From Streptomyces sp. CB02980 (lineage in GTDB: Bacteria > Actinomycetota > Actinomycetes > Streptomycetales > Streptomycetaceae), in the NCBI RefSeq assembly GCF_014451325.2, contig NZ_JACSCH020000001.1, positions 1 through 47,384 on the forward strand: a stretch of 47,384 nt of DNA, in the 5' to 3' direction. The first letter of the stretch is position 1; every line of letters starts with the position of its first letter. The notes under the pieces were generated by a model. That model searched no databases and had not been told where the DNA came from. It saw nothing but the letters and a program-made list of their open reading frames with translations. A program made the translations under genes and the position numbers. Of the stretch, positions 1-47,384 are shown piece by piece.

Positions 1-2
1 GG

Positions 3-143
3 CCGGCCGACGAGATCATGCCGCTGCTCCGCACCGCCGCCGACGCCGCGCTCCTCGGCTTCACCAGAGCCGACCTGCTCGAGCAGGCCGAGGCCATCAG
101 CACCGGCGCACCGTACGAGCTCCGCGTCTGCGTCACCGGGTAG
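3..143 (+). CDS. C-terminal end of an unrecognised protein (5' end outside window)
   Basis: An open frame enters from the left edge and stops at TAG 141-143, giving about 46 residues rich in Ala, Leu and Glu (ADEIMPLLRTAADAALLGFT near its beginning). No start codon with a ribosome binding site is visible, so the gene presumably starts upstream of the window. The composition is that of a soluble helical protein. I do not recognise the family. Confidence 0.4.
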   Translation, partial: PADEIMPLLRTAADAALLGFTRADLLEQAEAISTGAPYELRVCVTG

Positions 144-279
144 AGCTGGCGGGTGCGATCAGCCGCGCAGCGGCACGCTCGGTTCCTCCTCGGCCAGCGC
201 CTCAGTCTGGCTGCTGCCCTCCACCTGCGGCCGCGGGCGCCCAGTAGCCGGGCCGCGCCCTGTAGCCGATGGTGAAGGT

Positions 280-933
280 GTGGCGCATCGAGCGACCTCC
301 CCGAGGGTCAGAACCCGCCGGCTGCACTCCCCGCAAAGACGTCCACGCGTCGGCGTAGCACCGGCGCCGCCTCGACGGGCACATCGCGTCGGTGACGCCC
401 TGGCACCCTGGGCAACAGCACTGACGGCCATCGCGGCAGCGATCGGCCTGTTCTTCAGCGCCCTGGTGGCGTCGTCGAGCGTAGACGCGACACGCAGGCA
501 GCTGGACCAGGACGAGCGGCAGCAGGCTGGGCGGGTCGGCTACTGGGCCGAGTCAGCCGGCGAGCTTGCCGAGACCGTCATCATCGTGAACCGCTCGCTG
601 GATCCCGTGACCAACGTCGAGCTGTGGTGGTACGCGCCGGACGCGAACATCGACCCGGCCAAGCATGAATGGGTCTTCATGGCCTTCGAGACCATCCCAC
701 CCTGCACCCGAATGGTCTTCGATCACCGCGCCATCGACGAATTCCTTCTGAGCCACTTCGGGATCGAGCAGGGCGGGGCCCCGGTCCGGGCGATCCAGTT
801 CATCGACAGCGACGGGCGGCAGTGGTTGCGCGACCCGACGGTGCTTCGTACGGCCGAGTACGAAAGGGACGATGGCGAGTACGTCGGTGATGCTCCTGCT
901 CGCCAGGAGCCTGCCGAGCACTGCGACAAATGA
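280..933 (+). CDS. Hypothetical protein with one N-terminal membrane segment
   Basis: The frame encodes 217 residues. After a basic, low-confidence N-terminus (about 40 residues) comes one hydrophobic segment (ATALTAIAAAIGLFFSALVA, about residues 45-64), then a short charged, possibly coiled stretch (TRRQLDQDERQQ) and a soluble domain of about 130 residues. The layout is that of a single-pass membrane-anchored protein with a cytoplasmic or surface domain of unknown function. The true start may lie inside the frame, because the first 40 residues look like low-complexity translation of GC-rich DNA and no strong ribosome binding site precedes the ATG. No catalytic motif is visible and I do not recognise a named family. 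Confidence 0.6.
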   Translation: MAHRATSPRVRTRRLHSPQRRPRVGVAPAPPRRAHRVGDALAPWATALTAIAAAIGLFFSALVASSSVDATRRQLDQDERQQAGRVGYWAESAGELAETVIIVNRSLDPVTNVELWWYAPDANIDPAKHEWVFMAFETIPPCTRMVFDHRAIDEFLLSHFGIEQGGAPVRAIQFIDSDGRQWLRDPTVLRTAEYERDDGEYVGDAPARQEPAEHCDK

Positions 934-1220
934 TCATCTTCTCGTGACAGCGCAGGACATATCCCTCGGCAGCCGCCGCCGCCGCATAACGGCAACCACA
1001 GCGGTGCGCCGTACAAGCTCCCCATCCGCGTCACCAGGCAGCCGAAGAAGGCGTGCGATCACGGGCCAGGTCTGCCTAGCCTGGGAGCTGTAGGGTCCCG
1101 TCGTTTCTGGCATAGCGCAGCACGCTGACCAGCAAGTCTCTGGGTTGCCTCGCAGTGCGGGTCGACGTCCTTGTCTCAAATCCGTGGCACTTCCTCAGGG
1201 CAGCGCTGGAAGATGTAGGT

Positions 1221-2210
1221 GTGCAGCTCTCCCACGTCTATCGCGTCACCAAGTACGACCCCGCAGACCGTGACGATCACGGGCACTACACCGGTGCCGA
1301 GGACGTCACCAGCGATCACGGCAAGGTCGAGGCGGCCTATCTTCAGGCGGTTCAGGCGTTCGCCGCGGATACAGGCGTCGACCGTCTGTCTGTGCGCGAG
1401 CCGGAGGTCTCGTCGTTCGTCCATTTCGGCGTCGAACCGCCTCTGGATGGCTTCGGTCTCGGCACGCTCCTTCCGGGCGGTCTTGCCGACTTCCACGACG
1501 GAGCAGAGGTGCCGCTGGACACCGGGTTGGAGCTGGTGCGGCTCATGCTGCGGGACAGTGGGGCCTGGTGCCGGCTGGAGGCTGAGGGGGCGTTCGCCGT
1601 GCACGTCGGATGGGACCAGTACGTCTACATCGGCAGCAGTCAGCCCTGTCATGTGGCCCTTGCCTGCACCCGCGAGCTCGGACTGTTCCCGGAACGCCTG
1701 GACGCATCCCCCTACGACTTCGAGCCCGACGAGGACGGCGTTCGACGGCCGGGCGACAACGCATTCTGGGACGGCCTGCACAGGGCAGTTGCCAGCGGCC
1801 GCGCGGGACTTCTGGAAGAGATCTACGTCCAGAACGCCTCACGATGGCATCGCCTCACCAGCGGCACCATCGATACGGTTCGCGCCGCCCTCGCTCCTCG
1901 CGCGCGTCTGGCCGTGTGGCCAGACCTCTCCTCAGACACCGCCACCGTCCTCGACGCCCTCCCCACCGAGGGCCTCGTCGAAGGCGTCTGGCAGGACACA
2001 GACGGCCAGATCCACAGCGCTGTCGCTGACGAAGACGATTTCCCGGAGCTGGCTGCCCGAATCGCCGGTGCGCATGCTGCAGCGCTTCTGCCCATCTACG
2101 CCGAAGAACGCATCCCCCTGCTCTCCGCTGTCATGCCTGACAGAGACGGAGTCATGCGCGCCCGCTGGCAGGCCGAACCATCACTCAACGACACGGCTCA
2201 GGAACTCTGA
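1221..2210 (+). CDS. Conserved Streptomyces hypothetical protein (often labelled RNA-binding protein)
   Basis: I place the start at GTG 1221, so the 329-residue protein begins MQLSHVYRVTKYDPADRD; the same frame is open to GTG 1155, but the extra 22 residues do not match the N-terminus I remember for this family. The opening (HVYRVTKYDPADRDDHGHY) and the later VSSFVHFGVEPPLDGFGL are typical of a family common in Streptomyces and often auto-annotated as RNA-binding protein without experimental support. It is acidic and soluble, with no signal peptide or membrane segment. No partner gene is evident: the next feature downstream is IS debris. Function is unknown; existence as a real gene is well supported by length and codon use. 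Confidence 0.75.
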   Translation: MQLSHVYRVTKYDPADRDDHGHYTGAEDVTSDHGKVEAAYLQAVQAFAADTGVDRLSVREPEVSSFVHFGVEPPLDGFGLGTLLPGGLADFHDGAEVPLDTGLELVRLMLRDSGAWCRLEAEGAFAVHVGWDQYVYIGSSQPCHVALACTRELGLFPERLDASPYDFEPDEDGVRRPGDNAFWDGLHRAVASGRAGLLEEIYVQNASRWHRLTSGTIDTVRAALAPRARLAVWPDLSSDTATVLDALPTEGLVEGVWQDTDGQIHSAVADEDDFPELAARIAGAHAAALLPIYAEERIPLLSAVMPDRDGVMRARWQAEPSLNDTAQEL

Positions 2211-2248
2211 CACCCGAACGTGGACACGCTGAGGCAACCGCGCACCAG

Positions 2249-2338
2249 ATGGCCGCGATGCCGGAGAAGAACACTCTGAGGAAGGCCACGGCCCAGAAGA
2301 CCATGGCGAAGAAGACGACCCGCCGGAAGACCGCCTGA
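2249..2338 (+). CDS. Very small Lys/Arg/Thr-rich ORF
   Basis: A 29-codon ORF starts at ATG 2249 and ends TGA 2338, encoding a strongly basic peptide with repeated Lys-Lys/Thr-Arg motifs (MAKKTTRRKTA at its end). No good ribosome binding site lies at the right distance. The bias toward AAG and ACC codons is unlike random GC-rich DNA, so it may be the tail of a decayed histone-like or nucleoid-type protein rather than a free peptide. Weak call. Confidence 0.2.
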   Translation: MAAMPEKNTLRKATAQKTMAKKTTRRKTA

Positions 2339-2351
2339 CCCGTTCGGGTCG

Positions 2352-2537
2352 TGTCCTCGGGGTGCTGCCAGGGACGATCTCCCTGTGGAGACTGATGAGC
2401 CGGTGATCGGTGACTACCCGGACGCAGACGAGCCCCGACTGCCCCTGCTGACCGCGGCAGAGGCCCCGGACGCGATCGGGTACATGCGGCTGCTGGAGAC
2501 ACTCAACCTCACACCCCGCCGGCTCCCCACGGACTAG
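2352..2537 (+). pseudogene. Fragment of an unrecognised gene cut off by the IS5-type element
   Basis: The frame ending at TAG 2535-2537 reads as coding sequence (PDADEPRLPLLTAAEAPDAI, then a Leu-rich helix). Its stop codon uses the first base of the insertion sequence end at 2537, so the reading frame is probably truncated by the insertion. No start is visible; GTG 2385 is the only plausible internal one. I do not recognise the product. Confidence 0.3.
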
Positions 2538-3496
2538 GTTCTGTCCGGTCGATCACGTGCGGAGCCAGACGAGTGTTGCTGCGACGGTCGCGGTGCCCAG
2601 GTAAACGTAGGCGCGCTTGTCGTATCGGGTGGCCACGGCCCGGTAGTTCTTAAGCTTGTTGATCGCTCGCTCCACGGTGTTGCGCTTCTTGTACAGCTCC
2701 GTGTCGAAGCCGGGCGGGCGACCTCCCGCTCGACCCCGGCCTTTGCGATGCCCGACCTGGTCGCTCTTCTCGGGGATGACGTGCCGGATGCCGCGCTGTC
2801 GCAGGTAGCGGCGGGTTCGGCGGTTGCTGTACGCCCTGTCCACGCTCACGCTGTCCGGCGTGGTCCGCGGGCGCCCCGGACCGAGGCGGCGGGGTACCCG
2901 GATTCGCTCCATGACCGGCTCGAACTGGGTGCAGTCCGCCCGCTGGCCCGGGGTCAGAAGCAACGACAAGATGCGGCAGCGACCATCGGCACTCAGGTGA
3001 ATCTTGGTGGTGAACCCTCCCCGGGAACGGCCGAGCGCCTCACCTCGCGCACCACCTCCGCCAGCCGGATGCGCAACCTGCCCCCCACCTTGCCTCTCTG
3101 GTGTGCCACCGCCCGCGCCCCCTTTGACGTGGCAGGAGGCGGGGCCTTGCGGGCGCCGGCCGCATGCTGGTGAGCGCGGATCGACGTCGAGTCCACCGAG
3201 ACGTCCCTGTCGATACCACCGACAGCATCGGCCTGCGCCTGCACCTGCTGGAGCAGCCGCTCCCACGTCCCGTCGGCGGACCAGCGCCGATGGCGCTCGT
3301 AGACGGTCTTCCATGGCCCATAGCGTTCCGGCAGGTCACGCCACTGCACCCCGGTCCGCACCCGGTGCAGAATCCCGTTGACCACTTGCCGGTGATCACG
3401 CCACCGCCCGCAGCGGTTATTACCCGTCGGCAGGAGCGGCCCAAGACGTCGCCACTCCGCCTCTGTCAGATCCCCCCCGACCGGTCATCAAGAGCC
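2537..3496. mobile_element. IS5-family insertion sequence (about 0.96 kb)
   Basis: The borders are set by imperfect inverted ends: the left end begins GGTTCTGTCCGGTCGATCA at 2537, and the right end, read on the minus strand from 3496, begins GGCTCTTGATGACCGGTCG. Both share the GG-T/C-TCT start and an internal CCGGTCG. The left end overlaps the transposase stop codon. I see no clear target duplication at the outer edges. The element holds one transposase reading frame on the minus strand, disrupted in at least two places. Confidence 0.65.
2553..3488 (-). pseudogene. IS5-family transposase, frameshifted
   Basis: Reading the minus strand, ATG 3488 is followed by a run of seven G; reading it as six restores the family start MTGRGDLTEAEWRRLGPLLP. 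The frame then continues through ILHRVRTGVQWRDLPERYGP to the first catalytic Asp in VSVDSTSIRAHQH. A second frameshift, near 3100, moves translation to the frame of EALGRSRGGFTTKIHLSADG, with the second Asp in SVDRAYSNR and the catalytic Glu in KRNTVERAINKLK, ending at 2553. The DDE residues are all present, so only the frame is broken. Some IS5 relatives use programmed frameshifting between two ORFs, so the internal shift could be natural; the N-terminal G-run shift more likely inactivates it or is a sequencing error. Confidence 0.75.
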
Positions 3497-3524
3497 AACG
3501 AAGTAGTGGACGGCATAGACACGG

Positions 3525-3950
3525 TCAGCATCTGCGATGCCACCACGCCAACTCCGGATCTGCCATGGGCTCGTGATGCGTTCGCCTGAGCAGCACCTCA
3601 TCCAGACTCTCGACCCGTACCTGGAGCTCGGCAGCGGCGCTCGGCGGCAGCATGAGCAGAGCTTCTTGCAGCTTGTCCCGAGCCCAGCCCTCACCACAGC
3701 ACGGGCAGGTGAACTCGGCCTCCCAGAGCCTCCAGCGGCGCTTGGTGCCGTGGACGCGGACAGACCACAAGCTCAGTGCAACCGACACGATGCCTGGGGT
3801 CAGTCGCTCCCGTTCGAGCGTGCGGACGGCCGCATTTGCTGCCCCCGACAGTCTTGGGACATCGCGATAGCGCACCCAGGGCCGTCCCCATCCGCGTTCA
3901 CGCGGTCGAAGTGAAGCTGGCGTTCTACGCGGCACGACCCCTTCGGACAT
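3525..3950 (-). CDS. Conserved actinobacterial hypothetical protein with CPCC motif
   Basis: The 141-residue product has a Trp-rich middle, a possible metal-binding or redox motif FTCPCCGEGW (about residue 82-91), an Ala/Leu-rich helix, and the ending DPELAWWHRRC. Similar C-termini (DP..WW.RRC) are familiar from small Streptomyces proteins of unknown function. The stop codon lies just 29 bp beyond the right end of the IS5-type element, so the gene was not cut. No signal peptide or membrane segment is visible. The N-terminal 25 residues are Arg/Pro-rich and may not be translated. Confidence 0.55.
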   Translation of the reverse strand: MSEGVVPRRTPASLRPRERGWGRPWVRYRDVPRLSGAANAAVRTLERERLTPGIVSVALSLWSVRVHGTKRRWRLWEAEFTCPCCGEGWARDKLQEALLMLPPSAAAELQVRVESLDEVLLRRTHHEPMADPELAWWHRRC

Positions 3951-3997
3951 CAGTCATGAACAGCATCTTCCCACAGCCCAAGATCGGCCGGACAGGA

Positions 3998-4209
3998 CCT
4001 AGGCACAGCCCACCCCGCGCCCGACCGCCCTTGAGTCCGCTCCCCCGACCGATGCACCCCGCCGAGTGGCTCGCCCGCCGGCCCGGCCCCGAGGCGTCGC
4101 ACGCCTAGGTACAGCCCGCCCCGCGCCCGACCGCCCTCGAATCCGCTCCCCCGGCCGATGCGCCCCGCCGAGTGGCTCGCCGGCCGGCCCGGCCCCGGAG
4201 CGTCACACG
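3998..4209. repeat. Two tandem copies of a 106-bp unit
   Basis: Copy 1 (3998-4103) and copy 2 (4104-4209) both start CCTAGG(C/T)ACAGCCC and end just before the next CCTA, at an exact 106-bp offset; a third copy begins (CCTAAG at 4210) and breaks off before the dehydrogenase start. The copies differ at roughly ten positions. The unit is C-rich and shows no convincing reading frame. It fills the upstream region of the SDR gene, so it lies where its promoter should be. Confidence 0.85.
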
Positions 4210-4264
4210 CCTAAGATCACCGGGACGAGGGACCGCGGACGAGACACGAAAAGAGGCAGCTGAC

Positions 4265-5083
4265 ATGGCGGACGAGCGCGTGTACCTGGTGACCGGGGGC
4301 GGCACGGGGATCGGGGCAGCGACCGCGCATGCATTGACCCGGGCCGGACACAAGGTGGCAGTGTCAGGGCGCCGCCCCGAGCCGCTGCGCCTGGTCGCCG
4401 AAGAGACCGGCGCCCTGCCCGTACCGTCGGACATCGGTGACCCCACCGCGGTGACCTCGCTCGTCGACACGGTAGTCGGCACCTATGGCCGTCTCGACGG
4501 ACTGGTACTCAACGCCGGCATCGGGCGGGGCGGCGGAGTGGGAGAGGTGACCCTGGAAGACTGGGACGAGGTCATGCGAACCAACCTCACCGGTCCCTTC
4601 CTGCTGCTACGCGCCGCGCTCCCCCACCTGCTCCACGCCCGCGGCGCGGTAGTCGCAGTGGCCTCGGTGTCCGCCCTGCGCAACGGCGTCGGGAACGCCG
4701 CCTACGCCACCTCCAAAGCAGCACTGCTCCAAATGTGCCGCTCGCTCGCGGTCGACTACGGAGGCACCGGGTTGCGCGCCAACACCGTCTGCCCAAGCTG
4801 GGTACGCACCGACATGGCCGACCGCCGAATGAACCGGTTCGCCGACGAGGCAGGCCTGGAAGGGAACAGCCTGGAAGCGGCATACGAGGAAGTGACCCGA
4901 GTCCTGCCCGCCGGGCGGCCCGGCGAACCCCAAGAAGTCGCCGAGGCCATCACCTGGCTACTGTCACCCGCCGCCTCGTTCGTCAACGGTGCGGTACTCA
5001 CCATCGACGGCGGCGCGACCGCACTCGACCCCGGCACCCTCGGCTTCGACTTCCGGATGGAGCCACGCACCCCACGGACCTGA
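4265..5083 (+). CDS. Short-chain dehydrogenase/reductase (SDR family)
   Basis: This 272-residue protein begins at ATG 4265 behind AAAAGAGGCAGCTGAC. It has the classical SDR layout: the nucleotide-binding motif TGGGTGIG near residue 9-16, the structural NAG motif (LVLNAGIG), a catalytic Ser in VASVSAL and the active-site YATSK (Y-x-x-x-K). The C-terminal part contains GRPGEPQEVAEAITWLLSP and NGAVLTIDGG, typical of FabG-like members. It should be a soluble NAD(P)H-dependent oxidoreductase acting on an alcohol or ketone; the substrate cannot be read from the sequence. It stands alone, with the 106-bp tandem repeats upstream and CRISPR-like debris downstream. Confidence 0.92.
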   Translation: MADERVYLVTGGGTGIGAATAHALTRAGHKVAVSGRRPEPLRLVAEETGALPVPSDIGDPTAVTSLVDTVVGTYGRLDGLVLNAGIGRGGGVGEVTLEDWDEVMRTNLTGPFLLLRAALPHLLHARGAVVAVASVSALRNGVGNAAYATSKAALLQMCRSLAVDYGGTGLRANTVCPSWVRTDMADRRMNRFADEAGLEGNSLEAAYEEVTRVLPAGRPGEPQEVAEAITWLLSPAASFVNGAVLTIDGGATALDPGTLGFDFRMEPRTPRT

Positions 5084-5156
5084 CCGACAGCCACGACCGA
5101 AGGTGACCGGCCACGTTCAACCGACCGCCCACCCCACACAGCCGGGGACAGCCGCG

Positions 5157-5208
5157 GTCATCCCGCACGATCAGGGACGGTCACAGTCATCCCGCACGAT
5201 CAGGGACG
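5157..5208. repeat. 29-bp tandem direct repeat
   Basis: GTCATCCCGCACGATCAGGG occurs at 5157 and again at 5186, a 29-bp offset, inside the region between the SDR gene and the CRISPR-like repeats. The unit length equals a type I-E repeat and the ends resemble the repeats downstream (CATCCCGC...GGGACGAC), but there is no spacer between the copies. Confidence 0.6.
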
Positions 5209-5352
5209 ACCCACGACGCGCCACTGGTGACGGACACACGCACCGGACGACAGTTCAGACCGTGGAACACACCGTGCTCCGGCTGACGAACCCGCTGATT
5301 CCCGCAATCGCGGACACCGCAGCAAGCAGCTCAAACACTCACATGCCGGTAC

Positions 5353-5598
5353 GGACATCCCGCAGGCACGGGGCGAAGCCCGACTTTGCCGCTTCACAGG
5401 GGTGCCCTCCGGGCCATCCCCGCGGGCGCGGGGGCGACCTCGTGCTCGACGAGGCGAGCGCGATCAAGGGTCTTCTCCTGACGGAGCTGGTGGATACTGT
5501 GCGCACGCTCGAACCATCCCGCGGGCACAGGGGCGACGACCCAGCAGATCGAGCGGGACGAGATGGGGTAGGACTATCCCCGCAGGCGCAGGGGCGAC
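5353..5598. CRISPR. Decayed type I-E-like CRISPR array (4 degenerate repeats)
   Basis: Four related units of about 24-27 bp lie at 5353, 5412, 5512 and 5572. Their consensus is ACCATCCCCGCGGGCGCG followed by GGGGCGAC, the palindromic form seen in actinobacterial I-E repeats read on the plus strand. The first and last pairs are spaced 59-60 bp (repeat plus a 34-35 bp spacer, close to the I-E 61-bp period); the middle gap is 73 bp. The repeats differ by several substitutions and one- or two-base deletions, so the array is a relic. No cas genes are in the window. Confidence 0.5.
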
Positions 5599-5798
5599 TG
5601 TCTATTCAGCGCGTCGATCCGGGGCGCGCGGGCAGGGTCGTCGTGAGTGAGGCAGCGCTCGATCGCGTCGAGAATCCCCTGGCCATCGGTGCGTAACTCA
5701 TGGTGACCACCCTGGTGTCGAAGGAGACGGCGGACGAACCCGTTAGGGCTGCGTCCCTCCTCCTCCCAGTCTGCGCGTCCTGCCCCGTGACCACGGAG

Positions 5799-5828
5799 GG
5801 GCCGGCCCCAGCGCGGGCCGGCCCTTTG
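5799..5828. terminator. Strong hairpin downstream of the lectin gene
   Basis: GGGCCGGCCC (5799-5808) and its complement (5815-5824) form a perfect 10-bp GC stem with loop CAGCGC, followed on the plus strand by TTTGTC. It lies 33 bp beyond the stop codon of the minus-strand lectin protein and probably ends that transcript. Confidence 0.6.
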
Positions 5829-5860
5829 TCGGTGTCCGGGGAGCGGGTGCGGGTGCGGGG

Positions 5861-7579
5861 CTAGAAGCCCTTCACCACCCAGTCCTGGACGTCAGGGGTG
5901 GGGCTGCCCTGAGTCCACAGGGTCAGCCAGACTCCGTTGCCGAAGGAGTTGCCCTTCGGCGTGATCGCCTTGCCGTAGGCGTTCACGGCGCTGCCGTCGG
6001 CCGAGGGGGAGAACCGCTGGACGTCGCTGGAGGGGTTGCACGTCCACAGGGTCAGGAGCGCGCCGTTGGTGTTCGCGCCGTTCGCCTCGGGGGTGATGCA
6101 CTTGCCGCTCGCCTTGTGGACGATCAGGCCGTTGTCGTACTTCCAGCGCTGGGCGTCCGCTCCCGTGCAGGTCCACACCGTGACCGGCGTGCCGTTGGCG
6201 GTGCCGTTGCCCTGGGGTGTCGCGCAGACGGAGCCCGCCTGGTGGAAGTTGGTGAGCCAGCTCCAGCCGTCGACGGGCTTGCCGGCGTCGGGCTCGATGT
6301 TGAACACGACTCTGCGCGGTCCGCTGGAGTCCACGAGCGCTTCGTTGGCGCCCCAGAGCCGCTTGGCGAGGGGGTCCCAGGAGAGGCCCTGGGTCAGCTG
6401 CGGCGCCTGGGTGAGGACGTGTGGCGCTTCGCCGGGCTTGGCCACGTGGATGCAGGAGTAGAGCTCGGTGCCGCCCGGCCAGTACGTCGGGCACGTGCCG
6501 CTCATGTAGTAGTTGGTGCCGTCCGTGGCCGTGCCCTGGATGCCCCAGACGGGCGAGGAGTAGCCCGTGGTCTCCGAGGCCACCGTGGTGGGAAGGCCGG
6601 TGCCGAGGGCCGACAGGGGCCAGCGGACGATGCGGGCGCCCGCGCCGTTGCGGTTCTCCACCGAGACCAGGGCCGGCGTCGCGCCAGAACGGTCGACGCT
6701 GAGGCTGCTCAGGCACAGCTCGCTGTTGAGGCTCGGACCGCAGGCGCGGGGGCTGTTGTTGAGCCAGGCCGTAGAGACGTTGTCGACCGCGGCGGTGCTG
6801 ATGGTGCTGTAGCGGGCGACGAGCGGCATCGCCCAGAGGTGGAACCGGGCGGAGGTCTTGCCCGCGTTCAGGCGGGTGAAGGCGCTCGTGGTGTCGTTCA
6901 TGCGCCACATGCGGGTCAGGTCGAAGACCTGGAGTTCCGCGCCGTTGGCGACGAACAGCCGGTTGCCGTACCAGGCGACGCCGTCCGAGTGCGAGGTGTA
7001 CTCAAGGGGCTTGAAGTTGCCGTTGACCGGCTCCACGAGCGCGATGTGCCCGTACTTGACCTGGCCGCCGGTCGACTCCGTGATGGTGACCCGCGCATAG
7101 TCCTCGACGGTCTCCGACGGCTTCCGGTCCTTGACCCACGTGCCGTGGTACCAGGCAGTGGCGGTGAGGGAGCGCCCCGCATACAGCCCGTCGGCAGTGG
7201 CGCCATGCGAACCCGCGAAGCCCTGCGGCATCCAGCCGCCGCCGCCCTCCGCGTAGTTGGACCGGTCGTCCTCGTCGTCCCAGCAGAACCCGTCGGGCTT
7301 GAGGGCGCCGTTCAGTCCGGTGGCGTGACAGAGCCCCGGACGTCCCGTACGGGTGCCCAGGACATCGGTGACGGACGCCTTGGCTACTCCGGCGGCCTCG
7401 GCGGAGTCGATGAGGCCCGTCTTGTCCCCGTCCACGCGGGTGAGCTTGAAGTTCGCGGTGAACGGTTCCAGACCTGAGGCGGCCTGGGCGGGCTGGGCGG
7501 GAAGCAGGACCGAGGCGGCCACGGCCGCGCCGAGTGCGAGCTGAGCGAGGCGATTTCTTCGCCCGAACATGAGTTTCAT
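5861..7579 (-). CDS. Secreted protein with C-terminal ricin-type beta-trefoil lectin domain
   Basis: The 572-residue product starts MKLMFGRRNRLAQLALGAAV with a Sec-type signal peptide: basic n-region, hydrophobic core, and AQA-A as likely cleavage site near residue 33. The middle (about 35-440) is an extracellular domain of unknown family with aromatic and Gly-rich motifs (EGGGGWMPQGF, TSHSDGVAWYGNRLFVANGA) suggestive of a beta-propeller. The last 125 residues match a ricin-B-type carbohydrate-binding module: repeats with VTVWTCTGADAQRWKYDNG and LLTLWTCNPSSDVQRFSPS carry the QxW-like elements. It probably binds or processes a polysaccharide outside the cell. No enzyme motif is certain. A GC hairpin follows the stop codon. 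Confidence 0.85.
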   Translation of the reverse strand: MKLMFGRRNRLAQLALGAAVAASVLLPAQPAQAASGLEPFTANFKLTRVDGDKTGLIDSAEAAGVAKASVTDVLGTRTGRPGLCHATGLNGALKPDGFCWDDEDDRSNYAEGGGGWMPQGFAGSHGATADGLYAGRSLTATAWYHGTWVKDRKPSETVEDYARVTITESTGGQVKYGHIALVEPVNGNFKPLEYTSHSDGVAWYGNRLFVANGAELQVFDLTRMWRMNDTTSAFTRLNAGKTSARFHLWAMPLVARYSTISTAAVDNVSTAWLNNSPRACGPSLNSELCLSSLSVDRSGATPALVSVENRNGAGARIVRWPLSALGTGLPTTVASETTGYSSPVWGIQGTATDGTNYYMSGTCPTYWPGGTELYSCIHVAKPGEAPHVLTQAPQLTQGLSWDPLAKRLWGANEALVDSSGPRRVVFNIEPDAGKPVDGWSWLTNFHQAGSVCATPQGNGTANGTPVTVWTCTGADAQRWKYDNGLIVHKASGKCITPEANGANTNGALLTLWTCNPSSDVQRFSPSADGSAVNAYGKAITPKGNSFGNGVWLTLWTQGSPTPDVQDWVVKGF

Positions 7580-8030
7580 TCGGGCAGGCTAAGTACCTCC
7601 GCTCGCCCATGATCATCTTCTTCACCGGGTCTTCACGCAGGTCACAGGGTCTGCGCAGGCGCCGCGTTGAATGTCCGGCAGTACCTCCAACGAGCGGAAG
7701 CGGCCGTTGGCAGATCGACCATCCAGCGTCGGATTCCATGTCGCCGCTCAGCGGAAGAGATTGATCCAGCTCAAAGCCCCCAGATTCGTCCGAGGAGGTC
7801 ACCACGAAGCTCCGCCGCGGCCTCACCGCCGAACTAGTGCTGTGACTGCATACGTTCACCGGGTTGGTGATCCCTGACGTCAGGAGCTGAACTCCTAGAT
7901 CGACACGAGCCACCAGGTATTCATGGCCCCTCCTACAGGCCGAACAAGCGACTCAGGGCGGCGGTCACCCAAGCATGAGTTGGCCCCAGGGGGTACTGCC
8001 GGGGGCCGTCGGCTCACTGATCCGCAGGGC
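7580..8030. other. Intergenic region, 450 bp, no convincing gene
   Basis: This gap separates the start of the lectin gene from the stop of the S66 peptidase-like gene, so it should hold the lectin promoter. A short frame around 7795-7840 reads TTKLRRGLTAELVL and stops at the TGA of GTGCTGTGACTGCATACGTT; it looks like a gene start cut by foreign sequence, possibly an IS end, but I could not find a matching second end in the window. Confidence 0.4.
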
Positions 8031-9050
8031 TCAGCTGACCGGTCCCGTCATCGCGTGCGGCCCTACCGCCGGTTCGAGCAGCGACAACGTCCGCTGCTGC
8101 GCATCGAGGCCGACGCGGATGCCAACCGGCATCGGCAGATTCGGGCCGGCATGCCCGAACTCGACGTTGCCCAGGACCGGGATGTCACGGTCACCGAGGA
8201 CGTCGAGGACGATCTCGGGCAGAGCAGGGGACGCGCCGGGCTCGAGTCCACTGATCTCACGCGGAACGCCCACGACCATGCCGGAGATCCGATCGAGGAT
8301 GCCGCAGTGCCGCATCACCTGCAGATAGCTCCACACGTGCGATGCCAGGCCGCCCGTCTCCTCCCAGAACAGCACAGCACCGTCGAACCATTCGAGCGGC
8401 AGCGCGAAACGCGTCGCCTGCGCCAGCACGATGCGATTGATCACCCCTCCGATCAGCCGACCTTCGACACGACCAGGACGCCAGCACTCCCACGACGGAC
8501 TCGCAGGCAGCGCACCGATCGCCTCGGTAGCGGTCAGCAACCTGGAGTAGAGCTTCTCGAGTTCCGCTTGGCGCGCCACGGGCGCAGACACCCAGTGTCC
8601 GCCGAAGCCAGGGACGGCCATGTCGGCATGGAACCCGACCAGACCCGTGCGCGAATAGAGCACCAGATGCAGCAGCGAGATGTCGCTGTAGCCGAGGATC
8701 GGCTTGGGGTCGGCCCTGATCGCCTCGACGTCGATCAGGTCAAGGTAACCGAGCGCGGTCTGGCCGCCGTCACTCGCAACGATCGCGCGCACCTCAGGAT
8801 CTTGCAGAAGACCATTGAGCTCCCCGGCGATCTCCGCCGGCGTGGCCGCGCTCCACCAATGGCGGCGTCCTGCTGCGAGTAGCGGAGCCCGACGCACGCG
8901 AAATCCCATCCGCTCGAGCACGACCACCGTCTGCTCGACGTTGGGTTCGCAAGCGGCTGGCAGCGGACCGGACAACGATGCGATGACAACGAGATCTCCG
9001 GGCCTCAGGGCACGCGGCCGAAGCAGTCGAGGCAGTGCAGGACTGGACAT
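8031..9050 (-). CDS. S66-family (LD-carboxypeptidase / MccF-like) peptidase homologue
   Basis: From ATG 9050 the protein has 339 residues; longer N-terminal extensions are low-complexity. Family features: PGDLVVIASLSGP near the start, IVASDGGQTALGYLDLID at the nucleophile-elbow region, then DPKPILGYSDISLLHL, GFHADMA, a Glu-rich LFWEETGG and a terminal His motif (FGHAGPNLPMPVG). S66 enzymes cleave L,D-peptide bonds of muropeptides or inactivate peptide antibiotics with a Ser-Glu-His triad. By hand alignment the Glu and His sites are present, but the usual nucleophile Ser position falls on Ala or Thr (GGQTA instead of GG.GS). It may therefore be a divergent or inactive member. It stands next to the ISL3 element. 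Confidence 0.8.
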   Translation of the reverse strand: MSSPALPRLLRPRALRPGDLVVIASLSGPLPAACEPNVEQTVVVLERMGFRVRRAPLLAAGRRHWWSAATPAEIAGELNGLLQDPEVRAIVASDGGQTALGYLDLIDVEAIRADPKPILGYSDISLLHLVLYSRTGLVGFHADMAVPGFGGHWVSAPVARQAELEKLYSRLLTATEAIGALPASPSWECWRPGRVEGRLIGGVINRIVLAQATRFALPLEWFDGAVLFWEETGGLASHVWSYLQVMRHCGILDRISGMVVGVPREISGLEPGASPALPEIVLDVLGDRDIPVLGNVEFGHAGPNLPMPVGIRVGLDAQQRTLSLLEPAVGPHAMTGPVS

Positions 9051-9235
9051 GGCGTCAGTGTCGCCGGTGCCATCGGCAGGGTCACGCGACTTTCGCCGGC
9101 CGTCCACCCCAGCACAGGCCCTCCTCGCTACGGATGCGGGCTCGCTCGCAGCGCTGGGCCGCGAGGACATCTGGACGGCGGGCATTGGTGTTGCGCCAGC
9201 ACAGGTAGGCGTGCTGGCTTTATTCACGGGTTGTG

Positions 9236-9258
9236 GGTTCTGGCACAGATCTTGGGGA
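9236..9258 (+). repeat. Left inverted end of ISL3 element 1
   Basis: Begins GGTTCTGGCACAGATCTTGG; its exact reverse complement is at 11813-11835. The first ten bases differ by one base from the ends of ISL3 element 2 (GGTTCTGGCT), as expected for related elements. Confidence 0.8.
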
Positions 9259-9377
9259 ATGGCCACAGATGGTGACAGGGTCGTTCGATGGAAAACGGCC
9301 ATGAGCCCGGATGCTTGACTGCAACGTGGTCACCAAGTCGCGGTCGTCGAGCGCCTACGGCGCCGTGTGCCCCTGCA

Positions 9378-9965
9378 CTATTCGGGGTGAAGAACGCAGC
9401 GGATCCCGGTCAGGCTCTCGTTCAGCTCGCGAGCTCCCAGGGCGACGCGTTCGTCTGGATCCCGCGTCAGCTCCTCGCAGAGCCGCACCGCGTCGTCGCG
9501 GTCGCTGGCGTAGATGGCAAATGCATCGCGGACCGCGGTGTGGATCCAATCGCCATGGTTCGGGCTGGCGACTGCCAGCGCGGACGCGATAATCAGCAGT
9601 CCGGCCCTGTCCTGCCGTCGAAGCAAGGCTTCTGCGGTCACCCGTGTGACAAAGGTGTTTTCGCGGTCGAGCACCAGCTCCAGCAGCGGATCGACAGCCT
9701 CCTCCATCTCGGCAAAGCTCGCCAGACCGCGACCGGCGTCCGCCCGGTCCCCAGAGTCGCTGCTTCGCCCGAGCTCGCCAAGGGCCACGACAGCAGCACG
9801 CCGCAGGGCACTGTTCACCAGCTTGCCCACCCCTCCCGCAAATTTCGGCAAAAGTAGCACCACGGTCCCCGCGGCCGCTCGGGGGCCTCCAAGGCGACTG
9901 CCCACCGCCAGTGGGGGAAACTCACCCGGCCCACGAAAACGACCTCCAACCGGCTCCGTACTCAC
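9378..9965 (-). CDS. HEAT-repeat-like protein, passenger of ISL3 element 1
   Basis: The minus-strand frame encodes up to 195 residues; the first 50 or so (Gly/Pro/Arg-rich) are doubtful and the real start may be nearer the helical part. From AVVALGELGRSSD on, the protein is built of amphipathic helix pairs (PLLELVLDRENTFVTRVTAE, LLRRQDRAGLLIIASALAVA), the pattern of HEAT/Armadillo-type adaptor proteins, and it ends GIRCVLHPE. Similar small proteins of unknown function are frequent in Streptomyces. It lies in the same orientation just downstream of the ISL3 transposase and inside the same inverted ends, so it appears to travel with the element. No catalytic motif is visible. Confidence 0.65.
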   Translation of the reverse strand: MSTEPVGGRFRGPGEFPPLAVGSRLGGPRAAAGTVVLLLPKFAGGVGKLVNSALRRAAVVALGELGRSSDSGDRADAGRGLASFAEMEEAVDPLLELVLDRENTFVTRVTAEALLRRQDRAGLLIIASALAVASPNHGDWIHTAVRDAFAIYASDRDDAVRLCEELTRDPDERVALGARELNESLTGIRCVLHPE

Positions 9966-10068
9966 TGGTCAGCCCCACTCACGAACCCCCGAGTGGGCAC
10001 CCTGTCGGGATCTGGGCGACCGGCTTCGAAGACGTCGACCAGCGGCAGAGCAACACCTCCGCGAGGAG

Positions 10069-11677
10069 CTACTGAAGCAAGATCATTTTTCGGAGCAGTT
10101 CAAATCCGGCTCGACCGTAGAGCTGTCGCTTGATCTCCTTGATCCGGTTCACGGCGCACTCGATGCTGCCCGAGCTCCAGTCCAGGGTGAGCCCGGCTGT
10201 CACGGCGTCAAGGTCCCGGAGCAGGTGGAGTGCGAAGCCGGTGAGCCCGGGCAGCTGGCTGGCCTCGACCGCGTCGATCCAGGTGGGAAGTGTGGCGCCG
10301 AGGCGGCCGGTGAGTATCTCGCCGAAGGCGCGGACATGCCCGGCGGCCGTGTCCAGTTCGGGGCAGCGTGCCAGGACATCCTTGAGGCCGGCGCGGTCGT
10401 CCTCGCTCAGCGCGGTGGGGTGCCGGGTGAGCCAGCCGGTCACCTGGCGCACCGTCGGGGGCCGGGGCGGCGCGTCGGCCGGAGCCCCGCGGAGGGTGGC
10501 GATGTGGGCGCGGACCATTTGGTAGGTGACGGGTGCGTTGTCGGCGACGAGTTCATTGTGGAGGTGGGTGACGCTGGTGCATCCCGCGGCGAATCGGCGC
10601 TCCAGGTAGGGCTTGCAGGGGTCCAGCCTGCTGGATCGGGGCCGGCTGTCGCGGATGGTGTCCTGCCAGCGTGCGGCGTTCGCGTACCGGAGCACGGTGT
10701 TGAGGCCCCAGCCCAGGTGTCGGGCAATCGCCCGACGTGAGTGACCTTGAGCAAGAAGCTTGTGGACCAGGGCGTGTGCTGCCTTCTTCCGCTCGGCCCG
10801 CCGGCCGGCTGGTACCGAGTCGTCCTGCGGCCGGCCGGAAGCCAGTCGGGTGGCCTCCGGCAGCATGCCGCTGGGCGAAGAATTGCTCAGACAGTCGCGA
10901 TGGGCGGCGACGCAGGTCTCCACGGCTCGGCCGAGGCCCTGCCACAGATGGAACCGGTCAGCGACCTGCAGAGCATCGGGGCACCGCGCCGGGCGCCCTC
11001 GGCATAGGCTCCCGCTCGGTCCCGGCAGATAATCTCCACGCCGGGGTGACGGACCAGCCACACGGCCAGCGGCCCGGCTTCACGCGTCGGGAGCCATCGA
11101 CCACACGATGGTCTTCGACGCTGGTCAAGACGGTGGAGTAGGTCTGGCCGCGACGGATCGCGAAGTCGTCCACGCCCAGCACACGCGGAGTACTGAACTG
11201 CGGATCAGGCAGTGCCATGACCCTGCGTAACAAGGTCATCCGTCCCGCGCCGAACCCCAGCTGGGCAGCCAGCCGAGCGCCTGCCCGCCCGGCCAGCGCG
11301 AGCCCCACTCGCTCCAAGGCTCGGTTAAGCCGAGTCGTGAACCTTGCGTGCGGGGCGGCCAGCCGGGAGAACGGCTCGGCGAACGTCCGGCGCGGGCAGT
11401 CCGCCGTTCCGCAGATGAAGCGCCGGACCGTCAGCCGGATCTCAAAGCCCTGCTCAGCGAGCGGAAGGTCCTTCAGCTTGCGCTGGTAACGGTTGTGGAC
11501 CCGGTCCGAGAAGCGACCGCAGTCCGGACATGCAGCCCCGGCGGCACGGCCTCTCGCCACCACCTCGACCGTGCCGAACGCGGCCGTAGCCGTCTCGACA
11601 TCCACATCGTCGATCCCGTTGAACACCAGCGAGTCCCAGAACGGTGCATCGGTCTGCATGAACAGCACCATCGCCAT
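10069..11677 (-). pseudogene. ISL3-family transposase, two frameshifts
   Basis: The N-terminal part (from about ATG 11677) has the ISL3 zinc-finger segment (CPDCGRFSDRVHNRYQRKL, then FICGTADCPRRTFAEPF) and the first catalytic Asp in [13 protein letters not shown]. Near 11090 one base appears to be missing, after HRVVD; the following stretch ([20 protein letters not shown], with the second Asp in CRDRAG) lies in another frame. Near 10985 a second single-base loss shifts to the frame of [20 protein letters not shown], which continues through a helix-turn-helix to the catalytic Glu in SSGSIECAVNRIKEIKRQLY and stops at 10069. Two losses of the same sign cannot cancel, so the protein is dead unless the sequence contains errors. 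Confidence 0.85.
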
Positions 11678-11812
11678 CCACAACCGCCCGCAGCAGCGGC
11701 CGGCAGACACCTGAGGGAGCGTCAATTCAGACCGTTGGACGACAAGGCGTACGCCGTCTCACACGAACCCGCCTCCTCACAATCGAACATCTAGGTCACC
11801 CTCCGCGACCGC

Positions 11813-11835
11813 TCCCCAAGATCTGTGCCAGAACC
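11813..11835 (-). repeat. Right inverted end of ISL3 element 1
   Basis: Exact reverse complement of 9236-9258. It lies only 77 bp from the left end of ISL3 element 2; the 69 bp between this end and the target duplication appear to be a scrap of the RHS gene relic seen on the far side of element 2. Confidence 0.8.
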
Positions 11836-11904
11836 CAATTCTCGTGAACATTCGCGGGCGTCAAGATCCGCAAGTGCTGCCCAAACCGGCGGACAAACGC
11901 TGCC

Positions 11905-11912
11905 CCTAGAAG
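11905..11912 (+). repeat. 8-bp target site duplication, left copy (CCTAGAAG)
   Basis: CCTAGAAG at 11905-11912 directly precedes the left end of ISL3 element 2 and is repeated exactly at 14326-14333 directly after its right end. Eight base pairs is the usual duplication length of the ISL3 family. Confidence 0.92.
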
Positions 11913-11947
11913 GGTTCTGGCTCGCTTTCCGTGATGTGTGCACGCTG
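11913..11947 (+). repeat. Left inverted end of ISL3 element 2
   Basis: 35-bp end, beginning GGTTCTGGCTCGCTTTCC and finishing GTGCACGCTG; pairs with 14291-14325 at 32 of 35 positions. Confidence 0.9.
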
Positions 11948-12033
11948 AGTTACGACTGGTGCTCCGATCGGGCTTCGGGAAGTTGCCCGAAAATGTTCAG
12001 GGCCGATCTTGGCGTGGTCGACAGTGCGGCGTC

Positions 12034-13635
12034 GTGGAAGAAACGTCGCCCCGCCTTGAGGGCCTGCTGTTACCGTCCATCGCGGACGTGTCGGTGCTGT
12101 CGCTGAACGTGAGTCACGAGGCGATACGCATCGACCTGTGCAGTACGGCGGCCGGGGCGGCATGCCCGGACTGTGGGAGCGAGTCAACCCGGGTGCACAG
12201 CTCTTACCTGCGGTTTCCTGCAGACGTGCCGAGTGGGGGACGTCTGGTGATCATCCGACTGCGAGTTCGACGGTTCTTCTGTCCGGAGTCGTCCTGTGCT
12301 CGGCGGACGTTCGCTGAGCAACTGCCGGGACTGACCCGGCGGCACAGCCGGTGGACCGAGCGGTTGCGGTCGACTCTCGCCGCGGTAGGTCTCGCCCTCG
12401 CCGGCCGCGCTGGCGCCCGGATGGCACGGGCCTTTGGGGTGCCCATCAGCCGCAGCGCGGTGTTGCGGCTGCTCGAAGCTTTACCCGAACCGGATGTCCC
12501 GACCCCGCGGGTGGTTGGTGTCGATGAGTACGCCACACGCAAAGGGCGGGTCTACGGCACGGTGCTCGTCGACGTCGAGACCCGCCGGCCGGTGGATCTG
12601 CTGCCTGACCGGGAGGCGTCCAGCCTGGCCGCATGGCTGGCGAAGCGACCCGGCATCGAGATCGTCTGCCGGGACCGCGCACCGTTCTTCGCGGAAGGCG
12701 CCACAGCCGGGGCGCCCCAGGCGACGCAGGTCGCCGACCGCTGGCATCTGTGGCACAACCTCGGGGAAGCCGCCGAGCGGGCTGTCGCCCGCCACCGCCA
12801 GTGCCTTCGCATCCTGGTCCCCGATCGCGAGGGGAAGGCCGAACCGCCGGCACCGGCCGAGGAGAAGGCGGATTCGCCATGGCGGAGCGAGCGATTCGCC
12901 AACCGCGTCCGAGCCAGGCACGCCACGGTCCACGCACTGCTGGAAGCCGGCCACAGCCGCCGCTCCATCGGGCGTCAGCTCCAGATGACCCACCGCACCG
13001 TCAAAAGCCTCGCCGAAGCCGCGAAGCCGGAAGACCTCTTCCACGGCCAGTGGCAGCACAACCGGACCTCCGTCCTCGACGAGTACAAGCCCTACCTGGA
13101 CGAACGTTGGGACGAGGGCTGCACCAACGCCTGGAAGCTCTGGGAAGAGATCGTTCCCTTGGGCTATCGCGGCAGCTACGGCCGGGTCAGCGCCTACCTG
13201 CGAGAGAAGCGCACCTCGCCACGGCCGGTCACCGCGCAACCGCCTGCACCCCGCGTGGTGACGAGATGGATTCTCAGCCGACCCGAGAAGCTGACCGAGA
13301 TCGAACAGCTCCGCCTCAAGGCCGTCCTGGCCAACTGCCCCGAACTCGATGCCCTGACCAGTCATGTCCGGTCTTTCGCCCAGATGCTCACCGAGCGCCA
13401 GGGTGAACGGCTGCCGCAGTGGCTCGACGCTGTCCGCCAAGACGACCTGCCCAGCCTCCACACTCTCGCGGCCGGCATCGACCGAGACCGCGACGCCGTC
13501 ATCGCCGGACTGACCCTGCCCTGGAACTCCGGCGTCGTTGAGGGACACGTCAACCGGATCAAGATGCTCAAGCGCCAGATGTTCGGCCGGGCCGGCTTCG
13601 CGCTGCTGCGCAAGCGAGTCCTGTTGGCTCACTGA
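12034..13635 (+). CDS. ISL3-family transposase, intact
   Basis: I start at GTG 12034 (533 residues); the frame is open to 11938, but that GTG lies inside the element's inverted end. Order of features: N-terminal zinc finger (CPDCGSESTRVHSSYLRF, then FFCPESSCARRTFAEQLPG), a helical linker (LAGRAGARMARAFG), the DDE domain with Asp in RVVGVDEYATRKGRVYG, Asp in EIVCRDRAPFFAE and Glu in NSGVVEGHVNRIKMLKRQMF, and an inserted helix-turn-helix (AGHSRRSIGRQLQMTHRTVK). The 500-550 residue length is usual for the long ISL3 group. Ends and target duplication show the element moved relatively recently, and the reading frame is uninterrupted, so it may still be active. Confidence 0.92.
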   Translation: MEETSPRLEGLLLPSIADVSVLSLNVSHEAIRIDLCSTAAGAACPDCGSESTRVHSSYLRFPADVPSGGRLVIIRLRVRRFFCPESSCARRTFAEQLPGLTRRHSRWTERLRSTLAAVGLALAGRAGARMARAFGVPISRSAVLRLLEALPEPDVPTPRVVGVDEYATRKGRVYGTVLVDVETRRPVDLLPDREASSLAAWLAKRPGIEIVCRDRAPFFAEGATAGAPQATQVADRWHLWHNLGEAAERAVARHRQCLRILVPDREGKAEPPAPAEEKADSPWRSERFANRVRARHATVHALLEAGHSRRSIGRQLQMTHRTVKSLAEAAKPEDLFHGQWQHNRTSVLDEYKPYLDERWDEGCTNAWKLWEEIVPLGYRGSYGRVSAYLREKRTSPRPVTAQPPAPRVVTRWILSRPEKLTEIEQLRLKAVLANCPELDALTSHVRSFAQMLTERQGERLPQWLDAVRQDDLPSLHTLAAGIDRDRDAVIAGLTLPWNSGVVEGHVNRIKMLKRQMFGRAGFALLRKRVLLAH

Positions 13636-13667
13636 TCGATGTCAGAAGCGCGCGATAGCTTCCCGAC

Positions 13668-14249
13668 ATGGGTGTTTATCTGGTGAGCGTCGGCGCGGAG
13701 GAATGGTTCGGTGACGAGGAAGACGGATGGGGTGAAGTTGCTTCGGGGCTCGATGCTGAACTCAGGCGGCGGGGCATGCCGCCCTACGAGGATGTCCCCG
13801 CAGAGACGGACTTCGCCCCTGGCTCAGGGCAAGCTTTCGAGGAAAAGCTGACCCCCGATATGACCGGGTTCCTCGCCTTGTGTCAGACGCATCTGTCACG
13901 AGAGGAATCGGAGATCCTCTGCGGCTGGACCGTGCTCGTGCCCTTCTCCCTAGATGAGGAGATCTGGTTGCCCATCGAGTCCGACGACCACGAGTCCATG
14001 GTGGCCGGCGCTCCTCAGGTACTACCGCTCGCCGAGAAGCTGGCGGCAGCCATCGATCTGCCAGCCGAAACCCCGGCGACGTGCGACAACCTCGACCTGA
14101 GCACGTGGTTCAGGCACCAAGCAAAGGAACTGGCCGCTGGTCGAACAGGATCGTGGACCAAGGACCTGGATACAGCCTTCTACGTCGCACTGTTCCTGCG
14201 CGCTGCACAGCACTCGATCCGGCGCGGCTGCCCCATCGTCTGCACCTGA
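13668..14249 (+). CDS. Conserved Streptomyces hypothetical protein, passenger of ISL3 element 2
   Basis: The 193-residue acidic protein begins MGVYLVSVGAEEWFGDEEDG and contains LCGWTVLVPFSLDEEIWLPI, AGAPQVLPLAEKLAAAIDLP and the ending FYVALFLRAAQHSIRRGCPI. I recognise it as a protein often seen in Streptomyces genomes and annotated hypothetical; no enzyme motif, signal peptide or membrane segment is visible. It starts 32 bp after the transposase stop in the same direction, and the right inverted end of the element follows 41 bp after its stop, so it is part of the mobile unit and probably transcribed with the transposase. Its benefit to the element or host is unknown. Confidence 0.85.
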   Translation: MGVYLVSVGAEEWFGDEEDGWGEVASGLDAELRRRGMPPYEDVPAETDFAPGSGQAFEEKLTPDMTGFLALCQTHLSREESEILCGWTVLVPFSLDEEIWLPIESDDHESMVAGAPQVLPLAEKLAAAIDLPAETPATCDNLDLSTWFRHQAKELAAGRTGSWTKDLDTAFYVALFLRAAQHSIRRGCPIVCT

Positions 14250-14290
14250 GACCCACCTTCGGTCCCACTGGTCTCCCAGCGAACATCACC

Positions 14291-14325
14291 CACCGTGCAC
14301 GCGTCACGGAAAGCGAGCCAGAACC
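14291..14325 (-). repeat. Right inverted end of ISL3 element 2
   Basis: Reverse complement of the left end with three mismatches; ends in CCAGAACC directly before the 8-bp duplication. Confidence 0.9.
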
Positions 14326-14333
14326 CCTAGAAG
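14326..14333 (+). repeat. 8-bp target site duplication, right copy (CCTAGAAG)
   Basis: Identical to 11905-11912; see the left copy. Confidence 0.92.
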
Positions 14334-14899
14334 TGAACAAAGCCACCATGACGTCGTTGCGTGCGTACCAGGTGCGGGTGCAGGTTTCGTCGCCGGCGGA
14401 CGACCAGTCGCCGTGGTTGTCCGCGCTGATGGCCATGCCATAGCCGTCGTAGGCGGTGCTGACGGCCGTGGTGCGCCACTTCTTCGCGGCGGTCAGGTAG
14501 GTGTTGGTGTAGGTCCGTGCGGTGCGGATGTAGCCGGCGGTGATGTGGGCGTAGGACTTCTGTTGGCTGGCGGTCTGCTTGTACCAGAGGTCGTTGACCT
14601 GGTTGCCGACTACGGTGGTGCCGTTTGTAGGTGATCTGCTGGCGGAGTCTGCCTGCGTACTGTTCGCTGTCGGTGAGGTCGCCGACGGTGACTTCGTCGC
14701 CGGTGCTGCCTGCGATGTTGTCGATGTCGATGCCGGAGACGGTGACGCTCTTGGTCAGCGGGTTGCCGCCTGCGTCCTTGGCCAGGCTTCGGTCGCCGTG
14801 CATGCCCTGCATGTACAGGCTGACGGTCTTGGAGCGGGTGTCGCCGACTGATCCGGATCCCCACAGCATCACCCAGACCTGCCCTTCGCGTGAAAGGCC
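14334..14899 (-). pseudogene. RHS/YD-repeat protein fragment, frameshifted and split by ISL3 element 2
   Basis: Minus-strand translation gives GQVWVMLWGSGSVGDTRSKT and LYMQGMHGDRSLAKDAGGNP, then QYAGRLRQQITY; one frameshift near 14624 leads to TTVVGNQVNDLWYKQTASQQ and TARTYTNTYLTAAKKWRTTA, YDGYGMAISADNHGDWSSAG and CTRTWYARND. This is the pattern of large Streptomyces RHS-repeat proteins, which are secreted or surface proteins with polymorphic C-terminal toxins. Both ends are missing: upstream coding ends near 14900 and the ISL3 element cuts it at 14333. The 69-bp scrap at 11836-11904 probably continues the same gene. It is non-functional. Confidence 0.75.
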
Positions 14900-15125
14900 T
14901 CTGGCCCCGAGACCGCCGGTCCGTACCTCGATCACGGACCGGCCACACCCCGTGCCTCACCCCGCCTCAGCCGCGCGAGGAGGGGCTGGCTACGTAGCTC
15001 GCAACCGAGAACGTTTGTTGTCGGTTTCCAAGAACGCTCCCTGGCCGCAGCCGTTCGCGATGTCGGCCAGAAGGAGGAGCGCCAGATCGAGCAGACAGTG
15101 CCGCTTGCCCCTCCGGGCCAGGGGC

Positions 15126-16058
15126 CTATTCCTCCGGCAGTCGCGCCATGTCGGACACGGGCCCGAGATGGCCGAGCTTGTCGGGATTTGATACGGAGCG
15201 GAGCGCCCGGATGACGCCGTCGGTGATGTCCAGCTCGATCACCGACGCCACTCGCCCTTCGGCGTCGTACGTCACCGCGCCCGGCCGGCCGTTGATCAAC
15301 GCCGGCCGGAGGGTGGCGCCAAGCGTCAGAACCCGTCGGATTCCGCCGACGAGCAGCTGGCCGACGCGCCGCGGGTCGGTCACCGGGTTCCTGGTCGCCC
15401 GCGCCTTGCCGCCGCCGTCGCCGTGGAACACCACGTCAGGCGCGAGCATGCCGAGCAGCGCCTCCAGGTCGCCGCCTTCCGCGGCCTCGAAGAACTTGCG
15501 GGCGAGCTTCTGGCCCTCTGCCCGCCGCGCCGGGGTCGGTGTGCTGCCGACGTCCTGTCCTCCGGCGACGATGCGCTTCTTGGCGCGGGCGAAGATCTGC
15601 CGGCAGTTCGCCTCGGACTTGCCGGTGGCCCTCGCCACATCCGGATAGCCGTACCCGAACACCTCACGCAGCACGAACACCGCCCGCTCCACTGGGGAGA
15701 GGACCTCCAGCAGTACGAGGAATGCCATCGACAGCGAGTCGGCCAGCTCGGCGTGCTCAGCCGGTCCGGGCCGGTCGGTGGTCACGACGACCGGTTCGGG
15801 CAGCCAGTTCCCCACGTAGGTCTCGCGTCGTACGCGTGCCGAACTCAGGTGGTTGATTCCCAGCCGCGTCACCGCCGTGGTCAGGTACGCCTTCGGAGCG
15901 TCGATCACGGTCCCAGCCTGGTGCGCCCGGGTCAGGCCGAGGAAGGCGTCCTGCACGATGTCCTCGGCGTCGCCAACCGATCCGGTCATCCCGTAGGCGA
16001 TGGAGAACATCAACGGCCGGTAGCCGGCCTCGTCCAGCACACCCGTTGATCCCAGCAC
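15126..16058 (-). CDS. sigJ: ECF RNA polymerase sigma factor, SigJ type with SnoaL-like C-terminal domain
   Basis: I choose GTG 16058 because GGGGGAGG stands six bases upstream; this gives 310 residues. Region 2 is seen in YRPLMFSIAYGMTGSVGDAE and DIVQDAFLGL, region 4 in LSPVERAVFVLREVFGYGYP followed by DVARATGKSEANCRQIFARA. The last 120 residues (ARKFFEAAEGGDLEALLGML, then APDVVFHGDGGGKARA) form the NTF2/SnoaL-like domain of the ECF41/SigJ group, which controls activity in cis instead of an anti-sigma factor. Such sigma factors usually sit beside a carboxymuconolactone decarboxylase-like or DoxX gene, exactly as here (divergent genes from 16267), so these are the likely targets. Confidence 0.93.
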   Translation of the reverse strand: MLGSTGVLDEAGYRPLMFSIAYGMTGSVGDAEDIVQDAFLGLTRAHQAGTVIDAPKAYLTTAVTRLGINHLSSARVRRETYVGNWLPEPVVVTTDRPGPAEHAELADSLSMAFLVLLEVLSPVERAVFVLREVFGYGYPDVARATGKSEANCRQIFARAKKRIVAGGQDVGSTPTPARRAEGQKLARKFFEAAEGGDLEALLGMLAPDVVFHGDGGGKARATRNPVTDPRRVGQLLVGGIRRVLTLGATLRPALINGRPGAVTYDAEGRVASVIELDITDGVIRALRSVSNPDKLGHLGPVSDMARLPEE

Positions 16059-16266
16059 AGAACCCTCCCCCGACTCGTATATCGCGGCAATAGGGCGAGC
16101 CTGCCTCCGCCTGCCCGTTCCAAGATCCACACGACGTTCAGCAGGTTATCCGAGGCCTCGGACCACCCGCCGCCGTGGAGACGCAGGTCACATCCACCCC
16201 TGTCACAGCTCGCGGGGGTGCCATGTCTTAGAGGGGCGACAGGGAACAACAACGAAGGAATCCACG

Positions 16267-16737
16267 ATGAACGCTCGTCTGAACGTCTTTGCCAGCCCGG
16301 TCGCCGCCAAGGCGTGGAAGCACATCATCGCGGCGAGCAACGCGCTCGGGGACTCGACCCTGCCGGCCGCAACCCGCGAACTGGTGATGCTCCGGGCCAG
16401 CCAGATCAACGGCTGCGCCGGATGCATCGACATGCACACCAAAGACGCCGCAGCCGCCGGTGAGACCGCGGTACGCCTCCACCTGGTCGCGGCCTGGCGG
16501 GAGGCCACCGTCTTCACCGATGCCGAACGCGCCGCTCTGGAACTGGCCGAAGAAGCCACCCGCATCGCCGACGCCGCCGGTGGCGTCCCCGACGAGGTGT
16601 GGGCAAACGCCGCCAAGCACTACGACGAGGAGCAGCTCGCCGCCCTGGTGACCCAGATAGCCCTCATCAACGCCTTCAACCGCCTGAACGTCACCGTCCA
16701 GCAGCCCGCCGGCCACTACCAGCCCGGCCAGCACTGA
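16267..16737 (+). CDS. Carboxymuconolactone decarboxylase family / AhpD-like protein
   Basis: The 156-residue protein starts at ATG 16267 behind GAAGGAATCCACG. It has the AhpD-type redox core: the helix RELVMLRASQINGCAGCIDM with CxxC and the following His (CAGCIDMHTKDA), then VAAWREATVFTDAERAALEL. In alkylhydroperoxidase D-like proteins the CxxC pair and His reduce peroxides or partner thiols. It is divergent from the SigJ-type sigma factor and followed after 61 bp by a DoxX gene, the standard target operon of ECF41 sigma factors. The 208-bp space between 16058 and 16267 should hold both promoters. Confidence 0.92.
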   Translation: MNARLNVFASPVAAKAWKHIIAASNALGDSTLPAATRELVMLRASQINGCAGCIDMHTKDAAAAGETAVRLHLVAAWREATVFTDAERAALELAEEATRIADAAGGVPDEVWANAAKHYDEEQLAALVTQIALINAFNRLNVTVQQPAGHYQPGQH

Positions 16738-16798
16738 CAGCCGCCCGGACAGCCACTCCGGCTGCCGACGCTTCCTACCCTTCTACAAGGAGAACCCC

Positions 16799-17185
16799 AT
16801 GAACCTCGCGCTGTGGATCGTCACCGGACTGCTGGCCGTTGCCTACCTGGCGGGCGGTGCGTTCAAGCTGGTCACACCGAAGGAGAAGATTGCCTCCAGC
16901 GGGCCCAGCGCGAGGTGGGTCGACGACTTCAGCGGCAGCGGTGTCAAGGCGATTGGAGCCCTTGAGGTCCTGGCTGCGGTCGGCCTGGTCCTGCCCGCCG
17001 TGCTCGACATTGCGCCGGTTCTGGTGCCCCTGGCCGCCCTCGGTCTGGTGCTGCTCATGCTCGGCGCGACCGTCACCCGCATCCGGCGTCACGAGACCAA
17101 CTACATGGTCGTGGACCTCGTCTACATAGTCCTGGCCGGTTTCGTAGTGTGGGGCCGCTTCGGCCCCGAGTCCTTCATGAGCTGA
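16799..17185 (+). CDS. DoxX-family integral membrane protein
   Basis: The 128-residue protein starts at ATG 16799 with a clear ribosome binding site (CAAGGAGAACCCC). Four hydrophobic segments are visible: LWIVTGLLAVAYLAGGAFKL, GVKAIGALEVLAAVGLVLPA, LDIAPVLVPLAALGLVLLML and VVDLVYIVLAGFVVWGRFGP. This is the small four-helix DoxX/DoxD-like fold, associated with membrane redox or oxidative-stress complexes. It follows the AhpD-like gene closely and is probably co-transcribed with it under the SigJ-type factor. Confidence 0.92.
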   Translation: MNLALWIVTGLLAVAYLAGGAFKLVTPKEKIASSGPSARWVDDFSGSGVKAIGALEVLAAVGLVLPAVLDIAPVLVPLAALGLVLLMLGATVTRIRRHETNYMVVDLVYIVLAGFVVWGRFGPESFMS

Positions 17186-17235
17186 CCGGTGCGGTCTCCG
17201 GCCACACCCCCACGGCGTTCAGCTGGTTCACACGC

Positions 17236-17520
17236 AGCGGGGCAGAGATGCTCCACGAGTCCGCCGCACGGGCCGACGAGGTGCTGTGCCTGAACGTGGA
17301 AGACCTCTATCCGCAGGACAAGCGGGGGAAGATCACGGCCAAGGGCGGGGCGACCGAGTGGATTCACTGGCAGTCCGGCACCGCCCAGCTCCTGCCCCGC
17401 CTCATCGCCCGCCGCACCCGCGGCCCGCTGTTTCTCACCGACCGCAAGGCTCCGGCCCGGAACACCGACGCTCGACGTGTGCCCGGAGACCGGCCGGGCC
17501 CGGCTCTCCTACCGCCGCGC
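17236..17520 (+). pseudogene. Tyrosine recombinase (integrase) fragment
   Basis: The frame encodes SGAEMLHESAARADEVLCLN, then VEDLYPQDKRGKITAKGGAT and a Leu/Arg-rich stretch to LFLTDRKAPA: the part of a tyrosine recombinase around the first catalytic Arg (AARADE) and the Lys beta-hairpin (ITAKGG). A frameshift near 17465 leads to TPTLDVCPETGRARLSYRRA in another frame, after which the His-x-x-Arg and Tyr boxes are absent. The following frame to TGA 17777 (VVYHIRPTEAPGTEMAGEIS and on) is unrelated and unrecognised. This is a relic of an integrated element; it also lacks the N-terminal core-binding domain. Confidence 0.75.
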
Positions 17521-17800
17521 TCGAGATCGACAAGGGGCCCGTCGTCTATCACATCCGCCCGACTGAAGCGCCGGGCACCGAGATGGCCGGGGAGATCAGT
17601 GCCCTGGAGGCGCAACTCGATGCCGCCGGCTTCGAGGTCGTCCGATCTGGAAGTGTGCGGACCGCGCCGAGTGGCCAAGGGCGCCTGCGGCGTCGCTGCG
17701 CGATGGGCTTCGCCCACCCTGGACAACTCGTCCCGATCCGAGGCTCGGCGGGCTATCGGATGGCCCCGGACGAGTGACGTCCGGCTTCTTGCACTGCGGC

Positions 17801-18013
17801 TTACACGGGGTTCTGCAGCCCGCCGTCGGTCAGCGCCCGGCGGGCCTCTTCGCGGCTGAGCGGTTTGCGGTGGGGTGGGGCGAGGCGGCAGTCGCCGATG
17901 TGGACGCTGTCCGCGACCGGCAGCCCGCCCTCACGCAGGAATGACAGGACCCAGCCGGGCCCTTCCGGGAGCTGCCGTATGGGGCGCAGTGCGGCCTCGC
18001 GCCGCGCTGGCAC
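17801..18013 (-). pseudogene. DUF6233-like fragment
   Basis: From GTG 18013 the frame encodes 70 residues with the pattern of the DUF6233 tail: LPEGPGWVLSFLREGGLPVA, then VHIGDCRLAPPHRKPLSREE and ARRALTDG. In complete members a CxxCRPD segment follows; here the frame ends in GLQNPV before it. The N-terminal half of the usual protein is also missing. DUF6233 proteins are common, uncharacterised Streptomyces proteins. It lies between the integrase relic and the ADF/cofilin gene, transcribed away from the latter. Confidence 0.45.
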
Positions 18014-18047
18014 TCACGCCGGCGCGAGTACCGAATCCTGACGTTCA

Positions 18048-18073
18048 GTTACTATGCACAAACGCAGTGTAAC
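18048..18073. promoter_or_regulatory. 26-bp dyad operator upstream of the ADF/cofilin gene
   Basis: GTTAC-N2-TGC (18048-18057) is mirrored by GCA-N2-GTAAC (18064-18073) with a 6-bp centre, giving eight paired positions per arm. An overlapping shorter pair CACAAA/TTTGTG spans 18057-18080. The dyad ends 21 bp before ATG 18095, so a bound regulator would cover the promoter core or the transcription start. The GTNAC half-sites resemble BldD-type boxes, but the spacing is long; the cognate regulator is unknown. Confidence 0.5.
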
Positions 18074-18094
18074 TATTTGTGAATGGGGAAAGCC

Positions 18095-18511
18095 ATGCCA
18101 CCGGTTGCCACGGTCAACGACGTATGCCTGGACGAATACCAGGCCCTGAAGCTCCGCAAGAAGCACAAGTACGTCGTCTTCAACCTCAACGACGACAACA
18201 CGGAGATCGTCGTCGAGAGGGTCTCCAGCTCGGAGAGCTACGACGACTTCATCGCGGATCTCCCGGAGGCGGAATGCCGCTGGGCCGTCTACGACTTCGA
18301 GTTCGAGCAGGAGGGCGCCGGGAAGCAGGAGAAGCTCACCTTCATCTCGTGGGCCCCGGACACGGCCAATGCCGAGCAGAAGACGCTCTTCGCTGCCTCC
18401 AAAAACGAGCTCCGACGCTCACTGAACGGCATCGCGGTGGAGATCGAGGGGACCGATCACAGCGAGGTCGGCTACGAGTCGCTCCTCGACATGGCGAAGC
18501 AAAGGAAGTGA
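18095..18511 (+). CDS. ADF/cofilin-family actin-binding protein homologue (ADF-H domain)
   Basis: ATG 18095 follows GGGGAAAG at five bases and gives 138 residues (an in-frame ATG at 18083 adds four). The whole protein is one ADF-homology domain of normal length. By memory of yeast cofilin it matches from end to end: LKLRKKHKYVVFNLNDDNTE at residues 18-37, SYDDFIADLPEAEC at 48-61, WAVYDFEFE at 63-71, FISWAPDTA at 83-91, the actin-binding long helix ASKNELRRSLNGI at 101-113 (K103, R107 and R108 conserved), and GTDHSEVGYESLL at 119-131. The regulatory N-terminal Ser of eukaryotic cofilins is not evident. There is no signal peptide or membrane segment. In eukaryotes the family severs and depolymerises actin. 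The codons are GC-rich like those around, so transfer, if it occurred, is not recent. Family assignment is firm; role in a bacterium is unknown. Confidence 0.93.
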   Translation: MPPVATVNDVCLDEYQALKLRKKHKYVVFNLNDDNTEIVVERVSSSESYDDFIADLPEAECRWAVYDFEFEQEGAGKQEKLTFISWAPDTANAEQKTLFAASKNELRRSLNGIAVEIEGTDHSEVGYESLLDMAKQRK

Positions 18512-19059
18512 CCTGGCACCCCGCTCACCGTCCGGCGCCCCACTGAGGTAGCGAGCCCTAGGGACGTGTCGCCCCGGCGCCAGGTATGGCCGGCTGCATG
18601 GTCCTGGTGCCCGACGGTGGGCGGATGCCGACCTTCGGCCGCGTACGCGGCGTCCTCGGCGGCTTCACGGGCCTGACGCCCGTTCTCGGAGCGCTTCCGC
18701 ATCCGCATCTGCGCGCTGCACGCCGCCGCCAGGTCCGACAGGTCCCGTACTTCGTCCTCGCTCCACACCCGGGGCGAAGGGTCCATCACGGCAAGGACGC
18801 CCAGGACCTCGCCTGAACCTCCGATGAGAGGCACACCGGCGAACGCGAAAGCCGCCACGCCGTCCTCGGCGCGTGCGAGGAACTGGGAAAATCCGCTCTC
18901 CGCGACCCGCCGACAGCACTCCAGCACCTCCGGGGCGGGAACCCTTTCGGGCGGCCAGCACTCGGGGAGCGCCCCTGCGGCCTCGCCGGCGGGCTCCAGC
19001 CAGACGAGCCCGAGCGGGACCGCCAGGACACGGGTGGCGAGCCGGGCGAACCGATTCAA
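18472..19059 (-). CDS. GAF-domain protein, probably truncated
   Basis: I start at TTG 19059, seven bases behind GGGAGGG, for 195 residues (the frame is open to 19098). Residues about 1-125 read as a GAF sensor domain: LNRFARLATRVLAVPLGLVW, FLARAEDGVAAFAFAGVPLI and VLGVLAVMDPSPRVWSEDEV, then RDLSDLAAACSAQM and a charged coiled helix. Such N-termini usually precede PAS, kinase or PP2C phosphatase domains. Here the frame after AAYAAEG turns into low-quality sequence and stops at 18472, overlapping the last 40 bp of the ADF gene on the other strand. The catalytic part appears to have been lost when this junction formed. Confidence 0.65.
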   Translation of the reverse strand: MNRFARLATRVLAVPLGLVWLEPAGEAAGALPECWPPERVPAPEVLECCRRVAESGFSQFLARAEDGVAAFAFAGVPLIGGSGEVLGVLAVMDPSPRVWSEDEVRDLSDLAAACSAQMRMRKRSENGRQAREAAEDAAYAAEGRHPPTVGHQDHAAGHTWRRGDTSLGLATSVGRRTVSGVPGHFLCFAMSRSDS

Positions 19060-19473
19060 GCGTGCCCTCCCAACAATCCTGTGCGGAGCAAGGCGCAACG
19101 TGCTTGCCGCAACCAGGCCGTGGGGCCTTTCGCCTCGGGCCCATTTTAGGTGGGAGAGCGCCGTGAAGCGCGTATACCTCTGAAGCCGACGGGCGTCGGG
19201 AGCATCGGTACAGCAGTTGACACGAGAACGATCATGCTCAGCCAGGAGCTGCCCAACGGATCCTCGCTAGTGCACCCGTCGACCTGTTCCCATCGAGGAG
19301 CCGGTGCAGTGTGCCCACGCTCGCAGGCGTGCACACCTTTTGGGGCAAATGCACCCACCTTCGCATGAAACCGGATTACTGATTACTTTCCGTAACGTTT
19401 CTGCTTCTTAGGGTGCGGTTCGGGGTGAGTCGTTCGGCGAACCCCCACACCTCCTCCAAGGAGTCAACTGATC
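19060..19473. other. Intergenic region, about 410 bp, with a short repeated segment
   Basis: No convincing gene. At 19151-19177 GTGGGAGAGCGCCGTGAAGC lies in a segment nearly repeated at 21009-21035 in the luciferase-like relic, and ATCGGTACAGCA (19204-19215) recurs at 20866-20877. The right end holds the hydrolase promoter and a ribosome binding site (CTCCAAGGAGTCAACTGATC). Confidence 0.45.
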
Positions 19474-20733
19474 ATGACCACCCCTGTCGTCGACATCTGG
19501 GGCCCTGCCGCTCCAGGAGCTCGAGCCGAAATCTCCGCCGCGCCGGCGCCTCACGATGAGTGGGAGCTCCCTGGCGGGAAGGCCTGGGTCTTCTACAGCC
19601 CGCTGAACCGCAGGCAGCTCATCCGGCCGGTCATCCTCTCCGACGGCTTCGCCGGCGGGCCGAGCAGCCTGGACCGGCTCTGGGCGGGCCTGGAGGAGAA
19701 CGGTGACTACCGCTTCGTCTCCGAGCTCCACGCAGCCGGGCGGGACGTGATCATCCTGGGCTACGACGATCGGGCGGCATCGATCACGGCAAACGCGGAC
19801 ACCGTCATCGACTGCATTTGCCGGGCCCTTTCCGAGCGGGTGGGACGGTCGAAGCTGGTCGTGGGCGGGTTCAGCATGGGCGGGCTCGTCACCCGCTACG
19901 CGCTGGCGAAGATGGAGCTGGACCCCGCCCTCCCGGACCACGAGACGTCCCTGTACCTCTCCTACGACACCCCGCACCGAGGCGCGTGGCTGCCTGTCTC
20001 CCTGCAGGCGTTCACCCACTTCGCGGCGGACAACTGGGGAGAGGTCCCCCTCGTGGGGGAGAAGCTGCGCCAGTTCTCGGCGCTGCTCAACAGCCCCGCC
20101 GCACGGCAGATGGCGCGCTGGCACCTGGAGAAGGCCAGCGGCACTGTGAAGGAAGCTCCCGAGCGGGTCGAGTTCCTCCAGGAGCTCGAAGAGCTCGGCA
20201 GCTGGCCTCGGTCCGTCCGCAAGATCGGCGTCGCCAACGGTGTGGACACCGGCAACGGCAACGGCATCAAGCCCGACGTGACCGCTGTGCGGGCCGACGG
20301 TGAAACGCTCGTCGACACATGGCTCAAAACCCAGGCCACCGGCGACCAGGAAGTCGCCCGTCTGCAGAAGAAGGGCGGCGAGGCGGTCTCGGTCCGCACC
20401 AGCGGACTGCCCGACATCGACGGCGCCCCCGGCGGCTTGTTCACCGCCCCCTCCGAGCAGGGCGACCCCGGCAGCTTCGGCCTCGTCGCGCTCCTCGGTA
20501 GGCTGCTCGGCAACACCGTGGACCCGGACGTCATCACCACGTCCTGCTTCATTCCGGCCATCAGCGCCCTCGCCGTCGGCGACATCAGCGACCCGAAGGC
20601 GCTCTACCAGCCGATCACGCCGGACAGCAGCGAGCTCGACGCCTTCGTGGCCGCCGGCCGCAACGAGGGCCACACCACCATGACCGAAGAACTCGGCGCA
20701 TGGATCGTGAACGAGATCGTCGCCAGCAGCTGA
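19474..20733 (+). CDS. Alpha/beta hydrolase (esterase/lipase-like)
   Basis: The 419-residue protein starts at ATG 19474 behind CCAAGGAG. It has the alpha/beta hydrolase core: strand PVILSDGFAGGPSSLDRLWA, RDVIILGYDDRAASITANAD, the nucleophile elbow LVVGGFSMGGLVTRYAL (Gly-Phe-Ser-Met-Gly), YLSYDTPHRGAWLPVSLQAF like PGAP1/lipase-type enzymes, and a C-terminal His in AAGRNEGHTTMTEELGAW. The acid residue is not certain. There is no signal peptide, so it is cytoplasmic or exported otherwise. The substrate is unknown; the DTPHRGAW segment suggests a lipase or esterase of the large-acyl type. It is monocistronic, with a hairpin 125 bp downstream. Confidence 0.85.
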   Translation: MTTPVVDIWGPAAPGARAEISAAPAPHDEWELPGGKAWVFYSPLNRRQLIRPVILSDGFAGGPSSLDRLWAGLEENGDYRFVSELHAAGRDVIILGYDDRAASITANADTVIDCICRALSERVGRSKLVVGGFSMGGLVTRYALAKMELDPALPDHETSLYLSYDTPHRGAWLPVSLQAFTHFAADNWGEVPLVGEKLRQFSALLNSPAARQMARWHLEKASGTVKEAPERVEFLQELEELGSWPRSVRKIGVANGVDTGNGNGIKPDVTAVRADGETLVDTWLKTQATGDQEVARLQKKGGEAVSVRTSGLPDIDGAPGGLFTAPSEQGDPGSFGLVALLGRLLGNTVDPDVITTSCFIPAISALAVGDISDPKALYQPITPDSSELDAFVAAGRNEGHTTMTEELGAWIVNEIVASS

Positions 20734-20759
20734 CCCCTCCGGGGGCGGACGGGGCGAAC

Positions 20760-22109
20760 TCACACAAGCCCGCCCGCCCCCGGCCTCCCGGCGAGCCTCG
20801 CTCGTGGTGCAGGAGGACGGCCCTCAGCCGAGGAACACGATGGCCGCACTACGGCTTCGGGGGACATCGGTACAGCACCGATGTCCCCCGAGAACGGTTC
20901 AGCAGATACCGGCAGCTGAGCACCCTGGGCTATGGCGGCGAGGGGGATGGCGGGGTTGGCGACGGAGAGGTCGGGGCTGTGGTGTTCGCCGAGGCCGAAG
21001 ACGTCGAGTGGGAGAGCGCCGTAAAGCCCGTATGCGCCTGATTGCCGAGGTGGCGGTGACAGCGCCGGCCTTAGAAGCTCGGCCCCGCCTATTGGAGGCT
21101 CCACCGGTGCGGGTGCCCGGGCTCGATGGGGCAGGCGAAGATGTTCAGCAGGCCGTCTCGGCCGATCCGTGAGCTGCGCGGGGCGGCTGTCCCGAAGGTG
21201 CTCGGCGACATCCCGCTCTTCGACAGGCATCCAGCTGCCGTTGGCGCCGCCCCACTCGTGGCTGTCGACGGTCAGCAGGAGGACCATCGGGGCGGCACAG
21301 GCTTCGCAGATCATCGGGTGGGGGTCGGTCGTGCGCCAGGAGGGGAATCCACCCACCCGGCAGCCCTGGGGAATCGACAGGTCATGGTGGTAAGTGACCA
21401 GCTCGTCGTCCAGACCGCGCTTCTCCGCCTTGCACTCCTCCGCACGCTCCCAGGCGTCGACCCTTCTCCACAGCCTGGCCGGCAGCGAGCCGGCGTACGG
21501 GTAGGTGACGACCTGTTCGGGGTGCAGCACGCATGGCTCGGCGACCGCGCCCTCGAAGCCGACCAGCGCCGGCTGTGGCGGAGCGTCCAGGGGCACAGCG
21601 ACCAGGTCGGAGCGGCGCCAGCGCACGTGCGGGGCCAAGCCGTAGCGGCTCGGGCCATGCGCCTCGAACGGGCACCAGAGGACCTGGAGCAGATCGCAGC
21701 CGCCCGGGCCCGGCGGAAGGCCGGGCACGTCCCGCCGGTACAGCTGGACCAAGCCGATCAGCGGGATCGGATCGGGGTCGGCGACGTCCGGGTCGCGGTG
21801 CCTGCGACCGAGCTCCGTGAGCAGGACCCGTTCCTCGTCGCTGGGTCGGCCACGGGCCCAGGCGTCCGCGAGCAGCTGTCGCCCGCGATGGATGTCCGCG
21901 ACGCGGTACCCGCGGCTGCGTTTGTGTGGCTCGGTGCAGACTGGCCACGGTTCGTCGGCCGGCCACAGCAGAGGACCGCCGACCGAGCTGACCGACGCGT
22001 CCGGACGCCCCGGCCGCGGGTGCAGACGCGTCGTCACACCACGAAACGCCCCCAACTTCGGGAAGAGCTCCTCGACGTGCACGGGGCGCGGTGGCGTGGT
22101 TCTGGTCAT
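20760..22109 (-). CDS. DUF1963-like protein, C-terminus frameshifted
   Basis: From ATG 22109 the frame is well supported: LFPKLGAFRGVTTRLHPRPG, GPLLWPADEPWPVC, IGLVQLYRRDVPGLPPGPGG, DLLQVLWCPFEAHG and HEWGGANGSWMPVEERD. These are the motifs of a DUF1963-like Streptomyces family of unknown function. The family's usual ending (RIGRDGLLNIFACPIEPGHP, then a Trp-Ser-Leu-Gln stop at 21089-21091) is present in another frame, so a single-base change near 21170 has moved the ribosome into the luciferase-like relic and on to a chance stop at 20760. Only the last 25 or so native residues are affected; activity may or may not survive. Confidence 0.7.
   Translation of the reverse strand: MTRTTPPRPVHVEELFPKLGAFRGVTTRLHPRPGRPDASVSSVGGPLLWPADEPWPVCTEPHKRSRGYRVADIHRGRQLLADAWARGRPSDEERVLLTELGRRHRDPDVADPDPIPLIGLVQLYRRDVPGLPPGPGGCDLLQVLWCPFEAHGPSRYGLAPHVRWRRSDLVAVPLDAPPQPALVGFEGAVAEPCVLHPEQVVTYPYAGSLPARLWRRVDAWERAEECKAEKRGLDDELVTYHHDLSIPQGCRVGGFPSWRTTDPHPMICEACAAPMVLLLTVDSHEWGGANGSWMPVEERDVAEHLRDSRPAQLTDRPRRPAEHLRLPHRARAPAPVEPPIGGAELLRPALSPPPRQSGAYGLYGALPLDVFGLGEHHSPDLSVANPAIPLAAIAQGAQLPVSAEPFSGDIGAVPMSPEAVVRPSCSSAEGRPPAPRARLAGRPGAGGLV
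20857..20891. terminator. 15-bp stem hairpin
   Basis: TTCGGGGGACATCGGT (20856-20871) pairs with ACCGATGTCCCCCGA (20877-20891) around loop ACAGC; at least 14 consecutive pairs. It lies downstream of the hydrolase and at the end of the luciferase-like relic on the minus strand, and could stop transcription from both sides, although no T-run follows. Confidence 0.55.
20892..21040 (-). pseudogene. Luciferase-like (LLM) flavin monooxygenase fragment
   Basis: The minus strand encodes YGLYGALPLDVFGLGEHHSP and DLSVANPAIPLAAIAQGAQL, the N-terminal signature of LLM-class flavin-dependent oxidoreductases (GLDVFGVGEHH...P). Nothing recognisable of the rest of this roughly 340-residue barrel is present, and the frame is fused to the end of the preceding reading frame. 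It is a short relic. Confidence 0.6.
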
Positions 22110-22116
22110 GGCGGAA

Positions 22117-22150
22117 ACACTAAGTGGCCAACTCCGAAAGTCCTTCGGGG
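22117..22150 (-). repeat. Copy of the IS630-type element end
   Basis: Read on the minus strand, CCCCGAAGGACTTTCGGAGT followed by TGGCCACTTA matches 25080-25110 on the plus strand (CCCCGAAGGACTTCCGGAGT, CGACCACTTA) behind the IS630 transposase. Two inverted copies thus bracket 22.1-25.1 kb. This copy lies just upstream of the DUF1963-like start and has no transposase beside it. Confidence 0.6.
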
Positions 22151-22187
22151 CTTGACGCGATTGGTGTGGCTGTGTGGGGCACGGCAA

Positions 22188-22217
22188 GCTGGGCAGCGGC
22201 CAAGGCCGCTGCCCAGC
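22188..22217 (-). terminator. Perfect 14-bp stem hairpin after the oxidoreductase gene
   Basis: GCTGGGCAGCGGCC (22188-22201) and GGCCGCTGCCCAGC (22204-22217) are exact complements with a two-base AA centre. It lies 104 bp beyond the oxidoreductase stop codon and before the next minus-strand gene, so it most likely separates the two transcripts. Confidence 0.7.
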
Positions 22218-22320
22218 GCTGAGGTCATATGGGGTCGCTCCCGCGTCCGAGGTGATCCCTTCCCATCCTGGCGGGGTTCATCGCGGGAGCCGCCTCGTGG
22301 TCGGTGCCTTCTGCGTGTCG

Positions 22321-23268
22321 TCAGGCGACGCGGAGGATGCTCTTGCCATGGGTTGTGCCCTCGGCGAGGCGCTGCACGGCCGTGGCCAGGTCCCCGAGGG
22401 TGTACTCGGTGGTGATGTCCATGCGGACCTTGCCGTCGGCGACGAGGTCGAGTGCGCGGCAGGCGCTGTCGGCGAGCCGCTCGGGGTGGGTCTGGCTGAG
22501 CAGGTTGCTGTTGTAGGTCAGGAGTGACTTGCCGTGCATGAGGAGGTCGTTGGCGTTGGCGAGGACGGGTTCGTACGTGGCGAGGTTGCCGTATGCCACG
22601 AGTCGGCCGTGTGCTGCGAGCTGGTCGAGGCCGGCGGTGCGGGTCGAGCCGCCGACCGGGTCGAGGATGACGTCGGGCTTTTCTTCGCCGAGCTGGGCCG
22701 GGAACTCCTCGCGGAGCAGGAGCTGGTCGTACCCGAACTGTGCGGCGTAGTCGGCCCTGTCGGCAGTGCTAACCACACCGACGATCCGGCCTGCTCCGGC
22801 CAGTCGGGCGAACTGGGCGGCGAGCGTGCCGACTGAGCCGGCGGCGGCGTGGATCAGCACGCTTTCGCCGGGCCGCACATTCGCGGCGGTGTTGATCAGG
22901 TCGTAGGCGGTCGGTGCGCCCCACCCGAGACCTGCGGCTGTCCTCAGCGGCATGCTGCCGATGCCAAACGTGAGCGTGGCGGGCGCCAGGACCACTTCGG
23001 CGTAGGCGCCAGAGGTAGTCAGCGCGGTGACGGCCTCACCGACACGGCGTGCGTCGATACCCGCGCCGACCGCGACGATGTGCCCGGATGCCTCGAATCC
23101 CGGGACGAAGGGGCGAGGTACGGCGAGGTGGCCGTCCCTGACCATGGTGTCGCCCCACTGGATCCCGGCGTAGGCCACACGGATCGCCACCTGGCCGGGG
23201 CCGGGGGCGGGCTCATCGAGTTCGGCCACCCGGTAGTGGTCATCGGCGTCGAGAACGACAGCCTTCAT
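22321..23268 (-). CDS. Zinc-independent MDR family oxidoreductase (quinone reductase-like)
   Basis: From ATG 23268 (GGGGGCTGTAACC upstream) the protein has 315 residues. It shows the medium-chain dehydrogenase order: GroES-like N-terminus (VRVAYAGIQWGDTMVRDGHL with VPGFEASGHIVAVGAG), cofactor fold with LIHAAAGSVGTLAAQFARLA (the A-A-G-G/S-V-G motif of quinone oxidoreductases) and ILDPVGGSTRTAGLDQLAAH. The catalytic-zinc Cys/His residues are absent, as in NADPH:quinone reductases. It would reduce quinones, enones or similar electrophiles. It is divergent from a MarR regulator with a shared operator, which suggests induction by such a compound. Confidence 0.92.
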   Translation of the reverse strand: MKAVVLDADDHYRVAELDEPAPGPGQVAIRVAYAGIQWGDTMVRDGHLAVPRPFVPGFEASGHIVAVGAGIDARRVGEAVTALTTSGAYAEVVLAPATLTFGIGSMPLRTAAGLGWGAPTAYDLINTAANVRPGESVLIHAAAGSVGTLAAQFARLAGAGRIVGVVSTADRADYAAQFGYDQLLLREEFPAQLGEEKPDVILDPVGGSTRTAGLDQLAAHGRLVAYGNLATYEPVLANANDLLMHGKSLLTYNSNLLSQTHPERLADSACRALDLVADGKVRMDITTEYTLGDLATAVQRLAEGTTHGKSILRVA

Positions 23269-23285
23269 GGTTACAGCCCCCTGTG

Positions 23286-23340
23286 TTGACTCAGTATCCT
23301 TACAGTCGAGGACGGTAGGCATATAAGGTTCCTGAGTCAA
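23286..23340. promoter_or_regulatory. Shared MarR operator/promoter region
   Basis: Between the divergent genes a nested inverted repeat is seen: TTGACTCAG (23286-23294) with CTGAGTCAA (23332-23340), and inside it CCTTA (23298-23302) with TAAGG (23324-23328). A regulator bound here would control both genes, the usual arrangement of MarR-family autoregulation. Confidence 0.7.
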
Positions 23341-23373
23341 CCCATGAACCTGTCAACGGAGTGGGAGTACGCG

Positions 23374-23835
23374 GTGAAAGCCCCGATCGAGAACGACCTC
23401 TGCACCCGGATCAGGCGGTCGGAGCAGGCGTTGATGGCGCACCACGAGGCAGTACTGCGTGCCTACGGGCTGACCATGACGCAGTACACCGTGCTGTTGA
23501 TCCTCTCGCGCGAAGGCGGCATGTCCGGCGCCCAACTGGCCCGCTCCTGCGGGGTGACGCAGCAGAGCATGAGCAGCGTGCTGGCCAATATGGAGACCAA
23601 AGAACTGATCCGCCGCGAGACGTCCCCGGTGCACGCCAAGGTGCAGATCGCCACCCTCACCGATGAGGGCCAGACGCTGCTGGACCGCGCCTACCAGGAG
23701 GTGATCGTCCTTGAGCGCGCGCTCACCGACGCGTTCACGCCCTCCGAACACGCCGCACTCTGCGAGCTTCTGGAACGCGCCACCACCGTCCTGGTCCAGC
23801 AGACGCGCCACGCGCCAGCCCCGCCCGCCACCTGA
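23374..23835 (+). CDS. MarR-family transcriptional regulator
   Basis: The frame is open from ATG 23344, but GTG 23374 has GGAGTGGGAG just upstream and removes ten residues unlike the family; this gives 153 residues. The winged helix is clear: LTMTQYTVLLILSREGGMSG, then AQLARSCGVTQQSMSSVLAN (recognition helix), the wing PVHAKVQIATLTDEGQTLLD, and a C-terminal dimerisation helix. MarR proteins release DNA when they bind a small phenolic or electrophilic ligand. The divergent MDR oxidoreductase is the obvious target, through the TTGACTCAG operator pair. Confidence 0.92.
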   Translation: MKAPIENDLCTRIRRSEQALMAHHEAVLRAYGLTMTQYTVLLILSREGGMSGAQLARSCGVTQQSMSSVLANMETKELIRRETSPVHAKVQIATLTDEGQTLLDRAYQEVIVLERALTDAFTPSEHAALCELLERATTVLVQQTRHAPAPPAT

Positions 23836-23907
23836 GCCCGAGGCCGCCACACCGCGCGAGCCCCATCACCGCGTACCCGCTCTGGAAGGTCGGTCACCCC
23901 GCCTGCG

Positions 23908-25075
23908 ATGCCTGCCTGTTCTGCCGTGCCCGTGGTACTGACCGCCGCCGAGCGCCACCATCTGAAGAAGATGGCCTACGGCCACAAGACCCCGCATCAG
24001 GCTCGGCAGCGGGCAACCATCGTGCTGCTGGCGGCCCGGGGGCGCCCCAATGCCCGGATAGCCTCGCAGACGCGGATCCACGTGGACACGGTACGCACCT
24101 GGCGGGGCCGGTTCATCGCCGGCGGCCTGCCCGCCCTGTCCGACCGCAGGCGCTCGGGCAGGCCGCCCTCGTTCACCCCGCTGCACGACGCCGAGGTCAA
24201 GGCGCTGGCCTGCCAGTTACCCGCCGAGAGCGGGACACCGCTCTCGCGCTGGTCGTGCCCGGAACTTGCCCTCGAGGTGGCCGCCCGGGCCATCGCCCCG
24301 GCCATATCGGCTTCCACAGTGCGCCGCTGGCTCAAGGCCGACGCGATCAAGCCCTGGCAGCACCGGTCCTGGATCTTCATCCGCGACCCCAACTTCCCGA
24401 CAAAGGCCGCCCGCGTGCTGGACCTGTAGGCCGTGTCTTCGACGGCGAACCCCTGGGCAACGACGAGTACGTCATCTCGAGCGACGAGAAGACTTCCATC
24501 CAGGCCCGCTGCCGCTGCCATCCTGCCCTGGCGCCAGGGCAGGCCCGGGCGATGCGCGTCAACCACGAGTACGGCCGTGGCGGCGCGCTGGCCTACCTGG
24601 CCGCCTACGACGTCCACCGCGCGAAGGTCTTCGGCCGATGCGAGCTGAAGACTGGCATCGTCCCCTTCGTGAACCTGGTCACCCAGGTCATGACCACCAA
24701 GCCCTACGCCTGCGCGAAACGCGTCTTATGGATCGTCGACAACGGCTCCTCCCACCGGGGGAAGAAGGCCATCGATCGTCTGGCCACGGCGTTTCCGAAT
24801 GCGGTCATGGTCCACACCCCCATACACGCCTCCTGGACAAACCAGATCGGAATCTTCTTCTCGATCGTCCAACGCAAGGTCGTTACGCCCAATGACTTCA
24901 CGGACCTGGCGCAGGTCCGGGACCGGCTCCGAGCATTCGAAGACCGCTACAACGCCACGGCACAGCCATTCCAGTGGAAGTTCACCACCTCCGACCTGGA
25001 CGATCTGCTGGCCCGGCTCGACCGGCACACACCCGCCGACCGACAAGAAGAATCCTCCGTCGCCCTGCAGTTTGA
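23908..25075 (+). pseudogene. IS630-family transposase, frameshifted and with catalytic Glu replaced
   Basis: The first part (23908 or GTG 23932 to TAG 24427-24429) has the paired helix-turn-helix domains: VVLTAAERHHLKKMAYGHKT, then RIHVDTVRTWRGRFIAGGLP and the SASTVRRWLKADAIKPWQHR linker. At 24427 one base is missing (ACCTGTA-GGCC), and the DDE domain goes on in another frame: Asp in VISSDEKTSIQAR, Asp in VLWIVDNGSSHRG, but the third position reads NQIGIFFSIVQRKVV where the family has NQ(V/I)E. Two independent lesions, a frameshift and Glu-to-Gly, make it dead. Its usual stop is also gone, so the frame runs on toward the XRE gene. Confidence 0.85.
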
Positions 25076-25110
25076 TCAACCCCCGAAGGACTTCCGGAGT
25101 CGACCACTTA
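25076..25110 (+). repeat. IS630-type right end
   Basis: CCCCGAAGGACTTCCGGAGT just behind the transposase, matched in inverted orientation at 22117-22150. The matching left end directly before 23908 was not found. The stretch from here to 25385 holds no other gene. Confidence 0.55.
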
Positions 25111-25385
25111 CAGCGAAGTCGCTCGTCATTACCCTGCCGGGACGTCTCGGCGGCGGCCTGCTGAAGGCGTTCGCGCGCGGCAGGGAGGACGCCCTTGCCC
25201 CAGGCGCTCTGTTCCTTGAGCTGCTGGGAGCCGGCCTCGAAGTTGATCTTCACCGAGCGGCAAATTGCGCGGTCACAATCCGTTTCTGGCCGCCGCCGGC
25301 CCCTACGGCACGGCGCGTGATCATCAGCCGGTGCTCCGTGCCAACCTGGCGTACGCAGTGGTCTGGAGCCGGAGGTAGACCGCCC

Positions 25386-26264
25386 GTGACGGCGAACAAC
25401 GACCCTACCGTCAGGCAACGGCGTCTGGAAGCGGAGCTGCGCCGGCTCCGCATGGCCAGCGGCATGACCGGCACGCAGGTGGCGGCGCACCTGCTGATCT
25501 CTCAGCCCAAGGTGAGTCACATGGAGACCGGCCGCCGTGCCGTCAGCCCCCGCGACGTGCGCGACCTGTGCAAGCTCTACGGCGTCACCGACCAGAATGT
25601 CGTCGACTCCCTGACGGAGGTCGCCAGGGAGTCGAGCCGACAGGGCTGGTGGCACGCCTACGGCGACATTCCCCACAGCGTCTACATCGACCTGGAAACG
25701 GCAGCCGCCTCCATCCATACCTACGAGTCCATGGTGATCCCGGCTCTGCTGCAGACTCCCGCCTACGCGGCCGCGGTCATTGAGGAAACGATCCCCCTGC
25801 TCACGGTCGAGCAGGCCGCCGCGCGACTGAAGGTGCGACTTCGCCGTCAGCACCGGCTCTACGACCCCGCCCGGCCCTTGAGTCTGTGGGTCGTCCTGGA
25901 CGAGTCAGCCCTACGGCGCGTCGTCGGCAGCCGGGAGACCCTGCGTGAGCAAGTGGAACACCTGCACACGCTGAGCACCGAGCCGCACATCACCGTCCAG
26001 GTCCTCCCCCACATCGCGGGCGCCCACCCGGGCCTCTTGGGGCAGTTCTCCGTCCTGGAGTTCCGCGACAGCCGTCAGACAGTGGTGTATCTGGAGAGGT
26101 TCACCAGCGGCCTCTGCCTGGAACGGCCGGCCGACGTGCAGCAGTACAACGCGATGTACGCCCGCATGCAGAATCAGGCCCTCAGCCCGGACCACACCCG
26201 GCACTTCATCACCGAAGCCATCAAGCTCCGCCCGTCCGGGTGGCTGACCACCGCCGGACGGTAA
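25386..26264 (+). CDS. XRE-family regulator with DUF5753 domain
   Basis: GTG 25386, with GGAGGTAG 11 bases upstream, gives 292 residues; the open frame further upstream belongs to the IS630 relic. Residues about 10-70 form a helix-turn-helix (LEAELRRLRMASGMTGTQVA, then HLLISQPKVSHMETGRRAVS), followed by LCKLYGVTDQ. The rest is DUF5753: YIDLETAAASIHTYESMVIP, ALLQTPAYAAAVIE, LWVVLDESALRRVVGSRETL, and HITVQVLPHIAGAHPGLLGQ. These Streptomyces regulators normally control a neighbouring small DUF397 gene; none is present here, so the partner was lost or lies elsewhere. Confidence 0.93.
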   Translation: MTANNDPTVRQRRLEAELRRLRMASGMTGTQVAAHLLISQPKVSHMETGRRAVSPRDVRDLCKLYGVTDQNVVDSLTEVARESSRQGWWHAYGDIPHSVYIDLETAAASIHTYESMVIPALLQTPAYAAAVIEETIPLLTVEQAAARLKVRLRRQHRLYDPARPLSLWVVLDESALRRVVGSRETLREQVEHLHTLSTEPHITVQVLPHIAGAHPGLLGQFSVLEFRDSRQTVVYLERFTSGLCLERPADVQQYNAMYARMQNQALSPDHTRHFITEAIKLRPSGWLTTAGR

Positions 26265-26394
26265 CGCGCTCGCCGTAAGGCAGTGCGGGGGCGGCCCCGG
26301 CCAAACTGCGTCCCGTCACGGGGACCGGGGCTTGTCCCGCACACCCATTCCGGCACGGGCCAGGAAAGATAGCGTGTCCGTCCAGGGTGTGCGA

Positions 26395-26430
26395 AGGGGC
26401 CCCGATTCCGTTGTCCGGAACGCGGCCCCT
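26395..26430 (-). terminator. Hairpin downstream of the cold-shock gene
   Basis: AGGGGCC-CCGATTCCG (26395-26410) pairs with CGGAACGCGGCCCCT (26416-26430), with two imperfect positions and loop TTGTC. It begins 25 bp beyond the minus-strand stop codon. Confidence 0.65.
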
Positions 26431-26454
26431 GTCCTCACGGCAAGGTAGGGAAGG

Positions 26455-26658
26455 TCAGGCGAGGTTGATGTTCTCCGCCTGGGGGCCCTTCTGGCCCTGG
26501 GTGACGTCGAACGTCACCATCTGGCCCTCCTGAAGCTCACGGAAGCCCGTCGAGTTGATCGCCGAGTAGTGGGCGAAGACGTCCGGGCCGCCGCCGTCCT
26601 GAGCGATGAAGCCGAAACCCTTCTCCGCGTTGAACCACTTCACAGTTCCCGTAGCCAT
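26455..26658 (-). CDS. cspA: Cold-shock protein (CspA family)
   Basis: The 67-residue protein, from ATG 26658 behind GGAAGGCATGAGAT, is a single cold-shock domain of standard size: [20 protein letters not shown] with the RNP1 motif KGFGFI, and the RNP2-like VFAHYSAI (VFVHFS in most members). It ends [13 protein letters not shown]. It binds single-stranded RNA and DNA and acts as an RNA chaperone. It lies downstream of a MerR-type gene, the arrangement usual in Streptomyces, but a hairpin with a TTCG loop at 26749-26769 separates them. Confidence 0.97.
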
Positions 26659-26748
26659 ATCTCATGCCTTCCAGTCGATGAACGCCGCCCACACGATGTG
26701 GGAGGCGGAGGTGATCGCCCTGGTTCCTGCGGCACAGCACAGCAAAAC

Positions 26749-26769
26749 GCCCACGCCGAAGGCGTGGGC
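26749..26769 (-). terminator. Intrinsic terminator with TTCG loop between merR-type and csp genes
   Basis: On the minus strand GCCCACGC-C(TTCG)G-CGTGGGC forms a compact stem followed by GTTTTG. It lies 120 bp after the MerR-type stop and 90 bp before the csp start, so csp can be transcribed alone or by read-through. Confidence 0.7.
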
Positions 26770-26889
26770 AGAGGGAACTTCCGAACCACGACAGCTAACG
26801 GGGACGGTACACGTCCGCACACCCCGTCACCAGAAGGGCTCCTCCAAGTGGGAACGGACCCGCCGAGGTACGGCGGGGCGCGCACCGCC

Positions 26890-27228
26890 TCAGGCCGCGG
26901 CCGGCGGGTCGGCCTCTTGGGCGGCGCGGCGGTATTCGGCGTTGATGCGCTGCGCCTCTTCGAGCTGGTCTTCGAGGACGATGATGCGGCAGGCGGCCTC
27001 GATCGGTGTGCCCTGGTCGACCAGTTCGCGGGCGCGGGCGGCGATGCGCAGCTGGTAGCCGGAGTAGCGGCGGTGGCCGCCCTCGGAGCGCAGCGGGGTG
27101 ATCAGACGGGCCTCGCCGATGGCGCGGAGGAATCCCTGTGTGGTGCCGAGCATTTCGGCGGCCCGGCCCATCGTGTAGGCGGGGTAGTCGTCGTCGTCGA
27201 GACGGGCGTACGAGTCGTCTGCTGTCAT
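26890..27228 (-). CDS. MerR-family helix-turn-helix regulator
   Basis: ATG 27228 follows GAGAGGTGCAA, giving 112 residues. The N-terminus is acidic (YARLDDDDYPAYTM), then a MerR-type winged helix: GRAAEMLGTTQGFLRAIGEA, RLITPLRSEGGHRRYSGYQL, and a long C-terminal helix (ARARELVDQGTPIEAACRII, VLEDQLEEAQRIN) for dimerisation. No effector domain follows. This small MerR-like protein is conserved next to cold-shock genes in Streptomyces. A perfect 32-bp palindrome stands 27 bp upstream of the start codon and may be its operator or a structured leader. Confidence 0.93.
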   Translation of the reverse strand: MTADDSYARLDDDDYPAYTMGRAAEMLGTTQGFLRAIGEARLITPLRSEGGHRRYSGYQLRIAARARELVDQGTPIEAACRIIVLEDQLEEAQRINAEYRRAAQEADPPAAA

Positions 27229-27254
27229 TTGCACCTCTCTCTGGAACGCGTGGA

Positions 27255-27286
27255 GGGGCCCTGGTGCCGTACGGCACCAGGGCCCC
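27255..27286. promoter_or_regulatory. 32-bp perfect palindrome upstream of the MerR-type gene
   Basis: GGGGCCCTGGTGCCGT is followed directly by its reverse complement (27271-27286). As DNA it is a candidate operator for a dimeric regulator, possibly the MerR-type protein itself; as RNA it would fold into a very stable hairpin in the 5' leader just before the ribosome binding site. Confidence 0.75.
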
Positions 27287-28202
27287 GAAGGAACTTCTAC
27301 ACCACGTGCCGACCCTGATACCGCGCCGGCCTTCTGTGTCCGCCTACCCAACCCAGTCGCTGTCGGGAGTGCGAGGATCGCGGTTGCTTGACCGGAGACC
27401 ACCTCACTATCGATGTCCTGCGGTACCCGGACTCGAGACTTCCGTCCGGGCGATCCTGATGGTGCTTCGTTCCTCCGTTCTTCCCTCGGTGATCAACTTC
27501 CTACCATCGGGGTACTGCGTACTGCTGACACTGCGTACTGCGTACTGCGGGTGATGCGTACTGCTGAGCGACCTGTGACAGCGTCACTCTTCGGCAGCCA
27601 GCCCCGTGGCCCGTCCTGCATCTGCTCTGGCTTAGAACCCCACTGCCGAACTTCCCGGTGCGCGCGCCCGCAGCCGACGCCTTCACCGAGGTACCACTCA
27701 CTCACTTCACTGCTGGGTACTGCGAACTGCACTTACTGCGGGTACTTCCACTGCGTTAACTGCGGTACTGCTCTCGGCGGCCCCTGATGACTGCGGGCCA
27801 CCCGGTCCGGTCGTCAGCCCCGTCGCCGTCCTGCAACAACCCTGGCTCCGGAACTCCACCACCACACCGTCCTGCGTACTGCAACCACCTGTACTGCGGG
27901 TACTGCTGCCCGGCAGTTCGTCTCTGCCGAGCCCTTCGGTCTCCCTGCGTTACGAGAGAAACCATAACTACATCACTGACGGATGTCTACTTCGGCCATC
28001 ATAGATTTTCATGTAGCCGGCGAGCAGGTAATCGGTCCCGTCCGTGACAAGACAGGCGGGCGGCCGTCCAGACCGCTCGGCAGCCGGCCGCCGGGCCTGA
28101 ACTGCGCAGGGTGCTCTGGGCCGCATCGGCCTGCCGCGTCGCCCCGCCTCCCGGACGGGTCCTGCTGCCGGGGTCCGCCCCGGGAGGAGGGGGTACGCAC
28201 CC
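27287..28202. other. Gene-poor region of about 900 bp with repeated GTACTGC motifs
   Basis: No frame here has convincing coding character; the open frames are Cys/Tyr-rich only because of the repeats. It holds the MerR promoter region on its left, the repeat clusters at 27512-27906, and a sigma factor leader with GGGAGGAGGGGG on its right. Confidence 0.6.
27512..27906. repeat. Three clusters of heptamer GTACTGC
   Basis: Exact GTACTGC occurs at 27512, 27519, 27535, 27542, 27558, 27717, 27755, 27876, 27891 and 27900, with near copies (GAACTGC 27724, TTACTGC 27733) between. In the first cluster the starts are spaced 7, 16, 7, 16, a regular 23-bp unit made of a tandem heptamer pair plus a nine-base spacer. 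Ten copies in 400 bp is far above chance. The function is unknown; protein-binding iterons or a structured RNA are possible. Confidence 0.8.
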
Positions 28203-28470
28203 GTGAACAACGACCCCTTTGGCCAGGGCCCCGACCTGTTCGAGCCCGACCCCGAGCGCCCCGTGCTGGACGCTACGTTCGAAGACTTCTTCCACCGCAA
28301 CAAGACCTTGTTCTTCAAGATCGCGCTCAACCGGCTCGGGGGCCCCGCGACGCCGACGAAGCGCTCAGCGACGCCGCCCTGGTGATGTACCAGAAGTGGG
28401 AACGCATCCAGGTCCACGTGAATCCCGAGGCCATGGCCATGCGGATTCTCAAGCACAAGATCATCGATGG
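28203..28470 (+). pseudogene. ECF-type sigma factor fragment (region 2 only), frameshifted
   Basis: GTG 28203 with GGGAGGAGGGGG upstream starts a frame encoding VLDATFEDFFHRNKTLFFKI and ALNRLGG. One base is missing near 28344; in the next frame RDADEALSDAALVMYQKWER and VNPEAMAMRILKHKIIDGAR complete sigma region 2. Nothing of region 4 follows: at about 28470 the sequence changes into the end of a gene on the other strand. This type of small sigma factor is frequent in Streptomyces. The fragment cannot make a functional sigma factor. Confidence 0.75.
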
Positions 28471-28910
28471 CGCCAGATCTCGAAGCGTCGCTCCATGGCG
28501 TCGGGGCCGGCGTCCCAGTCACGCAGCCACCCGGGGATGAGGTCGGGCAGCTCCGCGGTGAGCAGCTGCGCGACGTCGCGTCCGTTGGGGCCGAGGGCCT
28601 GCCAGGCTTCGGTCTCCTCGATGACGCGGATCTGGTGTGCCAGGAGGCGGTAGGGGTGGTCGCGCTGGGCCCAGTTCCCGGTCTCGCCGAGGGGTTCGAC
28701 GACGAAGAGGCGCGCTGGCCACTGCCAGAGGTCGTTCAGGACCTCGCCGAGGCGGTGGTAGGTGCGGAAGTACGCGAAGTGGGTCTCGTCGTACTACCTG
28801 GTCTTGCAGGGGGTGGGGTGGTCGATCACCTGGCCGACGTGGTCGGCGAGGCTGACCGGAGTGCCGGCTTCGGTACCGCGGGGGACGGTTCCGTCGGGCT
28901 GGGTGGCCAT
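28461..28910 (-). pseudogene. Unrecognised Streptomyces protein with internal stop codon
   Basis: The minus strand reads MATQPDGTVPAGTEAGTPVS, LADHVGQVIDHPTPCKTR, then TAG, and directly on in the same frame YDETHFAYFRTYHRLGEVLN, DLWQWPARLFVVEPLGETGN and WLRDWDAGPDAMERRFEIWR to TGA 28461. Coding quality is high on both sides of the TAG, so a nonsense mutation is likely. The frame has no good start and may begin further upstream. It overlaps the end of the sigma relic tail to tail. No family recognised. Confidence 0.6.
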
Positions 28911-29351
28911 GTAGTAGACGCGGGGCTTGCTCGCGGGGGACCTTCGTGGAGATGCGGCGGAGTCGGAGTTGGAGCCGGGTTGTCGGATCCTCCGACCTCC
29001 CTGGCCCTGAGGTCCGGGGTGGGTGGAGGTGCGCGGAGTCGTCAGAACGGGCGCGCCTGCGGGAGACGCGGAGGCGTCTCCCGGTCGTTCGGGTGTTGAC
29101 CCGGCGGGCCGAATCGGACGCGGTGGGCGGCGGAAGTGCGCGGAGCGGGTCAGCGAATGACGACCGGGCGGTGGAGGTCGCGGTGAAGAAGAGTGACGTG
29201 GTGGCCGCGGCGGCGCAGACGCCTCGCGAGCAGATGGGCCGTGACGCCGGCCCTTTTCCGAACTAAGAACTCGTCCTTGGCTGTACTTCGCGCAGGGCCC
29301 AGGCTGCTTCGCGGTTTCGCCCGTCTACGCCGGTGCCGGGCTGCAACGACT
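28911..29351. other. Region of about 440 bp without a convincing gene
   Basis: The plus-strand frame to 29266 is low-complexity Arg/Ser/Gly. A minus-strand stretch ending near 29150 reads AGVTAHLLARRLRRRGHHVT, which might be the tail of a lost gene, but no start or family could be assigned. Confidence 0.35.
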
Positions 29352-30686
29352 TCATTTGTGGTCGCGCATGACGGTAGGGATCTCGTCGCGGGTCGGGTAG
29401 TTCGGCAGGGGGGCCGGCTTGCCCTGAAGGAACGCAGTGATGACGGCGGCGGCCCGGTCGTTGTTGTCGTCTAGGCCGTTCCACATGTGATGGCCGACTC
29501 CGGGCATGTACTGCGTGCGCTGGATAGCGGGGTCATTGGCGAGGATGGCGGTCGCCCATTGACGGACCTGGGAGGAGCATTCGGCGATCATCAGCATCGC
29601 GGGGGTCCGGGACTGCCTCAGTAGCGGTGCGATGGAGGGCGAGTCCTTGACTGTCTGCTGGACGCGGAGGCTGGCGGCGGGGCTGAAGGAGAAGTTCTGT
29701 GCGGTGTCCTCGCTGGGGATGCGGTGCGCGTCGCGCGCGCAGTAGGCGGATGCGGTGTCGCTGCCGAGGTCTGCGGCGGTGAAGGCGTTGTCGCCTTCGG
29801 CCTGTCCGATCAGTCCGGTGTCGGGGGTGAGGAGTCCGAGTCGCATGAGGCCGAATGCCACGGCGTACCGGGGGACGTGCGTCGATCGCGGTCCGGTCGG
29901 GTTGGGGGCGAGGTCTTGTGCGGATGCTCGGCCCTTGTGCCCGGTGATGTGTGCGGTGGGGCCGTCCATGGGCCCGGGCTCGGCGATGATCGCCCGGTGC
30001 AGGCGTGTGGCGACGCCTGGGTCGGCCAGGGCTCGGGTGAGCACGACTCCGCCCCCGGAGAATCCGAGGATGTCGACCTTGCCCTTGTCCAGACGGTCGA
30101 CGAAGGCGGCGAGGTCACGGACCGCCCTGGAGATCGTGTACTGGTCCATGGGGAGCAGGTCGCTTCGTCCGCCGCCGGCCTGTTCGTAGGCGTAGACGTC
30201 GTAGCCCTGGCGTGCCAGGAGTTGCAGAAAGGTGTGGTCTTGCACCGAGATGCCGCGGATGGGGCCTCCGTGGAGGTACACGAACGGGACGGGATGCCGG
30301 GGGCCGGGGTTCGCAGGCGGGTAGTGATAGACCGCGACCCGGCTGCCCGTGGCCAGGTTCCAGTGCTGAGTGGACACGAACGGCAGCGCGGGCGGATACC
30401 GCCGGGCCGTCGGTGCGGTCGGGATGCAGACCGCCGCCGTCAACGCCGCCGCGACGACCACCGGCAGGAACGGCACGAGCCGCGCCGGCCAGGTGCTGTG
30501 CCGACCCCGCCACAGCGCGAGGACGGTCCCGGTCCCGAGGGTCGTCAACCACGCGGCGAGACCCGAACCCGCCCCGTCCGTGAGTGCGATCAGTGCGAGG
30601 AAGACGACGACCAGCGCCGCAACGGCGGCCAGGGCCAACAGTAGGCGTCCGGTAAAGCGGACGAGACGTATGGCGGACGTGGGCAC
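29352..30686 (-). CDS. Membrane-anchored alpha/beta hydrolase
   Basis: I choose GTG 30686 because GGAGGT stands five bases upstream; the frame is open to GTG 30713, but that lies in the TetR operator. The 444-residue protein begins with three to four hydrophobic segments (LLLALAAVAALVVVFLALIA; LAAWLTTLGTGTVLAL; LVPFLPVVVAAALTAAVCI), then an extracytoplasmic alpha/beta hydrolase domain: FVYLHGGPIRGIS (oxyanion HGGP), YAYEQAGGGRSD, nucleophile VDILGFSGGGVVLTRALADP, and C-terminal His in YMPGVGHHMWNG. HGGP and the overall order resemble proline-iminopeptidase-type S33 enzymes. It is divergent from a TetR regulator. Confidence 0.85.
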   Translation of the reverse strand: MPTSAIRLVRFTGRLLLALAAVAALVVVFLALIALTDGAGSGLAAWLTTLGTGTVLALWRGRHSTWPARLVPFLPVVVAAALTAAVCIPTAPTARRYPPALPFVSTQHWNLATGSRVAVYHYPPANPGPRHPVPFVYLHGGPIRGISVQDHTFLQLLARQGYDVYAYEQAGGGRSDLLPMDQYTISRAVRDLAAFVDRLDKGKVDILGFSGGGVVLTRALADPGVATRLHRAIIAEPGPMDGPTAHITGHKGRASAQDLAPNPTGPRSTHVPRYAVAFGLMRLGLLTPDTGLIGQAEGDNAFTAADLGSDTASAYCARDAHRIPSEDTAQNFSFSPAASLRVQQTVKDSPSIAPLLRQSRTPAMLMIAECSSQVRQWATAILANDPAIQRTQYMPGVGHHMWNGLDDNNDRAAAVITAFLQGKPAPLPNYPTRDEIPTVMRDHK

Positions 30687-30701
30687 GGCGGACCTCCGAC
30701 A

Positions 30702-30724
30702 GTTTTGGAACACTGTTTCAAAAC
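30702..30724. promoter_or_regulatory. TetR-type operator between hydrolase and regulator
   Basis: GTTTTG (30702-30707) and CAAAAC (30719-30724) frame a 23-bp dyad with further symmetry inside (GGAACACTGTTT). It overlaps both start regions and fits autoregulation by the divergent TetR protein. Confidence 0.75.
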
Positions 30725-30754
30725 GACGTTATCAGAGGGGGTAGGCTGCTCACC

Positions 30755-31372
30755 ATGGGTAGGCCCAGAACAAACGACGAGGCCGTCAAAGAGCGGCTTG
30801 TGGAGTGCGCGACCGAGATGCTCGCCACCCGTCCGCGGGAGTCCGTCACGGTCCGCGCCGTGGCCACTGCCGCCGAGGCGTCGACGACGGCGGTGTACTC
30901 CTTGTTCGGCGGTAAGGACGGGTTGATCCGTGCGGTGCGCGACAGAGCCGTCGCCGGCCTGCTCCAGGACCTGTCGGCGGTACAGACCTCCGCGGACTCT
31001 CTCGCCGACCTCTACGCACTGGCCGTGGCCTACCGTCGTTGGGGGCGCGGACACAGTCACCTGTACACAGTGCTGTTCGGTGGTGTGCAGTCCTTCGACC
31101 CGTCGGGAGAGGCCGGTGCCAGTGACCCGATCCGCCCGCTCCTCGCGGCGATCGATCGCGCCTTGACGGCGTCCGTCCTCGCCGGCGAAGCAACGTCGAT
31201 CGCCCTGTCGATCTGGGCTGCCCTGCACGGGCTCGTGACTCTCGAACTCGCCGGGGCCCTCGAAGCCACCACGGCCGAGGCCGCTTTCCGCTCGACGATT
31301 CACGCCACGCTGCGCGGATGGACGACCCCGGAGGTGTTCCGCAGTCTTCGCCAAGCCGAACTCGCCCGGTGA
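30755..31372 (+). CDS. TetR-family regulator of the divergent hydrolase gene
   Basis: The 205-residue protein begins MGRPRTNDEAVKERLVECAT and has the TetR helix-turn-helix VTVRAVATAAEASTTAVYSL followed by FGGKDGLIRAV. The C-terminal ligand domain contains YRRWGRGHSHLYTVLFGGVQ and ALSIWAALHGLVTLELAGAL, the TetR_C_33/WHG-like pattern. The start is 30 bp from the GTTTTG/CAAAAC operator, so it should repress itself and the membrane hydrolase. Confidence 0.93.
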   Translation: MGRPRTNDEAVKERLVECATEMLATRPRESVTVRAVATAAEASTTAVYSLFGGKDGLIRAVRDRAVAGLLQDLSAVQTSADSLADLYALAVAYRRWGRGHSHLYTVLFGGVQSFDPSGEAGASDPIRPLLAAIDRALTASVLAGEATSIALSIWAALHGLVTLELAGALEATTAEAAFRSTIHATLRGWTTPEVFRSLRQAELAR

Positions 31373-31487
31373 CCGGATCAGGGCCGGAATCCAGGCTCTC
31401 CCGACCCTGGCTGAAGCCGTGGTGGGTCGGTGAAGACTGGCTGCGTCAGTGACAACCGACTCCAGTGGTAGGCCAGTTCTGACTCCA

Positions 31488-31534
31488 CTGGGGGTGTCCA
31501 GCCGGACGGCGAGACATCGGCCGGCCACACCCAG
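31488..31534. terminator. Bidirectional hairpin between converging genes
   Basis: CTGGGGGTGTCCAGCCGG (31488-31505) pairs imperfectly with CCGGCCACACCCAG (31521-31534). It separates the TetR gene (plus) from the hydrolase stop at 31537 (minus). Confidence 0.5.
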
Positions 31535-31536
31535 GG

Positions 31537-32628
31537 TCAGATGCCCGCTGTACCTGCCGGCTCTCCGGCGACCACGGGCCGCACACGAGTCAGCAGGAGT
31601 TCCAGGAACCGCTCTGGCCGCCGGAACGCCGCGAAATGGCTGCAGTCCTCGATCAGCGCGAAGTCCTTGACCGGCGCCTGGACGTCGTCAAAGAAGCGGC
31701 GGGCGAGCTCCGGCGGCGCGAGGACGTCCTTGTCTCCCTGGAAGATGAAGAGGGGAAGCTCGAACTTCGTGCCCTCGGCCCAGTCGTCGAACCCGGTGGT
31801 GGCCTCAGTGATCTGCTCCGAGATGGTCATGCCCTTGACGAAGCGCCCCAGCTCGCGCAGCGAGTGCAGCGGCGAGAACCACAGGGACCCCATGACAACC
31901 TTCTTCATCGTGTCCAGCGTCAGCGGGTCGCTGGTGGCCACCAGCTTGGCGTGCATGGCGCGCTGGCGGGCGGTCCACTGCCGTTCGTCGGGGTCGAGCG
32001 CCTCGACTGCCGCCAGTTCCTTGCGCTTTCCGGTCGTACGCAGCCGGGTGAGCAGGGCCTGGTGCACGAAGTCGTCACGGCCGGCGTCGTGGATGTTCTG
32101 GTCGGTGCCGATGTATGCGGAGTAGCGTTCGGGGAACTCTCGGGCGAGCCGCAGGCCGAAGGCGCTTCCGTAGGACTGGCCGAGCAGGACGATCTTTTCG
32201 GCGCCCAGGCGCACGCGTATGTGGTCGGTGACCTCGATCGCGTCCGCGTAGATCCGGTCGAAGGTCATTTTCCCCTGGCCTTCCGGACCGCTGCGGCCGA
32301 GGGTCTTGAGGGCGCCGCGCATGTCCCAGCGGACGATCGTGAAGTGCCTCTCCCAGGATCTCGTGCGCGGTACGAAGATCGCGGTCGAGGCCCCAGGGCC
32401 GCCGTGCAGTTCCAGAACCACCGGGTTGGCCAGATCCTCGCCACGGACCGAAATCCACTGGTCGATGCCGCCGATGCTGACGAAGCCCTGCTCGTCGATG
32501 CCGTTCGGAGTGTCGATCTTCATCAGTGAGGCGTTGCGGGAACGCTTGATGGCGCGGTGGCCAAGGGCACCGACCGCGGGTGCGGCAAGGAGGACAGCTG
32601 CGGACGTGGCGGCGATGGTGGCGATCAC
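31537..32628 (-). CDS. Alpha/beta hydrolase, proline iminopeptidase-like (S33)
   Basis: GTG 32628 follows AGGGAGTCATC; 363 residues. The N-terminus has one hydrophobic segment (IATIAATSAAVLLAAPAVGA), a signal anchor or signal peptide. Then comes an S33-type fold: NPVVLELHGGPGASTAIFVP (HGGPG oxyanion motif), FTIVRWDMRGALKTLGRSGP, nucleophile KIVLLGQSYGSAFGLRLARE (GQSYG), a helical lid, acid in LFIFQGDKDVLAP and His in LIEDCSHFAAFRRPERFLEL. In the usual GxSxGG motif the second Gly after Ser is replaced (SYGSA). It is likely an exported peptidase or esterase, divergent from a TetR regulator. Confidence 0.88.
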   Translation of the reverse strand: MIATIAATSAAVLLAAPAVGALGHRAIKRSRNASLMKIDTPNGIDEQGFVSIGGIDQWISVRGEDLANPVVLELHGGPGASTAIFVPRTRSWERHFTIVRWDMRGALKTLGRSGPEGQGKMTFDRIYADAIEVTDHIRVRLGAEKIVLLGQSYGSAFGLRLAREFPERYSAYIGTDQNIHDAGRDDFVHQALLTRLRTTGKRKELAAVEALDPDERQWTARQRAMHAKLVATSDPLTLDTMKKVVMGSLWFSPLHSLRELGRFVKGMTISEQITEATTGFDDWAEGTKFELPLFIFQGDKDVLAPPELARRFFDDVQAPVKDFALIEDCSHFAAFRRPERFLELLLTRVRPVVAGEPAGTAGI

Positions 32629-32646
32629 GATGACTCCCTGGAGAGA

Positions 32647-32686
32647 AACTGTATATGTCGTAAGCGGTTGGCTATACGATATAAAC
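32647..32686. promoter_or_regulatory. Imperfect inverted repeat between hydrolase and TetR gene
   Basis: CTGTATATGTCGTA (32647-32660) is mirrored by TATACGATATAAACAG (32671-32686). This AT-rich 40-bp segment contrasts with its GC-rich surroundings and lies between the two divergent starts, as expected for a TetR operator with overlapping promoters. Confidence 0.65.
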
Positions 32687-32735
32687 AGTCAGGGTGAGGT
32701 GTCAACGGGGTGCAGCAGGAGAGGTGGAGGTGGCC

Positions 32736-33476
32736 ATGAAGAAGGTCGGGAAGCAGGCCGGCGTGAAGGAGAGCTTCGCGCTGCTGTGGGGTGAGCAGGA
32801 GCCGCCAAGCCGGGGCCCGAAGCCCTCGCTCACCGCGGGCCAAATCGCAGAGGCGGCCATCGAGATCGCCGACGCGGAGGGCCTGAAGGCGGTCTCGCTT
32901 GCGCGGGTGGCCAAGGAATTCGGCGTCACTGCGATGGCGCTCTACCGGTACGTTCCCGGTAAGACGGAGCTCCTCGACCTGATGGTCGACCTTGCGATCG
33001 GCCCCCCGACCCCGGTCGCCGGCCTCCCCGGCGGCTGGCGCCCGCAGCTGACCGAGTGGGCCCGGCAGTGCCTGGCGACGTACCACCGCCACCCGTGGAT
33101 CCTGGCAGCGACGGGCATGCGCCGCCAGATCATGGGCCCTCATCAACTCGGCTGGCTGGACGCAGCCTTGGCCGCGCTGGTCGCGACGGGGTTGTCGGCC
33201 GCCCAGCAACACGACACGTTCCTGCTGCTCGTCGGCCATGTTCGCAATGTCGCCCATCAGTACGTCGATGATGACGAGGCGGCGAACGAGGAGTGGGCCC
33301 ACCTGACGGCCAAGGTCCTGGAGCGACAGAAGGAGCGCTTTCCCGCCCTGACGGCGGTGGTCGCGGCAGGCGGCTTCGCCCCGCAAGGCGGGAATCCGTT
33401 GGACTTCGGCCTGGAACGCATCCTTGATGGGGTAGCGGCCCTGATCCCCAGTGACCCGGTTCGGGACTGCCAGTAG
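32736..33476 (+). CDS. TetR-family regulator (TetR_C type)
   Basis: ATG 32736 follows GGAGGTGGCC; 246 residues. The N-terminal arm (ESFALLWGEQEPPSRGPKPS) leads to the helix-turn-helix AAIEIADAEGLKAVSLARVA and KEFGVTAMALYRYVPGKTEL. The large C-terminal domain (WARQCLATYHRHPWILAATG; LLLVGHVRNVAHQY) is of the TetR/AcrR C-terminal type found in drug-responsive regulators. The divergent S33-like hydrolase is its probable target. Confidence 0.93.
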   Translation: MKKVGKQAGVKESFALLWGEQEPPSRGPKPSLTAGQIAEAAIEIADAEGLKAVSLARVAKEFGVTAMALYRYVPGKTELLDLMVDLAIGPPTPVAGLPGGWRPQLTEWARQCLATYHRHPWILAATGMRRQIMGPHQLGWLDAALAALVATGLSAAQQHDTFLLLVGHVRNVAHQYVDDDEAANEEWAHLTAKVLERQKERFPALTAVVAAGGFAPQGGNPLDFGLERILDGVAALIPSDPVRDCQ

Positions 33477-33568
33477 TCAAGAACTCCCCGACCAAGCGAT
33501 CATGCACCCTCCCGCTCCGCGCTCCCCGACACGGCCAGGTGGAGTCGGAACTCACCCTCCGACTGGAG

Positions 33569-34423
33569 TCACTTGGTGTCTATAGAGCCAGTGAAGACCG
33601 GCATGCCAAGGTCAACCAGGCGCGGCCGTCCATCGGTCGGAGCTCGTTTGAGGCTGTTGAGCTTGGCCATCGCGGCGTCAAAGCTGACTTGAAGTCCTTC
33701 GACCTCGCCGAGCCGGCCGTTGGCGCGGGCCTCGCGGATGCGCTCGCGGAGGTTCTAGATGATCTCCAGGAGGCGGGGCCGCTGGCGAGGATCCATCTGG
33801 AGGACCGGGCAACGGATGCAAGCATGCTCGTGCTTGCAAGGGGTTCCGTAGGGTCGCCCGCAGGTGCCCAGGGAGACTTTGCGGAGCTCGAAGTGCTGCT
33901 GGAAGTCGTGCCACTCCGCAGGGGTCGGTTCGCGGTATTCCTCTTGGGGCCGCTCGGCTCGGCGCCGGTCGAGGAAGCCCCGGTAGGTCCGCACCAGGTC
34001 ATCCTGGAACACCGCGAGGTACGCCTGAGTGGTGGTCAGCGTCTTGTGACCGAGGATTCGGGCAGCGATATGGACTGGCAGGCCGCCGGTGACGGCTTCG
34101 GTCGCGAACATCCTTCGGAAGTCGTGCGGGGTGTAGCGCAGTGGCTCGCCAGCGTGGTCGCGGAGTCCGGTGGCCTCCCGGGTATCGCGCAGGGACCGCA
34201 GCGCCGGAGCCGGAACGCTGCGGGCGAAGGGCTCGCCGTCGAGGCCTTGGTGACGGTAGCGGGCGGCAGCGATCGTGTGCTGGTCGGACGCGATCGCGTA
34301 GAGGTGGGTGTCGTCGGCCTCCAGGCGGATGCCGTGCAGCGGCTCGACGAACTCACTTCCGATGTGGCTGACCGTCCGGGACAGCATGCGGCCGAGCTGA
34401 TGGGCGTTGATGGCGACGGGCAT
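33569..34423 (-). pseudogene. Chimera: sliding-clamp-like N-terminus fused to a tyrosine recombinase C-terminus, with internal TAG
   Basis: ATG 34423 has GAGGAGACGCGTAC upstream. Residues 1-80 (MPVAINAHQLGRMLSRTVSH; LHGIRLEADDTHLYAIASDQ; EPFARSVPAPALRSLRD) resemble DnaN-like clamp proteins of actinobacterial plasmids. From about residue 82 the frame is the catalytic end of an integrase: LRYTPHDFRRMFATEAVTGG (His-x-x-Arg), AARILGHKTLTTTQAYLAVF (Gly-His and Tyr nucleophile), then CGRPYGTPCKHEHACIRCPV. TAG 33755-33757 interrupts LLEII, and the same frame goes on (NLRERIREARANGRLGEVEG) to TGA 33569. The in-frame join probably arose by deletion within an integrative element, removing the rest of both genes. 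Confidence 0.75.
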
Positions 34424-34725
34424 GTACGCGTCTCCTCGAGAAGGTGAACGGGGGATGAGGCCGAGCGGAGCTGTTCCGGCTCCCGGCCCGCCCCCACGGC
34501 GGTCAAAGGCGCGGGGAGGGACTGGCAGACGTCAGCTCGGTACAGGCAGGTCGTAGCGGTCCGCCTCGCGGTGCTTCGGCGAGGGCGTCAGGTCTGAGGT
34601 GAGGGGAGTCGTCGGTGTAGGGCACGTCGGTTCTCGGAATCCGATGCCGTGAACTCTCCTCAGCCCCGCTTGCCCAAAAGCTTGCCCACGACCCGGTCGG
34701 GGCACAACGCGGGCAAAAGCGCAGG

Positions 34726-35080
34726 TCATCGCTTATCGACTGCTGGGGACGTGCGGACGTGCGGCACGGCGGGCATCCGTATGGAGCCGGGGTGCTTCCC
34801 TGGCGGGCAAACTCCTTCGGCTCCGGTGGGCGCATGTGCCTCGTCCCTTTCAGGCTGGGCGGTCTCGAGCTGGTCGACGAGTTTGCGGCAGGTGCAGGCG
34901 CCGGCATCGATGTCGTGGAGGCGGGCCGTACACCCCGTCACGAGCCAGCTGGTGCCGTCAGGTTCCTGAACCCAGTGGCAGGCCGGCGGGGGCCTGGGCC
35001 TGGTCGTCTCCTCTGGTGTCTGCAGTGGCGTCGGCGGCCCAGCAGGGGTGTCGGCGGGCGCGGCCGGAAGCCGGGCGGCC
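34726..35080 (-). CDS. Small plasmid/element-type hypothetical protein, start unclear
   Basis: The frame ending TGA 34726 encodes a Pro-rich N-terminus, then PPACHWVQEPDGTSWLVTGC, ARLHDIDAGACTCRKLVDQL and a hydrophilic tail. The Cys-rich CHWVQEPDG...CTC core is common among small proteins of Streptomyces integrative elements and may bind a metal. No ATG or GTG with a ribosome binding site precedes it, so the start is lost or non-standard. The roughly 300 bp between 34424 and 34725 hold nothing I can identify. Confidence 0.4.
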
Positions 35081-35085
35081 TGTCC

Positions 35086-35117
35086 GGCCCTCGCGCTCCT
35101 TTCGGGGGGCGAGGGCC
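35086..35117 (-). terminator. Hairpin behind the membrane transfer-type gene
   Basis: GGCCCTCGC (35086-35094) and GCGAGGGCC (35109-35117) form a 9-bp stem whose loop contains, on the minus strand, the Shine-Dalgarno-like AAGGAG. It lies 22 bp after the stop of the membrane gene and just before the next small frame. Confidence 0.45.
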
Positions 35118-35138
35118 AGGCGGAGCGTCCGGGTCGGG

Positions 35139-35921
35139 TCAGCGGTTGGGGAACTGGATGACGGTCGGGGTCGGGGTGTCGTCGCCTGGCGGGGTGGGTG
35201 TGGGCAGGGTGGCGTGGATGTCGAGCTCGGGGCGGAACTCGGGGCTGAACGCCGGTGTGGCCGGAGCGTGGTTGTGAATGAGGGGGCGGAAGGTCAGGCC
35301 GCGCAGGGCGAGGGTGCTGGCGAGTGCCCATACGGCGGCGGCCAGTGCGGCGGCCAGGAGTCGGCCGCCGACCGGGGAGGCAGTCCAGATGACCCAGATG
35401 CTGCTGCTGCCCCACAGGGTCCAGAGGATGCGGGCGCCGGTGATGCGTAGGAACCCGCCGAACAAGCCGGTCAGGCCGGTGGCTTGCCACAGGGCGTAGG
35501 CGGTGGCGCCGGACAGGGCGGGCAGATGCGCGGCCTGTCCGTCGAGGAAGGACCGGATCGGGGTGGTGAGGGTGGGCCAGACGCCGCTGGTGTCCTGCTC
35601 CAGGTCCATTCGGGGCCGGGGCACCGTGCCGGTGATGGCCTCGGTGACGGCGCCGAGAACGCCGGCGGCAGCGGCGAGCAGCATCAGGGCCACGGCGGCG
35701 GCACCCAGCAGGGCGAGGGCCTTGATCCAGTGGGCAAGGCCGTGCCAGTCAGCCTTGGGGGCTCGGCGGATGTCCTCCCACACTCCGTGGAGGACGCCAC
35801 CCTGGTCCCAGGCGTGGTTCCACCAGTCACGGGCCGCATACAGTCGCGCGCGTGCCGCGGCGTTCCTCGAGTGCTGCGTCGGCTTGGGGAGTTCGGGGGT
35901 GTGGTTCGGTCCGGTCTGCAT
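35139..35921 (-). CDS. Spread/transfer-type membrane protein of an integrative element
   Basis: ATG 35921 follows GAGGAGCACCACTGCC; 260 residues. After a hydrophilic start (RNAAARARLYAARDWWNHAW; VWEDIRRAPKADWHGLAHWI) come hydrophobic segments: LALLGAAAVALMLLAAAAGV, LWQATGLTGLFGGFLRI and GGRLLAAALAAAVWALASTL, then a Pro-rich tail ending TVIQFPNR. This topology is that of Spd-like proteins in Streptomyces plasmids and integrative elements, thought to help spread DNA between hyphal compartments. The family call is by layout only. With the recombinase chimera and the small Cys-rich gene it marks the remains of such an element. Confidence 0.6.
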   Translation of the reverse strand: MQTGPNHTPELPKPTQHSRNAAARARLYAARDWWNHAWDQGGVLHGVWEDIRRAPKADWHGLAHWIKALALLGAAAVALMLLAAAAGVLGAVTEAITGTVPRPRMDLEQDTSGVWPTLTTPIRSFLDGQAAHLPALSGATAYALWQATGLTGLFGGFLRITGARILWTLWGSSSIWVIWTASPVGGRLLAAALAAAVWALASTLALRGLTFRPLIHNHAPATPAFSPEFRPELDIHATLPTPTPPGDDTPTPTVIQFPNR

Positions 35922-36080
35922 GGCAGTGGTGCTCCTCTGGGAGGGGGCGGTGGTGCTGGGCCGGGCGGCCTGTCCCGCTCTCGTCCTGCCGGCCACGGCG
36001 GTGGCGGGGGGGGTGCCCCTATGTGTTTGGTCAAGGGAAACGGGGGTGCGGTGGGTCGGCGAGCCGGGCAGCATGGCGGG

Positions 36081-36566
36081 GTGGCCGACCTGCTGTGGGA
36101 TGACGTGAAGCGTTTCTTCGACCCTGACTTGATGGGGTCGTTGCCGGACGTGCTTGTCCCGGATGCCTCGGTGGAGGACTGGCAGGCGGTCCTCGATCTG
36201 GTCGCGGAGAAGGGCTGGAAGTGCCAGGACTCCGAGGGAGAGACGGTGCTTCCGGTGCCCCGGGCGGAAGCCGTTCTGTCCCGTCCGGCGGATGCCGAGT
36301 GCCCTGACCTGCGGGTCTGGCCGGCTGCCGATGTGTTGGCGATCTTTCGTTTCCATGCCGACGATGAGGTCGACTTCGACGTCGACCTGCGGGAGTTGCA
36401 GGGCCAGGGTCGACTTGATGTGTTCTGCGGCTTCCTTCGGGAGATCGGGCGGCGGCTGGGCAAGCCCGTGCTGATGGACCCGGAAGGCGACTCCGGCCAT
36501 CCGGTGCTCGGCTTCGACGTTGAGGCTGATCGAGTCGGTCTCCTCGCAGACCCGCAGGTCAGGTGA
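36081..36566 (+). CDS. Hypothetical acidic protein
   Basis: GTG 36081 gives 161 residues: VADLLWDDVKRFFDPDLMGS, VLVPDASVEDWQAVLDLVAE, then AVLSRPADAECPDLRVWPAA, FRFHADDEVDFDVDLRELQG, FCGFLREIGRRLGKPVLMDP and HPVLGFDVEADRVGLLADPQ. It is a soluble, acidic protein of the small immunity-like or DUF type common in Streptomyces; no catalytic motif is visible. Its stop overlaps the end of the IS110 relic by 8 bp tail to tail. Divergent from the membrane transfer-type gene. Confidence 0.65.
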   Translation: MADLLWDDVKRFFDPDLMGSLPDVLVPDASVEDWQAVLDLVAEKGWKCQDSEGETVLPVPRAEAVLSRPADAECPDLRVWPAADVLAIFRFHADDEVDFDVDLRELQGQGRLDVFCGFLREIGRRLGKPVLMDPEGDSGHPVLGFDVEADRVGLLADPQVR

Positions 36567-37570
36567 CTGCGGCCGGCGGCTGCGGTTCGTAGAAGGTTCC
36601 GTCGCGGAGCATCGCGAAGAGGACGTCTGCTCGTCGTCTGGCGAGGCAGGGCAGGGCCTGGGTGTGGTGTTTGCCCTGGGCGATCTTCTTGTCGTAGTAG
36701 GCCCGGGATGCCGGATCGCTCAAGGCGGCGAACGCGGAGAGGAAGAAGGCGCGTTTGAGCTGCTTGTTTCCTCTTCGCGAGGGCTGTTCGCCGCGGATCG
36801 AGGAGCCCGAGCTGCGGGTTGCCGGGGCGAGTCCTGCGTAGGCGGCGAGGTGGCCGGCGGTCGGGAAGGTGCTGCCGTCGCCGACCTTGACCAGGATCCT
36901 GGCTCCGGTCCTGACACCGGCCCCGGGCATCGACGTCAGGACTTTCGAAAGAGGGTGGGCCTCCAGCAGTTACTCGATCCGCCCGGCCAGCAGCTTGCGC
37001 TGGTCAAGGACGGCCGTCAGGGAAGCGGCCAGGCTCGGGACGATCAGCGCGGCCGCCTCGGTCCCCGGAACGGTCACGGTCTGCTCGTCCAGAGCAGCGA
37101 ATATCTCCTCGACCAGCCGCTCGGTCATCCTCGGCGCCTTCGGCCGCAGCAAGGTGATCAGCCGCCGACGGCCGGCCTTGCGGATCTGGGCCGGGGACCC
37201 GAACCGTTCCAGCAGCGTGAGGACGGCCGGGTGCTGCAACCGCGGTCCCAGGACCCGTTCCAGAGACGGATGGATCTGGGTCAGCAGGCCGTGCAGCCGG
37301 TTCGCGACCCGGGTGGCCTCGCCGGCCAGGTCGTCGTCGAACCCGACGATCATCTCCAGCTCGGCGATCGTCTCGTCCTCCTCGCCGTCGATCGCCCGCA
37401 GCGTGTGAGGCATCGCGCGGGCAGCGTCCGCGATGATGAACGCGTCCTTCGCATCGGTCTTCGCTTCACCCGGGTAGAGGTCGGCGATCCGCCGCATCGT
37501 CAGGCCCGGAAGGTAGGCGACCGGGCAGCCCATGTCCCTGGCCACGGCCAGCGGGAGGGCGCCGATGGTT
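36559..37570 (-). pseudogene. IS110-family transposase, 5'-truncated with an internal stop
   Basis: The minus-strand frame begins without a start at about 37570 (TIGALPLAVARDMGCPVAYL) and shows TMRRIADLYPGEAKTDAKDA FIIADAARAMPHTLR (DEDD-type nuclease region), a coiled middle, then RIE, TAA near 36971, and in the same frame LLEAHPLSKVLTSMPGAGVR, AGHLAAYAGLAPATRSSGSS and GNKQLKRAFFLSAFAALSDP (the Ser-containing Tnp_20 domain) to 36559. About 65 N-terminal residues, including the first catalytic Asp, are missing. The break at 37570 coincides with a tRNA-like 3' end. Confidence 0.85.
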
Positions 37571-37590
37571 CGATTCCCGTCATCTGCTCC
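37567..37590 (+). other. tRNA 3'-end sequence, candidate attachment-site remnant
   Basis: GGTTCGATTCCCGT followed by CATCTGCTCC has the form of a T-loop, T-stem, acceptor strand, discriminator and CC of a bacterial tRNA; it is closest in pattern to actinobacterial tRNA-Gly genes. No 5' half, anticodon arm or D arm precedes it: upstream is IS110. A 3'-end-only tRNA copy is typical of the distal att site of an integrative element. A terminator follows. Confidence 0.6.
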
Positions 37591-37596
37591 GTGGCA

Positions 37597-37630
37597 AAGC
37601 CCCAGGTCAGCGACCTAGGGCTTGTTTGTT
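37597..37630 (+). terminator. Intrinsic terminator behind the tRNA 3' end
   Basis: AAGCCCCAGGTC (37597-37608) pairs with GACCTAGGGCTT (37612-37623) with one mismatch, loop AGC, followed by GTTTGTT. This is the usual terminator form behind Streptomyces tRNA genes and supports the tRNA origin of the sequence before it. Confidence 0.75.
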
Positions 37631-37766
37631 GCCCGATCCGGTCCGGAGCCTCGCACGACATAGTCCCTCACGTGGCCCGCAGTTGGCGCTCAGCCGACGT
37701 GGGGGATCCGCGTCGGATCCGGATCGACGTCACACTCGGCGCCGCGTGCGAGTGCTTCGCGACACA

Positions 37767-38402
37767 TCAGGTTGATTCCGCTCGCATCTCGGACGTCTCC
37801 GCAGTCGTGAAGATCCGGTCCAGGTGGTGACGGAGCACCGCGATCGCCGACTCCGGACTTCGCTGGCCCACGAGGATGCTGGTGCCCATGGTCGCCGCCA
37901 TCGCGAGCAGGCTGATCGCCTCCGTGTGCGCGTCGGCGTCCGGGTCGGCCAGGCCGGCCTCCTGCGCGTGCTCGAGGAGTCCGGTCAGGGCGTTCTCCGC
38001 AGCGTCGGGGTTGTCGATGAAGGGCTGAGCGGCCAGCGCCCCGTCGGTCACGGACAGGATCGCGTAGGAGCTGTACAGCAGGTGGAACGTGCGACTCTCC
38101 TCGTCGGTCGGCAGCGAGGCCGACAGCAGCGCCTCCACCGTGGTGCGCGGGCCAGGGTCCGGGCCGGCGGCGGCCAGGCGGGCGCCCACCCTCGCGGTGA
38201 AGCGGTCGGTCAGGTGCCGGAGGCCGTAGAAGAGCAGCTTCTCCTTGGTCTCGAAGTAGTACTGCACGAGCCGGAGCGACACACCGGCTTCCGCGGCCAC
38301 GTCCCGCATGCCGACGGCATGCAGTCCGCGCCGCCCCGCCACCTTGATGAGCGCCTCTGCAATCTGGGCGCGCCTTTCCTCATGATCCACACGCTTCGGC
38401 AT
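37767..38402 (-). CDS. TetR-family regulator
   Basis: ATG 38402 (GGAGACACGGGAAC upstream) gives 211 residues. The helix-turn-helix is in ALIKVAGRRGLHAVGMRDVA and AEAGVSLRLVQYYFETKEKL. The C-terminal domain includes VEALLSASLPTDEESRTFHL, LLEHAQEAGLADPDADAHTE and the last helices ISLLAMAATMGTSILVGQRS, the BetI-like/TetR_C_6 pattern. It is divergent from an alpha/beta hydrolase across a GTACCA/TGGTAC operator. Confidence 0.93.
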   Translation of the reverse strand: MPKRVDHEERRAQIAEALIKVAGRRGLHAVGMRDVAAEAGVSLRLVQYYFETKEKLLFYGLRHLTDRFTARVGARLAAAGPDPGPRTTVEALLSASLPTDEESRTFHLLYSSYAILSVTDGALAAQPFIDNPDAAENALTGLLEHAQEAGLADPDADAHTEAISLLAMAATMGTSILVGQRSPESAIAVLRHHLDRIFTTAETSEMRAEST

Positions 38403-38470
38403 GTTCCCGTGTCTCCGCCTGTCGCTAGGGGGTTCGCGCTCTGCTGCCCGAACCCCTTCATGATACCGAT

Positions 38471-38488
38471 GTACCATATTGGTGGTAC
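38471..38488. promoter_or_regulatory. TetR operator GTACCA-N6-TGGTAC
   Basis: GTACCATATTGGTGGTAC (38471-38488) is an 18-bp dyad; a third half-site GTACCA lies at 38493-38498. It stands between the divergent regulator and hydrolase and overlaps the likely hydrolase promoter. Confidence 0.75.
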
Positions 38489-38529
38489 AGTCGTACCATG
38501 AAGAATGACTCTTCACAGGAGGTGCCACC

Positions 38530-39468
38530 GTGCCCGAGAACACCGCCCGCGTACGCCGCGATGTGGGCCGCTACGTCAACGACGCCCTGCGCGACCGCTT
38601 CTTCGCCGCCGAGGACGTGCTGCACGCGATGGGGGCACCCGTCCGCTCCGAGACGGACGTCGAGACGAGCTTCGGCACCACTCACGTCTACCGGTACGGG
38701 CCCGCGGACCCCGCGGCCGAGTCCCGGACCCCGATCGTCCTGATCCACGGCGCCGGCTACAGCTCGGCCATGTGGTACCCCAACACCCCCGGGCTCAGCC
38801 TTGACCGCCCCGTCTATGCTCTCGACACCCCGGGCGACGCGAACCGCAGTATCCACCGCGAGCCCATGTGGCAGCCCGAGCGCGCCGCGCAGTGGATGGA
38901 CGAGGCCCTCGACGCGCTTGGCCTCGACCGGGTCCACCTCGTCGGCTCCTCCTACGGCGGCTGGCTCGTCCTCAATCAGGCCCACCGGCGGCCCGGACGG
39001 CTCGCCTCGGTCACCGCCCTCGACCCGGGCGGCCTGGAGAAGGTCGGCCTGCGCTTCTTCGCCTGGGTCTTCGTGAGCCTGTTCGCCACCTTCGCCCCGA
39101 AGGCCCTGCGCCCCCGGCTCGCCAAGTGGCTGGACCAGCCGGTCATCGCCATCCCCGAGATGCGCAAGTGGATCCAGCTCGGCGCCCGCGCGTACCGGAT
39201 CCGCCGCCCCGCACCCCTGCCGCTGGCCGAGGACGCGCTGCGATCCATCGGGACCCCGCTCTACGTCATCATGGGCAAGCACAGCCTGCTCGTACGCCCC
39301 AAGCGGCAGTTGGAACGCGTACCGCGCCTCGTTCCCGGAGCCCGCGCCGAGATCATCACCGCGACGGGGCACGGCCCGCAGATCGACCATCCCGACGTGG
39401 TCAACGCCCGGATGCTGTCCTTCATGGAGGACGCCGACTCCCTCGGCCCTGCTGAGGTCGACGCATAG
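38530..39468 (+). CDS. Alpha/beta hydrolase
   Basis: GTG 38530 follows AGGAGGTGCCACC; 312 residues. Alpha/beta hydrolase motifs in order: PIVLIHGAGYSSAMWYPNTP (HGAG oxyanion), VYALDTPGDANRSI, nucleophile VHLVGSSYGGWLVLNQAHRR (Gly-Ser-Ser-Tyr-Gly-Gly), TALDPGGLEKVGLRFFAWVF, PLYVIMGKHSLLVRPKRQLE and C-terminal His in ITATGHGPQIDHPDVVNARM. The Arg/Pro-rich lid is like carboxylesterases of the proline-iminopeptidase or CarA-type group. No signal peptide, so probably cytoplasmic. Its control by the divergent TetR suggests detoxification of an ester-like compound. Confidence 0.92.
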   Translation: MPENTARVRRDVGRYVNDALRDRFFAAEDVLHAMGAPVRSETDVETSFGTTHVYRYGPADPAAESRTPIVLIHGAGYSSAMWYPNTPGLSLDRPVYALDTPGDANRSIHREPMWQPERAAQWMDEALDALGLDRVHLVGSSYGGWLVLNQAHRRPGRLASVTALDPGGLEKVGLRFFAWVFVSLFATFAPKALRPRLAKWLDQPVIAIPEMRKWIQLGARAYRIRRPAPLPLAEDALRSIGTPLYVIMGKHSLLVRPKRQLERVPRLVPGARAEIITATGHGPQIDHPDVVNARMLSFMEDADSLGPAEVDA

Positions 39469-39908
39469 GACTACGGCAGGGAGAAACGGTGCCGCCGGCG
39501 CCCGCTCCGTGCCACAACGTGCCAGTAGAAGCAGCGAACAGCGGTCAACAGGGGTGCTCCGGACCTTCTCCAACGGACCGTCCCGCGAGAGCTGTTTTCC
39601 CAGGTCATCAGCTGCCTACGCCCGCAAGTACGGAGTGATTCCCAGGGTCGTGGCGCCCTGCCAGGCAGGCTCGGCCGATCGGACGCGGACCCGCACAGAC
39701 AGCCTCCGCGCTTGCAGGGCAACAGCTGGGCATGCACGAGATTGACCGGCCCCGGGGAGATCCCACTCCGATCGCTCAGAGAGCTCGGTGGCCGGATACC
39801 CAGTGCCGACAAACGAACGTATGCCGACACTCGCACCACTGATCACGAACCCGCAGGTGGGAACTGTCGACAACTCGCGTCGGAAATCAACGTCGGTAAA
39901 CGTGCGGG
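39469..39908. other. Region of 440 bp without a recognised gene
   Basis: Short frames on both strands are Arg-rich and lack starts or families. The minus-strand frame to about 39873 (VPTCGFVISGASVGIRSFVG) has somewhat protein-like composition but could not be assigned. Confidence 0.4.
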
Positions 39909-40010
39909 GGTCACAAGAAGTCGGAGAACCTCCGCCGTTACTTCAAGCCCTCACCGGCGGCCATCGCCGAGCTGACCAGCCTTCTGACCCCCGGTAACAG
40001 CCGGCGGTGA
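39909..40010 (+). pseudogene. Tyrosine recombinase C-terminal scrap
   Basis: The frame reads [20 protein letters not shown] then [13 protein letters not shown] and TGA 40008-40010. Gly-His plus the nucleophile Tyr in RRYFKPS is the last box of a phage-type integrase, with the typical tail. Everything upstream is missing. It is the third integrase remnant in the window and different from the others. Confidence 0.6.
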
Positions 40011-40114
40011 GCCAGAACCTTGATCAACCTGTGTACTGACGGCAGGCGGTTGGACCGGACTCGCGTGGATCGCACACCGTCCGCCGGTGCTCGCTGTGCG
40101 GGGAGTCCGCCCAC

Positions 40115-40774
40115 TCACTGGGATGTTGCCACCAGGCCCGCCTCGTAGGCCAGGATCACCAGCTGTACCCGGTCGCGGGCATCGAGCTTGGCGAGCAGGC
40201 GGGTCAGGTAGGTCTTGGCGGTGGCGATGCTGATGCAGAGCTCGCCTGCGATCTCCGTATTGGACAGGCCCCTGCCGACGAGGGTCAGCACCTCGCGTTC
40301 CCGGGCGGTGATGGCGCCGAGCTCCGCCCGCCGCGGCGGTGACGCTGCGGGTCGGGCGGTGAACTCTTTGATCAGCCGGCGTGTGACAGCTGGTGCGATC
40401 AGAGCGTCCCCGGCGGCAACGATCCGGATTGCGGAGAGGATGTCTTCCAGGGCCATGTCCTTGACGAGGAATCCGGACGCGCCGGCGTGCAGCGCCCCGT
40501 AGACGTAGTCGTCGTCGTCGAAGGTCGTCAGGACGACGACGCGTGCGGAGCCGGTGCCCTTCGTGATCAGCCGGGTGGCCTCGATGCCGTCCATGCCGGG
40601 CATCCGGAGGTCCATCACGACGACGTCGGGGGCGAGTTCCTCCGTCAGTCGTACCGCTTCCGCGCCGTCTCCGGCCTCGCCCACCACCTCGATGTCCGCG
40701 GTGTCGGTAATGACCATCTGCAGGGCGGCGCGGACCAGGGGCTGGTCGTCGGTGAGTACGACACGGATGGTCAT
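40115..40774 (-). CDS. NarL/LuxR-family response regulator
   Basis: The 219-residue protein begins IRVVLTDDQPLVRAALQMVI. The receiver domain has acidic DD at positions 9-10, the phosphoacceptor Asp in VVVMDLRMPGMDG and Lys in FLVKDMALEDILSAIRIVAA. The output domain is LuxR-type: LGAITAREREVLTLVGRGLS with NTEIAGELCISIATAKTYLT. Its ATG overlaps the stop of the upstream kinase gene by four bases (ATGA), so the two are translationally coupled. The divergent ABC exporter operon is the likely regulated target. Confidence 0.96.
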   Translation of the reverse strand: MTIRVVLTDDQPLVRAALQMVITDTADIEVVGEAGDGAEAVRLTEELAPDVVVMDLRMPGMDGIEATRLITKGTGSARVVVLTTFDDDDYVYGALHAGASGFLVKDMALEDILSAIRIVAAGDALIAPAVTRRLIKEFTARPAASPPRRAELGAITAREREVLTLVGRGLSNTEIAGELCISIATAKTYLTRLLAKLDARDRVQLVILAYEAGLVATSQ

Positions 40775-42024
40775 ATGGCTCTCGCCTTCTCTTCTGCCTC
40801 AGTCATTGTCGGTATCGGCAATCTGACCGCAACCAGGAAGCCGCCCCCGGGACGGGGCCCGGCCGTGAAATCGCCGCGCAGCAGGGCAGCACGCTCGCGC
40901 ATGCCGATCAGGCCGTATCCGGTGTCGGTGCTGGTGCCGCCGCCTTTCCCTCGGTCCGAGACCTCGACGGCGAGTTCGTCCGCACGGTATTCGAGGCGCA
41001 CGAGGCAGGAATCGGCCCCCGAGTGCCGTACGGCGTTGGTCACCGACTCCTGGACGATTCGGAACGCCGCGAGGTCGATGTCAGCGGGCAGCGGCCGGTG
41101 CTTGCCCTGCCGGCGCACCTCCACGCGGACACCGGCGGCCGTGGCCGTCGCGGCGAGTCGTTCCACGTCCGCCAGGCCGATGGCCGGCTGCAGGGATGCT
41201 GGTGCGAGCCCATGGTCTTGGCCGGTGCCTTCCTGATCCTGGTCGGCCTGGCGCAGGGCGCCGAGCATCCGCCGGAGCCCGGACAGGGTCTCGCGCCCCG
41301 CCTTCTCCACGGTGAGCATCGCCTCCCGGGCCCTGGCCGGCTGGGTCTCGACGACCCGGGCTGCGGCGCCGGCCTGCAGGGCGATGATGCCGATGCTGTG
41401 GGCGACGGTGTCATGCATTTCGCGGGCGATGCGCAGCCGTTCGGCGGTGACGGCCTGCGCGGCGGCCCGTGCGTACAGCTCTTCGGTGTGGGCGCGGGCC
41501 TGATGCACCGAGTTGCCGATGAGCCAGGCGATGACCACGGTCAGGGCCAGGGAGGGCTCGGGGGCGATTCCGGAGTCGTCCCCCATGAGCCGCCGCATCA
41601 TGAAGTAGCAGGTGAGCACGCCGAGTGCCCCCGCGGCCGCCGTGAGCGAACTCCGTCGGGATCGGATGGCCGCGATGTAGCAGAGGGCCACATCCACTGC
41701 CAGGAACTGCAGCGGCGGGATCTCGTCCTGGCGCCAGGCCACCGTCGAGGCGACCGTGCCGGCGATCACCAGTGCGTACGCCGGTGTAGTGCTGCGGCGC
41801 AGCGCCGCACTACCGGCCAGGACCAGCACGAAGGCGAGCGCAAGCAGGGCCCGGGCGCCAAGCGAATCGAGCCCGTCCCGAGGAAAGTTGAGCGAGTGCG
41901 TCGGCCCCGGCGGCATCACGATGTACTCGACGATGGGCTGCACTGCTGCCGCGAACCACGCCAGCGCCGTCCACAGGCCCGGCGGTATGCGCTTGAGTAG
42001 CGGCGAAGACACGGAGGCGGACAT
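40771..42024 (-). CDS. Two-component sensor histidine kinase (HisKA_3 type)
   Basis: ATG 42024 starts 417 residues; the longer open frame upstream overlaps the ABC gene and is a shadow. The N-terminal half has about six hydrophobic segments (LWTALAWFAAAVQPIVEYIV; ALLALAFVLVLAGSAALRRS; LALTVVIAWLIGNSVHQARA). Then the dimerisation/phosphorylation helix RLRIAREMHDTVAHSIGIIA with the phospho-His, ALQAGAAARVVE, and the ATPase domain (IVQESVTNAVRHSGADSCLV, VSDRGKGGG, GYGLIGMRERAALLRGDFTA). It phosphorylates the coupled NarL-type regulator. The signal is unknown; a membrane or cell-envelope stimulus is usual for this type next to an ABC exporter. Confidence 0.95.
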   Translation of the reverse strand: MSASVSSPLLKRIPPGLWTALAWFAAAVQPIVEYIVMPPGPTHSLNFPRDGLDSLGARALLALAFVLVLAGSAALRRSTTPAYALVIAGTVASTVAWRQDEIPPLQFLAVDVALCYIAAIRSRRSSLTAAAGALGVLTCYFMMRRLMGDDSGIAPEPSLALTVVIAWLIGNSVHQARAHTEELYARAAAQAVTAERLRIAREMHDTVAHSIGIIALQAGAAARVVETQPARAREAMLTVEKAGRETLSGLRRMLGALRQADQDQEGTGQDHGLAPASLQPAIGLADVERLAATATAAGVRVEVRRQGKHRPLPADIDLAAFRIVQESVTNAVRHSGADSCLVRLEYRADELAVEVSDRGKGGGTSTDTGYGLIGMRERAALLRGDFTAGPRPGGGFLVAVRLPIPTMTEAEEKARAI

Positions 42025-42156
42025 CTGGTGATCGTAACCGTGTGCCGTCCATGGGCCATCGGCCCATGGATGTACAACCGGGGTTGACACGCGCGCCCGG
42101 CGCTTGTCAGCTCCAGCCCGACGACGGGCGGTGTCGCCCCCGGCACCGTTATCCCC

Positions 42157-43065
42157 GTGATCGAAGTCAACGAGCTCACGAAGCGATACGGCAGCACGAC
42201 GGCCGTCAAAGATCTGACCTTCACCGTGCGACCCGGTCAGGTGACCGGGTTCCTCGGACCGAATGGTGCAGGCAAGAGCACCACGCTGCGGATGATCCTC
42301 GGCTTGCATAAGCCCACCAGCGGCAGCGTCACCGTCGGCGGCCGTTCCTTTCGCGATCTCCCCCGCGGCCTGCGCCATGTCGGATCCCTTCTCGACGCGC
42401 ACGATGTGCACGGCGGGCGCAGCGCGATTGCACAGTTGTCCGCCCTGGCCCGCAGTAACCGCATCCCGCAGCGCCGGGTGGAGGAGGTGCTCCGGGAGGT
42501 CGGTCTCGCCGAGGTCGCCCGGCGCCGCATCAGCGGATTCTCGCTCGGCATGAAACAGCGGCTCGGCATCGCCTCCGCCCTGCTCGGCGACCCACCGGTA
42601 CTGCTCTTCGACGAACCGCTCAACGGCCTCGACCCGGAAGGCGTGAGGTGGGTGCGTGACCTGTTCAGGCGACTTGCCGCCGAAGGCCGCACCGTGTTCG
42701 TCTCCAGCCATCTCATGTCCGAGATGGAGCACACCGCCGACCAGCTGATCGTCATCGGCCGCGGCGAGCTGCTCGCGGCGGAAAGCCTCGCGGAGTTCTC
42801 CGCTCGTGGCACCCGGCTGAGCGTCACGGTGAGCACGCCCGCATCGGCCGTCCTGAGAGACCTGCTGACGGCCGAGGGAGCGGCTGTACACACGGCGGGC
42901 GACCTGCTTGCTGTGACCGGTGTGACCGCGGTCCGGATCGGTGAGATCGCCATGGAGCACCGCATTCCGCTGCATCACCTCAGCGCCCGGTCCGCCTCCC
43001 TGGAAGAAGCGTTCATGGAGCTCACCGCCGACAGTGTCCAATACCTCGCAGGAGACCCCCGGTGA
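42157..43065 (+). CDS. ABC exporter ATP-binding subunit
   Basis: GTG 42157 begins a 302-residue protein (MIEVNELTKRYGSTTAVKDL). Walker A is GFLGPNGAGKSTTLRMILGL, the signature motif FSLGMKQRLGIASALLGD, Walker B VLLFDEPLNGLDPEG and the H-loop VFVSSHLMSEMEHTADQLIV. The ending DSVQYLAGDPR is typical of actinobacterial DrrA/CcmA-like drug or lipid exporters. It overlaps the permease gene by four bases and is divergent from the two-component system, 132 bp away, a classic antibiotic-sensing module. Confidence 0.96.
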   Translation: MIEVNELTKRYGSTTAVKDLTFTVRPGQVTGFLGPNGAGKSTTLRMILGLHKPTSGSVTVGGRSFRDLPRGLRHVGSLLDAHDVHGGRSAIAQLSALARSNRIPQRRVEEVLREVGLAEVARRRISGFSLGMKQRLGIASALLGDPPVLLFDEPLNGLDPEGVRWVRDLFRRLAAEGRTVFVSSHLMSEMEHTADQLIVIGRGELLAAESLAEFSARGTRLSVTVSTPASAVLRDLLTAEGAAVHTAGDLLAVTGVTAVRIGEIAMEHRIPLHHLSARSASLEEAFMELTADSVQYLAGDPR

Positions 43066-43907
43066 CCACGACATACGCTGCCGTTGACGAACTCGGCGCC
43101 GACGAACCCCGCGCCCGATTTCACGACCTGGTGGCCGCCGAGTGGATCAAGCTTCGGTCGCTGCGCTCAACCTGGATCGCGTACGGGGCCACCGCACTGG
43201 CCGTCATCGCGTTCAACGCGGGCACCGCCTACGACACCTACAACTACTGGCCGGAGCGGAGCGCGGCGGACCGGGCAGACTTCGTCCGGGCCGGAATTCC
43301 GCTGCAGGAGGCGTTCACGGCGAACGCCGTCATGGTCATGATGCTCGCCCTCGGTGCCATCGGCGCCGTCGCGATCCTCGGCGAGTACAGCACGGGCACC
43401 ATCCGTACGACGTTCGCGGCCGTTCCGGCCCGCCGTTCGGTGATGGCTGCCAAGACGGTGGTCGTCACGGCCGTCAGTACCGTCTTCGGCGCGATCGTCG
43501 CGGGGGCCTCATTCGGGCTGACGCAGGCGATCCTCGACGGCCGGGACGCAGGCCTATCGATCGGCTACCCGGGCGCCCTGCGCGTCGTAGCGGCGTCCGC
43601 TCTTCTTGCGCCCGTGTGCGCGCTCGCCGGCATGGCGATCGGCTCCCTCATCAGGCACACCTCGGCCACCATGGTCGCCTCGGTGGTAGCCATCCTCGTA
43701 CTGCCCATCGCCTTCACCGACGGCCGCCACTGGTCGGCGGTCGCCGGGCACGCCACGCTCTACCAGGCGTGGTCACGGCTCGTGGAGGTCGGCTCACCCC
43801 GGACCGACTTTCCGTGGACGACCGGCGGAGCCTGGACCGTCTATGCGGTGTGGGCGCTCACCACAGCCGTGCTCGCCGTCACCAGCGCGCAACGGCGCGA
43901 CCAGTGA
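43062..43907 (+). CDS. ABC-2 type permease subunit
   Basis: GTG 43062 overlaps the preceding stop (GTGA); 281 residues. After a hydrophilic start (RFHDLVAAEWIKLRSLRSTW) about six membrane segments follow, among them IAYGATALAVIAFNAGTA, AVMVMMLALGAIGAVAILGE, TVVVTAVSTVFGAIVAGASF, VVAASALLAPVCALAGMAIG and TMVASVVAILVLPIAFTDGR. EYSTGTIRTTFAAVPARRSV is the motif of ABC-2 permeases in actinobacterial export operons. It forms the exporter with the ATPase encoded just before. Confidence 0.95.
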   Translation: MTTTYAAVDELGADEPRARFHDLVAAEWIKLRSLRSTWIAYGATALAVIAFNAGTAYDTYNYWPERSAADRADFVRAGIPLQEAFTANAVMVMMLALGAIGAVAILGEYSTGTIRTTFAAVPARRSVMAAKTVVVTAVSTVFGAIVAGASFGLTQAILDGRDAGLSIGYPGALRVVAASALLAPVCALAGMAIGSLIRHTSATMVASVVAILVLPIAFTDGRHWSAVAGHATLYQAWSRLVEVGSPRTDFPWTTGGAWTVYAVWALTTAVLAVTSAQRRDQ

Positions 43908-44018
43908 GAGAACCGGTCAGCCAACTGCCTGGGTGGCACTTCGGCCTTCCGTTACTGGCTCCGCGTCGCTGACGAGCATCGCCGCGGCGGCCGCGACCAG
44001 GATGACGGGTTGACGAAA

Positions 44019-44300
44019 CTATTCCTCATCGACGGCATCCGGGTCGCGCAGGGACCGCAGGCCGCCTGGCAGCTCCGGGAGCTGGAAGGAGTACCGGCCG
44101 AGCATGTTGATGTGGTGTCGCACGAACGGCGAGAGGCGGGCCACGTCCTCGTCGCGGACGTCGAAGCCGTCGGCCCGGAGCTGGGTGATGGCGGCATCCA
44201 TATAGCGGGTGTTGAACAGCACCAGGGCGTTGAGGACGAGGCCGAGGGCGCCGATCTGGTCCTCCATGCACCGCACCTGGGAGAAACACTTCCCGCGATG
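44019..44300 (-). pseudogene. Tn3-family transposase C-terminal fragment
   Basis: The minus strand encodes MEDQIGALGLVLNALVLFNT, RYMDAAITQLRADGFDVRDE, DVARLSPFVRHHINMLGRYS and FQLPELPGGLRSLRDPDAVD to the stop at 44019. This is the well-conserved end of Tn3 DDE transposases (EDQLGALGLVLN...W.T.YM). The rest of the roughly 1000-residue enzyme is absent, and no Tn3 inverted repeat or resolvase is seen nearby. It is a leftover of a former transposon. Confidence 0.9.
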
Positions 44301-44335
44301 CTGGGGTGAGGGCGGTGAGCCCCCGTCGCAGGGTG

Positions 44336-46642
44336 TCAGGAGGACTGCGCGTTCGGCGTCTGGACGTAGCTCACCTGCAGAGCGCCGTTGCCGTTGGCGA
44401 CGGGGGCCGTGAACTGGAAACCCGTGGCGGCCGTCATCCCCGAGATCTGGATGTCGCGGAGCATGGGGAGGACGCCCACGGTGAACGCGGCATCATCGCC
44501 CTCTACAGCGTTGAGGTCCTGCGTCCCGAACATGTAGGAACCCATCTCCATCAAAACCCAACTGCTTTGATACGGGGGGATGTACTGATTCTGGAGGTAG
44601 GCCACGTCCGAACTTCCGTCGAGGCAGTCCAGCCAGAGCATGTTCTGCGTCAGATTGGTGAAGGTGAAAAGGCTAACGGCGGAGGCGACATCGGGGTCGA
44701 CGACGGTGAAACCCCAGCCGGCCGCGCACCGGAAGAAGTCCGCCTGCTGCACGCCGTTGTCCCAGATGTCCGTCTGCATCGCCTGTTCGGACGGGTACAT
44801 CTCATGGTTCGTGGACTCCGCGATCCAGGCCTGGTAGGTGCCCGAATCCCACTTCGCCCAGGAGGGGACGTCGTCAGGGCGGTTATTCTTGAACGACAGG
44901 AAGATCGAGTACTTCGCGGGCATGAGCATCTGCATGACGGAGACTTCGTAACCGGGAGTGGCGGCCGCGACCAGGTCTGGAGTCGTGCTCGGATCCCAGA
45001 AGAGCGAGTCGGGGCCGCCCTGCTTGATCGCCAACGGGTACAGGGTCTGCAGCATCCCCCAGTCCTTCAGGATCTCGGTCTCCATCGACCCCATGGCGCC
45101 CAGCACTGCCTGGTAGTTGTTCCTGAGCTCGCCCCAGAGGTCTGATGCCGCCACCTGGAAGGGGTCGGGCGAGATGCTGTGGGGGCCGGAATCCGCCAGG
45201 GCCGCGTTCACCGCTGTCATCATCAGGTTTCCCACGATGCCGCCGACGCTGATCGCGGCCTCGCCCACGCCCGGCAAAGCGCACAGAGCGGTATAGAGGA
45301 GGCCCTCGACGATGGCCAGGATGATTCCCCCGACGTTCGGGTCCTGGTCTCCCTCCATGATGCCGGCGTCGTCGATCAGCTTGGCGACGGTGGCGCCGTC
45401 CGTCCCGAACAAGGTGTTCTGGAAATTCGTGTAGTTGGTGAACACGTTTCTCGCGGTGATGGCGCACTCGATCTCCGTCTCCAGTTGTAGCCGGACCGCG
45501 TCCCACGCATCCTGCGGAATGCCGTCCGGCGCGTCCGTCCAGGAGACGATGTCGGTGTTGTAGACATCGAGGGGGGCCTGGAGGTTGTAGTACTGGGCAC
45601 GGAGCGACACAAGCCCGAGCCGGTCGAGGATGACGCTGTACGCCTCGGCCTGATCACCCGTGAATTCCGGGAACGGCTCCGGGTCCCTCCCCACGATCTG
45701 CTGCAGGGGCAAGGGAGAGGGCGGAACGGTGTACCACGTGTAGCTCGAACTCGGAGCACCGGACGCCGCCACGATCGGGGTGCCGTCGTACGGGGCAGCG
45801 GCGCCTCCCGACGGGCACAGGAACTCTCCCGTCAACGCGCTGCAGATCTGGTTCGGCGTGCTCAGGTCCCACACCTGGCTGAGCGGCAGAGGGTACTGCT
45901 GCAATTGAACGGTCACGCCGCCGTTTACGCCCAGGGTGAGAGCGAGGTTGTCTCCCAGGCCGCTCAAAATGCGGCCGTCCGGCGTGATCTGCCACAACTC
46001 GTTCGCGGCGTGGGTGGATGTCTGCGTGAGCGGCCAGAAGATCACCGGTGCCCAGGGGGAGTGGCTGTATCCCTCGACGTTGAGCACACAGTTCTGTCCG
46101 GCGTCGTCCTGGAGCGCGCTCTGGAAGTAGACCCACGTGGGGACCGTCGCGTCACCCGACTGCAACGGCGCCGCCAGAAGCGTCCAGTAGTGCGCGCGAA
46201 CCGGATCCGACACCGACTCCCCGTCGAGCTCGGCCAGGACGGGGTTCGCCTCGCCGGAGACCGTGAGAACGTGACCGCTCAGCGTCCGGCTGGCGAGCCG
46301 ACCGTCCCCGGCCACGCTCCAGAACTGGTGCGGACGGGCAGGATCTCCGACCGGCGCGGCCACGAGTACGCCGTCGTCGTCGTCCCAGGCCATCGCGCAC
46401 CCGCTCAGCCGGCTGACGATGCGGCCCTCAGCGGTCATGCTCCACTGCTGGCTCCGCGTCTCGGCGCTTCCCTGGGAGTTGAGCGCCTTGGGGCGGGGAA
46501 CCACGCGGGCCCCGGGCTGCGCGCCATCGCCCTCGACACGGAGCACGTACGGCTGGTTCTGGTCGTGCTGGGGGAGCGCGGGCGGCAACGCCTGGCTCGC
46601 AAGGAAGAAGAAGTGATTCGAAAGCGGAGTCACGGTGGTCAT
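44336..46642 (-). CDS. Large protein with N-terminal beta-trefoil lectin repeats and a hydrophobic hairpin (possible pore-forming toxin)
   Basis: ATG 46642 follows GGAAGGCGAGCGGG; 768 residues, no signal peptide. Residues about 25-320 carry six ricin-B-like repeats with QxW-type cores: TRSQQWSMTAEGRIVSRLSG, PHQFWSVAGDGRLAS, ANELWQITPDGRILSGLGDN and LSQVWDLSTPNQICSALTGE, suggesting two trefoils. A middle domain is helical (EAYSVILDRLGLVSLRAQYY; RLQLETEIECAITARNVFTN). Residues about 436-482 contain two long hydrophobic stretches, GGIILAIVEGLLYTALCALP and AISVGGIVGNLMMTAVNAAL, separated by GVGE: a hairpin that could insert into a membrane. The C-terminal part is beta-rich (FTFTNLTQNMLWLDCLDGSS). 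The layout recalls lectin-assisted pore-forming toxins; enzymatic motifs are not seen. The toxin idea is inference. Confidence 0.8.
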   Translation of the reverse strand: MTTVTPLSNHFFFLASQALPPALPQHDQNQPYVLRVEGDGAQPGARVVPRPKALNSQGSAETRSQQWSMTAEGRIVSRLSGCAMAWDDDDGVLVAAPVGDPARPHQFWSVAGDGRLASRTLSGHVLTVSGEANPVLAELDGESVSDPVRAHYWTLLAAPLQSGDATVPTWVYFQSALQDDAGQNCVLNVEGYSHSPWAPVIFWPLTQTSTHAANELWQITPDGRILSGLGDNLALTLGVNGGVTVQLQQYPLPLSQVWDLSTPNQICSALTGEFLCPSGGAAAPYDGTPIVAASGAPSSSYTWYTVPPSPLPLQQIVGRDPEPFPEFTGDQAEAYSVILDRLGLVSLRAQYYNLQAPLDVYNTDIVSWTDAPDGIPQDAWDAVRLQLETEIECAITARNVFTNYTNFQNTLFGTDGATVAKLIDDAGIMEGDQDPNVGGIILAIVEGLLYTALCALPGVGEAAISVGGIVGNLMMTAVNAALADSGPHSISPDPFQVAASDLWGELRNNYQAVLGAMGSMETEILKDWGMLQTLYPLAIKQGGPDSLFWDPSTTPDLVAAATPGYEVSVMQMLMPAKYSIFLSFKNNRPDDVPSWAKWDSGTYQAWIAESTNHEMYPSEQAMQTDIWDNGVQQADFFRCAAGWGFTVVDPDVASAVSLFTFTNLTQNMLWLDCLDGSSDVAYLQNQYIPPYQSSWVLMEMGSYMFGTQDLNAVEGDDAAFTVGVLPMLRDIQISGMTAATGFQFTAPVANGNGALQVSYVQTPNAQSS

Positions 46643-46813
46643 CCCGCTCGCCTTCCGCAGAGAATGCCGACGTCTCCAGTGAATCTCCCCGCCCAGGTCA
46701 CCGCCACTGGGGGGTGGGCGTCGATCAGGTCGGACGGGAACTCCCTCACACACGAATACGGTGCTGTGGCGCGCCACGCTGCCTCAGCCGTAGCAGGCGA
46801 CGTCCTCGGGGAT

Positions 46814-47002
46814 TCAGGTGAGGACGCCCTCGGCCGCGGCGTGGACGAGGTCGTCCCGGACCCAGCCGGTCTTCCCCTTCGCCGCGCCGCACGTCACGAC
46901 CGCCTTGGTCCAGCCGCCGCGCCAGTCCTTCTCCGCGCACCGGCGCCCCGGCAGTCGACACCGGGCGCTGCGGAACCGGGTGGCCGGCCGGGACCGGATC
47001 AT
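46814..47002 (-). CDS. Small Cys-containing protein or fragment, SH3-like ending
   Basis: From ATG 47002, 62 residues: an Arg-rich start, then GWTKAVVTCGAAKGKTGWVR and DDLVHAAAEGVLT. The pattern W-x-K-V-x-C-x-x-x-x-G-K-T-G-W-V-R is like the end of small secreted bacterial SH3-type proteins, whose signal peptide would be upstream. Here the upstream frame is different (SGMGWVRGTFALPVYGGGLT), so the N-terminus may have been lost by a frameshift. Low confidence as a complete gene. Confidence 0.35.
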   Translation of the reverse strand: MIRSRPATRFRSARCRLPGRRCAEKDWRGGWTKAVVTCGAAKGKTGWVRDDLVHAAAEGVLT

Positions 47003-47220
47003 GGCGGAGGTCCCCGTGACGCTGCGTCAAATAGCCGCGACGGGCGATCAAGCCGCAGGGTGACCGGGGCGGCCGTCCATGGCACCGTCAGGCCGCCCCC
47101 GTACACCGGCAGAGCGAACGTTCCCCTCACCCAGCCCATGCCACTGCCCAACGACCTCGCCGCCATCCTCACCACCTGACCAGAGCGCAAAACGGTCAAC
47201 GGTCAACGACAGACCACGTC

Positions 47221-47384
47221 CACAACCTGGTCACAGTGCCTATCAAGCTGGAGAATGCGACCGAGAGACACGACGCTTCCCTGCGCCAGGTACACGTGGA
47301 GGACGGCGGCCGGATCCGGTACCGCAAGACGTGCGAGATCGACGGCCAGGTCCTCACCGAGGACGAGATCGGCAAGGGCTACGA
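47221..47384 (+). pseudogene. Ku protein N-terminal region, 5' end degenerate; continues past window
   Basis: The frame reads HNLVTVPIKLENATERHDAS, RQVHVEDGGRIRYRKTCEID and GQVLTEDEIGKGY to the window edge. This is the start of bacterial Ku (usual form: ...ISFGLVTVPVKL...ATE...HLEDGGRIRYRK.CE.DG..V...EIGKGY), the DNA-end-binding partner of LigD in non-homologous end joining. The normal opening with IW.G.I.FGL is missing: upstream reads QRSTTDHV and no ATG or GTG with a ribosome binding site is present; GTG 47236 is the only internal candidate. It may be a second, decayed copy, common in Streptomyces. Confidence 0.7.

Follow-up and report, generated by a model that had tools for sequence, protein, structure and literature searches.

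Cofilin is chiefly a eukaryotic family, and the presence of an ADF/cofilin gene in the genome of Streptomyces sp. CB02980 raises the question of what role a cofilin might have in a cell without actin, and of where such a gene came from. We approached both through a stretch of 47,384 nucleotides of this genome that carries the gene (the window) and through its homologues in other genomes. The initial annotation had described cofilin as rare in bacteria; it is indeed uncommon there, but Streptomyces cofilins were already on record, as the structure of the S. griseoflavus protein (PDB 5IVU, released 2017-03-29) and as a table row in a 2009 paper, 'A homolog only in Streptomyces (112791749), probable HGT' (PMC2651865). 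That row concerns the same phenomenon as the window gene and, as a row, contains no analysis of donor, spread or protein surface. In the open-access literature we found no paper naming 5IVU and, among the matches listed, nothing besides the row in PMC2651865 that deals with where Streptomyces cofilins came from, how widely they occur or what they do. Bacterial cofilin itself is thus already known, and the new elements here are the proposed donor, the proposed cassette, and the division into copies that keep the actin face and a copy that has partly rewritten it.

Transfers of cytoskeletal genes from eukaryotes to bacteria are rarely documented (excerpt of PMC3254629), and well-documented cases are few. 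In one of them, Microcystis aeruginosa PCC 7806 carries a eukaryote-type actin and profilin (same excerpt). The likeness to the window is that cytoskeletal genes moved from a eukaryote into a bacterium and were then altered; the difference is that in Microcystis a genomic island carries both the actin and its partner, which form an enclosure (excerpt of PMC3254629), whereas here the regulator occurs alone, without its filament, in several genera of one family.

The window encodes a complete single-domain cofilin

The window gene (Table 1) is present as a single copy in its own genome. That it is complete and intact, as first annotated, is borne out by its 138-codon frame and by a match to the Pfam family Cofilin_ADF (PF00241) that spans residues 11-132 of the protein and positions 1-124 of the 125-position profile (E 1.4e-37; 128.7 bits against a curated cut-off of 22.4). 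The long helix, the FISWAPDTA motif and the C-terminal motifs are present as quoted there. An in-frame ATG also occurs at 18083, 12 bases upstream; the start at 18095 is equivalent to that of most homologues in the alignment, and the purine-rich GGGGAAAG lies directly before it. GC content by codon position is 0.594/0.341/0.906, in agreement with the GC-rich, adapted codon use noted earlier, and third-position GC is similar in the copies of Embleya hyalina (0.920) and S. rhizosphaerihabitans (0.905).

Table 1. Features in and around the cofilin gene, in window coordinates
Feature	Position	Strand	Evidence or remark
Possible tyrosine-integrase remnant	17200..17463	+	PF00589 13.6 bits, E 0.059, below the 27.1 cut-off; weak
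DUF6233 remnant, just upstream of the conserved block	17801..18013	-	PF19746 42.2 bits, cut-off 27.6
Conserved upstream block (promoter/leader candidate)	18036..18094	+	CCTGACGkwCmGTTAsyAT...CArTGyrA...GGrGAAmGyC up to ATG
ADF/cofilin gene	18095..18511	+	138 codons and TGA stop; frame open throughout
Gln78 codon (yeast R80, F-actin contact), contact residue changed	18326..18328	+	Alignment; excerpt of PMC3541276
Glu94 codon (yeast R96, G-actin contact), charge reversed	18374..18376	+	Alignment; excerpt of PMC3541276
Thr97 codon (yeast M99, long helix)	18383..18385	+	Met in 39/39 fungal rows
GAF-domain ORF, convergent, overlapping the cofilin 3' end	18472..19098	-	PF01590 36.7 bits, cut-off 22.4
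Met133 codon (yeast R135, F-actin contact), changed	18491..18493	+	Alignment; excerpt of PMC3541276

No second Pfam family matched the window protein above its cut-off, and an NCBIfam search matched 0 of 4 proteins. The protein is a single ADF-H domain of 138 residues (the yardstick for a single-domain member being about 140) without extra domains. Its AlphaFold2 model, built from a 69-row alignment, reached a pLDDT of 91.6 and a pTM of 0.86, and the best ten rows of a Foldseek search of the PDB with this model were all cofilins or actophorin, with TM scores of 0.91 to yeast cofilin (1cfy) and 0.92 to S. griseoflavus cofilin (5ivu_B). The latter is also the best PDB match by sequence (180 bits), with 60-61% identity and TM scores of 0.89-0.92 overall. 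Judged by the length of the family match, the predicted fold and the single-domain layout, the window protein is a member of the ADF/cofilin family by descent.

The actin-contact face is partly rewritten in the window copy

In yeast cofilin, R96 and K98 are implicated in G-actin binding, R80, K82, R135 and R138 are essential for F-actin binding, and the first five residues are needed for G-actin binding (excerpt of PMC3541276). R80, K82 and K98, together with the long-helix M99, are invariant in all 39 fungal rows of our alignment. In the window protein the G-actin site retains K98 (its K96) and carries a glutamate in place of R96; at the F-actin site K82 is retained, and R80, R135 and R138 are replaced by Gln, Met and Gln, the last of these read by counting columns beyond the end of the yeast row. 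The N-terminus is altered as well, reading MPPVATV against M-x-S-G-V in most bacterial relatives, such that the Ser and the Gly conserved in fungi have both been changed.

Among columns conserved in at least 95% of 35 fungi (35 of the 39 fungal rows, omitting yeast and three rows with odd C-termini, P0026, P0028 and P0066), which include 6 of 10 pre-listed contact sites, the window protein changes 4 of 6 contact columns against 7 of 30 others (Fisher p 0.057, in a comparison chosen post hoc). In the remaining 18 main-clade bacteria, 101 of 108 contact cells are intact, as are 489 of 540 cells at other fungal-conserved positions. S. griseoflavus cofilin, read by eye, keeps the basic contact residues and the long-helix methionine (R, K, K, K and M at yeast positions 80, 82, 96, 98 and 99), of which the window protein retains only a part. 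Two states coexist, with the face kept in Embleya and S. griseoflavus and rewritten in the window copy and, in part, in S. youssoufiensis. The sister sequence P0042 (support 98/81 in the 70-row tree described below) also lacks R80 and K82, so that the F-site loss may in part be common to both. None of the other 23 bacterial rows is as acidic as the window protein, whose net charge is -11; they range from -7 to 0, and 38 fungal rows range from -6 to 0.

Retention of the face in most main-clade relatives would follow either from a real contact with actin or from too little time for its loss, and its partial rewriting in the window copy argues against filament severing. The action on eukaryotic actin that the initial annotation had envisaged is accordingly doubtful for this copy, in which residues mostly kept in main-clade relatives have changed (R80 to Q, R96 to E, R135 to M).

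Possible partners in a cell without actin

Searching for the Actin family (PF00022) in seven genomes with ADF-H genes, three carrying the close cofilin type and four carrying other types, we found no eukaryote-level actin. The best score over the seven was 44.4 bits for a single stretch and 50.3 bits together with its neighbours. In the window's own genome the family was matched in two places (27.0 bits, or 36.5 with neighbours), and such Actin-family relatives were all that was found. E. coli and B. subtilis, used as controls, give the same kind of weak match, and we infer that these matches represent MreB/Mbl. Agaricomycete hosts of cofilin differ in having actin.

No signal peptide was seen in the window protein by eye, and the protein presumably stays inside the cell. 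None of its neighbours links the gene to cell-shape genes. Our preferred reading, held tentatively and at close to even chances, is that the window gene encodes a cytosolic, agaricomycete-derived cofilin whose actin face has been partly rewritten and which binds a bacterial partner rather than severing eukaryotic actin. Under this scheme, Streptomycetaceae would have acquired a single ADF/cofilin domain from an agaricomycete (mushroom-forming) fungus, and the gene would then have passed among actinomycetes as a one-gene cassette. Transcription would begin in the conserved upstream block, the protein would be made in the cytosol, and the window copy would bind a host actin-fold filament, the MreB/Mbl type being our guess for the partner, with the remaining part of the long-helix G-site (K96, K103, R107 and R108 of the window protein) making the contact.

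On the unlikely side, yet the strongest competitor to a bacterial partner, is the view that the whole family still targets eukaryotic-type actin and that the window copy is a variant, the protein disturbing the actin of fungi, amoebae or grazers after release by lysis or through an injection machine. The well-kept contact cells of main-clade bacteria and the residues of S. griseoflavus cofilin speak for it, as does a patchy, accessory-gene-like spread; but contact retention may reflect recent transfer, the Embleya branches being short, and the window copy itself has lost four of the six contacts. The three main-clade carriers examined (G000, G024 and G806) lack eukaryote-level actin. As to export, the lack of a visible signal peptide is unfavourable, and no linked delivery genes were noticed in three neighbourhoods. 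A phage-sheath family protein occurs in 3 of 3 carriers (G000, G024, G806), a count that covers carriers only and says little; with no link of these proteins to the gene, we do not propose contractile-injection delivery.

We regard as clearly unlikely a combined picture, in which a mobile, mushroom-derived cofilin cassette with a bacterial promoter is kept by Streptomycetaceae, has its actin face under selection although these cells themselves lack such actin, and is aimed at the actin of other organisms, with the window lineage splitting off towards a bacterial filament.

Selection on the window gene

Selection was assessed with codon models on the DNA of three main-clade copies. Pairwise omega under GY94 was 0.13 between the window and Embleya, 0.28 between the window and S. 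rhizosphaerihabitans (L011), and 0.15 for the third pair, with omega=1 fitting worse in each case (2dlnL 34, 14 and 38). In a three-branch model the window's own branch had an omega of about 0.30, and omega=1 on that branch was not clearly rejected (2dlnL about 3.5, ~1.8 log units). The counting methods differ a lot: NG86 gave dN/dS ratios nearer neutral for the three pairs (0.58, 0.95 and 0.53, from 0.19/0.33, 0.25/0.26 and 0.20/0.37), and YN00, for one pair, 0.17/1.08. We give preference to GY94 with F3x4 frequencies because third-position GC is about 0.9, although another weighting is possible. Constraint on the window's own branch is likely on these estimates, which are only suggestive.

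The same figures bear on the idea that the captured gene is now decaying in the window lineage, being perhaps expressed but without a selected function. The branch estimate and the NG86 ratios would suit such decay, as would the changed contact residues and N-terminal Ser-Gly, the acidic drift of the protein, the gene remnants that flank this copy, and the existence of an ADF-H copy in another genome (G1035) that is split between two frames (L033, L043). Decay is nevertheless improbable in our judgement, for the frame, the ribosome-site region and the upstream block have stayed intact while the protein diverged to 62-70% identity, pairwise GY94 omega is well below 1, and 23 of 30 non-contact conserved columns are kept.

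Basidiomycete fungi as the probable source of bacterial cofilin

PF00241 was matched in 7 of 199 genomes of relatives, 17 of 392 of the genus, 19 of 394 of the family and 2 of 394 of the class, in overlapping samples each of which takes in the window's own genome (one of the two in the class sample). Of four genomes with the Embleya genus code, one has a match. Inspecting translations by eye, we found that among the genus sample's 17 carriers the close cofilin type is present in 2 (the window's own genome and G024), one (G329) has the more distant P0121 type, one (G078) a fragment of another type, and 13 have solely a divergent ADF-H family. A protein-database search with a 25-row profile gave 842 matches, and the 120 of them listed include 22 entries named as Streptomyces, Embleya or Kitasatospora besides the window protein itself, the others coming from fungi or being metagenome proteins without a name. 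Agaricomycete cofilins (Lyophyllum, Termitomyces, Asterophora, Tephrocybe) are 63-70% identical to the window protein over 89-99% of its length.

We built trees from 71 rows, from 41 rows with divergent families, from 70 rows (adding 5ivu and omitting the long branches L031 and P0123), and from 59 named rows only. A 63-row set omits seven rows of unknown source, and the 59-row sets also omit P0046, P0099, P0121 and 5ivu, comprising 28 agaricomycetes, 11 other fungi, 19 main-clade bacteria and actophorin as the sole outgroup. In all four trees the window copy groups with other Streptomycetaceae copies amid agaricomycete fungi; its neighbours include Lyophyllaceae-type mushrooms (Tephrocybe, Lyophyllum, Asterophora, Termitomyces), and the shortest bacterial branches are those of Embleya and Kitasatospora. 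In the 41-row tree the bacterial set has a support of 96/94, the set that also takes in five agaricomycetes 95/85, and a wider set with two more agaricomycetes and a smut fungus 97/96. Backbone support among the agarics is modest. P0046 and P0099 sit with other agarics in the 71-row tree, Amanita falls among the bacteria in the 59-row tree, and the 70-row tree joins Embleya and Kitasatospora only loosely to the other bacteria.

Topology tests on the 59 rows rejected trees in which agaricomycetes stand apart from the bacteria (AU p 0.040) and those in which basidiomycetes do (p 0.004), and did not reject bacteria and agaricomycetes together (p 0.56), a constraint whose likelihood was slightly above that of the free tree. 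Holding all fungi apart was rejected while the rows of unknown source were included (p 0.028, and p 0.0006 in the 70-row set) and was not rejected without them (p 0.157 for 63 rows, p 0.319 for 59 rows). The earlier significance had leaned on those rows, and we dropped this constraint as a test of nesting; it says little, because a single outgroup row can slide next to the bacteria, and it gives the nesting no support either.

A basidiomycete source of the bacterial cofilin is thus well supported and an agaricomycete source moderately so; within the agaricomycetes, a donor near Lyophyllaceae is our best guess, from nearness in the trees alone. This narrows the source to mushroom-type fungi. 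The gene transfer into bacteria proposed at the outset holds up as a likely fungal origin, the bacterial sequences falling within basidiomycete fungi and not branching deeply beyond the eukaryotes, even if not all tests were significant. The opposite course, in which fungi took theirs from an old bacterial ADF-H family, or vertical inheritance, appears very improbable: Streptomyces more often carries a second, divergent ADF-H family and the strict sets did not reject fungi apart, but both the basidiomycete and the agaricomycete constraint were rejected, and PF00241 is as sparse in the class and in Embleya as the counts above show.

Whether the gene entered once or repeatedly was a further point. 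The free trees suggest multiple independent transfers, and the AU tests do not show them: a single bacterial clade was not rejected in sets of 25, 25, 24, 28 and 26 rows (p 0.246, 0.185, 0.482, 0.125 and 0.314), and was rejected (p 0.004) only in a 29-row set with the long branches L031 and P0123. The value of 0.48, from the 70-row set, also bears on 5ivu, for which one clade with the window clade was not rejected.

A conserved upstream block without conserved neighbours

A block directly upstream of the gene is common to the window, Embleya hyalina (L010) and S. rhizosphaerihabitans (L011). Across these three copies the last 70 bases before the start score 20-22 on alignment, where 500 single-base shuffles each reach no more than 8-10, and the preceding 70 bases align at the shuffled level. 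Transcription presumably starts within this block, which would then act as a promoter. It is different from the dyad that had been taken as the gene's own operator: the repeat AGTTAC-16-GTAACT does exist, but it is absent from the Embleya and S. rhizosphaerihabitans copies, and we reject it as an operator, a perfect repeat of at least 6 bases arising in 296 of 1000 shuffles when the 75 bases concerned are shuffled.

We also searched three genomes for the three-copy pattern at up to 3 mismatches, with the reversed pattern as control, and obtained 3 matches versus 5 in G000, 8 versus 3 in G024 and 5 versus 2 in G806. The sole exact match in each genome was the cofilin gene itself, as built into the pattern, and the seven weak extra matches inspected formed no coherent gene set, so that we do not claim a regulon.

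In the 20-40 kb surrounding the gene, no neighbour was found in a syntenic arrangement among the window, L010 and L011, in a comparison limited to these three neighbourhoods with ORFs from a home-made picker. Sigma-factor ORFs match between the window and L010 in a different arrangement and were not scored as synteny. Because the upstream block is conserved without a conserved neighbour order, the cofilin gene likely constitutes, with its leader, a one-gene cassette that has moved between actinomycetes. Next to the window copy, the DUF6233-like scrap and the GAF gene described earlier are both real by their Pfam scores (Table 1); of the 'integrase relic', the family match is present but sub-threshold, and two longer frames at that site matched no Pfam family. 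Pieces of IS4/5-type transposases lie ~3 kb from the L011 cofilin. We found no phage match for the window clade. Three plasmid matches are 28-31% identical to the window protein; the sole one translated is of a divergent kind with the motif NLTHDEL (L044, 7986-8390), and plasmid carriage of the window clade is not proposed.

A C-terminal fragment (66 residues) of a eukaryote-type cyclophilin A lies at 8527-8724 of L011, ~1.3 kb from the S. rhizosphaerihabitans cofilin, with 3pmp and 3o7t as its closest PDB entries. Joint transfer with a fungal cyclophilin was considered and dropped, since a match at E 8e-20 or better is present in 112 of 199 Streptomyces genomes; the Streptomyces eukaryote-type cyclophilin is perhaps itself an old transfer.

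The host assembly comprises 9,065,694 bases in 85 contigs (99.99% complete, 0.09% contamination), and the gene lies ~18 kb into a contig of 845,781 bases, among ordinary bacterial genes (by Pfam, a sigma factor, a carboxymuconolactone decarboxylase, and DoxX-like, GAF and DUF676 esterase-like genes). Contamination or an assembly artefact, with fungal DNA caught in a bacterial assembly, has next to no chance of being correct: the family's eukaryotic character and the short unhosted contigs (532-570 bases) of some closest matches (P0003, P0005) might suggest it, but the gene stands as one copy in a long contig of a near-complete genome, with bacterial third-position GC and bacterial genes on either side, its relative P0006 sits in a 7.3 Mb contig, and its upstream block is common to three bacterial genomes.

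Other ADF-H genes in bacteria

A second, commoner ADF-H family in Streptomyces, marked by the motif NLTHDEL, is represented by L006, L008, L009, L013, L016 and P0128, the last of which was aligned with 43 relatives. P0128, L006 and L013 are 30-34% identical to the window protein, and the family forms a long separate branch with support of 100/100 in the 41-row tree. Its model (pLDDT 89.8) has the same order of helices and strands as the window protein, and its best PDB profile matches are actophorin (E 1.1e-28) and Arabidopsis ADF1. Both proteins have the PF00241 domain, but the contacts of the long helix are not kept in the NLTHDEL family, which may be a separate, older acquisition.

More unusual forms were seen in single genomes. 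In G659, from another family of the class, two frames of 382 and 406 codons (C1:190680-191456 and 312215-312931; L023-L026) each contain two tandem ADF-H matches, a twinfilin-like layout in a bacterium. The split gene of G1035 lies at C28:6201-6561 and represents a decayed copy. A very divergent ADF-H gene in another genus of the same family (L029; G789, C2:170365-170718) has a 132-codon frame and, in the 41-row tree, a branch length of 3.5. A strongly diverged one (L031; G1019, C1:20832-21170) is located 20.8 kb short of the end of a contig of 8.83 Mb, a position that fits the proneness to exchange of the ends of linear Streptomyces chromosomes.
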